From Emcibacter sp. (lineage in GTDB: Bacteria > Pseudomonadota > Alphaproteobacteria > Sphingomonadales > Emcibacteraceae), in assembly GCA_021774785.1 (NCBI GenBank), contig JAJFIQ010000026.1:496001-560000 (forward strand): a DNA stretch of 64,000 bases, in the 5' to 3' direction. The position numbers and the translations under genes were made by a program. Below the pieces are notes generated by a model that had not been told where the DNA came from, did not search any database, and was given only the letters and a program-made list of their open reading frames with translations. Shown here piece after piece: positions 1-64,000 of the stretch (position 1 is its first letter; each line of letters starts with the position of its first letter).

Positions 1-159
1 CTGGAAAGCGAAGGCCAATATTTAGGCGCCGATGCAACGCCGGAAATGATTGCTGAAAGCTGGGATAAATTATCTGACATGACCACTGCAAAATCCTATA
101 AACAAGGCAGTGACCAAAGCCAGAAATTCGTCGTCAATGCCTTTGAAAACAAGGCTTAG
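1..159 (+). CDS. C-terminal end of a short-chain dehydrogenase/reductase (partial)
   Basis: The reading frame is open from the first base and stops at TAG 157-159, leaving 52 residues. The tail contains TPEMIAESWDKLSDM followed by SQKFVVNAFENKA. I recognise this as the C-terminal pattern of SDR oxidoreductases of the 3-hydroxyacyl / 3-oxoacyl reductase type, which end in a helix with Trp-Asp followed by an S-Q-F-V segment. The Rossmann fold and the YxxxK catalytic motif lie outside the window, so substrate and cofactor cannot be judged. Its stop overlaps the stop of the convergent molybdoenzyme gene by 4 bp. Confidence 0.5.
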   Translation: MESEGQYLGADATPEMIAESWDKLSDMTTAKSYKQGSDQSQKFVVNAFENKA

Positions 160-2288
160 GACAGGGAAAACAATTCCACTTCAACACCATTCACTGCTGC
201 GGTGCCGATCAGCTGGTCTGTCTGCGCCTCATCGGTCAGGTCATTGACACTCACCCCGCCGTGTTCCCGGGCTATATCCAGCATCACCCCTTCACGGTCA
301 TGGCCCCAACCGTGGGGAATACTGACCACGCCCGGCATCATGTCCTCGGTTTCCTCAATTTGAATAGCCAGGCTTCCGACGCGGCTTTTTATGCCCGTCA
401 TGTCACCACTACTAAGCCCGTGGCGGACCGCATCTTGCGGATTGATTAAAAGGGTGCAGCGGTTTTTACCCTTCACCAGACGGCGGGCATTATGGGACCA
501 GCTATTATTGGTTCGTATATCGCGACGGCCTATGAGCAGCAGTGTGTCTTTCTGGTTCCGGTCAAATATATCGGTTTTTACCCTTTCCAGATCACCTACC
601 AGCAGATCGGGGGCGCAGTTTATTTTGCCATTCTTTGTTTTCAGGCGGCGCATCAACAGCGGTTGCAAATCGCCAAGATAAAGCCCGTGGGGATTTTCCT
701 TCAGCTTGTTCAGGGTCAGGGCTTCCCGTGCGCCCCGCCGCTTGCCATAGGGTCCATTGGCAAGGGCCACGGCGATCAGCCGTTCGGGAGTGCGTTTTTT
801 GGGTAATTTTGGGGATTTCATTTTTTTAAGATAGCGGGTCATTAGTTCATGGGATATCTGCCAGTCATCCAGAGTGCCATCATCGGCTTGAATGGCCCTG
901 TCATTAAAGCGGGTGATATTGCTAACCGCCAGCGCCAGAAAACTCACATCATAATGATCATGTTCAAGCGGGGCAGTTGGCGGCAGGATCAGGTCGGCAT
1001 AGCGAGTGCTTTCATTGATGTAGAAATCGATAGCCAGCATGAAATCCAGCTTTTCAAAGGCGCGACTAAGTTGCGTGCCATTGGGTGTGGACAGGACAGG
1101 GTTTCCGGCACTTAAGACCATAGCTTTAATCTGTCCCTCGCCCCCGGTCATTATTTCTTCGGCCATGAGGCTGCTGCCGAACTCACCACAGACTTCCGGT
1201 TTTTGGCTGACACGGCTTTGCCAGCGGTTGTAACCGCCGCGCCCGATCAGGCCCATACCCACCAGATCAACGGCGGGCAGAGGAATCATGGTGCCGCCTA
1301 CCTTATCCAGATTGCCCGTAGCGATATTGATCAACTGAATCAACCATTGACAACAGGCACCATAGGGATTGGTTGAAACCCCCATACGGCCATAAAAGAC
1401 AGCTTTTTCTTCGGCGGCGAATTCTTCGGCCATTTTATGAATGACCCCAAGGGATATGCCGGTGAGTTCTTCCACCCGGTTATGGGAAAAATCTTTAATC
1501 AGGTCATGAATCTTATCAAAACCATCCAGTTTTCCTGTCAGGTGAGCGGTATTCACCAGGTTTTCTGCGAATAGATGATTGAGGAAAGCCAGCAGAAAGG
1601 CTACATCACGGCCGGGTTTGATGAAATGATGTTCCTGTGCGATTTTGGCGGTTTCCGTATGGCGCGGGTCAATGACAATGATCTTGCCGCCCCGATTGGA
1701 AATCGCCTTCAGGCGGGCCTTGACGTTGGGAACTGTCATGATGCTGCCGTTGGAGACAGCAGGGTTGGCCCCCATGATGATCATATGGTTCGTATGGTCA
1801 ATATCAGGGATAGGAATGAGAAACTGATGGCCATACATGACGTTCGAGATAAATTGATGGGGAAGCTGGTCTACGGAGGTCGCTGAAAAACGGTTTCTGG
1901 TTTTAAGCAGCCGTAAAAATTGGGGTCCATGGGTTACGGCCCCGTAATTATGAACATTGGGATTACCCAGATAAACCCCGACCGCTTGCGTGCCGTATTT
2001 TTTCTGAATGCCCCATAATTTATCGGTGGCCATATCAAAGGCCTCATCCCAGCCGATTTTTACCCATTTGCCACCGACTTTTTTATGGGGGAATTTCAGC
2101 CGATTGGGGTCTTCCTGAATATCCTGAAGGCTGGTTGCTTTGGGACAGATATGACCCTTGCTGAAGGGGTCGTTCTTGTCACCCTTTATGGATAGGACCT
2201 GATTTTCTTTAACGACAATTTCCAAACCACAAATGGCTTCACAAAGATTGCACGCGCGGTAGATTACGGACTCGGCCTGTTCGCTCAT
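156..2288 (-). CDS. Molybdopterin (bis-MGD) oxidoreductase, formate dehydrogenase/BisC-like superfamily
   Basis: This 710-residue protein starts with a 4Fe-4S domain (CNLCEAICG, with a fourth Cys in GHICPK near residue 48), followed by the molybdopterin domains. MGANPAVSNGS, IDPRHTETA and AGNPVLSTPNG are typical pterin-contact segments, and a C-terminal dinucleotide-binding domain contains NPQDAVRHGL. There is no Tat signal, so the enzyme should be cytoplasmic. No Cys or selenocysteine is obvious where the Mo ligand usually sits; the region reads FSATSVDQLPHQF, so Ser or Asp are candidates. No electron-transfer subunit lies nearby, so the redox partner and substrate are unknown. The family assignment is firm but the reaction is open. 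Confidence 0.85.
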   Translation of the reverse strand: MSEQAESVIYRACNLCEAICGLEIVVKENQVLSIKGDKNDPFSKGHICPKATSLQDIQEDPNRLKFPHKKVGGKWVKIGWDEAFDMATDKLWGIQKKYGTQAVGVYLGNPNVHNYGAVTHGPQFLRLLKTRNRFSATSVDQLPHQFISNVMYGHQFLIPIPDIDHTNHMIIMGANPAVSNGSIMTVPNVKARLKAISNRGGKIIVIDPRHTETAKIAQEHHFIKPGRDVAFLLAFLNHLFAENLVNTAHLTGKLDGFDKIHDLIKDFSHNRVEELTGISLGVIHKMAEEFAAEEKAVFYGRMGVSTNPYGACCQWLIQLINIATGNLDKVGGTMIPLPAVDLVGMGLIGRGGYNRWQSRVSQKPEVCGEFGSSLMAEEIMTGGEGQIKAMVLSAGNPVLSTPNGTQLSRAFEKLDFMLAIDFYINESTRYADLILPPTAPLEHDHYDVSFLALAVSNITRFNDRAIQADDGTLDDWQISHELMTRYLKKMKSPKLPKKRTPERLIAVALANGPYGKRRGAREALTLNKLKENPHGLYLGDLQPLLMRRLKTKNGKINCAPDLLVGDLERVKTDIFDRNQKDTLLLIGRRDIRTNNSWSHNARRLVKGKNRCTLLINPQDAVRHGLSSGDMTGIKSRVGSLAIQIEETEDMMPGVVSIPHGWGHDREGVMLDIAREHGGVSVNDLTDEAQTDQLIGTAAVNGVEVELFSLS

Positions 2289-2424
2289 TTTTTACTAGCA
2301 TCCTTCATTATTGGTTTTTCGAAAGTGATAATGAAGGATTTGTAAAAATTTCTCAATTCATATTATTGTGAAAAAGTTGAGGGCGAGAAGAGACTGTTAG
2401 CCATCTTCCCACCCTCTGGGATTT

Positions 2425-4572
2425 CTATAGGGCGCGGATGCCCGATAGGAAACCATCAACCACAGACGAGATAGTCTGGGTATTATTATTCACCTCATTT
2501 GCCGCACTATTGACATCTTCAGCGATAGTTTTGGTTTCAGAGGCACCAGACGAAACATCGACAATAACGGATGTCACCTCCTGCGACCCTTTTGCTGCTT
2601 CCTGTACGTTTCGGGCAATTTCTGCGGTTGCGGCATCTTGCTCCTCTACGGCGGCGGCTATGGTTGTTGCAATATTGTTGGTTTCATCAATGATGGCACG
2701 GATATCCTCAACAGCGGAGACGGCATCGTGGGATGAAGATTGTACGGCATTTACATGACCACTGATTTCATCGGTTGCTTTGGATGTCTGTGTGGCCAAT
2801 GTTTTGACTTCACTGGCAACAACAGCAAAGCCCCTGCCCGCATCACCCGCTCTGGCGGCTTCAATCGTAGCATTAAGAGCCAGCAAATTGGTCTGTTCGG
2901 CAATATCATTGATCAAATTGACCACATCGGCGATAAGAGATGTTGTTTCGGAAAGAGACGACATCTTGTCTTTGGTCTCGCCCGCCTGAAGCACAGCCTT
3001 ACGGGTAATGTCTGTTGAATGTGCCAGCTGACGGTTAATTTCACCCACGGAGGCAGACATTTCTTCGGAAGCAGAGGCAACCGTATTAATGTTTGTTGTG
3101 GATTCTTCAGCGGCAGCGGCAGCGGATGTGCTGGAGGAACCGGTTTGTTCGGCAATCCCTTCCATGCGGCCTGCGGAACTAAGAAGCTGTGATGATGTTG
3201 ATGACATGCCTTGGAGGGCAGTGGAAATTTCAACATCAAAACTGGAAATTAAGGCTTCCATTTTTTCAGCACGTTGGGTCCGAACTTCAACGTCTTTGCG
3301 TTCTCTTTCAAGCGTTTCTTCACGGCGTTGATGTTCTTGTTCTTCGGCTTCTCTTTCCTGTTGCCGGACAAGTTTTTCAGCCTCTCTGGCTTCTTCTTCC
3401 AGTTTCTTCTGCCGTATGGCCCCTTCCTGAAATCCCAGAACATTATTGGCCATTATACCAATTTCACTGCCAAAATCCGCATAGCGCACGTCTACGTCCA
3501 GATTTCCGTTTGATAATTCCGCCATGGAATCCTGAAGACCCTGAAGTGGCTGGGTGATTGAATTGGATATTTTTAAAGAGAAAAACCCAATGCCGGCGCC
3601 AGTGAAAATAGTAAAGAACAACAAGAACCAGAAATTAACGCTAGCACTTGAGGCTAGCTCACTTGCCTTTGTTCCTATAGCGCCGGAATATTTATTTTCG
3701 ACTTTGTGGTAGAGGTCAATCTTCTTCGTGATAGCATCAAACCACTGGCTACCTGAAATACCGCTTGCAGAAACATCCCTGTAGTTTTTAAACACATGAG
3801 CCCGCATTTCATCGACAGTATTAACAATATTGCCCTTTAGTGTTGTGGTATAAAAGGCTTTTATGTCTGCATTGGCATTAGCATCAAATGTACTTAAGAA
3901 AGCAATCTGCTGGGCAATTAGCCCGACAAATTTTTTATAGACGCCGTCGCTGAAACCCCCGGCGGCGAATCCATTAGCTCCCATGGCCCGTTCAACACCG
4001 CTCCGTTCTTTCGCTTCTAATAGCGCGATGTAGCCCGTGATGTCTCTCAACATCTCAGGGTCGTCAGTGATATTTCCAACAACTTTGATCATATTCAGAA
4101 GCTTTGCGATAGTAGCAGTATAATATTTGGCCATTTGGCTCACGGTTAATTTCATGGCCCGCACATCACCGCGCGTCGCGTTCAATTGTCCCAGAGCAGT
4201 AACAGCTAAGCCTGTTTTTTTGACCAGATCATTATTTATGGATTCCAGATCCAAGGAAGAGATGGTGGACTTAAAGACAGTAAGTTTGTCATTACTGGAT
4301 TTATGTCGGGTATCAATTTTTGCGGTAAAGGCTTTAGATCCTTTTGAGCCAATATATCCGGCAGAGGCACCGCGTTCTTTCTGTAGCTCATGAATGAGGT
4401 CGCCAATTTTTGGCGTGAATTCGGTGAGACTTTGAATCGTGTTCATTTGTCCCGAAACTTGATAGAAGCCAACCATTTTGTCGACTGAAAACATTAAAAA
4501 CATTACAAAGATGAGTGAGATTGCTGTTAACATTCTCATACTTATCCCGTATTTATTTAGCCATTTAAGCAT
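2425..4572 (-). CDS. Methyl-accepting chemotaxis protein with nitrate/nitrite-sensing (NIT-type) periplasmic domain
   Basis: The 715-residue receptor has a first membrane helix at about residues 12-32 and a large extracytoplasmic helical region. This region contains [16 protein letters not shown], the hallmark of the NIT family in which an arginine-bearing helix binds nitrate or nitrite. A second membrane helix lies at about 314-337. A HAMP segment and a charged coiled coil rich in Glu/Arg (about 385-450) follow. The signalling hairpin tip at about 550-590 ([19 protein letters not shown]) is the CheA/CheW contact site. No che genes are in the window, so this is an orphan receptor. The nitrate ligand is a family inference. 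Confidence 0.9.
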
Positions 4573-4872
4573 CGAAATCTCCTGTTTCCTAATCTGCTTT
4601 ATGGCCCTGATAATTTAACTTACGCCGCATTTTCTTAAATATTAATTGTTTAGCTTTTTAATATACCCACAGTCTTTTAAATAAATGCGCATCATAATAT
4701 GTATTTACGATATATTTATTTCTAAATGATTAAGAAATGAGACGTTTATTTGAATATCCTTATATGTTTTTTGTGATGGCCAGCTTGACGCGTTCCCTGT
4801 GAATGAAGACAAGGTGTTGACGTATCCTCGAAAGAGATTTATCAAGGCTCAAAATTAAAGGAAGTAAAGTCT
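4573..4872. other. AT-rich intergenic region between divergent MCP and lysS genes
   Basis: Three hundred bases separate the two divergent genes. The left two thirds is very AT-rich and should hold the chemoreceptor promoter on the minus strand, but I could not pick a convincing pair of hexamers. The right end holds a good lysS promoter, listed separately. I see no RNA gene or small reading frame with coding character. Confidence 0.5.
4817..4845 (+). promoter_or_regulatory. Sigma-70-type promoter of lysS
   Basis: TTGACG at 4817-4822 and TATCAA at 4840-4845 are separated by exactly 17 bases. This is the ideal spacing for the housekeeping sigma factor. Transcription would begin about 20 bases before the lysS start codon, which is preceded by AAGGAAG. 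Confidence 0.6.
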
Positions 4873-6462
4873 ATGTCATCATCCCCGGAAATTATACAGC
4901 TTGCGCTCGACAGCAAAGCCTGGCCCTTTCAAGAAGCCCGAAATCTTCTCAAACGATTGGAGAAGCCAGGCCGTGATTCTGACAATGATAAAGGGTATGT
5001 TCTGTTTGAAACGGGCTATGGCCCAAGCGGCCTTCCCCATATTGGTACCTTCGGCGAAGTGGCCCGGACTACCATGGTGCGTCAGGCGTTTCAGCGTATC
5101 AGTGATATGCCGACAAAGTTGATTGCTTTTTCCGATGATATGGACGGCTTTCGCAAGGTGCCCACTAACCTGCCTAATCAGGATATGCTGGCAAAACATA
5201 TAGGATTGCCTTTGACAAAAGTTCCCGATCCTTTTGGCACCCATGAGAGCTTTGCCCATCATAACAATGCCAGACTATGTAATTTTCTGGACGGGTTTGG
5301 CTTTGATTATGAATTCAAGAGTGCCACAGAAGTTTATGCCAGTGGGGAAATGGATGAGACTCTACTGAAAATGCTTGGGGCCTATGACAAGATCATGAAA
5401 GTGATTCTTCCCACTCTTGGTGCGGAACGGCAAGCCACTTACAGCCCATTCCTACCGCTTTGTCCGCGCACGGGTGTCGTGTTGCAGGTGCCGATCATTG
5501 AACGGGACCTTGATGCGGGGACAGTGGTTTATATTGATGAGGAAATAGGCAAACATGTGGAGGTCCCCGTTACCGGCGGCGGATGCAAGATGCAGTGGAA
5601 GGCGGATTGGGCCATGCGCTGGGTCGGGCTTGGTGTTGATTATGAAATGGCGGGTAAAGATCTGATGGAGTCGGTTAAATTATCCAGTGCCATTACCCGT
5701 ATTCTCGGGTCTGTGCCCCCGGAAGGTTTCAGTTATGAATTGTTTTTGGATGAAAATGGTGAAAAAATTTCCAAATCAAAAGGTAACGGCCTGACTATGG
5801 AAGACTGGCTGAAGTATGGAACACCGGAAAGCCTGTCGCTTTATATGTTCCAGTCTCCGCGCAAGGCGAAAAAGCTTTTCTTTGATATTATCCCTAAAAC
5901 AGTGGACGAATATATCACCCATCTGGCTAAATATAGCGAACAGGATGACAAGCTAAGATTAACCAACCCGGTCTGGCATGTGCATAATGGCCAGCCACCG
6001 GAACAGAAATTGCCGGTTACTTTTGCCCTTTTGCTTAATCTGGTAAGTGCTACCAATGCGGAAGATAAGGCAACCCTGTGGGGTTATATCAGTAATTATG
6101 CCCATGGGACGAGCCCGGAAGAACTTCCTTTACTGGACAAACTGGTGGGTTATGCACTAGTCTATTACGAGAATTTTGTAAAACCTTACAAGAAATATCG
6201 TACGCCTACAGAAAAAGAGTCACAGGCTCTTGAAAGTTTGATCCACAAGCTGGAACAGCTGGAAGATAATTTACCGGCATCCGACTATCAGAATGTAGTG
6301 TTTGCAGTGGGCAATGAACAGGGTTATGATAACCTGCGGGATTGGTTTGGAGCCTTGTATGAAATTTTGCTTGGTCAAAAACAAGGACCACGTATGGGAT
6401 CTTTCATAGCGCTTTATGGTCGGCAGAAAACCATCGATTTTATACGTGCCAATCTGGTATAA
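4873..6462 (+). CDS. lysS: Lysine--tRNA ligase, class I
   Basis: This 529-residue enzyme charges tRNA-Lys with lysine in the cytoplasm. It is the class I form found in archaea, spirochaetes and most alphaproteobacteria, not the unrelated class II form of E. coli. The class I signatures are present: the HIGH-type motif as PHIGTFGE at about residues 55-62, and the KMSKS motif as KISKSKG at 298-304. The GYGPSGLPHIG context and the C-terminal helical anticodon-binding part also match. The gene stands alone with its own promoter and an AAGGAAG ribosome site. Class I LysRS is sometimes named lysK. Confidence 0.95.
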   Translation: MSSSPEIIQLALDSKAWPFQEARNLLKRLEKPGRDSDNDKGYVLFETGYGPSGLPHIGTFGEVARTTMVRQAFQRISDMPTKLIAFSDDMDGFRKVPTNLPNQDMLAKHIGLPLTKVPDPFGTHESFAHHNNARLCNFLDGFGFDYEFKSATEVYASGEMDETLLKMLGAYDKIMKVILPTLGAERQATYSPFLPLCPRTGVVLQVPIIERDLDAGTVVYIDEEIGKHVEVPVTGGGCKMQWKADWAMRWVGLGVDYEMAGKDLMESVKLSSAITRILGSVPPEGFSYELFLDENGEKISKSKGNGLTMEDWLKYGTPESLSLYMFQSPRKAKKLFFDIIPKTVDEYITHLAKYSEQDDKLRLTNPVWHVHNGQPPEQKLPVTFALLLNLVSATNAEDKATLWGYISNYAHGTSPEELPLLDKLVGYALVYYENFVKPYKKYRTPTEKESQALESLIHKLEQLEDNLPASDYQNVVFAVGNEQGYDNLRDWFGALYEILLGQKQGPRMGSFIALYGRQKTIDFIRANLV

Positions 6463-6757
6463 TGTTGCTAAGCTTATGAGTGTTTGTGCGGGTGCGAAGA
6501 AAACTCATAGTACATTAAGACTACATGGCTTTTATTGCTTGCAAAGACCAATATAAGATGTTACCTCATTCTCTGTACCTAGTATATGTACACGACCTAT
6601 AATTGTAATTATATTTTAATGATTCAATCATTATTCTGTAGTCTCCGGGGGGTCGTTTTTAGAGTAGCGTAATTTTTAAAAATATTTTCGCTATTGTGTT
6701 AATCCCACATTAACCTAGAAGGTTTAAACAGGGAAAAAACGAGGATGAGGAAGTATT
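6463..6757. other. Intergenic region lysS - sugar transferase
   Basis: This 295-base AT-rich gap holds a short inverted repeat, AATGATT-c-AATCATT at 6619-6633, and a CtrA-like site at 6699-6714. Just after that site, TTAACC and GGTT flank tagaa, forming a second small inverted repeat that overlaps it. No terminator-like hairpin with a T run is seen behind lysS, and no RNA gene is recognisable. Confidence 0.45.
6699..6714 (+). promoter_or_regulatory. CtrA-like binding site (TTAA-N7-TTAAC)
   Basis: TTAA at 6699-6702 is followed by seven bases and TTAAC at 6710-6714. This is an exact match to the full CtrA consensus of alphaproteobacteria. It lies 44-59 bases upstream of the sugar transferase start codon, where CtrA often overlaps the -35 region. 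Cell-cycle or motility-linked control of that gene is therefore inferred. A chance match in AT-rich DNA is possible. Confidence 0.45.
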
Positions 6758-7402
6758 ATGAGAGGCAATACTTATAAATACATCTGGAAGCGACTTCTGG
6801 ATATAGTCGGCTCTGTTTCATTGATTATTTTATTGGCACCGTTGCTGCTATTAGCGGCGATTCTGGTGCGCATAAAATTAGGTAGCCCAATATTTTTTAC
6901 TCAGGATAGACTGGGACTGAATGGGCAATCATTCACCATCTGGAAATTTCGCAGCATGACTAATTGTGTTGATGCGGATGGAAAATTTCTGGCCGATGAA
7001 TATCGGCTGACAAAATTCGGTAAATTGCTCCGGGATTGCAGCATCGACGAACTGCCGCAGCTTTGGAATGTCGTGATCGGTGATATGAGTCTGATCGGGC
7101 CTCGCCCCTTCATTGCTGAATATGGCTCGCGTTATACGGCTGAACAAATGCGTCGTCATGAGGTGCGGCCAGGTATAAGTGGCTGGGCACAGGTGATGGG
7201 ACGTAATTCCATTAGCTGGAATCAGAAGTTTATTCTGGATGTGTGGTATGTGGATAATTTAAGCCTGATGACAGATTTAGGAATATTATTCCGTACCATT
7301 CCCATCGTACTCGGACGGGCGGATGTTTCAGCAGAAAATCACGTGTCTATGCCTGAATGGGCAAATTCGGAAGTGCCCATTGATGAGAATGCTTCCGAAT
7401 AA
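6758..7402 (+). CDS. Bacterial sugar transferase (small phosphoglycosyl transferase)
   Basis: This 214-residue protein is of the monotopic phosphoglycosyl transferase family (PglC/WcaJ catalytic domain). The family transfers a sugar-1-phosphate from a UDP-sugar to undecaprenyl phosphate as the first step of exopolysaccharide or glycan synthesis. A re-entrant membrane helix lies at about residues 12-38. The Asp-Glu catalytic dyad is D97-E98 (CSIDELPQLWN), followed by GDMSLIGPRP and VRPGISGWAQV. It is the short form without the N-terminal multi-helix domain. It stands alone, with no glycosyltransferase or flippase next to it, behind a CtrA-like site and before its own terminator. The sugar is unknown. 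Confidence 0.9.
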   Translation: MRGNTYKYIWKRLLDIVGSVSLIILLAPLLLLAAILVRIKLGSPIFFTQDRLGLNGQSFTIWKFRSMTNCVDADGKFLADEYRLTKFGKLLRDCSIDELPQLWNVVIGDMSLIGPRPFIAEYGSRYTAEQMRRHEVRPGISGWAQVMGRNSISWNQKFILDVWYVDNLSLMTDLGILFRTIPIVLGRADVSAENHVSMPEWANSEVPIDENASE

Positions 7403-7422
7403 ATAGAATTTAATTTTATTAC

Positions 7423-7455
7423 AAGCCTGAGGCTAAAAGTCTCAGGCTTTTGTTT
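7423..7455 (+). terminator. Rho-independent terminator after the sugar transferase
   Basis: A perfect 9-bp stem, AAGCCTGAG (7423-7431) with CTCAGGCTT (7441-7449), has a nine-base loop and is followed by TTGTTTT. It sits 20 bases downstream of the sugar transferase stop codon and insulates that gene from metK. Confidence 0.8.
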
Positions 7456-7605
7456 TATATAGAATATTTACGTAATTTAACCGGCAGGTCCGGGGATGGC
7501 AGAAAATAAAAATTCGACGTTAACTAAAATATAAAGGTTTCTTTATATAAAAGATATGTTATATGTTGAATCAGATATTTGAATTTTATTGTCGGAGAAT
7601 TATGT

Positions 7606-8769
7606 ATGTCCAGGAAAAATTTTTTATTCACCAGTGAATCTGTCTCAGAAGGACATCCTGATAAGGTATCAGATTGTATATCTGATGCTATTGTAGATTT
7701 GTTTCTTGAACAGGAACCTGAGGCTCGTGTTGCCGTTGAAACATTAACCACGACAAATCGTGTTGTACTGGCGGGTGAGGTCAGGGGCCCCGCATCAATC
7801 ACTGCGGACGTTATGGAAGCGGCCGCTCGACGGGTTGTCAAACAAATTGGATATGAACAGGAAGGGTTTCACTGGAAGGACATGTCCGTTGAAATTCATG
7901 TTCACGGGCAGTCTGCCGATATTGCCATGGGTGTGGATAGTGGCGATAATAAAGACGAAGGTGCGGGCGATCAGGGTATAATGTTTGGTTATGCCACCAA
8001 TGAAACGGATGTTTATATGCCGGCACCCATTCATTATTCTCACATGATTCTGAAAACGTTGGCGGAAGCCCGTCATGGCGGGGTTACGGAACTGGGGCCA
8101 GATTCTAAAAGCCAAATCACCCTGAAATATGAAGACGGCATTCCGGTCGGTGCCGCTTCTGTTGTTGTATCCACCCAGCATCGGGGAGATGTTAGTCAGG
8201 AACGGGTTCGTGAAATCGTTATGGAGCATATTGAAAAAAACCTGCCGTCCGGCTGGATGTGTCCGGAGGGTCAGCTTTATATCAATCCGACAGGTAATTT
8301 TGTCATCGGTGGTCCGGACGGCGATGCGGGCCTGACAGGACGAAAAATCATCGTGGATACATATGGCGGTGCTTCGCCTCATGGTGGCGGTGCCTTCTCG
8401 GGAAAAGATCCGACAAAGGTGGACCGCTCTGCGGCCTATGCCTCCCGCTATCTGGCAAAGAATGTGGTGGCGGCCGGTCTGGCGGACCGTTGTACCATTC
8501 AGCTGGCCTATGCTATCGGGGTATCACACCCGTTGTCTTTATATGTGGATTTTCACAATACGGGCAATGTTGATCCGGCCAGACTGGAAAAAGTCTTGTT
8601 TGAAATTATGGATTTGAGTCCCCGCGGGATCAGGGAGCATCTGAATTTAAACCGGCCCATCTATGAACGAACAGCAGCATACGGTCACTTTGGCCGCACA
8701 CCAGAAAATGATGGTGGCTTCTCATGGGAAAAGCTGGATCTGGTTGAAAGCTTGAAAGGTCACTTTTAA
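7606..8769 (+). CDS. metK: S-adenosylmethionine synthase
   Basis: This enzyme joins methionine and ATP to make S-adenosylmethionine, the methyl donor used by trmB and ubiE elsewhere in the window. With the ATG at 7606 the product has 387 residues, the usual length, and begins [21 protein letters not shown] at 7594-7597 supports this start over an upstream in-frame TTG at 7579. Family signatures visible are GHPDKVSD (ATP), [10 protein letters not shown] and [17 protein letters not shown] looked for a SAM-II or SAM/SAH riboswitch in the 150 bases upstream and could not recognise one. trmB follows after 17 bases and is probably co-transcribed. Confidence 0.97.
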
Positions 8770-8786
8770 CCTTCTATATACAGCAC

Positions 8787-9491
8787 ATGCGTAATCTTGA
8801 AAATATAAAAGGCAGTCGGGTTTATGGTCGCAGGCAGGGTGTCGCACTGTCGGCCAGCCGTCAGGCCCGTCTGGACAAATGGCTGCCACAGATTGAAATA
8901 ACGGTTTCGGAGCAAAGACCTCTTCTGGCCCCGGAAAGTTATTTTGACGCTTCTCTTAAAGACCATTGGTTAGAGATTGGTTTTGGTAAGGGGGAGCATT
9001 TGGCGGCGCAGGCGAATTCCCATCCGGATATTGGTATGATTGGCTGTGAGCCATTTCTGAACGGCGTTTCCGGTCTTGTCGACTTGGTGGACCAGGAAAA
9101 TCTGGCCAACGTCAGAATATTTATGGATGATGCGCGGTTGATGATGGATAGCTTGCCGGATAGTTCCATAGGACGGGCTTTTATATTATTTCCCGATCCC
9201 TGGCCCAAGGCCCGTCATCATAAGCGTCGGATTGTGAGTGCGGGCAATATCATGGTACTGTCCCGTATCCTGAAAGATGGTGCTGAACTTCGCATTGGTA
9301 CGGATCATATGGAATATTGCCGTTGGATAATGGCCCATATGATGGAAAACCCAGACTTTATCTGGTATAGTGACAGCCCAGAAGACTGGCGTAGTCGCCC
9401 GGCTGACTGGTCCGCCAGCCGCTATGAAATAAAGTCGCTGGAAGGGGGTCGGAAAAGCAGTTACCTGCGCTTTATCCGGCGTCCGCGATGA
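8787..9491 (+). CDS. trmB: tRNA (guanine-N7-)-methyltransferase
   Basis: This 234-residue class I methyltransferase makes m7G46 in the tRNA variable loop using S-adenosylmethionine. LEIGFGKGEHL is the SAM-binding motif, and the family signature FPDPWPKARHHKRR is followed by the C-terminal GT.DH segment (RIGTDHMEY). It lies 17 bases after metK, so substrate supplier and user are co-transcribed. This metK-trmB-rimP order is common in alphaproteobacteria. Confidence 0.95.
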   Translation: MRNLENIKGSRVYGRRQGVALSASRQARLDKWLPQIEITVSEQRPLLAPESYFDASLKDHWLEIGFGKGEHLAAQANSHPDIGMIGCEPFLNGVSGLVDLVDQENLANVRIFMDDARLMMDSLPDSSIGRAFILFPDPWPKARHHKRRIVSAGNIMVLSRILKDGAELRIGTDHMEYCRWIMAHMMENPDFIWYSDSPEDWRSRPADWSASRYEIKSLEGGRKSSYLRFIRRPR

Positions 9492-9519
9492 GCGTAGTTT
9501 TACCTGCTGTACTATTCGC

Positions 9520-9547
9520 TTGAAGTTCTTGAGCTTTAGACTATATA
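9520..9547 (+). promoter_or_regulatory. Probable promoter of the rimP-nusA-infB operon
   Basis: TTGAAG at 9520-9525 and TATATA at 9542-9547 are separated by 16 bases. They lie just after trmB and upstream of the hairpin at 9583-9607. If used, this promoter would place the hairpin inside the 5' leader of the rimP transcript. Confidence 0.4.
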
Positions 9548-9582
9548 TATAGCAACCGAATCACTTGAAATATTTTTAAAGT

Positions 9583-9613
9583 GCGGGCAAGTGTTTCACT
9601 GGCCTGCTTTTTT
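9583..9613 (+). terminator. Terminator-like hairpin in the rimP leader (possible attenuator)
   Basis: Bases 9583-9593 pair with 9597-9607 over 11 positions, with one G-U wobble and one mismatch, and a TTT loop. Six T residues follow (9608-9613). This is an intrinsic terminator by shape. It lies 92 bases after trmB but only 28 bases before the rimP start and downstream of a plausible promoter. It could end the metK-trmB transcript or attenuate the rimP-nusA operon. Confidence 0.65.
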
Positions 9614-9641
9614 GTTTGGTGAAAGCGTGAACGGAAATTTT

Positions 9642-10130
9642 ATGTCGTCACAGATAGACATATTACATGATATTATTGACCCTGTTGCAGAGGGAATGGG
9701 TTATGAAGTTGTGCGCATTGCCCTGCAGAATTCACCGCGTGGTGAGGCTGTAACATTGCAAATTATGGCCGAGCGGCCCGATGGTACTATGCTGGTTGAA
9801 GACTGTGCAAGCTTAAGCCGCGAGGTCTCTGTCATAATGGATGTTGAGGATCCGATTTCGGGAGAATATGTGCTGGAGGTAAGCACACCGGGTCTTGACC
9901 GACCGCTCACCCGGCGCAAGGATTTTGAAAATTATGCCGGATATGAAGCCAAGATTGAATTGTCGGTTCCAGAAGCGGGGCGACGGCGCTACCGGGGCAA
10001 ATTGTTGGGCATTAGCCAAGATTTGGTAAAGATTGACGTTGACGGTGAAGTTTTTGAAGTGGATTTCAATAACATTAATCGTTCAAAACTTGTATTAACG
10101 GATGAATTGTTGGCAGCGGCCCAAAATTAG
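9642..10130 (+). CDS. rimP: Ribosome maturation factor RimP
   Basis: This protein acts in 30S subunit assembly. With the ATG at 9642 it has 162 residues and begins MSSQIDILHDIIDPVAEGMG, as expected. An upstream in-frame GTG start at 9591 would lie inside the terminator-like hairpin and is unlikely. The N-terminal alpha/beta domain carries GYEVVRI, DCASLSREVS and the DPISGEYVLEVSTPGLDRPL signature. The C-terminal SH3-like domain follows from about residue 95. It is the first gene of the operon leading to nusA and infB. Confidence 0.95.
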   Translation: MSSQIDILHDIIDPVAEGMGYEVVRIALQNSPRGEAVTLQIMAERPDGTMLVEDCASLSREVSVIMDVEDPISGEYVLEVSTPGLDRPLTRRKDFENYAGYEAKIELSVPEAGRRRYRGKLLGISQDLVKIDVDGEVFEVDFNNINRSKLVLTDELLAAAQN

Positions 10131-10194
10131 CAAGGTCAGTCAGCAAATAAATTGAGAATAAAATGCTCAAATGAGCATGAACGGAGTTCAGGAA

Positions 10195-11769
10195 ATGACA
10201 ACGGCAGTGAGTGCGAACAGGATTGAATTACTGCAAATTGCTGATGCGGTTGCGCGGGAAAAAAGCATTGACAAGGAAATTGTTATGGAGGCTTTGGAAG
10301 AAGCGATCCAGAAGGCAGCCCGGTCACGCTACGGCGCAGAAAATGAAATCAAGGCCCATATTGATCGCAAAACCGGTGATATTAAACTTTACCGTGTTTT
10401 GGAAGTTGTGGAACATGTGGAAAATCATGCGACTGAGCTGACCCTGAAAGAAGCGGCAAAATTCAAGAAGGAAGCCGAAATAGGCGATCTGTTGGCCGAT
10501 GAATTACCACCGATAGATTTTGGTCGTGTTGCCGCACAAACCGCCAAACAGGTTATCGTACAGAAGGTTCGCGATGCGGAACGTCAACGTCAGTTTGATG
10601 AATATCAGGACCGTATCGGTGAAATCATCAATGGCGTTGTCAAGCGGGTAGAATATGGCAATGTGATCGTCGATGTGGGACAGGCCGAAGCCATTATCCG
10701 CCGGGATCAAATGATTCCACGCGAACATATGCGTAATGGTGACCGTATACGGGCTTATATAGCCGATGTCCGCCGTGAAATTCGGGGGCCGCAAATCTTT
10801 CTGTCTCGTTCACATCCAGACTTTATGGCCAAGCTCTTCACACAGGAAGTGCCGGAAATCTATGATGGTGTTATTGAAATCATCGGTGTTGCCCGTGATC
10901 CGGGTAGTCGGGCGAAGATAGCGGTGATCAGTTCTGACGGTTCTATTGATCCCGTTGGTGCCTGTGTTGGTATGCGCGGCAGCCGGGTTCAGGCGGTGGT
11001 TAATGAACTGGCGGGAGAGAAAATCGATATCATTCAATGGTCTGCGGATCCGGCTAGCTTTATTATCAGCGCGCTTGCTCCTGCTGATGTATCCAAAGTG
11101 GTTCTGGACGAAGACAGAAAACGCATCGATGTGGTGGTTGCGGAAGATCAACTGAGTCTTGCCATTGGTCGACGCGGACAGAATGTAAGACTGGCGTCCC
11201 AGCTGAGTGGATGGCAGGTGGACATCATGACAGAAGCTGCTGAATCAGAAAAACGTCAGGCAGAATATAAAGTCCGTACCGACCTGTTCGTTGAACAGCT
11301 GGATGTGGATGAAACGCTGGCCCTGTTGCTGGTGGCTGAGGGCTTCCGCAATATGGAAGAAGTGGCCTATGTGGCACCGGAGGAATTTGCCGGTATTGAA
11401 GGATTTGATTCTGATCTGGTGGCAGAGCTGCAAAACCGGGCACGCGAATCGCTGGATCGTCAGTCTGCTGAATCCGAAAAAACCCGCGTTGAATTGGGTG
11501 TATCAGATGAGGTGGCGGCCATAGAAGGTCTGAACGCGGCAATGATGGTGACCCTAGGGGAAGCCGGCATCAAGACAATGGATGATCTTGGTGATCTGGC
11601 CGGAGATGAATTGACCAGTCAGGAAGACGGTATTCTCAAGGCGTTTGGCTTAACGGACGAACAGGCCAATGAGATTATTATGGCCGCCCGTGCCCATTGG
11701 TTTGATGATGAAGAAACGGAAGACGTTGCAGAAGCAGAAGCTGCTGAAGAACCGGTAAAAGCGGAATAA
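10195..11769 (+). CDS. nusA: Transcription termination/antitermination factor NusA
   Basis: NusA binds RNA polymerase and nascent RNA and modulates pausing, termination and antitermination. The ATG at 10195 (524 residues, MTTAVSANRIELLQIADAVA) has GGAG eight bases upstream and is preferred to the ATG at 10171. Domains in order are the N-terminal RNAP-binding domain (1-125), S1 (NGVVKRVEYGNVIVDVGQAE), and KH1 and KH2 (GMRGSRVQAVVNEL and IGRRGQNVRLASQL). The C-terminal helix-hairpin-helix repeats from about 360 end in an acidic tail. It may control its own operon through the hairpin upstream of rimP; this is inferred. Confidence 0.97.
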   Translation: MTTAVSANRIELLQIADAVAREKSIDKEIVMEALEEAIQKAARSRYGAENEIKAHIDRKTGDIKLYRVLEVVEHVENHATELTLKEAAKFKKEAEIGDLLADELPPIDFGRVAAQTAKQVIVQKVRDAERQRQFDEYQDRIGEIINGVVKRVEYGNVIVDVGQAEAIIRRDQMIPREHMRNGDRIRAYIADVRREIRGPQIFLSRSHPDFMAKLFTQEVPEIYDGVIEIIGVARDPGSRAKIAVISSDGSIDPVGACVGMRGSRVQAVVNELAGEKIDIIQWSADPASFIISALAPADVSKVVLDEDRKRIDVVVAEDQLSLAIGRRGQNVRLASQLSGWQVDIMTEAAESEKRQAEYKVRTDLFVEQLDVDETLALLLVAEGFRNMEEVAYVAPEEFAGIEGFDSDLVAELQNRARESLDRQSAESEKTRVELGVSDEVAAIEGLNAAMMVTLGEAGIKTMDDLGDLAGDELTSQEDGILKAFGLTDEQANEIIMAARAHWFDDEETEDVAEAEAAEEPVKAE

Positions 11770-11793
11770 TATACGGGAGCGAATGGAAGGCGC

Positions 11794-12450
11794 GTGTCAA
11801 AAAAACCCAGAGAAAGAAAATGTCTGGTAACAGGTGAGACACATGCGGTCCATAAGCTGATCCGGTTTGTTCTGGATCCCACGGGTAACGTAATTCCGGA
11901 CGTGGCGGGAAAATTGCCGGGGCGTGGCGGATGGGTTCTTGCGGAAGGCAAGACTCTGAAAAGCGCCATGAAGAAAAAGATATTTGTCCGTTTTGGGCAT
12001 AAGGTTTTAGCCTCATCAGGCCGAAAGATGGCTGATGTGGTGGCTCTTGAGGATCAAGAGCATAACCAAAAACAGCGGGTTACGGTGGATGATAATCTTC
12101 CGGATCTGGTGACACAGTTGCTTAGGCAAAGATGCCTTAATTATCTGGGTCTGGTAAATCGGGCCGGATTATTGGTATCAGGATTTGAAAAGGTGCGGTC
12201 GGCGCTAAAGACAAATAAGTGCCGGGCGTTGATTACAGCAGAAGATGCCGCAGAAGGCGGGCGTAGTAAAATATGCTCCGGACTGGGGAATGTTCTTGTA
12301 AATTTGCAGGTGATTGATATGTTCACCCGCGATGAGTTGGGACAGACATTGGGTTTGTCAAATGCAGTGCATGTGGCATTGTTGTCTGGTGGTATGACGG
12401 AAAGCTTTGTAAAAGAGTTTTCCCGGTATGAAGGTGTCGTTATGCGATAA
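11794..12450 (+). CDS. RNA-binding protein: YlxR (DUF448) domain fused to an L7Ae-like domain
   Basis: The 218-residue protein starts at a GTG. The N-terminal part (to about residue 95) is a YlxR/DUF448 domain with RKCLVTGE and LPGRGGWVLAE. YlxR is a small RNA-binding protein encoded next to nusA in many bacteria. The C-terminal part (about 108-200) resembles the L7Ae/L30e/YlxQ fold, with LVNRAGLLVSGFEKV and ALITAEDAAEG. In Firmicutes the two are separate genes (ylxR, ylxQ); the fused form is common in alphaproteobacteria. The position between nusA and infB fits a role around transcription or ribosomes. The exact function is not known. Confidence 0.88.
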   Translation: MSKKPRERKCLVTGETHAVHKLIRFVLDPTGNVIPDVAGKLPGRGGWVLAEGKTLKSAMKKKIFVRFGHKVLASSGRKMADVVALEDQEHNQKQRVTVDDNLPDLVTQLLRQRCLNYLGLVNRAGLLVSGFEKVRSALKTNKCRALITAEDAAEGGRSKICSGLGNVLVNLQVIDMFTRDELGQTLGLSNAVHVALLSGGMTESFVKEFSRYEGVVMR

Positions 12451-12500
12451 ATGTAAGCATAACAATCTTTATTATTTAAGTGACTGAAGGCGAATATAGA

Positions 12501-15044
12501 ATGAGTGACGATAAGGACACAAAAAAACCATTGTCGGTTTCGGGCAGAAAAACGCTGCAATTGAAACCTTCGACTGCTGCCCCATCGACTATGCGGGCGC
12601 CGGGCGGCGTGGTTGTTCAGCGTAAGAAAAAGCTGATTCTGAAGCCGGGGGAGAAACCCGAGGCTACCCCAAGCGAGCCTGTATCACCCACCTTGACTCC
12701 GAAAAAGAAAATGCTGTCTTCAGCTCCCGTGCAGAAGAAATCAACATCTTCTGGTGGGCGTCAATTGACGGAGAGTGAATTAAAGGCCCGCGCCCATGCC
12801 TTGGAGCTGGCAAAGAGCGAGTCAGAAAAGCGTGCTGCTCAGGAAGCGGAAGCCGCAAAAAGAAGGGCTGTTGAGAAAGCCGTCCGCTCTGAATCCGATA
12901 AAGAGAAAGCCGACGAAGAAGCAAAGAGTGCTAAAAAAGCCGCCACCGACGATGCTAAATTTAAAGCCGACATGGAGGTTAAGAAAAAGATTGAAGCCGA
13001 GCTGAAAGCAAAGGCGGAGCAGGAAGAAAAAAAGGCCGCGGAAGCCGCAAAAAGCAAACCTGTGCCAGCCCCGAAAAAGCATGTACAGGCAGAGAAGCCA
13101 GCAGAAGAAAAACGCAATACCGCAAAACCTTCCCGTGGTCGGGGCGAGCCAGTGCGTCGTACAGGCCGTCTGACCGTAACCCAGGCTTTATCTGGTGGCG
13201 CACAAGAACGGCAACGAAGTTTTGCAGCCCTGAAACGCGCCCGGGCAAAAGAAAAACGTAAAGGCGGCCAAAGCCCACAGCAAAAAGTTTTCCGCGAAGT
13301 TATTATTCCGGACATGATTACCGTGGCGGAATTATCCAATCGTATGACGGAGAAAACGGTCGATGTGATACGGGCGCTCATGAAAATGGATGTGATGGCT
13401 GCGGCCAACCAGGAAATTGATCAGGATACAGCCGAACTTGTGGTTGAGGAATTTGGCCATAAGGTGCGACGGGTCAGCGCGTCTGATGTGGAAGTTGATC
13501 TTTCCGGCCCTGAAGACAATGAAACTGAAATGACCACCCGGGCGCCAGTGGTGACGGTTATGGGTCATGTTGATCATGGTAAAACCTCGATCCTTGATGC
13601 CTTTCGCAAATCATCCGTGGTGACCGATGAGGCCGGCGGCATTACCCAGCATATCGGTTCTTATCAGGTTCGTATGTCAAATGGTGATAAGGTTACTTTT
13701 CTTGATACGCCGGGCCATGCGGCCTTTTCCGCTATGCGCTCACGCGGGGCAAAGTCCACAGATATTGTTATACTTGTCGTCGCCGCAGATGATAGCATTA
13801 TGCCTCAGACCATAGAAGCTATCAGTCACGCCAAGGCGGCAGAAGTTCCGATCATTGTGGCGATCAATAAAATTGATAAACCCGGCGCTAATCCGGACAA
13901 GGTTCGTCAGGACCTCTTGCAGCATGAGGTTTTTGTGGAAACCATGGGTGGTGAAATCCTTGATGTGGAAGTATCTGCATTGAAGGGCACCAATATGGAT
14001 AAACTGGCAGAAGCCATTCAGCTTCAGGCAGAATTACTCGACCTGAAGGTCAACGAAAACCGTAACGCGGATGGTGTTGTGGTTGAATCCCGCCTTGATA
14101 AAGGTCAGGGTTCTGTGGCGACAATATTGGTTCAGCGCGGTACGCTGAGAGTTGGTGATATTTTTGTCTGTGGTAATGAATGGGGTCGGGTACGGGCCAT
14201 GTTGAATGACCGTGGCAATAGTGTGAAAAAAGCCGGACCTTCTGTGCCGGTGGCCGTCTTGGGCCTTAATGGTCTGCCGCGCTCCGGTGATAGCTTCATC
14301 GTGGTAGATACCGAAGCCAAAGCGCGCGAAGTATCCGAATTCCGTAAGAATCGGGAAAGACTGGAAAAAGAAGCGGCACCAAAAGCAACCCTGGAGGCCA
14401 TGTTTGAAAAACTGAGCAGCAAGCAGGCGGAAATTGTACCCTTGGTGATTAAAGCTGATGTGCAGGGTTCTTCGGAAGCCATCATGGGGGCCCTTGAAGG
14501 CATGAATACTGAAGAAGTTCAGGCGAAAATCCTACATTCCGCTGTTGGCGGTATTTCAGAATCCGATGTGACGCTCGCGGCGGCATCCGGCGCACCCATA
14601 TTGGGCTTTAATGTTCGTGCCAGTCGCAAAGCCGATGAACTTGCCCGTCAGGAAGGGGTTGAAATTCGTTATTATTCAGTGATTTATGATCTTGTGGATG
14701 ATATTAAGGCGGTCATGTCCGGTAAACTGGCACCTGAATTGCGTGAAACCATTTTGGGTTCCGCAGAAATTCTTGATATTTTCTCTGCCGGGAAAACGGG
14801 TAAAGCTGCCGGTTGTCTGGTATTGGATGGTGTCATGCGTAAAGGCGCCAAGGCGCGCCTGCTCAGGGATGATGTGGTTATCTTTGAAGGTGACCTCGGA
14901 TCGCTCCGTCGTTTCAAAGACGATGTGGAAGAGGTGGTCTCCGGTACTGAATGCGGCATGAATTTCGCGAGCTATAACGATCTGAAAAAAGGTGACATCA
15001 TTGAATGTTACTCGGTCGAAGAAATTGAACGGTCCTTGGAATAA
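12501..15044 (+). CDS. infB: Translation initiation factor IF-2
   Basis: IF-2 is the GTPase that brings initiator tRNA to the 30S subunit. With the ATG at 12501 (GAAGG ten bases upstream) it has 847 residues. A GTG at 12480 is an alternative start. The N-terminal 270 residues are Lys/Ala/Glu-rich and of low complexity, with an early IF2-associated segment (GRKTLQLKP). The G domain begins near residue 350 with GHVDHGKTS, followed by DTPGHAAF and NKIDKPGA. The C-terminal IF2 and fMet-tRNA-binding domains follow. It sits 50 bases after the YlxR-L7Ae gene and before rbfA. Confidence 0.97.
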
Positions 15045-15067
15045 ATCTACCAAGGCAAGGATATAAT

Positions 15068-15475
15068 ATGTCCAAATCACATCGCGGTGAAGGAAGTGAT
15101 GATCGCGGCCCTAGCCATCGACTGCTTCGGGTTGGCGAAAATCTTCGCCATGCCCTATCTGAGATTTTTGCGCGCGGCGAACTTCGTGACCCCTCCCTTG
15201 ATGGTGTATCGGTGACTGTAACCGAAGTACGCTGTAGTCCGGATCTTCGTAATGCCACCATTTTTGTCATGCCCCTTGGCGGGGTCCATGAGAAGGATGT
15301 GGTGGACGGTCTGAACCGATGCAGCAAATATATCCGTGGCCAATTATCCCGCATGGTGCGCATGAAATATCTGCCAAACCTGAAATTTACCAGCGACGGC
15401 AGTTTCGGCGAAGCGGACCATATCGAAGAATTGCTCCACAGCCCCCATGTTGCACAAGATCTGGACAAGGATTAA
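15068..15475 (+). CDS. rbfA: 30S ribosome-binding factor A
   Basis: RbfA is a small KH-fold assembly factor that helps mature the 16S rRNA 5' end and supports cold adaptation. The 135-residue protein has RLLRVGENLRHALSEI and VTEVRCSPDLRNATIFVMPL, both typical. The gene lies 23 bases after infB, and its stop codon is only three bases before the truB start, suggesting translational coupling. Confidence 0.95.
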   Translation: MSKSHRGEGSDDRGPSHRLLRVGENLRHALSEIFARGELRDPSLDGVSVTVTEVRCSPDLRNATIFVMPLGGVHEKDVVDGLNRCSKYIRGQLSRMVRMKYLPNLKFTSDGSFGEADHIEELLHSPHVAQDLDKD

Positions 15476-15478
15476 CCT

Positions 15479-16387
15479 TTGGCCCGAAAGCGCAAAGGGA
15501 TCAAGCTTGATGGCTGGCTGGTTATCGACAAGCCGTTGGATATGGGCTCGACGCAGGTTGTGGGCAAATGCCGCTGGTTGACAAAGGCCCAAAAGGTCGG
15601 TCATGGCGGCACCCTTGACCCGCTGGCGACGGGTATTCTGCCTATCGCTTTTGGCGAGGCAACAAAAACCATCCCCTTTATTATGGATGCCCAGAAAACA
15701 TACGAATTTACCGTGACATTTGGCGAATCCCGCGCCACCGATGATGCTGAGGGCAAGGTGACAGCCACCAGCGAGCATCGTCCGACAGAGGCGGAAATAC
15801 TGGTTATCTTGCCGGATTTCATAGGCCGTATCACACAGATACCCCCTATCTACAGTGCGGTGAAGATTGATGGCAAAAGGGCTTATGATCTGGCAAGAGC
15901 GGGGGAAGACGTTGAAATCAAATCCCGTGAAGTAGATATTTTTGGCCTTGAGCTTATGACTTATGACGGGCAGCGGGCCGCCTTGCGTGTTGACTGTGGC
16001 AAGGGTACTTATGTGCGGTCACTGGCGCGGGATTTGGCAAAAAAACTGGACACTGTTGGCTATGTATCGCAGCTGCGGCGAACCCGCGTCGGGCCTTTTG
16101 ATTTAAATGCGTCGATTTCACTGGAAAAGCTTGAGGAATTAAGCCATAGTGCGCCGCCTGAGACATGGATTCTTCCCGTGGTGACCGTGCTGGACGACAT
16201 CTTGGCATTGGCCGTTACGGAAGAGCAGGCGAAATTATTGTCCCATGGGCAAAAGCTTGCAGTCTCAGACCATTTGGCACCGGGTATTATCAGGGTGATG
16301 ACAGGCACACGTCTTGTGGCGTTGTGTGAGGTTGAAAGCACTGATGAAATGACGATCATAAAACCGGTACGGGTGTTCAATATTTAA
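15479..16387 (+). CDS. truB: tRNA pseudouridine(55) synthase
   Basis: TruB makes pseudouridine 55 in the T loop of tRNAs. The product has 302 residues. The catalytic Asp is D47 in [13 protein letters not shown], and [14 protein letters not shown] and [12 protein letters not shown] are also present. The start is TTG at 15479, supported by AAGG at 15467-15470, eight bases upstream. This places it three bases after the rbfA stop, a usual arrangement for this pair. Confidence 0.95.
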
Positions 16388-16407
16388 TTTTTTTAAAGGA
16401 GTATTCG

Positions 16408-16677
16408 ATGTCGATTACAGCTGAACAAAAACAGGAACTGATTAAAGAATATGCCACTTGTGAAGGCGATACCGGTTCCCCTGAAGTACAGGTTTCCATT
16501 CTGACTACTAGAATTACAAATCTGACTGAACATTTTAAATCTCACAAAAAAGATAACCATTCACGTCGCGGTCTATTGATGCTTGTTAACAAGCGCCGCA
16601 GCCTGCTCAGTTATCTGAAATCAAAAGACGATGCACGCTATCAATCATTGATCAAGCGTCTTGGTCTACGTAAATAA
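16408..16677 (+). CDS. rpsO: 30S ribosomal protein S15
   Basis: S15 is an 89-residue primary rRNA-binding protein of the small subunit. [17 protein letters not shown] and the [19 protein letters not shown] stretch are characteristic. It follows truB by 20 bases with AAAGGAG as ribosome site, and precedes pnp as in most proteobacteria. Confidence 0.98.
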
Positions 16678-16690
16678 TAGAAAATATAAG

Positions 16691-16767
16691 GCATAACCAT
16701 GGGGTTATGCACAAAGGTTTTCGGGTTGCTCTGATCTGGGATGGGCCCGGATCAGGGCACGAAAACC
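16691..16767 (+). promoter_or_regulatory. Two strong hairpins in the rpsO-pnp spacer (probable pnp leader control element)
   Basis: Bases 16691-16698 pair perfectly with 16703-16710 (GCATAACC, loop atgg). A second, long hairpin spans 16716-16767. Its outer stem is GGTTTTCG with CGAAAACC, the inner stem is 16727-16740 with 16746-16759, and a three-base bulge separates them. That gives about 22 paired positions and a five-base loop. No T run follows, so it is not a terminator. In E. coli a comparable pnp leader stem is cut by RNase III and used by PNPase for autoregulation. The same role is inferred here. Confidence 0.6.
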
Positions 16768-16786
16768 GTAGGTTAAGGTAAAATAT

Positions 16787-18913
16787 ATGTTTGAAATACA
16801 TAAAAAAGAAATTAATTGGGGTGGCCGGACATTGACTCTGGAAACCGGTCGTATCGCCCGTCAGGCAAATGGTGCCGTGATGGTGACATACGGCGAAACA
16901 TCTTGTATGACCGCTGTAACAGCGGCCAAGACAGCAAGAGTGGGCATCGACTTTTTCCCGCTCACAGTGAATTATCAGGAACGTGCTTATTCCGCCGGTA
17001 AAATTCCGGGTGGATTTTTCAAGCGCGAAGGACGCCCCGGCGAAGCAGAAACATTAACCTGCCGTCTGATTGACCGTCCGATCCGTCCGCTCTTTGTAAA
17101 AGGCTTTAAAAATGAGACTCAGGTCGTTGCGACTGTGATGTCACATGATCTTGAAAATAATCCTGATATCACCGCACTGGTTGGTACAAGTGCTGCCCTG
17201 ACCATATCCGGTCTACCGTTCATGGGGCCCATCGGGGCTGCCCGTGTAGGTTATATTGACGGGGAATATATTCTAAACCCCACATATGAACAGTTGGAAA
17301 CATCTGACCTTGATCTGGTTGTTGCTGGCACAAGAGATGCGGTTCTTATGGTGGAATCAGAAGCCAATGAGCTTTCTGAAGATATTATGCTTGGTGCGGT
17401 CATGTTCGGTCACGAACAGATGCAGGTTGTTATCGACGCCATCATCGAGTTGGCCGAAGTTGCGGCAAAAGAGCCAATGGAAATGGCAGAGCCCGTGGAT
17501 CATTCCGCGCTTGCTGCTAAAGTCGCGGACCTTGCCGAAGCCGATCTTCGGGCCGCATACGGCGAAACTGTGAAACAGGTTCGCTCTACTCAGCTTAGTG
17601 AAATTAAAAATAGGGTTGTCACCGAATTGACCGAAGCAGATGAAACTGTGGAAGCCGGTGTTGTTGGCGATCTTCTGAAAAATCTGGAAAAAAACATTGT
17701 TCGTGGTGACATCATCAAAACCAAGAAACGGATTGATGGCCGTGAACTGGACAAGGTTCGTGCCATAGGTTCCGAAGTGAATATCCTGCCCCGCACTCAC
17801 GGTTCAGCATTATTCACACGCGGTGAAACACAGGCAACTGTTGTGACCACATTGGGTACAGGCGATGATGAGCAGTTCATTGATGCTCTGACCGGAACTT
17901 ATAAAGAACGCTTCATGCTGCATTATAACTTCCCGCCCTATTCTGTGGGTGAAGTTGGTCGCATGATGGGCACAAGCCGCAGAGAAACCGGTCATGGTAA
18001 ATTGGCATGGCGCGCCTTGCGTGCGGTTCTGCCTACCCAAGAAGAATTTCCTTATACCATTCGTGTGGTGTCTGAAATTACTGAATCCAACGGTTCATCC
18101 TCTATGGCGTCTGTTTGTGGCGGTTCACTGGCATTGATGGATGCGGGTGTTCCGCTGAAACGTCCGGTTTCCGGCATTGCCATGGGCCTGATCAAAGAAG
18201 GTGATGATTATGCGGTTCTGTCTGATATTCTGGGTGATGAAGATCATTTGGGTGACATGGACTTTAAAGTTGCCGGAACGTCTGAAGGCCTGACATCACT
18301 ACAGATGGACATCAAGATTACTGGTATTACCCGGGAAATCATGGATGTTGCCCTTAAGCAGGCTGCTGATGGCCGCGCCTATATCCTGAACGAAATGGAA
18401 AACGCCCTGTCCGGTGCCCGTGAAGAAATGAGCGAGCATGCACCACGCATCGAAACCATTCAGATCAACCGTGAGAAAATTCGCGAAGTGATCGGAACCG
18501 GTGGTAAAGTGATCCGTGAGATTTGTGAAGTGACCGGTGCCAAGGTTGACATCGAAGACGATGGTACTATCAAAGTATCCTCTTCTGATCTGTCTGCCAT
18601 TGAAGCGGCCATGAAATGGATTGAAGGTATTGTAGCCGAACCGGAAGTTGGTAAAATTTATGAAGGTAAAGTTGTTAAAACCGTTGATTTCGGTGCCTTT
18701 GTTAATTTCCTTGGCAGTCGCGATGGTCTGGTTCATATCAGTGAACTGGAAGATCACCGGGTAAACAAGGTGACTGACGTTATTAGCGAAGGCGACATCA
18801 TTAAAGTCAAAGTTCTTGGCATTGATGATCGGGGCAAGGTTCGCCTTAGCCGCCGTGTGGTTGATCAGGAAACTGGTGAAGACCTTCAGGAAAAACAAGG
18901 CGAAGAGGGATAA
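16787..18913 (+). CDS. pnp: Polyribonucleotide nucleotidyltransferase (PNPase)
   Basis: This 3'-5' phosphorolytic exoribonuclease is central to mRNA turnover. The 708 residues contain two RNase PH domains with an alpha-helical linker, including [20 protein letters not shown] in the first and [17 protein letters not shown] in the second. A KH domain ([20 protein letters not shown]) and a C-terminal S1 domain ([16 protein letters not shown]) follow. The leader holds a long hairpin, and a compound terminator lies directly downstream, closing the rimP-to-pnp block. Confidence 0.98.
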
Positions 18914-18934
18914 ATTCCTTTTCACAATTTATCG

Positions 18935-19008
18935 GCCGGATGTATAGCTTTCTTGAAATGGGCGTTTGCGCCCCTATATAGACAAGTAATACGTCCGGCT
19001 TATTTTTG
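18935..19008 (+). terminator. Compound terminator after pnp
   Basis: GCCGGATGTAT (18935-18945) pairs with ATACGTCCGGC (18989-18999) with one G-U wobble. It encloses a second GC-rich hairpin, GGGCG-tttg-CGCCC (18960-18973). T-rich sequence (TTATTTTT) follows immediately. This should stop transcription of the long ribosomal/RNA-processing operon. Confidence 0.75.
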
Positions 19009-19056
19009 GAAGATGCCGGAAGACGGGGACTGGCTGTTATGTAGGGTAGGGCAGTT

Positions 19057-20454
19057 ATGAGTTTATTAGAACCGTTGATTATGTCAGGGAAAGAAGTTCT
19101 ACCGCTTGTGGAGGGCGGCAAAGGAATTTCTGCAACTAATGGCATGAGCGCAGGGGCCTGGGCGGCGGCAGGTGGTGTGGGAACCGTCAGTTGTGTCAAT
19201 GCGGACAGTTTTGACGATGGGGGAAATATCATTCCCCAGATTTATCATGGTAAAACAAGAATAGAACGTCATCAGGAATTGGTGGATTATGCCATAAATG
19301 GCGGCGTGACCCAAGTAGAGCAAGCCCATGACATGGCTGGCGGTAATGGCCGCATCCATATCAATGTCCTGTGGGAAATGGGCGGTGCAGAGACTATTCT
19401 TGAAGGCGTATTATCCAAGGCCAAAGGGCTGATCCATGGCGTCACATGTGGGGCGGGCATGCCCTATAAGCTGAGCGAAATTGCCGCCAGACATGAGGTG
19501 TTTTATCACCCGATTATTTCTTCTGCCCGTGCCTTTGGCATTCTCTGGAAGCGGGCCTACCAGAAATACGGTAATTGGCTGGGCAGCGTCGTTTATGAAG
19601 ACCCCTGGTTGGCTGGTGGCCATAATGGTCTGACCAATGCGGAAGACCCGCGTGAACCACAAGACCCCTATCCAAGGGTTGCCGCGTTGCGCAGCATGAT
19701 GAATAAATTTGGTTTGGACAGGGTTCCGATCATTATGGCAGGCGGTGTATGGTATCTTCGTGACTGGGCAAAATGGATTAATAATCCTGAAATTGGCCCT
19801 GTGGCCTTTCAATATGGAACGCGGCCCTTATTGACCAAGGAAAGCCCGATTCCCCAGATATGGAAAGATGCCCTGACCAAACTGAAGGAAGGCGACATTT
19901 TGCTGCATCGCTTCAGCCCGACCGGATTTTATTCTTCTGCTGTACGTAATAAATTTCTACGTGCCCTGGAAAGCCGGTCCGACCGTCAGGTGAAATTCAG
20001 TGCTAAACAAACCGAAGATTTTTCCGTTGAAATTCAGGCCCGCAAAAGAAAATATTTTGTTCAGCCCGAAGATAAACCAAAAGCCGATGCCTGGATTGCC
20101 AGCGGATATTGCGAAGGCATGAAAACACCGGATGGGACATTGGTGTTTGTTACTCCCGATGATGCGTTGGAAGTTCGTCAGGATCAGAAGGATTGTATGG
20201 GTTGCCTAAGCCAGTGTAAATTTTCCAACTGGTCTCAGGATTCGGAAAAGAAATATTCTACCGGACGGGGTGCCGACCCACGTAGTTTCTGTATTCAGAA
20301 AACCCTGATGGATATTGCCCACGGCGGTGTCTTGGAAAATAATCTGATGTTTGCCGGGCATTCGGCATTTAATTTTGCCAGCGATCCTTTCTTCAGCAAT
20401 GGCTTTGTCCCCACAGTAAAAGAAATGATTGATCGCATCTTAACCGGTGATTAG
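19057..20454 (+). CDS. Nitronate monooxygenase / 2-nitropropane dioxygenase-like flavoprotein with Cys-rich C-terminal extension
   Basis: The 465-residue protein has the FMN-binding TIM-barrel features of the NMO/FabK-like family: GGVGTVSCVNADSF near the N-terminus, IHGVTCGAGMPYKL, YEDPWLAGGHNGL and VPIIMAGGVW. Typical family members have about 320-360 residues. Here about 110 extra residues follow, with a clustered C380-x2-C383-x3-C387 and a further C412. That pattern suggests a metal or Fe-S site, which ordinary nitronate monooxygenases lack. The substrate is unknown; enoyl reduction or oxidation of nitronates are both conceivable. The gene stands alone after the pnp terminator. Confidence 0.8.
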   Translation: MSLLEPLIMSGKEVLPLVEGGKGISATNGMSAGAWAAAGGVGTVSCVNADSFDDGGNIIPQIYHGKTRIERHQELVDYAINGGVTQVEQAHDMAGGNGRIHINVLWEMGGAETILEGVLSKAKGLIHGVTCGAGMPYKLSEIAARHEVFYHPIISSARAFGILWKRAYQKYGNWLGSVVYEDPWLAGGHNGLTNAEDPREPQDPYPRVAALRSMMNKFGLDRVPIIMAGGVWYLRDWAKWINNPEIGPVAFQYGTRPLLTKESPIPQIWKDALTKLKEGDILLHRFSPTGFYSSAVRNKFLRALESRSDRQVKFSAKQTEDFSVEIQARKRKYFVQPEDKPKADAWIASGYCEGMKTPDGTLVFVTPDDALEVRQDQKDCMGCLSQCKFSNWSQDSEKKYSTGRGADPRSFCIQKTLMDIAHGGVLENNLMFAGHSAFNFASDPFFSNGFVPTVKEMIDRILTGD

Positions 20455-20536
20455 GACCTAAGTTTTTCATTCACGGATACTTTATTTCATTATTTTGAAA
20501 AAATGACGTATTGTAGTGTGAACCATTGGAAAAAAG

Positions 20537-20977
20537 ATGCCGGAAAACACAAAAGATAAAGAAAGACCCTTTTCACGGGTCGTACAGAAATTAAGGCAGG
20601 TGGGTTTGCGCCCCACCCGCCAGCGTCTGGCTCTGGCAAAAATTTTGTTTGATGGTCCTTGCCGCCATGTGACCGCAGAAATACTCCATGATGAGGTGTC
20701 ACAGGCCAATATAAGCGTGTCACTTGCCACCATATATAATAGCCTGCACCAATTCACCAATGCGGGGCTTCTCAGGGAAGTTGTGGTGGATTCGGGTCGG
20801 ACTTATTTTGATACCAATATATCCGATCACTATCATTATTTTATGGAAAAGGAAGGGTGTCTGAAAGACATTCCCCGCGGGGCGATAAATTTTGACATGT
20901 TGCCGGATGAGCCCGAGGGCAAGAAATTTTCCCGGATTGAAGTAATCATTCATGTAACCGAAGAAAGCCAGAAATAA
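20537..20977 (+). CDS. irr: Iron response regulator Irr (Fur family)
   Basis: This 146-residue Fur-superfamily regulator has the winged helix RPTRQRLALAKILFDG and the SLATIYNSLHQFTNAGLL recognition segment. It also has the histidine-rich HYHYFMEKEG motif, which in Irr is linked to heme-dependent control. It lacks the CxxC pairs of Fur, Zur and PerR. Irr represses or activates iron and heme genes under iron limitation in alphaproteobacteria. Its stop codon lies one base from the stop of the convergent SH3 gene. The fabA-fabB neighbours often seen with irr are absent. Confidence 0.88.
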   Translation: MPENTKDKERPFSRVVQKLRQVGLRPTRQRLALAKILFDGPCRHVTAEILHDEVSQANISVSLATIYNSLHQFTNAGLLREVVVDSGRTYFDTNISDHYHYFMEKEGCLKDIPRGAINFDMLPDEPEGKKFSRIEVIIHVTEESQK

Positions 20978-20978
20978 C

Positions 20979-21491
20979 CTAGTCTAATAATTCCTCATCC
21001 AGTGTTCCCCAAAAGCTTCCCTGCTTCAGCCAACCTGTAAAGCCATCCACATCCAGTTCGCACCAGCCATATTCACAGCGGCGGATTTTACCGACGACCC
21101 CGGCTTCGGCGATTACTGCGACCGGCTGACCGGAATCTGGTCCCTTTAGGAGATTCTGTTGTTCGACAATGATCAGTGCGGTTCGTTTGCTGGATAATAG
21201 CGGCCCCCATATCCAGCCGGCGGCCCCTTCCGAATCCACGATTTTGCGCCAGTCTTTATATTCCGCAATGACCTTGACCGGAAGGCCTGCCTTTTTAAAC
21301 ACCCACATTATGGGATATTTTCCATCAGGGCCGGTTCTGACATTGACGATGTTTTTGGCCAGAGATACATATCGGGGTACCAGATAACCGCTCTGCCCCA
21401 CTATGGTTTTTTCTTTTGCCACCGCCGTAAAGAACGGTTGACAGAAAGCCAAGAGACAGATTGATAGACATACAAAGCGTCCGATGGCCAT
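20979..21491 (-). CDS. Secreted protein with bacterial SH3-like domains
   Basis: The 170-residue protein begins with a signal peptide (about 25 residues, ending ...FTAVAKEK). It contains two SH3-like stretches: VNVRTGPDGKYPIMWVFKKA followed by VKVIAEYKDWRKI and GWIWGPLLS, and a second, weaker copy from about residue 115. Such domains bind cell-wall peptides or serve as protein contacts in the envelope. The pair of an SH3-domain protein divergent from a D-2-hydroxyacid dehydrogenase recurs in alphaproteobacteria, but I know of no explained link. Confidence 0.82.
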   Translation of the reverse strand: MAIGRFVCLSICLLAFCQPFFTAVAKEKTIVGQSGYLVPRYVSLAKNIVNVRTGPDGKYPIMWVFKKAGLPVKVIAEYKDWRKIVDSEGAAGWIWGPLLSSKRTALIIVEQQNLLKGPDSGQPVAVIAEAGVVGKIRRCEYGWCELDVDGFTGWLKQGSFWGTLDEELLD

Positions 21492-21621
21492 TATGTTATT
21501 TCTCCTGAATTTTAGTTGAGATGTTTGAATCTATCGGTTAATTCTGCTAGACATGATAATGAATGATAAGGTGATCACAAGCCTTTTATATGTCCAATGA
21601 TAATAAAAACCGGAGTTCTGA

Positions 21622-22608
21622 ATGACGTCTAAGAAACCACTGGTAATCGTCACCAGAAAATTGCCTGACATTATTGAAACACGGATGATGGAATTGTTTA
21701 ATGTCCGTCTTAATTTGGACGATCATGCGTTCACGGCGGCCGAAATGACAGAGGCCGTGAAGGAAGCGGATGTTCTGGTGCCAACTGTCACGGACAGGTT
21801 GGATGCCAGAATATTGGCGCAGTCCGGACCTAACCTGAAGCTGATTGCCAATTACGGGGCCGGTGTGGATCATATTGATCTGGCATCTGCCCGTCAGCGC
21901 AGCATCACGGTGACCAATACGCCGGGGGTACTGACAGAGGATACCGCCGATATGACGTTGGCCCTGCTTCTCGCGGTGCCGCGTCGCCTGATAGAAGGCG
22001 AAAGACTGCTGCAATCGGGGGAATGGAAGGGCTGGTCACCAACCGGCATGACCGGGTCGCGCATTTGGGGAAAACGGCTGGGCATCATTGGCATGGGCCG
22101 TATCGGACAGGCAGTAGCGCGCCGGGCCAAGGCCTTTGGCATGTCCATACATTATCATAATCGCCACCGAATTGGTGCGGATGTCGAGGAAGAACTGGAA
22201 GCTACATACTGGGAAAGCCTTGACCAGATGCTGGCGCGTATGGATATTATTTCCGTCAATTGTCCCCATACGCCCGCCACTTATCATCTGTTATCAGCCA
22301 GACGTTTAAAACTGATGCAGAAACATGCCTTTGTCATCAACACATCACGCGGTGAAGTGATTGACGAGAATGCCCTGATCAGAATGCTGGTTGCGGGCGA
22401 GCTGGCTGGAGCCGGGCTGGATGTGTTTGAAAATGAACCGGCAGTAAATCCAAGACTTCTGGAAATGCCAAGCGTGGTGGCTCTGCCTCATATGGGATCG
22501 GCGACCTTCGAGGGTCGTAATGATATGGGTGAAAAGGTTCTGATCAATATCAAAACTTTTTCTGATGGTCATAATCCGCCGGACCGGGTTCTGGAAGACT
22601 GGGTTTAA
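21622..22608 (+). CDS. D-2-hydroxyacid dehydrogenase (glyoxylate/hydroxypyruvate reductase type)
   Basis: This 328-residue NAD(P)-dependent enzyme reduces glyoxylate, hydroxypyruvate or similar 2-oxoacids. The dinucleotide-binding motif is GMGRIGQAVARRAKAFGM. NTSRGEVIDENAL supplies the catalytic Arg, DVFENEP the Glu, and LPHMGSAT the His. ANYGAGVDHIDL near residue 80 is the substrate-loop signature of glycerate dehydrogenases. It is divergent from the SH3 gene, and its stop overlaps that of the MoeB-like gene by 4 bp. Confidence 0.9.
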   Translation: MTSKKPLVIVTRKLPDIIETRMMELFNVRLNLDDHAFTAAEMTEAVKEADVLVPTVTDRLDARILAQSGPNLKLIANYGAGVDHIDLASARQRSITVTNTPGVLTEDTADMTLALLLAVPRRLIEGERLLQSGEWKGWSPTGMTGSRIWGKRLGIIGMGRIGQAVARRAKAFGMSIHYHNRHRIGADVEEELEATYWESLDQMLARMDIISVNCPHTPATYHLLSARRLKLMQKHAFVINTSRGEVIDENALIRMLVAGELAGAGLDVFENEPAVNPRLLEMPSVVALPHMGSATFEGRNDMGEKVLINIKTFSDGHNPPDRVLEDWV

Positions 22609-23360
22609 ATTTCATCATTACAGATTGGGCAGCCCGGATCTTTGGGCAGCTTGATGGTGCGGCTGGTGGCGCTGAGTGCATCGTAAAGAACCAGTTTTCC
22701 GGCTAGGCTGTCGCCTAGCTCTAGCAGTTCTTTTAGAATTTCAACTGCCTGCATGGTTCCCAAAACCCCGGCGACGGCACCTAATATTCCCGCCTCAGCA
22801 CAATTGCCCACATTGCCTGGATGGTCGGGGATGAAACAGCGGTAACAGGGCTTGTCTGACAGGTAGCCTTTAAAAGTGCTAATCTGGCCGTCAAACTGAC
22901 TTAGGGCGGCAGAAACGAGGGGTATTTTACGCTTCAGGCAGACATCATTGATCACAAACCGGGTATCAAAATTATCACAACCATCGGCGACAATATCATA
23001 ATTTGAGATGATTTCTTCGGCATTTTCATCGGTAAGCCGCTCTGAAAAGGCAATGATTTTCACATCCGGATTTATTTGCCGGATCATATCCTGTGCACTT
23101 TCGGTTTTCAGATTGCCGATTTGATCTGTTGTGTGAAGAATCTGTCTTTGCAGATTGCTTAAATCAACCACATCATTATCAATGACCCCGATGGTGCCAA
23201 CCCCTGCCGCCGCCAGATATAATATCAGCGGACTGCCCAGCCCTCCGGCGCCAATAACCAAAACACGCGAGGACAGCAACCTCTGCTGTCCGGCCCCACC
23301 CACCTGTTTCAGGATTATATGGCGGGCATATCGGTCAAGTTGATCATCATTTAATGTCAT
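22605..23360 (-). CDS. MoeB/HesA/ThiF-family adenylyltransferase (E1-like sulfur-carrier activating enzyme)
   Basis: This enzyme adenylates the C-terminus of a ubiquitin-like sulfur carrier. The ATG at 23360 (251 residues, MTLNDDQLDRYARHIIL) matches family starts; ORF-initial codons further upstream overlap the preceding gene. Motifs are GAGGLGSP (about 37-44), the DNDVVDLSNLQRQ ATP site, the catalytic Cys in GNCAEAGILG (about residue 187), and two Zn CxxC pairs (CYRC and CPIC). There is no C-terminal rhodanese domain. Its start overlaps the end of the ThiS/MoaD-like gene by 14 bp, which suggests coupled synthesis of the enzyme and its likely partner. Confidence 0.88.
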   Translation of the reverse strand: MTLNDDQLDRYARHIILKQVGGAGQQRLLSSRVLVIGAGGLGSPLILYLAAAGVGTIGVIDNDVVDLSNLQRQILHTTDQIGNLKTESAQDMIRQINPDVKIIAFSERLTDENAEEIISNYDIVADGCDNFDTRFVINDVCLKRKIPLVSAALSQFDGQISTFKGYLSDKPCYRCFIPDHPGNVGNCAEAGILGAVAGVLGTMQAVEILKELLELGDSLAGKLVLYDALSATSRTIKLPKDPGCPICNDEI

Positions 23361-23592
23361 TGGCAACATCAACCGCGATTTCAACATCTTCATAATCGGC
23401 AGGCAGGATTACAAAAATATCGCCGTCCTCTACCGTAAAGGCGTCGGGATTTTCTATTTCTTCACCATTGCGCAGGACGGCAAATTCCATGAGGCCCGTC
23501 GCGCGGGCCTCGGCCAGTATGCGCTCTACCGTCAGTTCAGAAACGAATAGTGTGGATTCCGTCCCCTGTACCCGCAAAATTACATTTCCCAT
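23347..23592 (-). CDS. ThiS/MoaD-like beta-grasp protein lacking the C-terminal Gly-Gly
   Basis: The likely start is the ATG at 23592, four bases after the cysK stop, giving 81 residues. VLRNGEEIENPDAFTVEDGD followed by IFVILPA matches the C-terminal half of sulfur-carrier beta-grasp proteins such as ThiS, MoaD and CysO. Those proteins end in Gly-Gly, the group that is adenylated and thiolated. Here the chain instead continues ADYEDVEIAVDVANDIK and stops, with no Gly-Gly in any frame nearby. It lies between cysK and a MoeB-like E1 and overlaps the latter. It could be a regulator, scaffold or non-canonical carrier. Confidence 0.65.
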   Translation of the reverse strand: MGNVILRVQGTESTLFVSELTVERILAEARATGLMEFAVLRNGEEIENPDAFTVEDGDIFVILPADYEDVEIAVDVANDIK

Positions 23593-23596
23593 GAAC

Positions 23597-24556
23597 TTAT
23601 AGCCCGTCAAACATCGCAGTTGACAGATAACGTTCTGCGAAAGAGGGGATGATGACAACAATCTGCTTGCCTGCCATATCATCCCGTTCGGCTAACTCCA
23701 GTGCGGCTGCAACAGCAGCACCGGATGAAATGCCCACGGGAATACCTTCGTATTTAGCAACAAGGCGCGCGGTTTCAAAAGAGGTTTCATTGCCGATAGT
23801 CAGAACTTCATCCACAAATTCAGTTGCGAGAATTTCGGGGATAAATCCGGCACCGATTCCCTGTATTTTATGGGGGCCAGGCTGTCCACCGGACAGGATA
23901 GGACTGTCTTCCGGTTCTACAGCCACCAGATACAGGCTGTCTTTCTTTGATTTCAAAGCACGACCAATGCCGGTAATCGTACCACCAGTTCCCACGCCGG
24001 AAACAATGACATCCACGTCACCATTCGTATCATTCCAGATTTCATTGGCGGTTGTAATTTCATGGATTGCCGGGTTGGCGGGGTTGGCAAATTGTTGGGG
24101 CATAACCGCATTATCGGAAGCCTCCACCATTTCCTGTGCCCGGGCGATAGCGCCTTTCATACCCAGTTCCGCCGGGGAAAGTTCTAGCTTGGCTCCCAGT
24201 ATGAGCAACATCTTGCGCCGTTCCAGTGACATGCTTTCCGGCATCACAAGGGTAAGGTTATAGCCCTTTGCCGCACAGACATAGGCCAGCGCAATACCGG
24301 TATTGCCGGAGGTTGGCTCAATGATCATGGTGTCTTCTGTAATTTTTCCCTGTTGTTCAAGAGAGGCAATCATGGCCGCGCCAATCCGGTCTTTTACCGA
24401 GGCCAGTGGATTGAAAAACTCCAGTTTAAGCAGAATTTCAGCCCCAAGGTCACTGCCCAGCCGGTTCATCCTCACCAGGGGCGTATTGCCAAGAGTCTCA
24501 ATGATATTGTCATAAATTTTGCCACAGCCTTCTGTACCAGTTTCAGTAACGGACAT
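23597..24556 (-). CDS. cysK: Cysteine synthase A (O-acetylserine sulfhydrylase)
   Basis: This PLP enzyme makes cysteine from O-acetylserine and sulfide. The 319 residues carry the PLP lysine at about K55 (ASVKDRIGAAMI), the substrate loop PTSGNTGIAL at 81-90, and the phosphate-binding GTGGTITGIG. It is the second gene of a minus-strand run: Rrf2 regulator, cysK, ThiS-like, MoeB-like. Gaps are 15 bases or less, then overlap, so they are probably one operon devoted to sulfur. Confidence 0.93.
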   Translation of the reverse strand: MSVTETGTEGCGKIYDNIIETLGNTPLVRMNRLGSDLGAEILLKLEFFNPLASVKDRIGAAMIASLEQQGKITEDTMIIEPTSGNTGIALAYVCAAKGYNLTLVMPESMSLERRKMLLILGAKLELSPAELGMKGAIARAQEMVEASDNAVMPQQFANPANPAIHEITTANEIWNDTNGDVDVIVSGVGTGGTITGIGRALKSKKDSLYLVAVEPEDSPILSGGQPGPHKIQGIGAGFIPEILATEFVDEVLTIGNETSFETARLVAKYEGIPVGISSGAAVAAALELAERDDMAGKQIVVIIPSFAERYLSTAMFDGL

Positions 24557-24571
24557 TCATGCCTCCTTCAG

Positions 24572-25027
24572 TTATATTGTAAATGTGAAGTTTTTTGCGG
24601 AATCTGTCTCTACGCCCTCACTCATGGCCTGCTGACATAAATCCTGCAAGGTAATATTATTAAGTTTTTCTACGATACTGTCATTTAGGTTTTCAATCAA
24701 AGGATTGATTACTTTTATCCCCATGGGCGACTGGGACAGGGCACCTTTATTGTCTTTATTACCGTCCATATTATTGACCACTTTAACAATTTCACCCACG
24801 GAAACCCGTCGTCTTTCCCGCGCAAGATTATAACCGCCTTTTGGTCCTCTGACGCCTTTTAAAATTCCGGCGCGCACAAGCTGCTGCATAACCTGCTCCA
24901 GATAGCGTTGGGGAATCTCCTGTCGGCGCGTAATATCCCTGCTTTGCACAGGCCCGCCGCGTCCATTATAGGCTACGTCAACAACGGCTTCTAAGGCATA
25001 AATCATTTTCTTGGTTAAACGAAACAT
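24572..25027 (-). CDS. Rrf2-family transcriptional regulator (CymR-like by context)
   Basis: The 151-residue protein has the Rrf2 winged helix: MIYALEAVVDVAYN, IPQRYLEQVMQQLVRAGIL and the wing GPKGGYNLAR. IscR-type members carry three Cys for an Fe-S cluster, whereas here only one Cys is seen (LQDLCQQ), so an Fe-S cluster is unlikely. The gene lies 15 bases upstream of cysK in the same direction. In Firmicutes the Rrf2 protein CymR uses CysK as a co-repressor to sense cysteine. A similar role is plausible but inferred from context only. Confidence 0.85.
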   Translation of the reverse strand: MFRLTKKMIYALEAVVDVAYNGRGGPVQSRDITRRQEIPQRYLEQVMQQLVRAGILKGVRGPKGGYNLARERRRVSVGEIVKVVNNMDGNKDNKGALSQSPMGIKVINPLIENLNDSIVEKLNNITLQDLCQQAMSEGVETDSAKNFTFTI

Positions 25028-25042
25028 TCTAGTTTCCTCATT

Positions 25043-25498
25043 TTAACTCTGTGTTCCGGTGGAACCAAATCCCCCGGCTCCGCGCGCGGTTTCATCAAGG
25101 CTGTCGCGAACATCCCAAGTGGTTTGGATGACGGCGGCTATTACCATTTGGGCAATACGCATGCCACGGGTAATGACAAAATCCTGCCCCCCGTGATTGA
25201 CCAGTATCACTTTCACTTCGCCCCGATAGTCGGCATCAATGGTACCAGGGCTATTGAGAACGGTGACGCCATTTTTCCAGGCAAGACCGCTCCGTGGCCG
25301 GACCTGTGCCTCAAACCCGTGGGGCAGGGCCATGGCAAAACCTGTTGGCACCAGCAGACGTTCACTGGCCCTTAGGATAAGTTCTTCTCCCTCCGCAAGG
25401 GCCGCCAGAAGGTCCATACCCGCACTGTTTGCGGTTTCATATTCCGGCCGTTTAAGTCCTTCCCCGTGGGGCAGCTGTTGAAAGCCAACTATTGTCAT
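25043..25498 (-). CDS. dut: dUTP pyrophosphatase
   Basis: This trimeric enzyme hydrolyses dUTP to dUMP and pyrophosphate, which keeps uracil out of DNA. The 151 residues show the five motifs: [33 protein letters not shown], the RIAQMV strand, and the flexible C-terminal [10 protein letters not shown]. It follows coaBC by 14 bases, a conserved neighbour. Confidence 0.96.
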
Positions 25499-25512
25499 TT
25501 TTATGCCTTACG

Positions 25513-26736
25513 TTACGTGAAATGTTTTTCTATTTTTTGTGCCAGCCGTCTGGCAACCTCGTCTTTATGAGCATTGTCCCATTCTTCTGCCCCTGCTGCG
25601 GTTATCAGGCTCACCCGGTTATGATCACCGCCCATGACACTCTGACCATCAGTGGTTGAAACATCATTGGCGACAATCCAGTCACAGCCTTTGCGTTTTA
25701 GTTTGGCTTTGGCGTTATTTGAGATATTCTCTGTTTCGGCAGCAAAACCGACCACCAGAGTTGGTCTGTTTGTCGCGTCATTTGACAGTATTTTCAGAAT
25801 GTCCGGGTTTTCCACCATCTGTAGTGCCGGTATTTGGCCGCCCTGCTTTTTGATCTTCTGGGCGGCCTCTTGGGATGTCCGCCAGTCAGCGACAGCGGCA
25901 ACACAGATTGCCACATCGGCTGGTAGTGTATTTTGACAGGCGGCAAGCATTTCATTTGCCGATTCGATATTCGTCACCGTGACATTCTTTGGTGCGTCAA
26001 GATTGGTCGGCCCTGAAATTAGGCTTACTTTTGCCCCCAGTTCGCGCAAAGCTCTGGCGATGGCATAGCCCTGTTTGCCGGACGAGCGATTGGCAATATA
26101 TCGCACCGGATCAATGGCCTCATAGGTGGGGCCGGCGGTAATTATAATATGCCTACCTGCTAGTGGCCCTGTTGGGGTAAAAAAACCTTCTAGCGCGGCA
26201 ACTAAGTCCTCTACTTCTGCCAGACGTCCTGCGCCCACCTCACCGCAGGCCAGATCGCCGCTTGTGGGATTGATCACATGGATGCCGTCTTTTTGCAATT
26301 GTTTCACATTACGCTGGGTCGCGGCATGCTCCCACATGCGGCTGTTCATGCTGGGTGCGATCATTACCGGCTTGTCGGTTGCCAGTAAGGCGGTGGTGGC
26401 CAGATTGTCGGCAATACCCGCCACCATCTTGGCCATCATATCAGCCGTGGCCGGGGCAACCAATACCAGATCAGCTTCCCGCGACAGCCGGATATGGCCC
26501 ATTTCCACTTCATCGGTTAGCGAGAAAAGATCAGTGTATGTTTTTTCGCCGCTCAAGCCGCTGACGGAAAGCGGTGTGACAAACTGTTCGCCGCCCTTGG
26601 TCAGGATAGTGCGCACCGTCATGCCCCGCTCTTTAACGCGCCGGATCAGGTCAAGACATTTATAGGCCGCAATGCCACCGCCAATGATCAGTAATAATCG
26701 TTTTCCCTCAAGGGAACTATGTGTTTCTAAGGTCAT
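25513..26736 (-). CDS. coaBC: Bifunctional phosphopantothenoylcysteine decarboxylase / phosphopantothenate--cysteine ligase
   Basis: This protein performs two consecutive steps of coenzyme A synthesis. Of 407 residues, the N-terminal half is the FMN-dependent CoaC decarboxylase (GGIAAYKCLDLIRR, VLVAPATADMMAKMVAGIAD, APSMNSRMWEH). The C-terminal half is the CoaB ligase (TAGPTYEAIDPVRYIANRSS, VGFAAET, and NDVS after the Lys-rich segment). It is followed closely by dut, and lies near ubiB and ubiE as in many alphaproteobacteria. Confidence 0.96.
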   Translation of the reverse strand: MTLETHSSLEGKRLLLIIGGGIAAYKCLDLIRRVKERGMTVRTILTKGGEQFVTPLSVSGLSGEKTYTDLFSLTDEVEMGHIRLSREADLVLVAPATADMMAKMVAGIADNLATTALLATDKPVMIAPSMNSRMWEHAATQRNVKQLQKDGIHVINPTSGDLACGEVGAGRLAEVEDLVAALEGFFTPTGPLAGRHIIITAGPTYEAIDPVRYIANRSSGKQGYAIARALRELGAKVSLISGPTNLDAPKNVTVTNIESANEMLAACQNTLPADVAICVAAVADWRTSQEAAQKIKKQGGQIPALQMVENPDILKILSNDATNRPTLVVGFAAETENISNNAKAKLKRKGCDWIVANDVSTTDGQSVMGGDHNRVSLITAAGAEEWDNAHKDEVARRLAQKIEKHFT

Positions 26737-26792
26737 GAAGATAATGTAGGAATAAAAAAGCGTAAAATCAAGTGAACTACGAAAAAATACTG

Positions 26793-28298
26793 TTAATTAA
26801 GATATTTATAAAGTATCCCACTGCCGATAATACCCCCTATCAGGCCATAGAGAAGCAATTTCAAAGAGCTGCGGCGGTTGTTCTGCCCCCGAGTCTCTTG
26901 CATTTTTCGGGCCGCTGCCGCCAGTGTTTCCACATCATCGAGGATTTTCGGAATTCGGTTCAGTGTCTCAAGGGCGGTTTCGGCAAAATCGCGGATTTTG
27001 GCTTGGGTGCCGAGGTTAGTCACCATCCATTTCTCAATGATCGGACGTGAGGCTTCCCACATGTTGATCTCAGGATAGAGATTAAGGGCGACGCCCTCTA
27101 CCGTGACCATGGTTTTCTGTAGCAGAATCAGTTGCGGCTGGGTCTGCATATTAAAAGTTTCCGTGGTTTCAAAAAGCTGGGCCAGTAATTTGCCCACGGA
27201 AATATCCTTGACCGGCTTGCCCGCGATGGGGGCACCAATGGCGCGGATGGCCTGTTTGAATTTTTCCATCGACTGATCTTCGGGAACATAGCCAATATCA
27301 AAATGGGCTTTGGCAATCAGGTCGTAATCCTGAGTGATAAACCCATAAAGGATTTCGGCAAGGCAGCGTCTGGTTTTCTTGTCTATGCGGCCCATGATGC
27401 CAAAATCAATGGCGGTAATTTTATTATCTGGCCGCGCAAACAGATTACCCTGATGCAGGTCCGCATGGAAGAAACCATCCTTCAGGGCCTGGGTCAGAAA
27501 ACTATGCACCAACCCCTCGGCCAGTTTTTGCAAGTCATATCCGGCCTTGATCATGTCACCCTTTTTAGAAAAGGGGATACCTTCTACAAGGCTGGTACTG
27601 AGTATTCGGCGGCTGGTGAGATCCCAATCCACGTCCGGCACGGCATAATCGGCATTGTCCGCACTATTATCCTTCAGTTCGGACGCGGCGGCGGCTTCAT
27701 AGCGCAAGTCCAGTTCTAGGGCGATGGTTTCGGAAATGGTTTCTACAACGGATGTGGGTTTCAGCCGCCGTGCCTTGGCCGAGAAACGTTCCACGATTCG
27801 CGCCAGCCACAGGAAGCTTTCAAGGTCGCGGGCGAAGGCTTTTTCAATACCGGGGCGCAGCACTTTTACCGCCACGGACCGACCGTCTTTTGTGGTGGCA
27901 AAATGAACCTGTGCGATGGATGCGGCGGCTACTGGATTGCTGTCAAAATCCGTGAACAGATCATTCAGAGGGCTACCCAGTTCCTGCTCGATGATTCGGA
28001 TAGCCTCCTTGCCGGAAAATGCCGGTACTTTATCCTGCAGACGCATGAGGTCAAGGGCCACATCCGGCCCGACGACATCGGGGCGGGTGGCCATGGCCTG
28101 CCCGATTTTAATGAAGCTGGGTCCAAGAGACTGAAAAGCATCGACCAGATTATTCTTGGATTTGCGCATTTTCCGAAGCCGGGTCAGTGTTTTGGATTGC
28201 TCGCCAAAGAGAGATAGCAGGTCCATCAGGGCGTCATGACGCGACAGGGTAAAGGCAACCCGGATCAGTCGGGCCATATGACGCAGGCTTTTGAACAT
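26793..28298 (-). CDS. ubiB: Ubiquinone biosynthesis kinase-like regulator UbiB
   Basis: UbiB is an atypical protein-kinase-like ATPase needed for ubiquinone synthesis at the membrane. The 501 residues contain the family KxGQ motif in SFIKIGQAMATRPDVV, the Ala-rich nucleotide loop AAASIAQVHFA, GFFHADLHQGNLF and ITAIDFGIMGR. A C-terminal membrane helix (LLLYGLIGGIIGSGILYKYL) anchors it. It starts one base after the ubiE stop, so the two are surely co-expressed. Confidence 0.95.
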   Translation of the reverse strand: MFKSLRHMARLIRVAFTLSRHDALMDLLSLFGEQSKTLTRLRKMRKSKNNLVDAFQSLGPSFIKIGQAMATRPDVVGPDVALDLMRLQDKVPAFSGKEAIRIIEQELGSPLNDLFTDFDSNPVAAASIAQVHFATTKDGRSVAVKVLRPGIEKAFARDLESFLWLARIVERFSAKARRLKPTSVVETISETIALELDLRYEAAAASELKDNSADNADYAVPDVDWDLTSRRILSTSLVEGIPFSKKGDMIKAGYDLQKLAEGLVHSFLTQALKDGFFHADLHQGNLFARPDNKITAIDFGIMGRIDKKTRRCLAEILYGFITQDYDLIAKAHFDIGYVPEDQSMEKFKQAIRAIGAPIAGKPVKDISVGKLLAQLFETTETFNMQTQPQLILLQKTMVTVEGVALNLYPEINMWEASRPIIEKWMVTNLGTQAKIRDFAETALETLNRIPKILDDVETLAAAARKMQETRGQNNRRSSLKLLLYGLIGGIIGSGILYKYLN

Positions 28299-28299
28299 G

Positions 28300-29091
28300 T
28301 TAGATTTTCCACCCTGAATGTAGGGCGACGACTCCGCCTGTCATATTGCGGTAAGTAACCCGCCCGAATCCGGCTTCTTCTATAAGGGCCTTGAATTTTT
28401 CCTGAGGTGGAAACTGGCGTATGCTTTCCACCAGATATTGATATGATCCCTTGTCGCCCGTAATCATTTCCCCGAAACGCGGCAATAGATGGAAGCTATA
28501 GCTATCATAAATCTTGTCCAGAAGGGGCATATCCACCTTGCTGAATTCAAGGCACAGGAACCGACCACCCGGTTTCAGTACACGGTAAGCTTCGGCGAGG
28601 GCTTTATCAATATTGGTCACATTGCGGATGCCAAAGGCGATGGTATAGGCATCAAAGCTGTTGTCGGGAAATGCCAGACTTTCCGCATTGCCACAAACCC
28701 ATTCGATATTTTTCAGGATTCCCCGGTCAATGGCCCGGTCCCGACCCACATCAAGCATTTGCGCGTTAATGTCACAAACCGTTACTTCAGCAGGGCTGGT
28801 ATCAGCCTTTTCACGCCCGTTTGCCGCGTCCAGAAAACGAAAGGCAATGTCACCGGTGCCACCGGCTACATCCAGAAGTTTGTATCCCGCTTCCGGGCGC
28901 AAAACACGGATCATGTCATTTTTCCATAGGCGATGCAGACCGCCGCTCATGACATCATTCATTATGTCGTATTTTTGTGCGACACTATCAAACACATTGC
29001 GGACCAGACCCTGTTTACTATCCTTATCCACGGTCTTAAAACCAAAATGGGTGGTTTCCCCAGTGTCATTCTGTTTGTTTTCTTGTACCAT
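28300..29091 (-). CDS. ubiE: Ubiquinone/menaquinone C-methyltransferase UbiE
   Basis: This SAM-dependent enzyme carries out the C-methylation step of ubiquinone synthesis. The ATG at 29091 gives 263 residues. An earlier in-frame codon at 29118 adds an unlikely MALWFMFRC stretch. Signatures are [51 protein letters not shown] and [12 protein letters not shown]. It is divergent from mutM and leads the ubiE-ubiB-coaBC-dut run. Confidence 0.96.
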
Positions 29092-29197
29092 GCAGCGGAA
29101 CATAAACCACAAGGCCATGCGGCACCAGTATTTTTATTATAGCTATATAGTAACCCAAGCCCATTATAGGCTGAGGCAAAACAAAAAGAGATAACTC

Positions 29198-30040
29198 ATG
29201 CCGGAACTGCCAGAAGTTGAAACTGTGAAAAACGGTATTATACCCCTGCTGGAAGGTCGCCGTCTTTTTCGGGTGATTCAGAGACGGGATAAGCTGCGTA
29301 TTCCGCTACCGGATAATTTTGCGGAACGGCTCACAGGCAGAAAGGTGGAACGTATTACCCGTCGGGCGAAATATCTGCTGCTACAACTGGACGGGGCGGA
29401 GATTTTGATCTGCCATCTTGGCATGTCGGGAAAAATGACATTGGTCGCGGCCAAAGACCGCAATAAGCCCGATGAATTTGAAAAGCATGACCATATAATA
29501 TTGGAAACAGATGCTCACGATCTAGTAATTTTTAATGATCCGCGCCGTTTTGGTCTGATGACGTTATGCAAAACGGAAGAACTGGATCAGCATGCATTAT
29601 TTCACCATATGGGGCCGGAACCTCTGGGCAATGAATTTAATGCCGAATATCTCATGGGGAAGATCGAAAAACGTCGTTCTCCAATAAAAACGATTCTGCT
29701 TGATCAGCGAGTCGTTGTAGGACTTGGCAATATTTATGTCTGTGAAGCGTTATTTCTTGCCGGAATTTCTCCTGAAAAAAAAGCGCATGATCTTATGCCG
29801 GACGAGGTGGAAAAAATTGTCCCTATTATCCGCAATGTTTTGCAGAAGGCAATCGCAGCGGGTGGCTCAACCTTAAAGGATTACGCGCATGTGGACGGGG
29901 AACTTGGATATTTTCAGCATGAATTTAAAGTTTATGGGCGTGAGGGGGAGTCTTGTGAAAATGCATTATGCAATCATAAAATTGTCCGCATCACCATAAG
30001 CAACAGGTCGACATTCTATTGTCCATCCTGTCAAGATTAG
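29198..30040 (+). CDS. mutM: Formamidopyrimidine-DNA glycosylase
   Basis: MutM removes 8-oxoguanine and formamidopyrimidines from DNA. The 280-residue protein begins with the catalytic PELPEVETV (Pro1 nucleophile after Met removal). It has DQRVVVGLGNIYVCEALF and a C-terminal zinc finger with CENALC and CPSC. It is divergent from ubiE, the usual alphaproteobacterial arrangement. Confidence 0.97.
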   Translation: MPELPEVETVKNGIIPLLEGRRLFRVIQRRDKLRIPLPDNFAERLTGRKVERITRRAKYLLLQLDGAEILICHLGMSGKMTLVAAKDRNKPDEFEKHDHIILETDAHDLVIFNDPRRFGLMTLCKTEELDQHALFHHMGPEPLGNEFNAEYLMGKIEKRRSPIKTILLDQRVVVGLGNIYVCEALFLAGISPEKKAHDLMPDEVEKIVPIIRNVLQKAIAAGGSTLKDYAHVDGELGYFQHEFKVYGREGESCENALCNHKIVRITISNRSTFYCPSCQD

Positions 30041-30053
30041 CTATTCTAATTCC

Positions 30054-30476
30054 ATGTCATATGCATCACAATTATTTGTAAAGACAGCTTTGTCATTACT
30101 TTTTATACTTTTGGCGGCGGGAAAACTGAACGCCCAGGTGACACAGACCCCGTTGTTGTCTGATCTCGATATTCCGCTGATGCAGGGTTTTGTGGAAGAG
30201 GACGGTAGCCGGGTCGTGTTTGATACGCCCCAGGGACGAATCATTGAGGTCCGGGCTAATGGCCCTCATGATAGGATTCAGGTTTTTGATTATTACAGAA
30301 TTGTTCTGCCATCACTATCCTGGAAAACAATGGCAGCAAATAAAGACAATTGTGAAGATTCGATCTCTTTTTGCATCGTGGCAATGCGTGACGGAGAAAT
30401 TCTGACGCTTAAGGTCAGAGAAATAAAAGGGAAAAAGGCAAAGACTATTATTTACTTTTCGGTAAATCCAGAATAA
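30054..30476 (+). CDS. Conserved exported protein of unknown function
   Basis: The 140-residue protein has a signal peptide (hydrophobic stretch at about 9-24, cleavage near LNAQ-VTQ). The mature part, about 112 residues, contains two close Cys (NCEDSISFCIV) that could form a disulfide in the periplasm. It also contains an R-x-x-x-F-Y-x-I-V-L-P-S-L-S-W motif reminiscent of small alphaproteobacterial periplasmic proteins encoded after mutM. It lies 13 bases after mutM and 57 before the enoyl-CoA hydratase. I cannot name a function. Confidence 0.7.
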   Translation: MSYASQLFVKTALSLLFILLAAGKLNAQVTQTPLLSDLDIPLMQGFVEEDGSRVVFDTPQGRIIEVRANGPHDRIQVFDYYRIVLPSLSWKTMAANKDNCEDSISFCIVAMRDGEILTLKVREIKGKKAKTIIYFSVNPE

Positions 30477-30533
30477 AGACAGAGCCGCATCATAATGGTT
30501 GCGTAGTCATAGTAATGTTTAAGGAGAATATAT

Positions 30534-31310
30534 ATGCCCTATAAAATGATTTTGGTTGATAACAAAGAGCCAGTGGGTTTGATCACTTTGAACCGTCCTG
30601 AAGCAATGAATGCTTTGAATGGGGAACTAATGGACGAGGTTACACAAGCGCTGGGCACTTTTGGGGCAGATGATAATATTCGGGCTATCGTTATTACCGG
30701 AAGCACCAAGGCCTTTGCTGCCGGGGCTGATATCAAGGAAATGCAGTCCATGAATTATATGGATGCGTATATGAATGACTTTATTACTGCCAATTGGGAA
30801 GAAGCCTCCCGGTGCCGCAAGCCGATCATAGCGGCGGTGGCCGGATATGCCCTTGGTGGTGGATGCGAGCTTGCCATGATGTGTGATTTTATTCTGGCGG
30901 CAGATAATGCCAAGTTTGGTCAGCCGGAAATAAAACTCGGGGTTATCCCCGGAGCCGGCGGCAGCCAGCGGCTAACTCGTTTTGTAGGCAAATCAAAGGC
31001 TATGGAAATGGTCCTCACGGGTCGCATGATGGATGCAGATGAAGCTGAACGCTCTGGATTGGTGAGCCGCGTACTGCCACTGGATGATCTTCTGGAGGAG
31101 GCCCTGAAGGTGGCGCGCAAGATTGCCGACCTTTCTCTGCCGTCCGTGATGGTGGCTAAGGAATGTGTCAATAAATCTTATGAAATGACGTTGCGTGAGG
31201 GAATTATGTTTGAGCGTCGGCTTTTCCATTCCCTGTTTGCAACAGAGGATCAGAAAGAAGGCATGGCGGCCTTTGCCGAGAAAAGAACGGCAAAATTTAA
31301 GCATAAGTAA
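30534..31310 (+). CDS. Enoyl-CoA hydratase
   Basis: This 258-residue crotonase-family enzyme hydrates 2-enoyl-CoA in fatty-acid or amino-acid oxidation. The CoA-binding [11 protein letters not shown] and the oxyanion-hole [15 protein letters not shown] are clear. The two catalytic Glu fall in GGGCELA and [19 protein letters not shown], as in short-chain enoyl-CoA hydratases. An AAGGAG ribosome site lies upstream. The mutM - exported protein - enoyl-CoA hydratase - rpsT order is frequent in this class. Confidence 0.93.
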
Positions 31311-31349
31311 ACCCACATTTCATTCTAGCCTGACTTTTAGGGAAATATC

Positions 31350-31487
31350 TTGAAAAGCGAGCTTGACCAATGTCCTGAGCATGTTTATAAGCCACCACTT
31401 GAAATTGGATCAAAAAATTTAAAGACCCCTGATTCTCCTGAAACAGACTATTCAGTAGAGAGCGGGGATTTTATACAAGGAAAGTAG
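31350..31487 (+). CDS. Possible small ORF upstream of rpsT (45 residues)
   Basis: A frame with a TTG start at 31350 (AGGGA six bases upstream) runs to TAG at 31485-31487, eight bases before rpsT. The peptide begins [20 protein letters not shown] and is polar, with no membrane helix. The composition looks protein-like and the ribosome-site spacing is right, but the start codon is weak. The region must also hold the rpsT promoter. It may be a leader peptide, a real small protein or chance. Confidence 0.25.
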
Positions 31488-31495
31488 GATACCTG

Positions 31496-31762
31496 ATGGC
31501 TAATTTGTTACAGGCTAAGAAAAGAATACGCGCCAATGCCCGGCGTGCAGAAGTAAATAAATCCCGTAAGAGCCGGATTCGTACATTTGTTAAGAAAGTT
31601 GAACTGGCTCTGGAAAGCGGAAACGCCGAAGAAGCTAAATCAGCACTCAAGGCTGCACAGCCAGAATTGATGCGCGGCGTGACAAAAGGCGTTTTGCATA
31701 AAAAGACCGCTTCTCGCAAAGTTTCCCGTTTGGCGAAACGGGTCAAGGCTCTTTCTGCCTGA
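31496..31762 (+). CDS. rpsT: 30S ribosomal protein S20
   Basis: S20 is a primary 16S rRNA-binding protein of the small subunit. The 88 residues are Lys/Ala/Arg-rich, with the start [17 protein letters not shown], the central [12 protein letters not shown], and the C-terminal [24 protein letters not shown] lies six bases before the ATG. A terminator follows. rpsT upstream of dnaA is typical of alphaproteobacteria. Confidence 0.97.
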
Positions 31763-31817
31763 GCCCTTCCGAGTCGCCTGAACAATTCCGGCGAGTCTCT
31801 TATAAAATAAATTTCTA

Positions 31818-31849
31818 AAAGCTGAATCCTGACCGGTTCAGCTTTTTTT
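31818..31849 (+). terminator. Rho-independent terminator after rpsT
   Basis: AAAGCTGAATC at 31818-31828 pairs with GGTTCAGCTTT at 31835-31845 (one T-G wobble), with a six-base loop. A seven-base T run covers 31843-31849. It lies 55 bases after the rpsT stop codon. Confidence 0.85.
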
Positions 31850-31920
31850 GTGTCAAAATGAACCAGGGAACAGGGGAATCTTCACTCTCCTCCTGTAGGG
31901 CGGAAAGTGATAAAATTACC

Positions 31921-31940
31921 ACATACCACATGTGGTATGT
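31921..31940. repeat. Perfect 20-bp palindrome in the rpsT - rhodanese spacer
   Basis: ACATACCACA is followed directly by its reverse complement, with no spacer. It lies in a 475-base region (31763-32237) that otherwise holds the rpsT terminator and about 300 bases with no recognisable gene. A 70-codon open frame overlapping it shows no coding character. I searched the spacer for 9-mer DnaA boxes (TTATCCACA type) and found none. The palindrome could be an operator for a dimeric regulator; nothing else identifies it. Confidence 0.5.
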
Positions 31941-32237
31941 CATGTCCAAGTCAAGCCATATCCAGTCCATAAATAGTGATTTTTTTCAGATGAATCGGTT
32001 GCCAGAAATCCCCCTTGCTTGTAGGCTGTGTGACGTCCATAAGGGGATGAAACGACATAATTACGGTTAAGAGAATTTCAGGCCACTTAACTATAGAGCC
32101 TGTGCGTTTTGTTGCTTAATGTTCGAATAGTTTCTTGAGAGAAACACCTTCTATATTTTATTTTAGCTCTGTGATGTGATGGTTGCAGGCAAGAGAATTT
32201 TGCTTTGTAGTCAAAGAAGAGATAACGAGAAAACCAT

Positions 32238-32654
32238 ATGGGTTATAAGGGTGATGTTACGGTAGATGAGGTCTGGAAGGCGCTCAAAGAAGATGAAAAT
32301 GCCGTATTGATAGATGTCCGGACTCAGGCAGAATGGGCCTTTGTCGGCATATGTGATCTATCGGAGGCTGATAAATCGCCCGTTTTTATCAGTTGGCAGA
32401 ATTTTCCGCATATGGAAGTTAACCCGGGCTTTACAGATGCTGTTCTTTCTCAGGCTATTTCCAAGGATAGTCCGCTTTATTTTCTGTGCCGGTCCGGGGT
32501 ACGTTCCATGTCAGCCGCATCAGCCATAAGCGCCATGGGCTATGATAAATGTTTTAATATTCTGGGTGGATTTGAAGGGGATAAGAACGCATCAGGCCAT
32601 CGGGGACTAGCGGGGGGCTGGAAAGCATCAGGGCTTCCCTGGACGCAAAACTAG
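32238..32654 (+). CDS. Single-domain rhodanese-like protein
   Basis: The 138-residue protein is one rhodanese domain. VLIDVRTQAEWAFVGI is the CH2A-like segment. The active-site loop is CRSGVRS, with the nucleophilic Cys for persulfide transfer, followed by GYDKCFNILGGFEGD. It lies about 70 bases upstream of dnaA in the same direction. Sulfur transfer is the family role; the acceptor is unknown. There is no signal peptide, so it should be cytoplasmic. Confidence 0.88.
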   Translation: MGYKGDVTVDEVWKALKEDENAVLIDVRTQAEWAFVGICDLSEADKSPVFISWQNFPHMEVNPGFTDAVLSQAISKDSPLYFLCRSGVRSMSAASAISAMGYDKCFNILGGFEGDKNASGHRGLAGGWKASGLPWTQN

Positions 32655-32722
32655 GGAAATTGAAGTAAAAAATACAGTGAGTTTCGGGGTGATAAATATA
32701 GAATTTAGGGGTTAAAAAGACA

Positions 32723-34126
32723 ATGAATACGGTGATAGCACCACAAGAAGAGGTTATGGGAACAAACATGGAAGCAGAGTGGTCAAAAGTTCTGGACAGA
32801 TTACGGTCAGAGTTTGATACCAATGTTTTCAATAGCTGGTTCAAGCCGTTAGCCTTAGTGAATATAGAAGATGGCTGTGCCGTAATGGCGACCCCGACCC
32901 GTTTTATGCGAAATTGGCTGGAATCCAATTATGCTGATCGAATCAGATGTGCCTGGACGTCTGAAAATCCCGCCGTTACAGATATTAACTTCATTGTTCT
33001 ATCGGGCTTTACCAAATCAAATACTAATGCAGCTGATATTGAGACTAACCCCCAATCCAAGGCATCAAAACCTAAAACGGTCATTGAAAAGACCAGCGAA
33101 TTTGGCGCCCCGCTAGACCCACGCTTCACCTTTGACAGTTTTGTCGTTGGCAAGTCCAACGAGCTGGCCTATGCCGCAGCGCGCCGGGTGGCAGAAAATA
33201 AAGAAGTTCATTTTAACCCGTTGTTCCTTCATAGCGGCGTTGGCCTTGGCAAGACTCATCTGATGCATGCCATAGCCTGGGCTAATCGGGAAAGATTCCC
33301 CGATCGCCGGGTGGTATATCTGTCGGCAGAACAATTCATGTATCAATTCATCACGTCCATTCGCTACAAGGATACTATGTCCTTCAAGCAAAAATTCCGG
33401 TCCGTGGATCTTCTGATGATTGATGACCTGCAATTCATTGCCAACAAACAATCCACACAAGAAGAATTTTTCCACACATTCAATGCCCTGATCGACCATA
33501 GCCGACAGGTGATAATTTCCGCCGACCGATCCCCCACCGATATGGAGGGGATAGAGGAACGCATCCGGTCCCGTTTGGGCTGGGGTCTGGTGGCAGATAT
33601 TCATCCGACGGAATATGAACTCCGTCTGGGCATCCTTCAGCAGAAAGCCAATAAGGTTCCGGAAGTAGAGATCAGCCTGTCGGTATTGGAGTTTCTTGCC
33701 CGCCGCATCACATCAAATGTGCGAGAGCTGGAAGGGGCGCTAAATCGTATGATCGCCCATGCGACCCTCATTGGTCGCCCGATCACGCTGGAAATGACCC
33801 AGGAAGTTCTACAGGATCTTCTGCGGGCCAATGTACGTCGGGTAAGCATTGATGAAATCCAGCGTCGGGTGGCGGATTATTTTAATATCCGCCTGTCTGA
33901 TCTTCTGTCTTCTCGCAGGGCACGACAGGTGGCACGACCACGACAGGTGGCCATGTATTTATCAAAACAGCTGACGGCAAAGTCTTTGCCGGTCATTGGC
34001 CGTGAATTTGGTGGCCGCGATCATACCACCGTCATGCATGCGGTAAAAAGGATCGATGAATTACGTCTGGCAGACAGTGTTCTGGAAGAGGATATTCAGC
34101 ATCTGGAACGCATTTTTGGCACCTGA
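32723..34126 (+). CDS. dnaA: Chromosomal replication initiator DnaA
   Basis: DnaA is the AAA+ ATPase that binds DnaA boxes and opens the origin. The 467 residues have domain I (EWSKVLDRLRSEFD and WFKPL). The variable linker domain II is at about 85-130. Domain III has Walker A GVGLGKTHLMHA near residue 172 and the Walker B segment LLMIDDLQF. Domain IV carries the DnaA-box-binding GGRDHTTVMHAVKRID. The start is uncertain: the ATG at 32723 has a distant AGGGG, and ATGs at 32756 and 32768 also fit. Confidence 0.96.
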   Translation: MNTVIAPQEEVMGTNMEAEWSKVLDRLRSEFDTNVFNSWFKPLALVNIEDGCAVMATPTRFMRNWLESNYADRIRCAWTSENPAVTDINFIVLSGFTKSNTNAADIETNPQSKASKPKTVIEKTSEFGAPLDPRFTFDSFVVGKSNELAYAAARRVAENKEVHFNPLFLHSGVGLGKTHLMHAIAWANRERFPDRRVVYLSAEQFMYQFITSIRYKDTMSFKQKFRSVDLLMIDDLQFIANKQSTQEEFFHTFNALIDHSRQVIISADRSPTDMEGIEERIRSRLGWGLVADIHPTEYELRLGILQQKANKVPEVEISLSVLEFLARRITSNVRELEGALNRMIAHATLIGRPITLEMTQEVLQDLLRANVRRVSIDEIQRRVADYFNIRLSDLLSSRRARQVARPRQVAMYLSKQLTAKSLPVIGREFGGRDHTTVMHAVKRIDELRLADSVLEEDIQHLERIFGT

Positions 34127-34324
34127 ATTTCCGTATTTTTTTACGCCCGAGTCCCGCCCCGGCGACTCGGAGGGAATCCCCCAAAAAAACCTTTGAACAA
34201 GCCTGTCAATATGCTAGTCTGTGACAATGGATTTAGCCCTTCATTTTGGGGTTTGGCCTATTGAGTTCAGGCCAGAAAAAATAAAACAATAGTTAAACAT
34301 GTAGACGAGAAGCGCGAATAGAAT

Positions 34325-35446
34325 ATGAAGCTTAATATTGAACGAAGTGCGTTATTAAAATCACTGGGCCACATTCAATCTGTTGTGGAAAAACGTAATA
34401 CAATCCCGATTTTATCCAATGTTTTGCTGGAATGTGATGGTGGCCACCTGAATATGGCAGCGACAGACCTTGATCTGGCTATTTCAGAGGCGGTTGCGGC
34501 GGAAACCGATACGGCAGGCGGCATTACGGCCCCGGCTCATACCCTTTATGATATTGTGCGGAAATTACCGGACGGTGCTCAAGTGGAACTGGCCTATGAC
34601 GAGGGTAGTGAACGGCTGATTATAAGCTCTGGCCGCTCCCGTTTCACCCTGTCCTGTCTGCCACGGGAAGATTTCCCGGTCATGTCCGAGGGCGATCTGC
34701 CTCATAGCTTTGATGTGCCGGCGGCCAATCTGAAACGTCTGATTGATAAAACCCGCTTTGCGGTTTCCACTGAAGAAACCCGCTATTACCTGAATGGTAT
34801 TTATCTGCATGTTGCCAATGATGATGAGGGCGGTGCGGTTTTGCGTGGCGTTGCCACCGACGGTCACCGTCTGGCACGATTTGACATGGAACAGCCCGAC
34901 GGCCTTGATGATATGCCCGGTGTGATTGTGCCGCGTAAGGCCGTGGGTGAATTGCGCAAGCTTGTGGATGAATATGAAGGTGACATCAAGGTGTCTCTGT
35001 CGGAAACCAAAATCCGTTTTACCTTTTCTGATATTGTGCTCACATCCAAATTGATTGATGGCACCTTCCCCGACTATAGCCGCGTGATTCCAGAGGGTAA
35101 TGATAAAATTATGGAAATCGACAGCGGGCAATTTGCCGAAGCCGTTGATCGTGTTTCAACCATTTCCACGGAAAAAACCCGTTCTATAAAATTGTCTTTA
35201 AGTGAAGGCAATCTGGAACTTTCCGTTAATAGCCCGGACCAGGGAACGGCCAAGGAAGAGCTTGGTGCGGCCTACAGTGCGGACGATATGGAAATCGGAT
35301 TTAATTCCCGCTATCTGCTGGATATTTTAAGCCAAATTGAAGGCGACCTTGTTCAGGTGATTTTAGCTGATTCTACAGCCCCGACCATCTTGAAGGATTT
35401 GACTGACGATGGCGCGCTGTATGTATTGATGCCAATGCGCGTTTAG
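34325..35446 (+). CDS. dnaN: DNA polymerase III beta subunit (sliding clamp)
   Basis: The clamp tethers DNA polymerase III to DNA. The 373 residues form three repeated clamp domains. They start MKLNIERSALLKSLGHIQSV and end with the conserved LTDDGALYVLMPMRV, which forms part of the partner-binding pocket. A 198-base spacer separates it from dnaA. It holds a GC-rich hairpin at 34147-34170 without a T run, possibly an mRNA processing or weak termination element. Confidence 0.97.
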   Translation: MKLNIERSALLKSLGHIQSVVEKRNTIPILSNVLLECDGGHLNMAATDLDLAISEAVAAETDTAGGITAPAHTLYDIVRKLPDGAQVELAYDEGSERLIISSGRSRFTLSCLPREDFPVMSEGDLPHSFDVPAANLKRLIDKTRFAVSTEETRYYLNGIYLHVANDDEGGAVLRGVATDGHRLARFDMEQPDGLDDMPGVIVPRKAVGELRKLVDEYEGDIKVSLSETKIRFTFSDIVLTSKLIDGTFPDYSRVIPEGNDKIMEIDSGQFAEAVDRVSTISTEKTRSIKLSLSEGNLELSVNSPDQGTAKEELGAAYSADDMEIGFNSRYLLDILSQIEGDLVQVILADSTAPTILKDLTDDGALYVLMPMRV

Positions 35447-35540
35447 GGCGGGTGTGATGGCTGAAAACCATGCAGCAAAGTAAGGAACTGTTCTGACACA
35501 GCTCAATAAAATAAAACCGTCTGATCTTCAAAAGGATCAT

Positions 35541-36746
35541 ATGGCGTCCGTTACGATTCTGGACCCGGATCTAAACCCGAAAATAAACGGGTCCTCTTTT
35601 CGGGTGCCTGAATTATATGTGGGACGGCTGCATCTTACCGATTTTAGGTCATACCAACATGTGACGCTGGAACCGCAGGCCCGGTCTGTTGTCCTCACCG
35701 GGCCAAACGGGGCCGGAAAAACCAATATTCTGGAAGCATTGTCCTTTTTATCATCGGGGCGGGGCCTTCGCAGCTGCAAATTATCGGACGTGAGCCGTCG
35801 TCTGGTGGATAACCGGCGCAACTGGGCGGTGGCGGCCCGGCTGGAAACGCCAGATGGTACGATGGATCTGGGTACGGGTCTGATGGAAACAGAAGCTAGC
35901 GATATGGGCCAGAAAGATAAGCGCGTGGTGCGCATTGATGGCGAAAATGGCGCGAGTCCGGCGGTCTTTGGCGATATTTTGCAGGTGGCATGGCTGACAC
36001 CACAGATGGACCGGCTGTTCATTGAGGCGCCCTCTGGTCGCAGACGTTTTCTTGATCGGATTGTGGCTAATTTTCATATCTCCCACATGCGCGAGGTTAA
36101 TGCATACGAGCGTGTGATGCGGGAAAGAAACAGGCTTCTGGCCGATGGCATTAGTGATGCTTTATGGCTGGATGCGCTGGAAAGCCGTATGGCAGAACAT
36201 GCTGTTGCGGTGGCGGCTGCAAGACTCGATGCTTTGGAACGGCTAACGGGTGCCATAGAAGAATCAACATCCAGCTTTCCCCAGGCGTTGCTTAGCGTGG
36301 ATGGTCTGTTGGAAGAAGGTCTTAACCAGAGTCCGGCTCTGGCAGTGGAAGATGATTTTTGCAGAATTTTAAGGGATAATCGCGGGCAGGACACGCGCCG
36401 TGGCCGGGCCAGTGCAGGGCCACATAAAACGGACCTTCTGGTTACCCATAAAGATAAAGGCATGCCCGCAGCCCTCTGCTCCACCGGCGAACAGAAAGCG
36501 TTGCTGATCGGGATCACCCTTGCCAGTGCGCGGATTACGGCAACGGCCTTTGGTGCGGCGCCGATTTTGCTTCTGGATGAGGTGGTGGCGCATTTGGACA
36601 AAACACGCCGTGCGTCATTATATGATGAATTGGCGGCATTGGGGTCACAGGTCTGGCTTACGGGAACGGACCGGATATTATTTGACGAACTTGGGGATAG
36701 CGTGGGCTATTACCGGGTGGAAAATAATCGCGTTACAGAAGAATGA
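35541..36746 (+). CDS. recF: DNA replication and repair protein RecF
   Basis: RecF is an SMC-like ATPase that acts at gapped DNA and helps load RecA. The 401 residues carry Walker A GPNGAGKTNILEAL at about 54-67, the SAGPHKTDL segment, the ABC signature CSTGEQKALLIGITLA and the Walker B PILLLDEVVAHLD. The N-terminal extension before LHLTDFRSYQ is about 30 residues longer than in many homologues. AAGGA four bases before the ATG at 35541 supports the start. It lies 29 bases before gyrB. Confidence 0.95.
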   Translation: MASVTILDPDLNPKINGSSFRVPELYVGRLHLTDFRSYQHVTLEPQARSVVLTGPNGAGKTNILEALSFLSSGRGLRSCKLSDVSRRLVDNRRNWAVAARLETPDGTMDLGTGLMETEASDMGQKDKRVVRIDGENGASPAVFGDILQVAWLTPQMDRLFIEAPSGRRRFLDRIVANFHISHMREVNAYERVMRERNRLLADGISDALWLDALESRMAEHAVAVAAARLDALERLTGAIEESTSSFPQALLSVDGLLEEGLNQSPALAVEDDFCRILRDNRGQDTRRGRASAGPHKTDLLVTHKDKGMPAALCSTGEQKALLIGITLASARITATAFGAAPILLLDEVVAHLDKTRRASLYDELAALGSQVWLTGTDRILFDELGDSVGYYRVENNRVTEE

Positions 36747-36763
36747 TTTAGATTTTTATTTAA

Positions 36764-39706
<2,943 letters not shown>

Positions 39707-39710
<4 letters not shown>

Positions 39711-39973
39711 CTCTTCTGCAAAATACCGCTTTTTATCAGGGCGTCCAGTTTGCTTTCGGCTATCATGACCCCGGTCTGTTGATCACCCCCCAGCGGACCG
39801 CTTTTCAGGCGGGTAAGGTCTAAATCGGGATATTCATCCAGCAACCGACCACCAGCAGTGCCGGTGGAGAATAGTTGAGCTTCTTGGAAAGTGGTAATAT
39901 ATTTTCCAACCCAGGTGACCAGTGTGTCTTTCTTGGCATCATGGGTGAAAAGGGCAATGGCGGGTTTATTCAT
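39707..39973 (-). CDS. Truncated methylglyoxal synthase-like protein
   Basis: The 88 residues match the N-terminal two thirds of methylglyoxal synthase: IALFTHDAKKDTLVTWV, FSTGTAGGRLLDE and SGPLGGDQQTGVMIAESKLD. The GGDQQ catalytic Asp is present. The chain then ends IKSGILQKR, without the FFWDPL and PHDPDV segments that carry another catalytic His and Asp. Full enzymes have about 120-150 residues. No other frame restores the missing part, so it is a real truncation, not a simple frameshift. It may be a pseudogene or a shortened, regulatory MGS-like domain. Confidence 0.72.
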
Positions 39974-40041
39974 GTGGTGGCTCTTTTTGTAGTGGAGCCA
40001 ATTTTATGCCTCAGCCATAAATTTTAGTCAATGAAATCAAT

Positions 40042-40590
40042 CTAATTATGGCTGTCTTTTTTGAACTCTTCTTCATGCAGCCATGCGGCATGTTTCAGTG
40101 TTTTTTTGCTTTTTGTCCAGTCAATGAGCATCTGCGGCGCAATGTCATGAAGCTTTTTCATGTCTTCTGCGGTGGCAGTATCATAGGCCAGCTCCATACG
40201 GTGACCATCGGGGTCGCGGAAATATATGGACTGGAAAATATGGTGGTTGGTGGGGCCGACAACCTCATGACCATCGGCTTCCAGTTTCTCTTTTACCCGC
40301 ATCATAGTGGCTTCGTCTTCTACCTTGAAAGCGATATGCTGAACCCAGTCGGGCGTATTGGGATCAAAGGACATCTCCGGTGAGTTGGGAATTTCAAAGA
40401 ATGCCAGCACGTTACCTGCACCCGCATCCAGAAACAGATGCATATAGGGGTCCGGCTCACCGGTCGAAGGAACCTTGTCTTCTGAAATAGCAAGAACAAA
40501 ATCCATATCCAGATATTTCTGATAAAACTCGACCGTTCTTTTTGCATCCATACAGCGATAGGCGACATGGTGAATTCTTGTCAATGTCAT
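40042..40590 (-). CDS. VOC-family (glyoxalase/dioxygenase fold) protein
   Basis: The ATG at 40590 (GGAG six bases upstream) gives 182 residues starting MTLTRIHHVAYRC. A GTG twelve bases further up is less likely. Candidate metal ligands are the His in RIHHVAYR, the Glu of LAFFEIP, the His in VQHIAFKVE and the Glu of HRMELAYD, so the metal site looks intact. The fold covers glyoxalases, ring-cleaving dioxygenases and others. RDPDGHRMEL is typical of the broad family. It lies upstream of the truncated MgsA gene, but a methylglyoxal link is only suggestive. Confidence 0.8.
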   Translation of the reverse strand: MTLTRIHHVAYRCMDAKRTVEFYQKYLDMDFVLAISEDKVPSTGEPDPYMHLFLDAGAGNVLAFFEIPNSPEMSFDPNTPDWVQHIAFKVEDEATMMRVKEKLEADGHEVVGPTNHHIFQSIYFRDPDGHRMELAYDTATAEDMKKLHDIAPQMLIDWTKSKKTLKHAAWLHEEEFKKDSHN

Positions 40591-40726
40591 TTTAGGCTCC
40601 ACTTTCCAAAAGGGTATTTAAGATATGAAATTATAATAGTTACAAATGAAACTAATGTCAAGCCCCAAGTTCATGTTGTCTTATGACGGGTGATATTTTA
40701 TGGTCTGTTCAGCAAGGGGTATAGTT

Positions 40727-42724
40727 ATGGTCGAAAGATCCCAGGGAAAAAAACCAGAGAGAAAAAAACCGGACGATGGTTCGGGTAAGAAGATCTATGG
40801 CAAAAAGAAATCTACTCCCGAAGAGACATTACAAAAATCAAAAACCAAGAAGAAAAAAAACTATAGCCGCCGAAAAAACATAGCACGGGTCAGCGGCACC
40901 AAACTTCCCCGCACCGGCCTTAGCAAATGGATATACCGGACTTTACTTAGCATGATTTGGTCATTGATTCTGTTGGTGCCGCTGGTGATTTATTATGCCC
41001 ATGATTTACCGGATATTTCCAACATCAGGCTGAACCGGGGCGGCTCTACGGTTATGGTAATGGATCGACAGGGGGGGCTGTTGGCCACTTACGGCGACGT
41101 TTACGGCGACTGGCTGGAATATAATGAAATTCCTCAGGATTTGATTGAGGCGGTCATCGCCACAGAGGATCGACGATTTTTTAAACATTCCGGCTTTGAT
41201 ATTCGCGGCCTGGGCCGGGCTATGATGAAAAATATTGCCAGCAGAAGTGTGGTTGAGGGCGGTAGCACCATAAGCCAGCAGTTGGCAAAAAATCTTTTCC
41301 TTAATGCCGATAAAACCATTAAGCGTAAAGTACAGGAATTGCTGTTGTCCAGTTGGCTTGAATTAAATTTCAGCAAGGAAGAAATTCTTAATTTTTATTT
41401 TAACCGCGTATATTTTGGTGGCGGGGCATATGGCATTGATGCGGCATCACGGACAATTTTTGGTCATAGTGCGCGCAAACTTTCCCTGAATGAGGCAGCC
41501 ATATTGGCGGGTGTGCTGAAAGGGCCAGCGCTTTATTCGCCGTTGCGTGATCTGGAGCGATCATATCGGCGCATGGAAGAAGTTTTGAATAATATGGTGG
41601 AGGCCGGATTTATTCCACAATCCACGGCAGACACAGCAAAGGGACGCAGCGTAAAAATTGTTGATAAACAAACCGGGGGCGACGAACGTTATTTCAGCGA
41701 CTGGGTCGTGGAACGGGCGGCATCCCGCATAGGCCCGGTGGGGGAACCGATCATAATATATACGACGCTGATGCCGGATATTCAGGATAAGGCCAATAAG
41801 GGCCTGCAACAGGTCATGGACAAGGAGGGTGAAAAATTTCACGCGGGACAGGCATCATTGGTATCGCTTGATATGGACGGTGCAGTGCGGGCCATGGTCG
41901 GCGGTGTGGATTACACGAAAAGCCAATTTAACCGCGCGGCACAGGCTCGCAGGCAACCGGGTTCTGCCTTCAAGCTGTTTATTTATCTGGCGGCATTGGA
42001 AGCGGGGCTGACGCCAGAACATGTTATGCGCGACAGCCCCGTGATTCTGAATGGCTGGCAGCCAAAAAATTATAGCGGCAAATACCGCGGCGATGTAACA
42101 CTGCGGGAAGCCTTTGCCCATTCGCTTAATACGGTGGCGGTAAAGCTTGCAGAACGAATCAACAGGGAAACTGTAATTGAAATGGCCCGGCGTCTGGGAT
42201 TGACCACGCCTATAGTGGCCGAGCCATCCTTGTCGCTCGGCACATCAGAAATATCACTACTGGAACTGACGGCGGCCTATGCGGTGGTGGCTAATGGCGG
42301 ATATGGGGTCGAGCCTTACGGCATAGTAGAAATTCAAAATAGTGTGGGCCAGATTTTATACCGTCATATGCCGGGACCACCGCAAAAATTATTATCCGAT
42401 GATGTGGTGGCCGTTATGGACGATCTGTTAAAATCTGTGGTGGCCTGGGGTTCAGCCAGACAGGCACAAATGCCTTTCCCTGTATCAGGAAAAACCGGCA
42501 CAACCCAGAATTACAAGGATGCTTTGTTTATGGGTTATGGGCTGAATATGGTCAATGGAGTTTGGGTTGGCAATGATGATGCCAGCCCCATGAAACGGGT
42601 TACGGGTGGCGGCATGCCAGCCAGAATATGGCGTAATTTTATGTATAGGGTTCATCTGGGCCGGGACGATGCGACCCTGACCACACCTAAAATAGAATTA
42701 CGGGATAAACCAAAACGAAATTAA
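40727..42724 (+). CDS. Class A penicillin-binding protein (PBP1A/1C-like transglycosylase-transpeptidase)
   Basis: This enzyme polymerises and cross-links peptidoglycan. With the ATG at 40727 (AAGGGG upstream) it has 665 residues. A highly basic cytoplasmic tail of about 65 residues, rich in Lys, precedes one membrane helix (WSLILLVPLVIYYAHDL). The GT51 domain has IATEDRRFFKHSGFD with the catalytic Glu near residue 146, and GGSTISQQLAKNLFL. The transpeptidase has the SxxK serine in GSAFKLF (about 412), HSLNT as SxN, and SGKTGTT as KTG. At 665 residues it is on the short side for PBP1A. Confidence 0.93.
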   Translation: MVERSQGKKPERKKPDDGSGKKIYGKKKSTPEETLQKSKTKKKKNYSRRKNIARVSGTKLPRTGLSKWIYRTLLSMIWSLILLVPLVIYYAHDLPDISNIRLNRGGSTVMVMDRQGGLLATYGDVYGDWLEYNEIPQDLIEAVIATEDRRFFKHSGFDIRGLGRAMMKNIASRSVVEGGSTISQQLAKNLFLNADKTIKRKVQELLLSSWLELNFSKEEILNFYFNRVYFGGGAYGIDAASRTIFGHSARKLSLNEAAILAGVLKGPALYSPLRDLERSYRRMEEVLNNMVEAGFIPQSTADTAKGRSVKIVDKQTGGDERYFSDWVVERAASRIGPVGEPIIIYTTLMPDIQDKANKGLQQVMDKEGEKFHAGQASLVSLDMDGAVRAMVGGVDYTKSQFNRAAQARRQPGSAFKLFIYLAALEAGLTPEHVMRDSPVILNGWQPKNYSGKYRGDVTLREAFAHSLNTVAVKLAERINRETVIEMARRLGLTTPIVAEPSLSLGTSEISLLELTAAYAVVANGGYGVEPYGIVEIQNSVGQILYRHMPGPPQKLLSDDVVAVMDDLLKSVVAWGSARQAQMPFPVSGKTGTTQNYKDALFMGYGLNMVNGVWVGNDDASPMKRVTGGGMPARIWRNFMYRVHLGRDDATLTTPKIELRDKPKRN

Positions 42725-42852
42725 GAGCAAGAGCATGACCAACCAGAAAGGTCTGATTATGCTCAAATTTTGGTAAAAGCTTAACTAACATTGACGCTTC
42801 AGTAATATGGTGATGATAAGATTTGAGTTCTCTTCATCATATGGAAAATTTT

Positions 42853-43371
42853 ATGGCCAAAGTCACTATTAACATCAAGGATATCAAACATTTTATCGGG
42901 CGGGATATTGGCACGTCAAACTGGATAGAAATTACCCAGAGCAGGGTCAATAAATTTGCTGAGGCCACGGGGGATTTTCAATGGGTCCATGTTGATCAGG
43001 AACGGGCTAGAACAGACCTGCCATCGGGCAAGACAATTGTTCATAATTTTCTTCTTCTGTCGCTTATCCCCCAGTTATTTGATCAAATTGTGGAGGTGAC
43101 GGGCCTCAGATATGGTCAGAATAAAGGCGCTGAAAACACATGTTTTTTAGCCCCGCTACCGACGGGTACCAGAATAAGACTTCAGTTGAAGCTGATGAAA
43201 CTGGAATATCTGAATCAGAAGGGCCAGACGGCGACTTTTCATATTACCATGGAGCGGGAGGGCAGCGACGAACCGATATTGACCATGGACCAGCAGGTAC
43301 TTTTTGTTGTGGCACAAAGGGTAAAGTTACGGGATATATTATCCGATCAACATCAAGCTGTTGCCATCTGA
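42853..43371 (+). CDS. MaoC-family (R)-specific enoyl-CoA hydratase-like protein
   Basis: The hot-dog-fold protein (172 residues from the ATG at 42853; ATG at 42841 is an alternative) has the MaoC hydratase signature ATGDFQWVHVDQERA. The Asp and His are the catalytic pair, followed by LPSGKTIVHNFLLLSL. The usual sequence is PFGxTIAHG; Asn replaces the Gly after His here. The substrate is presumably a 2-enoyl-CoA. Its 3' end overlaps the convergent metalloprotease gene by 33 bp. Confidence 0.85.
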   Translation: MAKVTINIKDIKHFIGRDIGTSNWIEITQSRVNKFAEATGDFQWVHVDQERARTDLPSGKTIVHNFLLLSLIPQLFDQIVEVTGLRYGQNKGAENTCFLAPLPTGTRIRLQLKLMKLEYLNQKGQTATFHITMEREGSDEPILTMDQQVLFVVAQRVKLRDILSDQHQAVAI

Positions 43372-44028
43372 CTTTAGCCAGCGTCGGGATTTCTTCCAGT
43401 CAGGACACATTTTTTCCACGATTATCCAGAATGCCGGACTGTGGTTCATTTCCGCAAGATGCGCCATTTCATGGGCGACGACATAATGCAAAATATCCGG
43501 GGGGGCCATAATCAGCCGCCAGGAAAAAGACAGGGTTCTTCTGGTTGAGCAGCTACCCCAGCGGCTTCTGGTATCACGTACCATCAGCCTGCGTGGACGT
43601 TGCCCCAAGGTATCCACAAATTTCTCAATAGCTTCACTCAGGGCCAATTTGGCTTCTTTTTTAAGCCAGTTCTGGAGCCGTGTTTCAAAACCGGACAGTG
43701 GCCCACCGACGATGAGTATCCCATCCTTGACTTCTATCTTGGCAGGCTTTTCCGGAGTATGAATAATTTTAACAGTTTGACCCCGATAGGGGATCGTCTC
43801 ATTGGCTGTTAAGGGTGTGATGTCTGGGGATGCTTCATATTGATCACATAACCAGTCATGGTGTTTGTTGGCAAATTGAAGTGCCTTTCGGTCCGAGATG
43901 CCGGGTGGTAAAGTCAAAAGGGCCGTGCAACTTCTGGCTTCAAACCGTAACTTCAGATATTTTGCCCGGGGATGGCGTTTGAGTATCAACGGAAAGTCAC
44001 CGATATAATATTCAGGGTCACTGTTCAT
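43339..44028 (-). CDS. YgjP-type (DUF45/SprT-like) metalloprotease
   Basis: The 229-residue protein ends in a zincin motif: [19 protein letters not shown] near residues 183-201, with HExxH and a downstream His. This motif follows the [20 protein letters not shown] block of the YgjP/DUF45 family. No signal peptide is seen, so it acts in the cytoplasm. The biological substrate of this family is not established. It overlaps the YcgN-type gene by 4 bases (ATGA), and that gene overlaps the SCO gene the same way, so the three form a coupled operon. Confidence 0.88.
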
Positions 44029-44459
44029 TCATCACACCAATCAACGATATGATCCTGCAGATCACCAGCATCACGTTCGGAAATGATCTTGCCCCGCACC
44101 GAAATTCCGGCCCGGTGAACAGTGTCCTTATGGCCTGAAATTAACGGGTGCCAATCCTTGAGGTCTTTGCCTTCACTTATCAGACGATAGGCGCATGTGG
44201 TTGGTAGCCAGTGAAATTCTGATACCTGTTCCGGTGTCAGAACTACACAATCTGGTATTAATTTTTTCCGTAGGGGATAATTTTTACATTGGCAGCTAGC
44301 CGTATCCAGCAAGCGACAGGCCACATTGGTATAGCTTATTTCCTGGCTTTCAATATCTTCAAGCTTATGCAGACAGCACAGGCCACAGCCATCGCAGAGT
44401 GATTCCCATTCTTCATGGGTCATCTCGGAAAGCTTTTTATTACGCCAGAATTTATTCAT
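44025..44459 (-). CDS. YcgN-family cysteine-cluster protein
   Basis: The 144-residue protein contains [14 protein letters not shown] near the N-terminus, then [21 protein letters not shown] and PDCVVLTP. This Cys-rich pattern matches the CxxCxxCC proteins of the YkgJ/YcgN (UPF0260) group, which probably bind zinc or an Fe-S cluster. The function is unknown. It is coupled by 4-bp overlaps to the SCO gene before it and the metalloprotease after it. Confidence 0.87.
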
Positions 44460-45079
44460 TCCTGGATAATTTCCTGCAATCTTTTTGCCATCAACGCGGG
44501 GTCAGTACGGCTCTTGAAGTGGGTGACATATTCACCGGCACGGTTCATAAGATAAATGTAGGATGTATGGCTGACCAGATAGCTATCAGGGTCAGCACCC
44601 TCTGCGATCTTTTCTTTAGCGCCGTAAACACGGTATGCTTTTTTGGCAAGCGTTACCTGTTCCGTGTTTCCGGTAAGGCCAATTAGCTTTTCATGGAAGG
44701 CGGGGACATATTGGGACAGAATTTCTACCGAATCCCGCTGTGGGTCAACCGTAATGAAAATAGGATTTATTTCTGCCAGTACGGTTGGGGATAATTGGTC
44801 AAGGGCATCGGACATTATTTGTAATTCCATTGGGCAAATATCCGGACAATAGGTATAACCGAAATAAACCAGCATATATTTGCCTTTAAAATCCGCATGG
44901 GTCACGTTTTTGCCATGATGATCGATTAAGGAAAAAGGGCCACCAATAAGGGCCTTGGTATTCTGTTCTGCGGTTTTGATAGTAGAATTATTTATTTCCG
45001 CTGTATAAAAAGATGTAAAAACAGCGAAAATTCCAGCCAGTATTAACAGCACAACCAGAAAGATTTTTAATAAAGGCAT
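44456..45079 (-). CDS. SCO1/SenC-family copper chaperone-like protein
   Basis: The 207-residue protein has an N-terminal membrane anchor ([19 protein letters not shown]) and a thioredoxin-like domain facing the periplasm. The copper site CxxxC is in [14 protein letters not shown], and the distant His is in [16 protein letters not shown] proteins help insert copper into cytochrome oxidase or act as thiol redox proteins. No oxidase genes are in the window. It heads a three-gene overlapping operon. Confidence 0.93.
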
Positions 45080-45177
45080 GGTATAGTTCCTGAAATTTAA
45101 TAAATAATATCTTTGTTGTCAGCCCTTATATATAATAGGCATTTCATTTGAATGCGACTTAAAAACTGGAGTTTTAA

Positions 45178-45765
45178 ATGCGGGTTAGTAAATTCATTGG
45201 ACCTTTATTGATTGTTGCGGCTCTGAGCCTGACAATGACCATCACAGCAGGAATATCAGGGGCGCAGGCACAGAATTATTCAGCATCCTATAAATTCCTC
45301 AAAGCGGTCAAGGAAGTCAATTATCGTGATATAAAAGTTGCCATTGAAAAGGGTGTCAATGTTAACACCCGTGATTATGACGATAAAACAACAGCATTAA
45401 TAATGGCGACCAAGAAGAAAGAAGCCTCCCTTGTCCAGTATTTGCTGAAGAGTGGTGCAAAACCGAACCTTTATGGTCAGGATGGAAAGACCCCCATGGT
45501 TATTGCCGCCAACAATGGTGATCGCGTAATCGTAGCGTTGCTGATAAAATTCAAGGCCGATGTGGATATCGCCGATGACAATGGAACCACGCCATTAATT
45601 GCCGCAGTTTTGGCGCGAAAGGACCGGATTGTAGAGCTGCTCCTTAAATATGGTGCTGATCATACGCTGGAAGATTATTCCGGCAGATCACCTTTGCAGC
45701 ATGCTATTGATAACCGCCGCCGCCGGACCGAAAAAATATTGAAGGAAGCCGGGGCAAGCCAATAA
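45178..45765 (+). CDS. Exported ankyrin-repeat protein
   Basis: The 195 residues begin with a clear Sec signal peptide ending GAQAQ-NYS (about 32 residues). Four ankyrin repeats follow, with the typical DxxTALIMATKKKEASLVQYL, GKTPMVIAANNGDRVIVALL, GTTPLIAAVLARKDRIVELL and GRSPLQHAIDNRRRRTEKIL patterns. Ankyrin arrays mediate protein binding; in the periplasm they are often linked to catalase or envelope stress proteins. The partner is unknown. It lies divergent from the SCO gene. Confidence 0.88.
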   Translation: MRVSKFIGPLLIVAALSLTMTITAGISGAQAQNYSASYKFLKAVKEVNYRDIKVAIEKGVNVNTRDYDDKTTALIMATKKKEASLVQYLLKSGAKPNLYGQDGKTPMVIAANNGDRVIVALLIKFKADVDIADDNGTTPLIAAVLARKDRIVELLLKYGADHTLEDYSGRSPLQHAIDNRRRRTEKILKEAGASQ

Positions 45766-45769
45766 TTCC

Positions 45770-47092
45770 CTATACCCCGTATTTCTTGTCAATCAGGAAT
45801 CCCTGATACATGTGAACGCCTACGGTTTTTCCGAATGTAATGGCTTCTTCCGTGTCACAGTGGCACAGAATAATCCTCATGTTGCCTTGGGCATTTATGG
45901 CCCCCATAATTTTCTTTTCCAACGGCCCACCGACCAATTGCTTATAATGTTGTTTCCAGTTTATTTTAAGGAAATCAACGGCCAGAAGTTCCCGATCCAA
46001 TATGGCGAGAGATTCTATATCTATGGCATCCAGACTAATTCGGCACCCCAGTTCGGTGAGTTTGTCCCGCGCCTCATAGTATTTCTGAATGTCAGAGATC
46101 ACATCAAATAACCTCATTTCCAAAATTAACGGTTGATTATTTTGCTTTTTGAACTTGGCGACGAATATATCAAATTCACGGGTGAAGATTGTTTCTATAT
46201 TGATGTTGATGCTGATGACCTGATTTTTTATGGCATCTAAATCGGGAAGTTTCAGCAATATCTTTTTGTCAAAGGTACGGGTTAACCTTTGGAACAGCCA
46301 TTTATCTGCATAGATGTCGTAGTTTGGCAGAAGCCTATCCTTGACTTTCCCTGCGGAAATATAATGCTCGACAAAAATTGGCTGGGGCCTTGAATCGCCG
46401 ACGATAACATAGGCGGTCTGATTTTCCATCACCTGGAATATTTCCATGTTAATCAGATTGCGTTCCAGTTGATCCAGTTGTACCGGACCCATTGGTGTAA
46501 CGTCAGTTTTCCGGGCTGTGTTGTCATACAACGGTTTGGTGGCTGTTACGGGTTTTGGTGTGGGCTTTTTTTTCGAATCAGTCAATTTATTGTTCAGGTT
46601 GGAGATCATCGATTTCAAACTGGGCGACGGGACCGGGTCCGAATCCTGTTTTGCGGTTTTCTTAAGGCCATTGATCATATCCAAAAATGATTTCATATCC
46701 TTTTTAAGATCATACCAGTCACAAAGGTCATCGTCCCGACCCGCTTCAATATATTCCTTAATTATAGGGCTTTCATCCACCGCCCTGCGTGCGGCAAGGA
46801 TGGCCGTATCAATGGACGCAACAGTACAATCCTTGCAAATAAAGACTACGTCAAAATTACTGGTCCAGAAAAGCTGGCCATTTTTGTTATGAATAAGTTT
46901 GTTAAATGCCGTGGCTATGGACCGGCGGTGATAGGGCTGTTTATGTTCTCTTTCTAACAGGGAAAAATGCATATGAATGCCACGATATCCTTGAGGGCGT
47001 CTCTTGATGGGGCGCATAGCTGATATTAACTCATCCACCTGACAGGGAGGAGCGGAACTTTCCATATAAGCGGTATTTTCCATTGGGCACAT
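45770..47092 (-). CDS. Degenerate EAL-domain protein
   Basis: The 440-residue soluble protein has a unique N-terminal half, including VDELISAMRPIKRRPQGYRG and a basic, Pro/Lys-rich linker at about 160-205. The C-terminal half reads as an EAL fold: QPIFVEHYISAGKV, ININIETIF, a ...LEMRLFDV strand, AVDFLKINW (conserved Lys) and VHMYQGFLID (QGF). The Glu-Ala-Leu motif itself is missing, and the metal DDFG is replaced by AIDIES. c-di-GMP hydrolysis is therefore unlikely; a binding or effector role is more plausible. It lies next to a LapG-type protease gene. Confidence 0.72.
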   Translation of the reverse strand: MCPMENTAYMESSAPPCQVDELISAMRPIKRRPQGYRGIHMHFSLLEREHKQPYHRRSIATAFNKLIHNKNGQLFWTSNFDVVFICKDCTVASIDTAILAARRAVDESPIIKEYIEAGRDDDLCDWYDLKKDMKSFLDMINGLKKTAKQDSDPVPSPSLKSMISNLNNKLTDSKKKPTPKPVTATKPLYDNTARKTDVTPMGPVQLDQLERNLINMEIFQVMENQTAYVIVGDSRPQPIFVEHYISAGKVKDRLLPNYDIYADKWLFQRLTRTFDKKILLKLPDLDAIKNQVISININIETIFTREFDIFVAKFKKQNNQPLILEMRLFDVISDIQKYYEARDKLTELGCRISLDAIDIESLAILDRELLAVDFLKINWKQHYKQLVGGPLEKKIMGAINAQGNMRIILCHCDTEEAITFGKTVGVHMYQGFLIDKKYGV

Positions 47093-47223
47093 AACTCAGT
47101 TTACTCACTAAAGATTTATTTTAACGTTGCGAAATCTTCCGATTTTCATAAAGAAGACCATTTTACCTTAAATTTGGTTAAAATTTGGTTTGTTTGGGTA
47201 ATTTGTTTATTGGCGCAAAAGAG

Positions 47224-47883
47224 TTACATTCTGTGTAACCACCAGGCCTTTTCATTAATGGAGTAAAAGGGTCGGTAATGTAAGACCGCCTTTTCCTTAA
47301 CCACGTAGGAAATCTGATTATCCAGCACCAGCCGGTCGCCATTTAGCGATACCACCAGTACCGCATGGGGAACATCAAGATTAGTATCCTGAACCACAAC
47401 AATGCGCATCAAATCCGCATCGAAGCCCAGCTCTTTCAGAGACAAATATTTGGCTATGGCATAATCTTCACAGTCACCATCTTTTTTAAAGAACTGCCTA
47501 ATGGATTCCCAGTAATCCGGCACCCCCCAGTTGATAATATCTGTAATATAGGGGGCTTTATTCATATGGAGGTTAATTTCGGCAATTTGCCTGTCTGCGG
47601 GTTTGTCTTTCAGGAATTCCAGAAGATCTTGCCAGTCTTCCCGGTAACATTTTTGATCCACGGTTTTGCGACAGATGGTATATGGTACCGGTTTTTTCTT
47701 TCGGTCTTCCTTTACCCGGCTCAGCATGCCGTTCCATTTTTTAAAGGCGACAAGCTGTCGGCTCATGGTTTCGTGGGAGCCAAACAGGCCGCTCTTATCC
47801 GTTTCATTCGATAGGGCCAGCGCATCATTTGTGGCTGAAAATATCAGGCATAAAAATATACTTACTAAACTGAAATGCGTCAC
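47224..47883 (-). CDS. LapG-type transglutaminase-like cysteine protease (BTLCP family)
   Basis: The 219 residues start (GTG) with a signal peptide of about 24 residues, so the protease is periplasmic. The catalytic triad is C138 in DGDCEDYAIAKY, H173 in VPHAVLVV and D188 in RLVLDNQ. The 35 and 15 residue spacings closely resemble Pseudomonas LapG, which cleaves large surface adhesins and is held in check by the c-di-GMP receptor LapD. No adhesin or LapD is in the window, but two degenerate c-di-GMP-type proteins flank this gene. Transcription is in the same direction as the EAL gene, 131 bases apart. Confidence 0.87.
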   Translation of the reverse strand: MTHFSLVSIFLCLIFSATNDALALSNETDKSGLFGSHETMSRQLVAFKKWNGMLSRVKEDRKKKPVPYTICRKTVDQKCYREDWQDLLEFLKDKPADRQIAEINLHMNKAPYITDIINWGVPDYWESIRQFFKKDGDCEDYAIAKYLSLKELGFDADLMRIVVVQDTNLDVPHAVLVVSLNGDRLVLDNQISYVVKEKAVLHYRPFYSINEKAWWLHRM

Positions 47884-47988
47884 TATTTTCTCGTTCTTGG
47901 GTTTGCCATGCTGGTTTACATCAATTAGGCGTTACATCTATTTAAGAGTTTGCGCGTTAACTATATACGGAGTAAGGTTACTCAAACC

Positions 47989-48017
47989 TTAAGAAATCAA
48001 CCGCACCGTGCTATAAT
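47989..48017 (+). promoter_or_regulatory. Promoter of the HD-GYP-like sensor gene
   Basis: A perfect TATAAT lies at 48012-48017, with TTAAGA at 47989-47994 after exactly 17 bases. It is 26 bases upstream of the start codon at 48043. Confidence 0.55.
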
Positions 48018-48042
48018 TTATGGGCAGAATGGACTTTGATAT

Positions 48043-50172
48043 ATGCGATTGCAACCTAAATCAGCCGGGATGGTTCTGGCATTAGCGGTGATGACCGGGG
48101 CGGCGGTTGCTTTGTTTCTGGCACTTAAATTTGCCCAATCGGAGGCAAATAGAGACAGCTTGATCTGGCAACGTCAGATGTCAGTTGTGATTAACAGCCG
48201 GGAAGTGGCGGTGGAAGAATGGCTGACCGAGCAGAAAAAAGTCATTGCAAGGCTCGCGGAGAATCCATCATTAAGAATATATCTGGGCAACGTGCAGGAA
48301 GCGGGCAAGTCACAGAATATGGACAGCCAGTCTCAGGAAAATCTGGCTCAGGCCGCTTATCTGGAAAATCAGATGAAAGCGGTAGCCCAGCAGAATGGTT
48401 ATGTACCTAAACGGGATAAGAATTTTAGCGTAAAAGCCAATCTGACCAGCGAGCGGATTTCCGGTCTTGCCCTAACCACGCCCCAGGGACAGCTTATAGT
48501 ATCGACGCCCGCTATGCCGTCAGTCATTCGAAGTGTTGCTTATTTTCTGGAGCGTGGCGCGGGCAGTGACGTGATCATCTTTGGCCCCTTTTCTGCTGAA
48601 AATGGTTCTCCTGCTATCGCCTTCATCGCGCCGGTCTTCGGGGTGCAGGATGACAATAGCAGTCCGGCTATTGGCTTTGCAGTTGGCATCAAAATATTAC
48701 CGGATGATTTTTATCAGAAACTTATTCAGCCCGGTGAAACCGCCACGACAGCAAAAAGTTATCTGGTGCGCATGAGCGGTACAGCAATGGAATATCTGTC
48801 GCCGCTTCGAACCCGAAATGGTGACACTCACGCGCCCCTGACCATGGTGCTGGACGGTGAAAATTCCTCACTTGCCGCTGCCTTTGCGGCGGAAAATGCC
48901 GGTGAGACAATCGGTGGCTTTGCCGAGCGGGTCAATTATGACGGGCATAGGGTTCTGGTAACAGGACGGAAAATAAAGGATACAAATTGGGTGCTTGTAC
49001 GGACGGTGGATTCGGCAGAGGTCATGGGGGCCATTCAAACCCGGAAAAGAACCATAGTCTGGATAGCGGGATTAATCATTCTGGCGGTGAGTATTTCAAT
49101 ATTACTCATCTGGCGGCATGGCGTTTCTGTGCGTCTGACCAAGGCCGCAGAACAACAGAGAATCCTGACCCGGCGTTATGAGAAGCTTAGCAATTTTTTG
49201 CAAATTGTAACCGATAGTCAGCATACGGTTATAACAGCGGTGGATGGGCAGGGCTGTTATACCTTTGCCAATGCCCAGGCAACCAAGGATACCGGTATTG
49301 ATCGCCGTGAGATGATCGGCAGAAAAGCCACGACCCTTCCCGGCGCACTCAAATCACCGGAAATGGAAGAACATTATACCCAGGTTTTGAAAAATGCGGA
49401 ACATCTGTCCATTGTCGAGCAGCTGCCGCAAAGCGGTATGACAATTAAATCCGATTATGTCCCTTTGTCCGTTGATCAGGAAAATGGTGTTCTGATGGTG
49501 ACTGAGGATATTTCGGAACTGGTTCGGGAACGGCAACTTAAAGAAACCGCCTTGAAAAACCTGGTCAGCACCTTGACCATGGTTATCGACAGCCGTGACC
49601 CTTATAGCGCCAGACATTCAGAACGGGTGGCCATGGTGACAGAAGCCATTTCCAGGGAAATGAATGTGGATGATGTGATGCGGGATACGGCAAATATTTC
49701 GGGGGCACTAATGAATTTGGGTAAAATTCTGGTGCCGCGCGAGCTGTTGACCCGACCCAAGGGGCTATCAGAAGAAGAGTTGGAAACCATTCGCTCAAGC
49801 ATCATGAAAACCGCCGATATGCTGGAAACGGTGGAGTTTGATGGCCCGGTTGTTAAGACCCTGCGACAGATCAAGGCTCATTGGGACGGGTCAGGTACGC
49901 CTGAGGGCCTGAAGGGAGAAGATATTCTTTTGTCTGCGCGGATAGTGGCGGTGGCCAATGCTTTTGTGGGTATGGCAAGTTCTCGCGCTCACCGTGCTGG
50001 TATGGATATGGAAAAATCTATTTTACTATTGCTTAATGACGCGGACCGGGTTTATGACAGAAAACCAGTGGCCGCTTTGATGAATTATCTTGAAAATAAA
50101 GACGGCATGGAAAAGTGGAAAGAGTTTGGTGTGCCACTGATCATTGACCCAGATGAAGAAGAACAGCTCTGA
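48043..50172 (+). CDS. Membrane sensor: periplasmic Cache-like region, PAS, degenerate HD-GYP domain
   Basis: The 709-residue protein has one membrane helix at about 9-28, a periplasmic sensor region to about 333, and a second helix at about 335-356. A PAS-like region follows at about 385-490 (QIVTDSQHTVITAVDGQG). The C-terminal domain has HD-GYP order: SRDPYSARHSERV, LMNLGKILVPRELL, HWDGSGTPEGLKG and ARIVAVANAFVGM. The metal-binding HD pair reads MN, GYP reads GTP, and the late Asp reads Asn. Phosphodiesterase activity is probably lost and the domain may act as a signal receiver. It is divergent from the LapG-like gene. Confidence 0.8.
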   Translation: MRLQPKSAGMVLALAVMTGAAVALFLALKFAQSEANRDSLIWQRQMSVVINSREVAVEEWLTEQKKVIARLAENPSLRIYLGNVQEAGKSQNMDSQSQENLAQAAYLENQMKAVAQQNGYVPKRDKNFSVKANLTSERISGLALTTPQGQLIVSTPAMPSVIRSVAYFLERGAGSDVIIFGPFSAENGSPAIAFIAPVFGVQDDNSSPAIGFAVGIKILPDDFYQKLIQPGETATTAKSYLVRMSGTAMEYLSPLRTRNGDTHAPLTMVLDGENSSLAAAFAAENAGETIGGFAERVNYDGHRVLVTGRKIKDTNWVLVRTVDSAEVMGAIQTRKRTIVWIAGLIILAVSISILLIWRHGVSVRLTKAAEQQRILTRRYEKLSNFLQIVTDSQHTVITAVDGQGCYTFANAQATKDTGIDRREMIGRKATTLPGALKSPEMEEHYTQVLKNAEHLSIVEQLPQSGMTIKSDYVPLSVDQENGVLMVTEDISELVRERQLKETALKNLVSTLTMVIDSRDPYSARHSERVAMVTEAISREMNVDDVMRDTANISGALMNLGKILVPRELLTRPKGLSEEELETIRSSIMKTADMLETVEFDGPVVKTLRQIKAHWDGSGTPEGLKGEDILLSARIVAVANAFVGMASSRAHRAGMDMEKSILLLLNDADRVYDRKPVAALMNYLENKDGMEKWKEFGVPLIIDPDEEEQL

Positions 50173-50188
50173 TCGGCGGATCAGAGGG

Positions 50189-50608
50189 TTAATTACCGTT
50201 TTTTTCTGTTATCATATTTTGTAGCCGGGCAATAATTTCATTTCCCTGATCGCCGCCGGACCCCTCGATTTCTTCTGTGATAACCACATCCATGGCTGTG
50301 GCATGTGCCGCAATGATATCTGTTTGGATGTCTGAAATGTTATCCATATAGCGGACATACTCGCAAAGGGATGACGCGATATCTGTCATCAGATAATAAC
50401 CGAAACTGCCGCCCAGCCCTTTGATATTATGAGCCAGATCAAATATTTCATTCACCATACTGTCTGGCCTTTTAAGGTCTTCTCGCTCCAATAAGTGAAG
50501 ATGCGTATGTAATTTTTCCAGCTGTGCCCGCGTCCAATGCAGATAGGTATTTTTTAATTTATCGATACCTTGTCTGTTAGTGGATGTGGGTTCATTTTGG
50601 GTCGTCAT
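50189..50608 (-). CDS. Histidine phosphotransfer (Hpt) domain protein
   Basis: The likely start at 50608 gives 139 residues (ATGs further upstream at 50659 and 50707 are possible). The Hpt signature is DLAHNIKGLGGSFGYYL, where the His accepts phosphate from a receiver or hybrid kinase. The rest is a four-helix bundle. No histidine kinase or receiver gene is in the window, so it is an orphan intermediate. Its stop lies 16 bases from the stop of the HD-GYP-like gene (convergent). Confidence 0.82.
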   Translation of the reverse strand: MTTQNEPTSTNRQGIDKLKNTYLHWTRAQLEKLHTHLHLLEREDLKRPDSMVNEIFDLAHNIKGLGGSFGYYLMTDIASSLCEYVRYMDNISDIQTDIIAAHATAMDVVITEEIEGSGGDQGNEIIARLQNMITEKNGN

Positions 50609-50770
50609 GGTCAGCACCTGAAAATTGATTGCCTTTATACCAGCGATTATGTCATTCATTGACATCATGTTAATATTAAGAAATTGAAATGAATAAATCC
50701 TTAACATTACAACCGGAAGTTATAGTATTAATTTAATTATATTAGCAAAAGGTAAATAATATAAATCAGA

Positions 50771-50803
50771 TAAAAAAAAGCCTTGCCGGTTAGGGCAAGG
50801 CTT
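50771..50803 (-). terminator. Rho-independent terminator (minus strand) after the small membrane protein gene
   Basis: Read on the minus strand, AGCCTTGCC (50802-50794) pairs with GGCAAGGCT (50787-50779) around a six-base loop. A run of eight T residues follows. It ends the transcript of the 65-residue membrane protein gene, about 95 bases after its stop codon. Confidence 0.85.
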
Positions 50804-50897
50804 AGTGTTAAGTACTTATCAGGGCTAAAGTACTCAGGGTATAACAATAAAAAGGATATTTAAAATTCGGGTCAAAAACCTGCATTTAAGTGCGGTT

Positions 50898-51095
50898 TCA
50901 GTCTTCCCATTCTTTCATGATTTCTGTGCGACGCTTAATCATACCATTCGCGATATAGACACATAAACCACCGACTAAAACAGTTACGATCATAAAAGTT
51001 GCTGGAAGAAGCAAGTGGGGCCCTGCCAACAGGATAGACATTAGTAACAATAAAGAAACAATGCCACATCCGATGAACGTAATTGTATTAGCCAT
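50898..51095 (-). CDS. Small two-helix inner-membrane protein, FNR/FixK-type promoter
   Basis: The 65-residue protein has two membrane helices (ITFIGCGIVSLLLLMSILLA and ATFMIVTVLVGGLCVYIANG). They are joined by a short loop and followed by a charged cytoplasmic tail (KRRTEIMKEWED). I do not recognise the family. It has a good ribosome site (AAGGA six bases before ATG), its own promoter with an FNR-type box at about -41.5, and its own terminator. It is therefore a real monocistronic gene, probably turned on at low oxygen. Confidence 0.75.
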   Translation of the reverse strand: MANTITFIGCGIVSLLLLMSILLAGPHLLLPATFMIVTVLVGGLCVYIANGMIKRRTEIMKEWED

Positions 51096-51121
51096 TTTTT
51101 ATCCTTTTCAACTACCTGAGT

Positions 51122-51164
51122 ATTATAACAGCCCCTAGAAACTGCTATCATTGATATAAGTCAA
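51122..51164 (-). promoter_or_regulatory. Class II FNR/FixK-type promoter of the 65-residue membrane protein gene
   Basis: TTGATATAAGTCAA at 51151-51164 matches the FNR/FixK consensus TTGAT-N4-ATCAA at 9 of 10 positions; on the coding strand it reads TTGACTTATATCAA. A perfect minus-strand TATAAT lies at 51127-51122. If transcription begins about seven bases beyond it (near 51116), the box is centred at about -41.5. This is the position used by class II FNR activation. The leader would be about 20 bases. Confidence 0.65.
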
Positions 51165-51224
51165 TTTGTGAAATGTTTCAATAACATTCTGGACTTACGG
51201 GAAATCGGATAAATTATCAGAATT

Positions 51225-51827
51225 TTACATGTCTTCACGGTAAAAAATATGACTGCCCACCTGAATTGTCGGTTGCAGGGATTTGGCCCATCTTGGGTTA
51301 ACATATTTGGCGTGATAATGGGTGGAGTGCGCCGTAACATCGCTTGAAGCATTCTTTAACGTGCCACCGGCAACCCGACGAGCCACATTCCATGCGGCCA
51401 TTTCATAGGGGTTATCGGACAGTCCGTCACAGGCAAAGGAAAATTGACAACTATGGCGGCGTTTTTCATTTTGGAAAACTACTTCGCAGATGCTGTTTGG
51501 ATAGCGCCGGTCTTTTACCCGGTTCAGGATAACATAGGCCACAGCGACCTGGCCTTCGAAAGGCTCGCTTCTGGCTTCGAAATATACCGCTTGAGCAAGA
51601 CATCGAAAAGATTCTTCCGAAATATGTCCTGGCAGTTGAGTCAGTAGAAAATCCATATCTGCATCATAGATGCTGGATGGACTAGCCGTCACCAGTTGGC
51701 CCCCATTAAGGCGGTCCTCAGGTTGAATAGAGGCTTCAACCTCTGTTTGAGGCAAAAGGTAAAAACCCAGAAGTAAAATAAATACAACAACGGGCACTAT
51801 TTTTATAACGAACTTATAATTTTTCAT
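51225..51827 (-). CDS. SleB-family cell wall hydrolase
   Basis: The 200-residue protein has an N-terminal signal or anchor (IVPVVVFILLLGFYLLPQTE). A Hydrolase_2/SleB domain follows: CLAQAVYFEARSEPFEGQVA with the catalytic Glu, VILNRVKDRRYPNSICEVV, CQFSFACDG and THYHAKYVNPRWA near the end. SleB is a germination-specific lytic enzyme in spore formers. In alphaproteobacteria such proteins act as general peptidoglycan hydrolases. The 5' leader contains several inverted repeats. Confidence 0.88.
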   Translation of the reverse strand: MKNYKFVIKIVPVVVFILLLGFYLLPQTEVEASIQPEDRLNGGQLVTASPSSIYDADMDFLLTQLPGHISEESFRCLAQAVYFEARSEPFEGQVAVAYVILNRVKDRRYPNSICEVVFQNEKRRHSCQFSFACDGLSDNPYEMAAWNVARRVAGGTLKNASSDVTAHSTHYHAKYVNPRWAKSLQPTIQVGSHIFYREDM

Positions 51828-52202
51828 AAGTCACGCTCCTGTTTTACCGGCCTTTAAGGGCCGGATGGTGTAATTCTGTTGAAATTATGATTCAACAGAA
51901 ACGTTCGACAGACTGCTAACTATCGAAACCCTTTGTAACTTGGCGCCTTATCAGCACTTATTATTATAGAAAATTAACGGGTATATGACCCGTACCGGTG
52001 GAGGGTTTTACTAACCTAGTCCGGATTTACTGCAACTTATAAGCAAAGCGATATTATTGTTGCAGCGCAGCATTCTCTGCGATTCGGAGCGATTTATATC
52101 AAATTTTAGCTATTTGTCAACTATTTGTCAATTTTTGGCTGAACGTTGATGGAGGAAAATAGCGCGTGCAATCATTTTCCATTCGGGGTAATCTAGGGTT
52201 GC
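51828..52202. other. Intergenic region with three inverted repeats and an 11-bp tandem repeat
   Basis: This 375-base divergent spacer holds CCGGCC/GGCCGG at 51847-51864, and TTCTGTTGAA/TTCAACAGAA at 51874-51900 (perfect 10-bp stem). It also holds ACGGGT/ACCCGT at 51977-51993 and CTATTTGTCAA twice in tandem at 52110-52131. The first two lie in the probable 5' leader of the SleB-type gene, immediately before its AGGAG. None has a T run, so they are not terminators. No tRNA or coding frame is seen. Confidence 0.5.
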
Positions 52203-52538
52203 ATGAAGAAAAAGACTATAAAACTCAACCCGTTACAGCGACGTACATTGGCTCTGTTTCAGGTGCTGGCCAGCAGTCAGGAAAGTTCGGTTACCAACCC
52301 TGAAACCGGGGAGGTGACCATATCTTACCTGCCAGAACCTCATGGTGATCACGTTCATATCGGAAAGTTCGTCGTTTCAGGTCAGGATGCCAGCGGTTTT
52401 GCCAATGAAGCCGTTTGGCGGGCTTTGGACCGCAAAGGGTTGATCATATCTAATTTTCCCATACAGGCCACACTGACAAAAGAAGGGCTAGCATTTGAGA
52501 CGAGGTTGCGGGACCAATTCGAACATTCAGACCATTAG
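52203..52538 (+). CDS. Conserved hypothetical protein
   Basis: I do not recognise a named family. The 111 residues contain NPLQRRTLALFQVLA, then SYLPEPHGDHVHIGKFVVSG and a C-terminal FANEAVWRALDRKGL with a winged-helix-like look (TLTKEGLAFE). A His cluster (HGDHVHIG) is notable. There is no signal peptide. A short AGGG lies upstream of the ATG. The next gene follows after 9 bases with a strong AGGAGA, so the two are co-transcribed. Confidence 0.7.
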   Translation: MKKKTIKLNPLQRRTLALFQVLASSQESSVTNPETGEVTISYLPEPHGDHVHIGKFVVSGQDASGFANEAVWRALDRKGLIISNFPIQATLTKEGLAFETRLRDQFEHSDH

Positions 52539-52547
52539 GAGAGACAG

Positions 52548-53369
52548 ATGAATTTAACCAAAACAATAGCCGTGATATGTACGGCATCCATTATGACGGG
52601 TGCGATGGCGATAAATGCGATGGCTCACTCCCATGAGAAGTCACTGGCTGATGTGATAGCGGGTGACCATCGTTCTGACAAAAATAAAGCGCGGGACCAA
52701 TATCGTCATCCTAAAGAGACGCTGGAATTCTTTGGCCTGAAGGCAACGATGTCAGTAGTTGAAATATGGCCCGGCGGCGGCGGCTGGTATCAGGAAATTC
52801 TGGCCCCCTATTTAAATGAACAGGGAACCTATTACAGTGCGGGCTATGACCTATCTTCGGAAAAAGAATATACCATGAAAAACAATGGCAGGATTGCTGC
52901 GCGATTGGCCAGCGATAAAGCACTGTATGGCAAAGCCATTGTCACTGAACTGGTGCCGCCGGAAAAAGTCACTATTTCCCCAGCGGGATCGGTTGATATG
53001 GTTCTGTCGTTCCGTAATTTTCATAACTGGCAGATGGGCGGTTATGAGCGGGATGTATTGAAGGCGGTATATGTGGCCCTGAAACCGGGTGGAATTTTTG
53101 GCATCACAGACCATAGAAGTCCTAATTCAAAGGAAAAGGATGGCTATATTAAACCATCCTACCTGTTGGAAGTGGCTGAGGAAGCAGGCTTTGTACTGGT
53201 GGCAAAAAGCGAAATCAACGCCAATCCAAAGGACACACATCATCACGCAAAGGGCGTTTGGACATTACCGCCGCGTCTGCGGGGTGATAAGGCGGATCAT
53301 GATAAAATGCGCGCCATCGGCGAAAGCGACCGCCTGACCTATAAATTTATGAAGCCAGCAACAGAATAG
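52548..53369 (+). CDS. Exported class I methyltransferase-like protein (COG4798 type)
   Basis: The 273 residues begin with a clear Sec signal peptide (MNLTKTIAVICTASIMTGAM, cleavage near NAMA-HS). The mature part has a Rossmann methyltransferase core. The SAM motif I is replaced by VVEIWPGGGGWYQEILAPYL, and VDMVLSFRNFHNW and ALKPGGIFGITDHR follow. This matches the predicted-methyltransferase family COG4798, whose members often carry signal peptides. SAM is not expected in the periplasm, so the activity is uncertain. A strong AGGAGA lies eight bases before the ATG. Confidence 0.8.
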   Translation: MNLTKTIAVICTASIMTGAMAINAMAHSHEKSLADVIAGDHRSDKNKARDQYRHPKETLEFFGLKATMSVVEIWPGGGGWYQEILAPYLNEQGTYYSAGYDLSSEKEYTMKNNGRIAARLASDKALYGKAIVTELVPPEKVTISPAGSVDMVLSFRNFHNWQMGGYERDVLKAVYVALKPGGIFGITDHRSPNSKEKDGYIKPSYLLEVAEEAGFVLVAKSEINANPKDTHHHAKGVWTLPPRLRGDKADHDKMRAIGESDRLTYKFMKPATE

Positions 53370-53474
53370 CAATTTAGGGCTTCAATAAGATAAACATGCA
53401 GATCAATATGAGGTTTGTCTCATCTGGTTTGAGGCTGCAGAATAAGTTAACATCACTGCTTTGGGAGAAGCGAT

Positions 53475-54302
53475 GTGAGTTTAAAGTATAAAGATTTTGA
53501 TGCCGCCGAGCTGGATAAGTTTAAACGGTTTCAGAAAAAGTCTTATGAAACTTTGGAGGAAGTTGCCAGGGGCTTGAAGGCGGGCATAACTGAAATTGCG
53601 GTCGCTCGCCTGATCAGAAAACGCTTTCATGAGCAGGGTGTGCATACCTATTTTCATGTGCCTGTGGTCTTGTTTGGTGCGCGCACGTCTTACCCCGGTA
53701 ATTTTGGCCAGTTTGAAGCTTTGTCTACGGATCAGAAACTAGAAGATGGCATGGCAATCATTCTGGATGCGGCCCCCATCTATGAAGGTCATATTGTTGA
53801 TACTTCCCTGTCGACCACTTTTGGCGATAATGCCACCCATAAAATGCTTCATCCTAAACTTGAGGCTTTCAGAAATACATTGTTGGAACAGGTAAAGCAG
53901 CGCCGTGATTTTAAAGACATCGAAATCTACGCCAACAGCATGATAGAGGATATGGGTTATGAGAATTGTCACAGAAAGCACATCGGCGAGGTGCTGGGCC
54001 ACCGGATCTATAAAGTAAAAGACAGAATCTGGAACCGAATCACCATCAAGCAGATCAGTGTGCGCCATCTGCTTTGGCTGGCGTGGAAAAGCATTGCGGC
54101 TCGTAACGGTTGGCAGGATGATTCGCCCAACTGGAACCACCGGCGCACATCCGCCCATAAACCGTCTTTGGGACTATGGGCTGTTGAGCCTCATTTTGCC
54201 ATTGATGGCGTTGGGGTAAAATTTGAAGAGATTATGGTCATCACCGAGGACGACGCCTATTGGCTTGATGATGACCTGCCCCACACCCGCGCCTGGGCAT
54301 GA
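53475..54302 (+). CDS. M24-family (pita-bread fold) metallopeptidase
   Basis: The 275-residue protein starts at GTG 53475 with GGGAG upstream. The pita-bread metal ligands can be placed: Asp in MAIILDAAPIY, Asp in GHIVDTSLSTTF, His in HRKHIGEVLGHRIY, Glu in LWAVEPHFA and Glu in VKFEEIMVIT. Family members are methionine or proline aminopeptidases and related enzymes. There is no signal peptide and no close relative of type I MetAP sequence, so the substrate is open. Confidence 0.82.
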   Translation: MSLKYKDFDAAELDKFKRFQKKSYETLEEVARGLKAGITEIAVARLIRKRFHEQGVHTYFHVPVVLFGARTSYPGNFGQFEALSTDQKLEDGMAIILDAAPIYEGHIVDTSLSTTFGDNATHKMLHPKLEAFRNTLLEQVKQRRDFKDIEIYANSMIEDMGYENCHRKHIGEVLGHRIYKVKDRIWNRITIKQISVRHLLWLAWKSIAARNGWQDDSPNWNHRRTSAHKPSLGLWAVEPHFAIDGVGVKFEEIMVITEDDAYWLDDDLPHTRAWA

Positions 54303-54339
54303 CTAGGTTGTCTGTAACAACAGGGGATTTTTAATTTAG

Positions 54340-55512
54340 CTAAATAATTGTTCCATTCCATTTCAATCCAAACATAAGCCGTAGAATATCCACCCGCCGG
54401 ATGATGGCTTCATATAGCAAACCACAGAGGGCAAATGTTCCGATCATGATGATTAAAAACTCGGATATCCCTGAAAGCCCCCAGTCAATAACATAATATC
54501 CTATAATGATGATGACCGTCTGATGAAGGATGAAAAAGGGGTAGACGATCTGATTACAATATTTAAGAGCCTTGTTGCTAAAATTCAGATAGCGTCTGGC
54601 AAAGCCAATGATCAGTGCAATCCAAGACCATTTGACAAACATAGCGATATACCCCCATGCCGCGCTACCATCAAAAGGCAGCATGTCGCTTGGCGTTAAA
54701 AAGATGGTCAGCAGGGCACCATATCCCAGCAAACCAGCCACAAGGGAGAGATAACGGTTGCGTTCAAATGAAGCCCAGATGCTAGGCATGCGCACAAACA
54801 GCAGGCCCATAACAAGGGCAAATATAAATATGCTATGGCCGTACCAATCATTATAAAAAGCAGCCGTTACTTTATCTTTACCATTGGACATAAGAATGAG
54901 AAAATAAAGGGCCATGGGGAGCCATATAATTTTAGTTCCTTTTGTCAGCCAGCTTTCAAACAATAAGAGAAAGCCTGCGCCTTTCTCGCTATTGATAAAA
55001 GAAAATACGGGTAGCAGCATAATTGTGTAGGAAAATAAATAAAGCACATACCACATGTGGTTATAGGTGGGAAATGGTGCGATCATCCGTTCATCTATGG
55101 AAAAGCTAAAATATTGTGTGGTCCAGAATTGCCAGAAATTTCCTTCAAACACGCCCTTTTGCAGGGCTTCATAATAGGACTGCGGGACGACAATGATAAT
55201 GATCGCGAAAATTAGCGGGATGAAGAGTTTCAATACCCGCTGCCATGCGAAATATTTGAGGGACATTTTGGTGACCATGAAACTTATGGCAACACCGGAT
55301 ACGATGAAAAGAATATCCAGCCGCCAGTTTGAGGTAAGTAGCATGATGGATTTCAGAAAAATATTATTATGACCACTTTCTATGTGCCAATTCCAGTCAA
55401 CAAACATCATACCGGTATGGTAAAAAATTAAGAATGCAAAGGCCAGTACCCTGATCCAATCCAAAAAATATTGCCTTCCGCCGATCGCCTTGTTTGATAT
55501 TTGGGATGTTAT
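54340..55512 (-). CDS. Acyltransferase family 3 membrane protein (OpgC/MdoC-like), apparent AUA start
   Basis: This multi-pass membrane protein has about ten hydrophobic helices. Its N-terminal QYFLDWIRVLAFAFLIFYHT is the signature of acyltransferase 3 proteins, which O-acylate surface glycans. It also has NHMWYVLYL and WRLDILFIVSGVAISF. The first NTG in frame (TTG 55464) falls inside that conserved start and has no ribosome site. An ideal AGGAG lies seven bases before an in-frame ATA at 55512, which adds 16 residues and completes the N-terminus. I therefore place the start there; TTG 55464 is the alternative. The acyl acceptor is unknown. Confidence 0.8.
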   Translation of the reverse strand: MTSQISNKAIGGRQYFLDWIRVLAFAFLIFYHTGMMFVDWNWHIESGHNNIFLKSIMLLTSNWRLDILFIVSGVAISFMVTKMSLKYFAWQRVLKLFIPLIFAIIIIVVPQSYYEALQKGVFEGNFWQFWTTQYFSFSIDERMIAPFPTYNHMWYVLYLFSYTIMLLPVFSFINSEKGAGFLLLFESWLTKGTKIIWLPMALYFLILMSNGKDKVTAAFYNDWYGHSIFIFALVMGLLFVRMPSIWASFERNRYLSLVAGLLGYGALLTIFLTPSDMLPFDGSAAWGYIAMFVKWSWIALIIGFARRYLNFSNKALKYCNQIVYPFFILHQTVIIIIGYYVIDWGLSGISEFLIIMIGTFALCGLLYEAIIRRVDILRLMFGLKWNGTII

Positions 55513-55543
55513 ACCAAGTCTCCTAAATATGTGATCTTACACA

Positions 55544-55915
55544 TTACTGCTCGTCGCCCTTTAGCCCCAATGACCACATGAAGCCGACCACAGCTCCTTT
55601 TAGAATTGGCAGCAGGCTCAGGGACAATACCACCGCCAGACTGGGCCAGATAATCATCTGTGCCATGGCAGGCGGATGGTAATATATTTCCACTAGCAGC
55701 AAGGCGGGTACAATGATATGACCGACAATAAAAATAGTTAGATAAGGCGGGAAATCATCGGCACGTATTTCCCCGATGGGGGCTGTGCAGTTGGGGCATT
55801 CATTTTCAAGTTTCAGGTAACCGGAAAAGATTTTTCCCTGCTCGCAGCTGGGGCATTTTCTTTTAAAGCCGGTCAAAATCGACCGCTTTTTACCGTAACG
55901 GGGGAAAATTGTCAT
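55544..55915 (-). CDS. DUF983 family zinc-ribbon membrane protein
   Basis: The 123-residue protein opens with a four-Cys ribbon (KCPSCEQGKIF and ECPNCTAPIG) followed by two membrane helices (YLTIFIVGHIIVPALLLVEI and IIWPSLAVVLSLSLLPILKG). This is the DUF983 layout, often encoded near cytochrome oxidase genes in alphaproteobacteria. The function is unknown. It lies 3 bases after the dehydrogenase gene on the same strand. Confidence 0.88.
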   Translation of the reverse strand: MTIFPRYGKKRSILTGFKRKCPSCEQGKIFSGYLKLENECPNCTAPIGEIRADDFPPYLTIFIVGHIIVPALLLVEIYYHPPAMAQMIIWPSLAVVLSLSLLPILKGAVVGFMWSLGLKGDEQ

Positions 55916-55918
55916 ATC

Positions 55919-56791
55919 TTACTTTCTCAGGCGTGTGATCAGGCTGGAGGTATCCCACCGATTGCCCCCTTCGGCCTGAATTTCACTATAAAATTGATTG
56001 ACCAAAGTGGTCACGGGCAGTTCTGCCCCGTTCAGATGGGCTTCTTCGAGCACAATTTCAAGGTCTTTGCGCATCCAGTCAACAGCAAAGCCGAAATCAA
56101 ACTGATTATTGATCATGGTCTGGTAACGGTTTTCCATTTGCCAGCTTTGGGCCGCCCCCTTGGAGATTACGTCAATCACGTCACGGGCATCAAGCCCGGC
56201 GGCTTCGGCAAAATTGATGCCCTCTGACAGGGCCTGTACCAGACCGCCAATGCATATCTGGTTGACCATCTTGGTCAGCTGCCCACACCCCGCAGGTCCC
56301 AGTAATTTTGTTTTCTGGCCATAGCACTGTAATATGGGATCAACTTGTGCGAAGGTTTTTTCCGCGCCCCCGACCATAATCGTCAGGCGGCCATTTTCCG
56401 CCCCGGCCTGACCACCGGATACCGGTGCATCCAGAAATTTCAGACCTTGCGCGCGGGCTAAATTGTCCAATTCACGGGCGAGGGTGGCCGATGCGGTGGT
56501 ATGGTCAACAAATATAGCACCGTCTTTCATTCCCCGAAAAGCCCCGTCATCGCCAAGGGTGATAGCCTGTACATCGTCATCATTGCCAACACAGGCAAAG
56601 ACAATATCGGCTCCTTCAGCGGCTTGTCTGGGTGTCTCGGCTGCTTTGCCACCATATTCTGTAACCCAGTCAGCAGCTTTCAAAGCGGTGCGATTATAAA
56701 CCGTGACGTCATATCCGGCTTTTTGCAGGTGCCCTGCCATGGGATAGCCCATGACGCCAAGGCCGAGAAAGGTGAGTTTGTCCTTAGCCAT
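55919..56791 (-). CDS. Beta-hydroxyacid dehydrogenase (3-hydroxyisobutyrate / tartronate semialdehyde reductase type)
   Basis: This 290-residue NAD(P)-dependent enzyme starts with the GLGVMGYPMAGHLQKAGYDV dinucleotide site. FLDAPVSGGQAGAENGRLTI is the substrate motif, and the catalytic Lys sits in CGQLTKMVNQICIG. These features define the beta-HAD family, which includes 3-hydroxyisobutyrate dehydrogenase and 2-hydroxy-3-oxopropionate reductase. The substrate cannot be fixed from the sequence alone. SlyX precedes it by 11 bases and DUF983 follows by 3, so the three may be one transcript. Confidence 0.9.
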   Translation of the reverse strand: MAKDKLTFLGLGVMGYPMAGHLQKAGYDVTVYNRTALKAADWVTEYGGKAAETPRQAAEGADIVFACVGNDDDVQAITLGDDGAFRGMKDGAIFVDHTTASATLARELDNLARAQGLKFLDAPVSGGQAGAENGRLTIMVGGAEKTFAQVDPILQCYGQKTKLLGPAGCGQLTKMVNQICIGGLVQALSEGINFAEAAGLDARDVIDVISKGAAQSWQMENRYQTMINNQFDFGFAVDWMRKDLEIVLEEAHLNGAELPVTTLVNQFYSEIQAEGGNRWDTSSLITRLRK

Positions 56792-56802
56792 ATATTTTGT
56801 CC

Positions 56803-57015
56803 TTAATAATGCGGGGGAACTTCGTGAGTAACGGTACCGTCTTCGGATGGATTTTCAAGATTTTCCAATCTTTCGGTGGCACGGGACAGGTGTTTTTTAA
56901 GGCGATCTATTTCTTTCCATTGCTGGCCAACCATATCACTCAGATCTTGTATTTGTCGATCCTGATGGGTGATGGTGCTTTCAATTTCCAGAAGCCGCTC
57001 CAATTCTGTGGTCAT
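56803..57015 (-). CDS. slyX: SlyX family protein
   Basis: This is a 70-residue coiled-coil protein with LERLLEIESTITHQDRQIQD, followed by LSDMVGQQWKEIDRLKKHLS, and the conserved C-terminal PPHY. SlyX is widespread in proteobacteria but its role is not established. It is the first gene of the slyX - dehydrogenase - DUF983 run on the minus strand. Confidence 0.87.
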   Translation of the reverse strand: MTTELERLLEIESTITHQDRQIQDLSDMVGQQWKEIDRLKKHLSRATERLENLENPSEDGTVTHEVPPHY

Positions 57016-57101
57016 AACATTGCCTTATTTTAGCAGAATAAATTAGGGTATAACCTATTTGGGCAGCAATTGGCAATCTGTGATATTGAAGAGAGTATGC
57101 G

Positions 57102-58232
57102 ATGAGGAAAAGTAAATTAGTTGGTATTATATTATATATCTGCTGTGTGATATTTTCTTTGAAACCGGCTTATGCCACCACCATGGAAGAGGTCAGAGCT
57201 TTACAGGAAAAAGCTGCCCTTTCAATGGAAAAGCTGAAATCCAGCGCGGAAGCGGGCAAGGATATTTCCAAAATAGTTCCCATGATGAAGAATGTAAAAG
57301 TCCTTGGTGATCAGGGCAAAATTAAGGAAGCGGACAGGCTACTTGATAAAATTCTTTATGAATTTGAGCTTCTCAACCCTCCCTTAGCCCAGCAAGAACA
57401 CCGAAGTGACCAGCCACAGATATTCATCAACCCCAGAAAAGTGAATATTCATGGCTATAAACAAGGTGCCATGGAGGCCTTCATCACGGGGGATGGAAAA
57501 TATATATTTTTCAATAACGATAAAACGGATACGCCCAGAACAGATAAAAATATTTATTATGCCAAGCGCATTGATGACATAAATTTCAAATTCATGGGTG
57601 AAATAAAAGGTATTAATTCTGAGAAAGTAGATGGTGTGCCGTCGATGGATAGAAATGGTAATTTCTACTTTGTTTCAATGGTCAACTATACCAAAGAGAA
57701 TAAATTTGCCACTGTTTACAGTGGAAAGTTTCGCAAAGGCCGTGTGCACGACATCAAAGCCCATCCTGAATTATCGCTCAATTTACCGGGTTGGATTAAT
57801 ATGGATATTGAAATAAGTTTGGACGGCAATATATTATATTCTACCCAGACCTATTTTGGTGACGGACCGCCCCCTAAGCAATCCTATTTTATTGTGGCCC
57901 ATCTAAAAGACGGAAAATTTGAAATTGACCCCCGGTCCAATGATATTTTTCACAATATTAATACGACTGCACTGGAATATGCTGCGTCTATATCTTCTGA
58001 CGGGCTGGCGTTGTATTTTACCAGACTGAACTATACGGGCGGACTTACATTTAAAAGTTATTCTGCCACGCGCCCCCATAAGAATGCCCGATTTTCTGTA
58101 CCGCGACAGATAACGGCTATTACGGGATATGCAGAAGCCCCCGCCATTACTTCTGACGGAAAACTGATGTATTTCCATAAAAAAGATGGAAAGCGTTTCT
58201 CCCTGTTCGTACTGGAACGGGCGGCTAAATAA
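57102..58232 (+). CDS. Exported TolB/PD40-like beta-propeller protein
   Basis: The 376-residue protein has a signal peptide (ending KPAYA-TTM, about 26 residues). A helical stretch follows at about 28-95, resembling the start of lipoprotein-anchored propeller proteins. Several WD40-like/PD40 blades come next, marked by repeats such as EAFITGDGKYIFF, SMDRNGNFYF, EISLDGNILYST, SISSDGLALYFT and AITSDGKLMYF. Such propellers serve as periplasmic binding or scaffold modules. The partner is unknown. It is convergent with gltD, 12 bases apart. Confidence 0.82.
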   Translation: MRKSKLVGIILYICCVIFSLKPAYATTMEEVRALQEKAALSMEKLKSSAEAGKDISKIVPMMKNVKVLGDQGKIKEADRLLDKILYEFELLNPPLAQQEHRSDQPQIFINPRKVNIHGYKQGAMEAFITGDGKYIFFNNDKTDTPRTDKNIYYAKRIDDINFKFMGEIKGINSEKVDGVPSMDRNGNFYFVSMVNYTKENKFATVYSGKFRKGRVHDIKAHPELSLNLPGWINMDIEISLDGNILYSTQTYFGDGPPPKQSYFIVAHLKDGKFEIDPRSNDIFHNINTTALEYAASISSDGLALYFTRLNYTGGLTFKSYSATRPHKNARFSVPRQITAITGYAEAPAITSDGKLMYFHKKDGKRFSLFVLERAAK

Positions 58233-58244
58233 GCCACATCAACT

Positions 58245-59666
58245 CTAGCGCGGCAATCTGGAAACGCCCATCAGATATTCATCAACGGCGCGGGCGGCTT
58301 GTCGGCCTTCACGTATGGCCCATACCACCAGCGATTGTCCGCGGCGCATGTCGCCTGCGGCAAAAATCTTTGATGAGGATGTCTGATAGCTATTGGTATC
58401 CGCCAGAACATTACCGCGTTCATCAAGGGCGATAGCTAGCTGTTCAAGCAGACCTTCCTTTACTGGATTGGTGAATCCCATGGCAAGCAGGACAAGGTCC
58501 GCATCCAGTTCAAATTCACTGCCTTTGATTTTCTGGAATTTTTCATCTACCTGATAACAGCGGAGCGCTGCCAATTTGCCGTCTTCTCCGGCAACAAATT
58601 CTCCGGTGGCAACGGACCATTCCCGGTCAGCCCCCTCTTCCTGAGAGGTTGATGTTCTGAGTTTCATGGGCCAGTTGGGCCATGTGAGGTCTTTGTCTTC
58701 ATGGGCGGGTGGTTTTGGCATGATCTCGATCTGTGTCACTGAAACTGCCCCCTGACGGAAGGATGTACCCACACAGTCAGAACCGGTATCACCGCCCCCG
58801 ATGACAATCACGCGCTTGCCCGCTGCGGAAATATCCTTTTCATTGGGTAACGGTTCACCGGCATTGCGTTGATTTTGCTGGATCAGGAAATCCATGGCGA
58901 AATGCACACCGTCAAGTTCCCGTCCGGGGATAGTCAGGTCACGGGGTTGTTCGGAACCACCGGCTAGCACAACACTGTCATAATGTTCTACTAACCGTGA
59001 GGCCGGAATATCCTTGCCCACTTCCATACTGGTCCAGAAGGTTACCCCTTCCTGTTCCATTTGCTGTACCCGGCGGTCAATGAGGGTTTTCGACATTTTA
59101 AAATCAGGAATTCCATAGCGCAGTAGGCCGCCCGCACGGCGATTTTTTTCATATACCGCCACATCATGTCCGGCCCGTGCCAGTTGTTGGGCGCAGGCTA
59201 ACCCCGCAGGGCCAGAGCCGACGATGGCTATCTTTTTACCGGTTTTTACTACGGGTGGCAGTGGTGTGATCCAGCCTTTCTTCCATCCCTTGTCAACAAT
59301 GGCACATTCAATGGTCTTGATGGTCACAGATTGATCATCAAGGTTTAATGTGCAGGCTGCCTCGCAGGGTGCAGGGCATATCCGTCCGGTAAATTCCGGA
59401 AAATTATTGGTGGAATGCAGGGTATCAAGCGCCCCCTGCCAGTCTTCTCTCCAGACCAGATCATTCCAGTCGGGGATCATGTTATTCACTGGGCATCCCG
59501 TATGACAGAAAGGTATTCCGCAATCCATGCATCGGCCACTTTGTTGTGATACGGTATGATCTCGCATGGGATTGATAAATTCATCATAATGACGCACCCG
59601 GTCACCCGCAGGGGCGTAGGTCCGTTCCTGACGGGTAAATTCCATAAATCCGGTAGGTTTTCCCAT
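58245..59666 (-). CDS. gltD: Glutamate synthase small subunit
   Basis: GltD is the FAD/NADPH subunit that supplies electrons to the large subunit for making glutamate from glutamine and 2-oxoglutarate. The 473 residues hold two low-potential 4Fe-4S motifs near the N-terminus ([17 protein letters not shown] and [12 protein letters not shown]). They also hold the FAD motif [19 protein letters not shown] and the NADPH motif [13 protein letters not shown]. The gene follows gltB by 13 bases in the same direction. Confidence 0.96.
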
Positions 59667-59679
59667 TTTCAGCTTCCTC

Positions 59680-62600
59680 TTAATTCAACGTTTGACCGGT
59701 ATAGGCGGACAGGACGGTTTGGGTCGGTGCCATTTCCTGTAACGCGCGACGATATTCCACCGGCATCACTTTGACGAATTTCGGCAGATAGACGTCCTGA
59801 TTTTCCAGAATGGTTTTGGCGCGCGCACTGCCCGTATAACGCACATGATTTTCCAGCAGCATCACCAGCCGTTCCACATCATTGCCGGACATATTATTAC
59901 GCAGCACATCAACTCGTCCATGACTTTCCAGATCACCGGACTGCTGTTCGCGGGCCATAGCATCTTCTTCGGGCATAGGCTCCAGCTCGACCATGGCAAG
60001 GTTGCAGCGTTTGTCAAAATCACCGGCCTCATCAAGAACGTAGGCAATACCGCCGCTCATTCCGGCGGCAAAATTCCGGCCTGTCTCACCGATAACCACG
60101 ATGCAGCCCCCGGTCATATATTCACAGCCGTGATCACCAACCCCTTCGACCACCGCAATGGCACCGGAATTGCGAACCGCAAAACGCTCGCCCGCCACAC
60201 CCCGGAAATAACATTCACCGCTGACGGCCCCATAAAGAACTGTATTGCCGACAATGATACTATTTTCCGGTTCGATCTTGCTCATCTCGGGTGGATAGAT
60301 TGCCAGATGTCCCCCACTCAGCCCCTTGCCCACATAATCATTGCCCTCACCGGACAATTCTATGGTCACACCTCTGGCGACAAAGGCACCAAAGCTCTGA
60401 CCGGCTGTGCCGGAAAGTTTCACATGGATCGTATCATCGGGCAGCCCCTTATGGCCGTATTTTTCAGCCACACGACCGGATAATAAAGCACCGCAGGAAC
60501 GATCAGTATTATTGATATTCTCTGTGATGGTCACGGGTTTTTTATTTTCCAGGGCATCGCGGGCCTGATCAATAAGTTTCCGGTCCAATATTTCATCCAG
60601 TTCATGGGCCTGACTTTTGGTATTGGAAATATCATTACCTTTATCGGACCCAGTGTCAGACTTTGGCATATGGAACAGCTTGCTGAAGTCCAGACCATCA
60701 GCTTTCCAATGTTTGATGGCAGTGTTTTTGCTGAGCAGGTCGGACCTTCCGATAATATCCCCCAGTTTACGGATACACATACCGGCCATGATCTTTCGCA
60801 CTTCTTCAGCAACAAAGAAGAAATAATTCACCACATGTTCTGGCTTGCCTTTGAATTTCCGGCGCAATACAGGATCTTGTGTCGCGATGCCAACGGGACA
60901 GGTATTCAGATGACATTTCCGCATCATGATGCAACCGCTGGCGATCAGGGGCGCGGTGGCAAAACCGAACTCATCAGCACCAAGAAGCGCACCAATAACA
61001 ACATCCCGGCCCGTCTTCAGGCCGCCGTCTACCTGGACACAGATGCGGTCTCGGAGTTTATTGAGCACCAATGTCTGCTGGGTTTCCGCAAGGCCCATTT
61101 CCCATGGGGATCCGGCATTCTTGATGCTGGTCAGCGGGCTGGCACCGGTACCGCCGTCATATCCTGAAATGGTCAGATGATCGGCCTTGGCCTTGGACAC
61201 TCCGGCTGCAACAGTTCCGACCCCGATCTCGGACACTAGTTTGACGCTGATCCGGGCTTTCGGGTTGACATTCTTCAGGTCGTAAATCAGCTGTGCTAAA
61301 TCCTCAATGGAATAAATATCATGATGGGGTGGTGGGGATATCAGACCAACCCCCGGCGTGGAATGGCGGACCTTGGCGATCACAGCATCCACTTTATGAC
61401 CTGGCAGCTGTCCGCCTTCACCGGGTTTGGCCCCCTGTGCCATCTTGATTTGGATTTCGTCAGCATTAACCAGATATTGTGTGGTCACCCCAAAACGGCC
61501 AGATGCCACCTGCTTGATGGCACTGCGGCGCAGGTCGCCGTTCCGGTCGGGTGTGAAACGGTCCGGTTCTTCGCCGCCTTCACCGGTATTGGACTTGCCG
61601 CCGATGCGGTTCATGGCAATGGCAAGGTTGGTATGGGATTCGCGGCTGATGGAGCCAAATGACATGGCGCCGGTAACAAAACGTTTGACGATTTCGCTGG
61701 CCGGTTCTACCTCATCCAGTGAAAGGGGTTTTGGTGCCTGTTTAATGTCAAACAGCCCGCGCGGTGTGAGCAGCCGTTGGGACTGCTCGTTAATGGTGCG
61801 GGCATAGGTATCATATTGTTCCTGATTATTGCCACGGACCGCATGCTGGAGGCTGCTGACGCTTTCCGATGTCCACATATGGTCTTCACCGCGCAGCCGT
61901 ATGGCATATTCACCGCCCACATCCAGCGCATTGTTATAAACCAGACTTTCGCGGAAGGCCTGATCATGGCGCATGATGGTTTCGCGGGAAATTTCCTTGA
62001 GACCAACACCCTCAATGGCACTTTGGGTTTTGGTGAAATATTTCTCGATAAATTCACTATTGAGACCAACGGCATCAAAAATCTGAGCGCCGCAATAGGA
62101 CTGATAGGTAGAGATACCCATCTTGGACATGACTTTCAAAATACCCTTATCAATGGCTTTAGTATAGCGTGTCCGTGCCACCCTCGGGCTAATCACTTTA
62201 TTAGATTCAGGGGCAAGTTCTTTGGCCATTGCCGTGATGGTTTCAAAGGCGAGATAGGGATTGATGGCTTCGGCACCATATCCGGCCAGCACACAAAAAT
62301 GATGAACTTCGCGGGCTTCACCGGTTTCCACCACCAGGCCGACAGAGGTTCGAAGTCCTTTACGGATCAGGTAATGGTGAACGGCCGATGTGGCCAGTAA
62401 CGCGGGAATAGCTATGCGTTCTTCGCTAACACCCCGGTCAGACAGGATGATGATGTTATCGCCTTCAATCACCGACACTTCTGCCAGCAGGCATATGCTT
62501 TCAATGGCATTATCCATGCCCTTAATGCCCTTTGCGGCATCATAGGTCACATCAATAGTGACGGTTCGGAAATTATTGTCGGGAATATCGCCGATGGTAC

Positions 62601-64000
62601 GGATTTTTTCCAGATCTTCATTGCTCAGGATAGGCTGGCGTACTTCCAGACGTTTATGGGTACCGACCCCTTTCAGGTCCAGAAGGTTTGGCCGTGGTCC
62701 GATGAAGGACACCAGCGACATCACAGCCTCTTCCCGAATCGGGTCAATGGGCGGGTTGGTCACCTGGGCAAAATTCTGCTTGAAGTAGCTATAGAGCAGC
62801 TTTGATTTATTGGACAGGGCCGAGATCGGCGTGTCCGTTCCCATGGAGCCAAGTGCCTCTTGTGCGCTGGTGGTCATGGGCGGAAACAGGAGTTTGATAT
62901 CCTCCTGAGTATAGCCAAAAGCCTGTTGCCGTTTCAATAGGGACACATCAGTATCATGATGAGGGGCAAATTCCGCCGGCAGGTCTTCCAATTTGATCTG
63001 GGTACGGGCAAGGATCGCCTCATAATTATGGGCGCTTGCCAGTTCTGTCTTGATTTCATCATCCCCGATGATCCGGCCTTGCTTGGTGTCGATCAGCAGC
63101 ATCTTGCCCGGTTGCAGGCGCCATTTCTGAACGATTTTATTTTCCGGTATGGGCAAAACCCCCATTTCGGACGCCAATACCACCATATCATCATCGGTGA
63201 CAAGATAACGGGCCGGACGCAGGCCGTTGCGATCAAGGGTTGCCCCGATCAGGTTGCCATCGGTAAAAGCCATGGCGGCAGGGCCATCCCATGGCTCCAT
63301 CAAGGCGGCATGATATTCATAAAAAGCCCGGCGTTTTTCATTCATCAGCGGGTTGCCGGCCCAAGCTTCCGGGATTAGCATCATCATGGCATGAACGATA
63401 CTATAATCGGCGGCCACCAAAAGTTCGAGCGCATTGTCAAAACTTGCCGTATCGGAAATGCCCTCTGGAATCAGGGGCCAGAGTTTTTCCAGATCATCGC
63501 CTATGACATCAGAATGCATACTAAAACGCCGTGATGCCATCCAGTTTACGTTACCGCGTACGGTATTAATTTCGCCGTTGTGGCAAACCATACGGAACGG
63601 CTGCGCCAAGCCCCATGTGGGAAAGGTGTTGGTGGAAAACCGTTGATGGACAAGAGCGAGAGCCGATTTCATACGTTCATCAGTCAGGTCTTTATAATAG
63701 ACCCCAACCTGTGTCGCCAGAAGCATACCTTTATAAAGTAAAGTGCGGCTTGAACAGCAACAAGCATAATAATGATCTGTTTCGGCGTCCATATCAAAGA
63801 CGATATTGGAAAGCTGTTTTCGAATCAGATAAAGCTTCAGCTCAAACTGCGCGTTGTTATTACAATTATCCCCAATACCGACAAATCCTTGCACGATGGC
63901 GGGCTCGGATGCTTTTACACCATCACTGAAGCCGCTGTTGTCAGTGGGTACATCCCGCCAGCCAAGAAACTGCTGGCTTTCCTGATCCACCAGACCCTCA
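59680..64000 (-). CDS. gltB: Glutamate synthase large subunit (N-terminus beyond the window)
   Basis: At least 1,440 codons are visible and the frame continues past base 64000; the GTG at 63988-63990 is an internal Val. The missing N-terminus would carry the glutaminase Cys1, so the amidotransferase domain is only partly seen here. Visible parts are the amidotransferase remainder ([16 protein letters not shown]), the central domain, and the FMN synthase domain ([18 protein letters not shown]). The 3Fe-4S site is CHLNTCPVG near MMRKC. The C-terminal GXGXG structural domain is also present. It forms the gltB-gltD unit of ammonia assimilation. Confidence 0.97.

Follow-up and report, generated by a model that had tools for sequence, protein, structure and literature searches.

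Organization of the transcription unit

A low-oxygen promoter in front of a gene of 65 codons has been predicted in a genome of Emcibacter sp. We considered the question whether this unit is a promoter that simply drives a small protein or whether it holds a further function. The window, i.e. the whole stretch of DNA analysed, comprises 64,000 nucleotides. Within it the unit consists of the following features:

51151-51164, minus strand: FNR/FixK-type box TTGACTTATATCAA, matching TTGATNNNNATCAA at 9 of 10 positions
51122-51127, minus strand: -10 element TATAAT with TGT before it (extended -10, TGTTATAAT)
51101-51108, minus strand: ribosome-binding site AAAAGGAT
50898-51095, minus strand: open reading frame of 65 codons with ATG start, predicted small membrane protein of two helices
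50811-50841, minus strand: hyperconserved block of 31 nt in the 3' untranslated region, TACCCTGAGTACTTtagcCCTGATAAGTACT
50778-50803, minus strand: stem-loop of an intrinsic terminator, AAGCCTTGCC-loop-GGCAAGGCTT, followed by a T run to about 50772

The open reading frame, the box, the -10 element, the leader, the ribosome site and the terminator are all present as the original prediction had described them. The terminator begins about 95 nt beyond the stop codon, however, and thus lies outside the interval that had been given for the unit, from which the 3' untranslated region was omitted. The protein gene is real, as detailed below, but the picture of a promoter simply driving a small protein is incomplete, since the 31-nt block in the 3' region had been overlooked.

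A protein search was carried out in a sample of 60 genomes, 32 of the window's family and 28 of other families of the order. The small gene was found in 25 of the 32 family genomes and in none of the 28 others. Of the seven family genomes without it, six have a completeness of 53-83% and one of 91%. The named loci in GTDB contigs belong to Emcibacter sp. and to other alphaproteobacterial MAGs, and we therefore take the family to be Emcibacteraceae. In all 25 leaders a purine-rich ribosome site is visible by eye.

Promoter and regulator

The box had been called a near-perfect FNR/FixK site, which its 9 of 10 matching positions bear out, and a search for the same box in front of homologues had been proposed. 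The pattern TTGAY-N4-RTCAA is present in 24 of the 25 homologous loci, where 58-64 nt separate its centre from the ATG, and because it recurs at a similar distance the box is more than a chance match. Its centre is placed at -42.5 if the -10 element spans -12 to -7, and at -41.5, the position that had been predicted, with a start one base earlier. Scored from the -10 element the centre lies at -42.5 in L005 and between -38.5 and -42.5 over 24 loci. In 10 of 11 loci of the genus g1 the best -10 element as scored is a TATA hexamer after TGT, with a constant spacing that puts the box at -42.5; in the genus g5 the element is weaker.

The genome of the window contains 39 occurrences of TTGAYNNNNRTCAA, compared with 6 for the reversed control, and 20 of TTGATNNNNATCAA, compared with none. 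Twenty-two of the other 38 TTGAYNNNNRTCAA sites are intergenic and 16 lie within mechanically predicted open reading frames. The intergenic boxes adjoin genes for cytochrome D1 (cd1), 5-aminolevulinate synthase, CoxB, CcmC and a universal stress protein, furthermore a ccoN-type gene (TIGR00780, match below the cut-off, gene cut by the locus end) and a gene for a NarK-family transporter (match below the cut-off). One box is situated between an FnrL-like gene and a divergent open reading frame. The best NCBIfam match of the FnrL-like protein is FnrL, with 170 bits at a cut-off of 300; the protein has a CxxCx7C motif, further cysteines and the recognition helix ETISR, and from this motif it would carry an iron-sulphur cluster. 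Taken together, the conserved box and spacing, this regulator and the FNR regulon in the same genome support at the sequence level the FNR-type control of the small gene that had been predicted.

Of the 24 genomes with the 3' block, 20 encode an FnrL ortholog that is at least 50% identical (split over two frames in G005). In G009, G012, G015 and G023, which have the block and are 77-95% complete, no ortholog at this identity was detected, so that box and FnrL do not always go together; all four nevertheless keep both box and block.

Several members of the family possess a further FNR-type regulator, which shares the CxxCx7C motif and is 35-38% identical to FnrL (L135-L140). This paralog, which could read the same box, was not found in the window's genome at an E-value of 1e-15.

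In the window's own genome the boxes at L080, L082, L096 and L103 lie by genes for cytochrome cd1, a NorC-like cytochrome c, a NarK-family transporter and ccoN; such genes next to FNR boxes suggest that the source organism denitrifies and has a cbb3 oxidase. At L073/L096 (C19:383-387.5k) a Crp-type HTH domain is found inside an open frame of 541 amino acids. This frame is located between the NarK-family transporter gene and a radical-SAM gene, which we take to be moaA-like, and has FNR boxes on both sides.

The predicted small membrane protein

Between g1 and g5 the identity at codon positions one, two and three is 0.70, 0.85 and 0.42, respectively, which argues that the open reading frame is translated and under selection at the protein level. 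Eight residues are invariant in the 24 aligned proteins. AlphaFold2 predicts two helices (residues 2-24 and 26-64) with a mean pLDDT of 84 and a pTM of 0.55, in line with the two-helix protein foreseen, and the protein is presumably inserted into the membrane. It had also been said to be of no known family, and in fact no family scored above the cut-off when the 65-residue protein was compared with Pfam, NCBIfam and PHROG. DUF1127 was absent above the cut-off in the Pfam search and was likewise not among its four weak matches. No significant match was obtained in a sequence search of solved structures (best E-value 0.098) or in a fold search (best E-value 8). As a guess, the protein might be a small accessory subunit of a membrane complex used at low oxygen.

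A conserved block in the 3' untranslated region

In 24 of the 25 loci the stop codon is followed by a block with the consensus TACCCTGAGTACTT-N4-CCTGATAAGTACT. The block starts 18-58 nt past the stop codon, and the intervening nucleotides are poorly conserved. Of its 31 columns 27 are invariant in the 24 loci, which belong to five genera; the four variable columns lie in or beside the loop. A comparison of g1 with g5 gives a mean identity of 0.90 in the block; the values for the open reading frame, third codon positions and the nucleotides separating stop codon and block are 0.67, 0.42 and 0.33, respectively. The longest invariant run of the open reading frame is 3 nt, compared with runs of 14 and 13 in the block. 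By alignment, the 3' block is thus the most conserved element of the unit, above the open reading frame, and this indicates a second function at the RNA level.

The unit could still be an ordinary FNR-driven small protein gene whose 3' conservation has no separate role, given that the protein is under selection and is retained in G025, a genome that lacks the block. Twenty-seven invariant nucleotides over five genera, two of which share 42% of their third codon positions, make this very improbable.

Folding predictions give the block a hairpin, AGUACUU-loop-AAGUACU, whose loop contains CCUGA. In the 23 aligned loci the first paired terminator columns follow 6-7 nt after the block. The terminator stem shows two-sided changes at all 10 counted pairs, and 98% of the cells are paired. 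None of the 7 pairs of the block hairpin ever varies, so that covariation neither supports nor refutes this hairpin. Consequently, it is the structure that is maintained in the terminator, and the sequence in the block. Runs of 6-9 T follow the terminator in 22 of the 24 loci; the other two have a run of 4, being cut by the contig end in L023 and broken in L029.

Two further explanations for the block were considered at this point. First, it could be a site for an RNA-binding protein, i.e. a sponge or stability element, with the two CCUGA-(N)-GUACU repeats as two sites. Both repeats and the stem are invariant without compensatory change, as if the sequence itself were read. Against this, single-stranded CCUGA motifs and the U tail of the terminator would equally suit an RNA that acts by pairing, and to our knowledge the block contains no recognised RNA-binding consensus; we consider a protein site distinctly unlikely. 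Second, since the palindrome AGTACT occurs twice in the block, a transcription factor that controls genes nearby might bind it as DNA. The order of stop codon, block and terminator and their strand are fixed in the 24 loci of the five genera, however, while the neighbours change, and we give this explanation the least credence.

We also tested the block as a leader or riboswitch of a downstream Hpt gene. There is no Hpt match in the g5 loci, L013 and L018, and where a next gene was detected in these loci it is a convergent HD-GYP gene or a BTLCP-type gene. The neighbour on this side differs from genus to genus, and the block is therefore not its leader. A short coding region was rejected as well: one frame through the block is open, but there is no shared start codon and the third positions are invariant, which argues against a coding constraint.

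Distribution of the block

With a covariance model of the block, 24 of the 32 family genomes each yield a single strong copy (E-value at most 5.3e-9). G025 passes the model through weak matches elsewhere only. When the search was extended to 296 genomes of the order, 264 of them outside the family, the same 24 genomes scored strongly and no other did. Four weak matches in other families (E-values 0.004-0.009; three genomes, two of family f5 and one of f6) were taken as chance. The core of the block, with up to 3 mismatches, occurs once in the window's own genome, and in a sample of the class it was found in one of 385 genomes, namely the window's own, which is the sole family member sampled. 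Rfam gives no match in the window at the gathering threshold; below the threshold the lowest E-value is 0.04 (29.2 bits, 60 required).

In all 24 genomes the block is located on the mRNA strand beside the terminator. The exception among the genomes with the small gene is G025 (locus L026, 99% complete), where the protein is kept and both box and block are gone; its best FnrL match is the paralog. In this single case the loss couples the box with the block, apart from the protein.

Possible pairing within the mRNA and search for targets

The block might act exclusively in cis, affecting how stable its own mRNA is or how well it is translated; base pairing with the 5' leader would be one way. 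Two duplexes can be proposed, one between UCCUUUU before the block and the AAAAGGA ribosome site, the other between CCTGAGTA of the block and its reverse complement TACTCAGG at the start of the transcript (window 51115-51122, presumed -6 to +2). The pyrimidine tract TATCCTTTT before the block (window 50850-50858) is complementary to the own ribosome site in many loci, and every one of the 10 g5 loci with a block has TACTCAGG, as do L005 and L029. Over all 24 loci cognate 5'-3' pairs have a lower duplex energy than permuted ones (p 0.003). Permuted within genera, however, the difference is not significant (p 0.17 in g1, 0.08 in g5 and 0.51 in eight non-redundant g1 loci). TACTC would furthermore precede the transcription start if the box is near -42, and in g1 the 5' motif varies, in contrast to the paired part of the block. 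Pairing within the mRNA was therefore not retained as a result, and a block acting purely in cis is kept as a rival that we regard as unlikely.

Targets in trans were searched with CTCAGGGTA, which is perfectly complementary to the 5' portion of the block. It occurs at 85 sites in 6 genomes, compared with 31 for the reversed pattern, a control that is not matched for dinucleotides. Six of the 85 sites are the block itself, and the other 79 were examined for nearby starts of open frames of at least 90 amino acids. Four sites, all in G016 and among the few near a likely start, precede genes of Fe-S type, which we take to be nfu-like, sufT-like, ferredoxin-like and Rieske-like. Followed across genomes, CTCAGG is found in one of 28 nfu loci and in one of 30 sufT loci, both in G016, and nfu and sufT as conserved targets were put down to chance; a second sufT locus (L257) has ATCAGGG. 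In the sufT set 2 of the 32 matches had no locus, and in several loci the start is shifted from that of the query. With this one seed in 6 genomes, and with nfu and sufT as the two candidates compared between genomes, the search yielded no conserved target.

Upstream of the nfu orthologs in g1 (L232-L250), TTGATTTT and TTGCCAT-like blocks recur, which may represent a conserved promoter.

Discussion

Our preferred reading, to which we assign a probability of roughly 0.58, is that of an FNR-controlled mRNA with two roles, coding for a small membrane protein and providing, from its 3' untranslated region, a base-pairing small RNA. At low oxygen an FNR-type regulator (FnrL) would bind the box and recruit RNA polymerase in the class II fashion. 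Within the FNR regulon of Emcibacteraceae it would be a single-gene unit that gives rise to two products. The mRNA would be translated into a small inner-membrane protein of two helices, and its 3' end would act as a base-pairing small RNA, either within the whole transcript or as a fragment released by RNase. Such a fragment would have about 70-130 nt and end in the U tail of the terminator. Targets may be recognised by the single-stranded UACCCUG, by CCUGA in the loop and by the invariant flanks. That the protein and the 3' RNA of this oxygen-controlled mRNA serve one pathway, with the RNA also feeding back through TACTCAGG and the ribosome site, is an unlikely extension of this proposal.

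If the mRNA does have this dual function, its RNA would represent an FNR-regulated small RNA family confined to Emcibacteraceae. The two CCUGA-GUACU repeats would then serve in recognition, and we did not find repeats of this type described in the literature searched. A text search of the literature for the block motif gave no bacterial subject by title, and a search for Emcibacter together with sRNA returned a sea anemone subject only. With 27 invariant nucleotides, one strong copy per genome, a conserved promoter and terminator and the natural loss in G025, the block is a sharp candidate. A low-oxygen small RNA on the mRNA of a small protein is consequently directly testable in cultured Emcibacteraceae.

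Several known systems can be compared with this unit. FnrS of Escherichia coli is a stand-alone RNA gene, whereas the candidate described here would form the 3' end of an mRNA. Our candidate RNA would be analogous to NarS, judged by arrangement; we know of no sequence relation between NarS and the Emcibacteraceae block. Published accounts describe NarS as a small RNA derived from the 3' untranslated region of narK in Salmonella, and the likeness lies in an FNR-controlled mRNA, a small RNA at its 3' end and conservation in a limited clade (PMC9438474, PMC8139620). The parent of NarS is a nitrate transporter gene, in contrast to a parent of 65 residues outside known families and an RNA that is a candidate here. 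FnrS resembles the candidate in being described as an FNR-activated small RNA (PMC8139620), and the same account names PcrZ as an FnrL-dependent small RNA of Alphaproteobacteria, with its directness queried (PMC8139620). CpxQ and other small RNAs from 3' untranslated regions are similar in that conservation is described as higher in the 3' region than elsewhere in the parent gene, and differ in regulator, bacteria and parent gene (PMC9438474).

Two systems are alphaproteobacterial. CcaF1-CcsR (CIN1) likewise joins a small protein and small RNA on one transcript, the RNA being predicted in our case; it has a DUF1127 parent, an RpoHI/RpoHII promoter and four CcsR RNAs, unlike the unit studied here with its FNR box and no DUF1127 (PMC10253847). 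UdsC of Rhodobacter sphaeroides, a small RNA from the 3' untranslated region of an mRNA for a hypothetical protein, is tied in its published summary to stress resistance and motility, and is likened to our candidate by description, not by sequence (PMC9779115). Measured against these systems the unit is of a known kind, and the family-restricted RNA candidate is its most interesting part.
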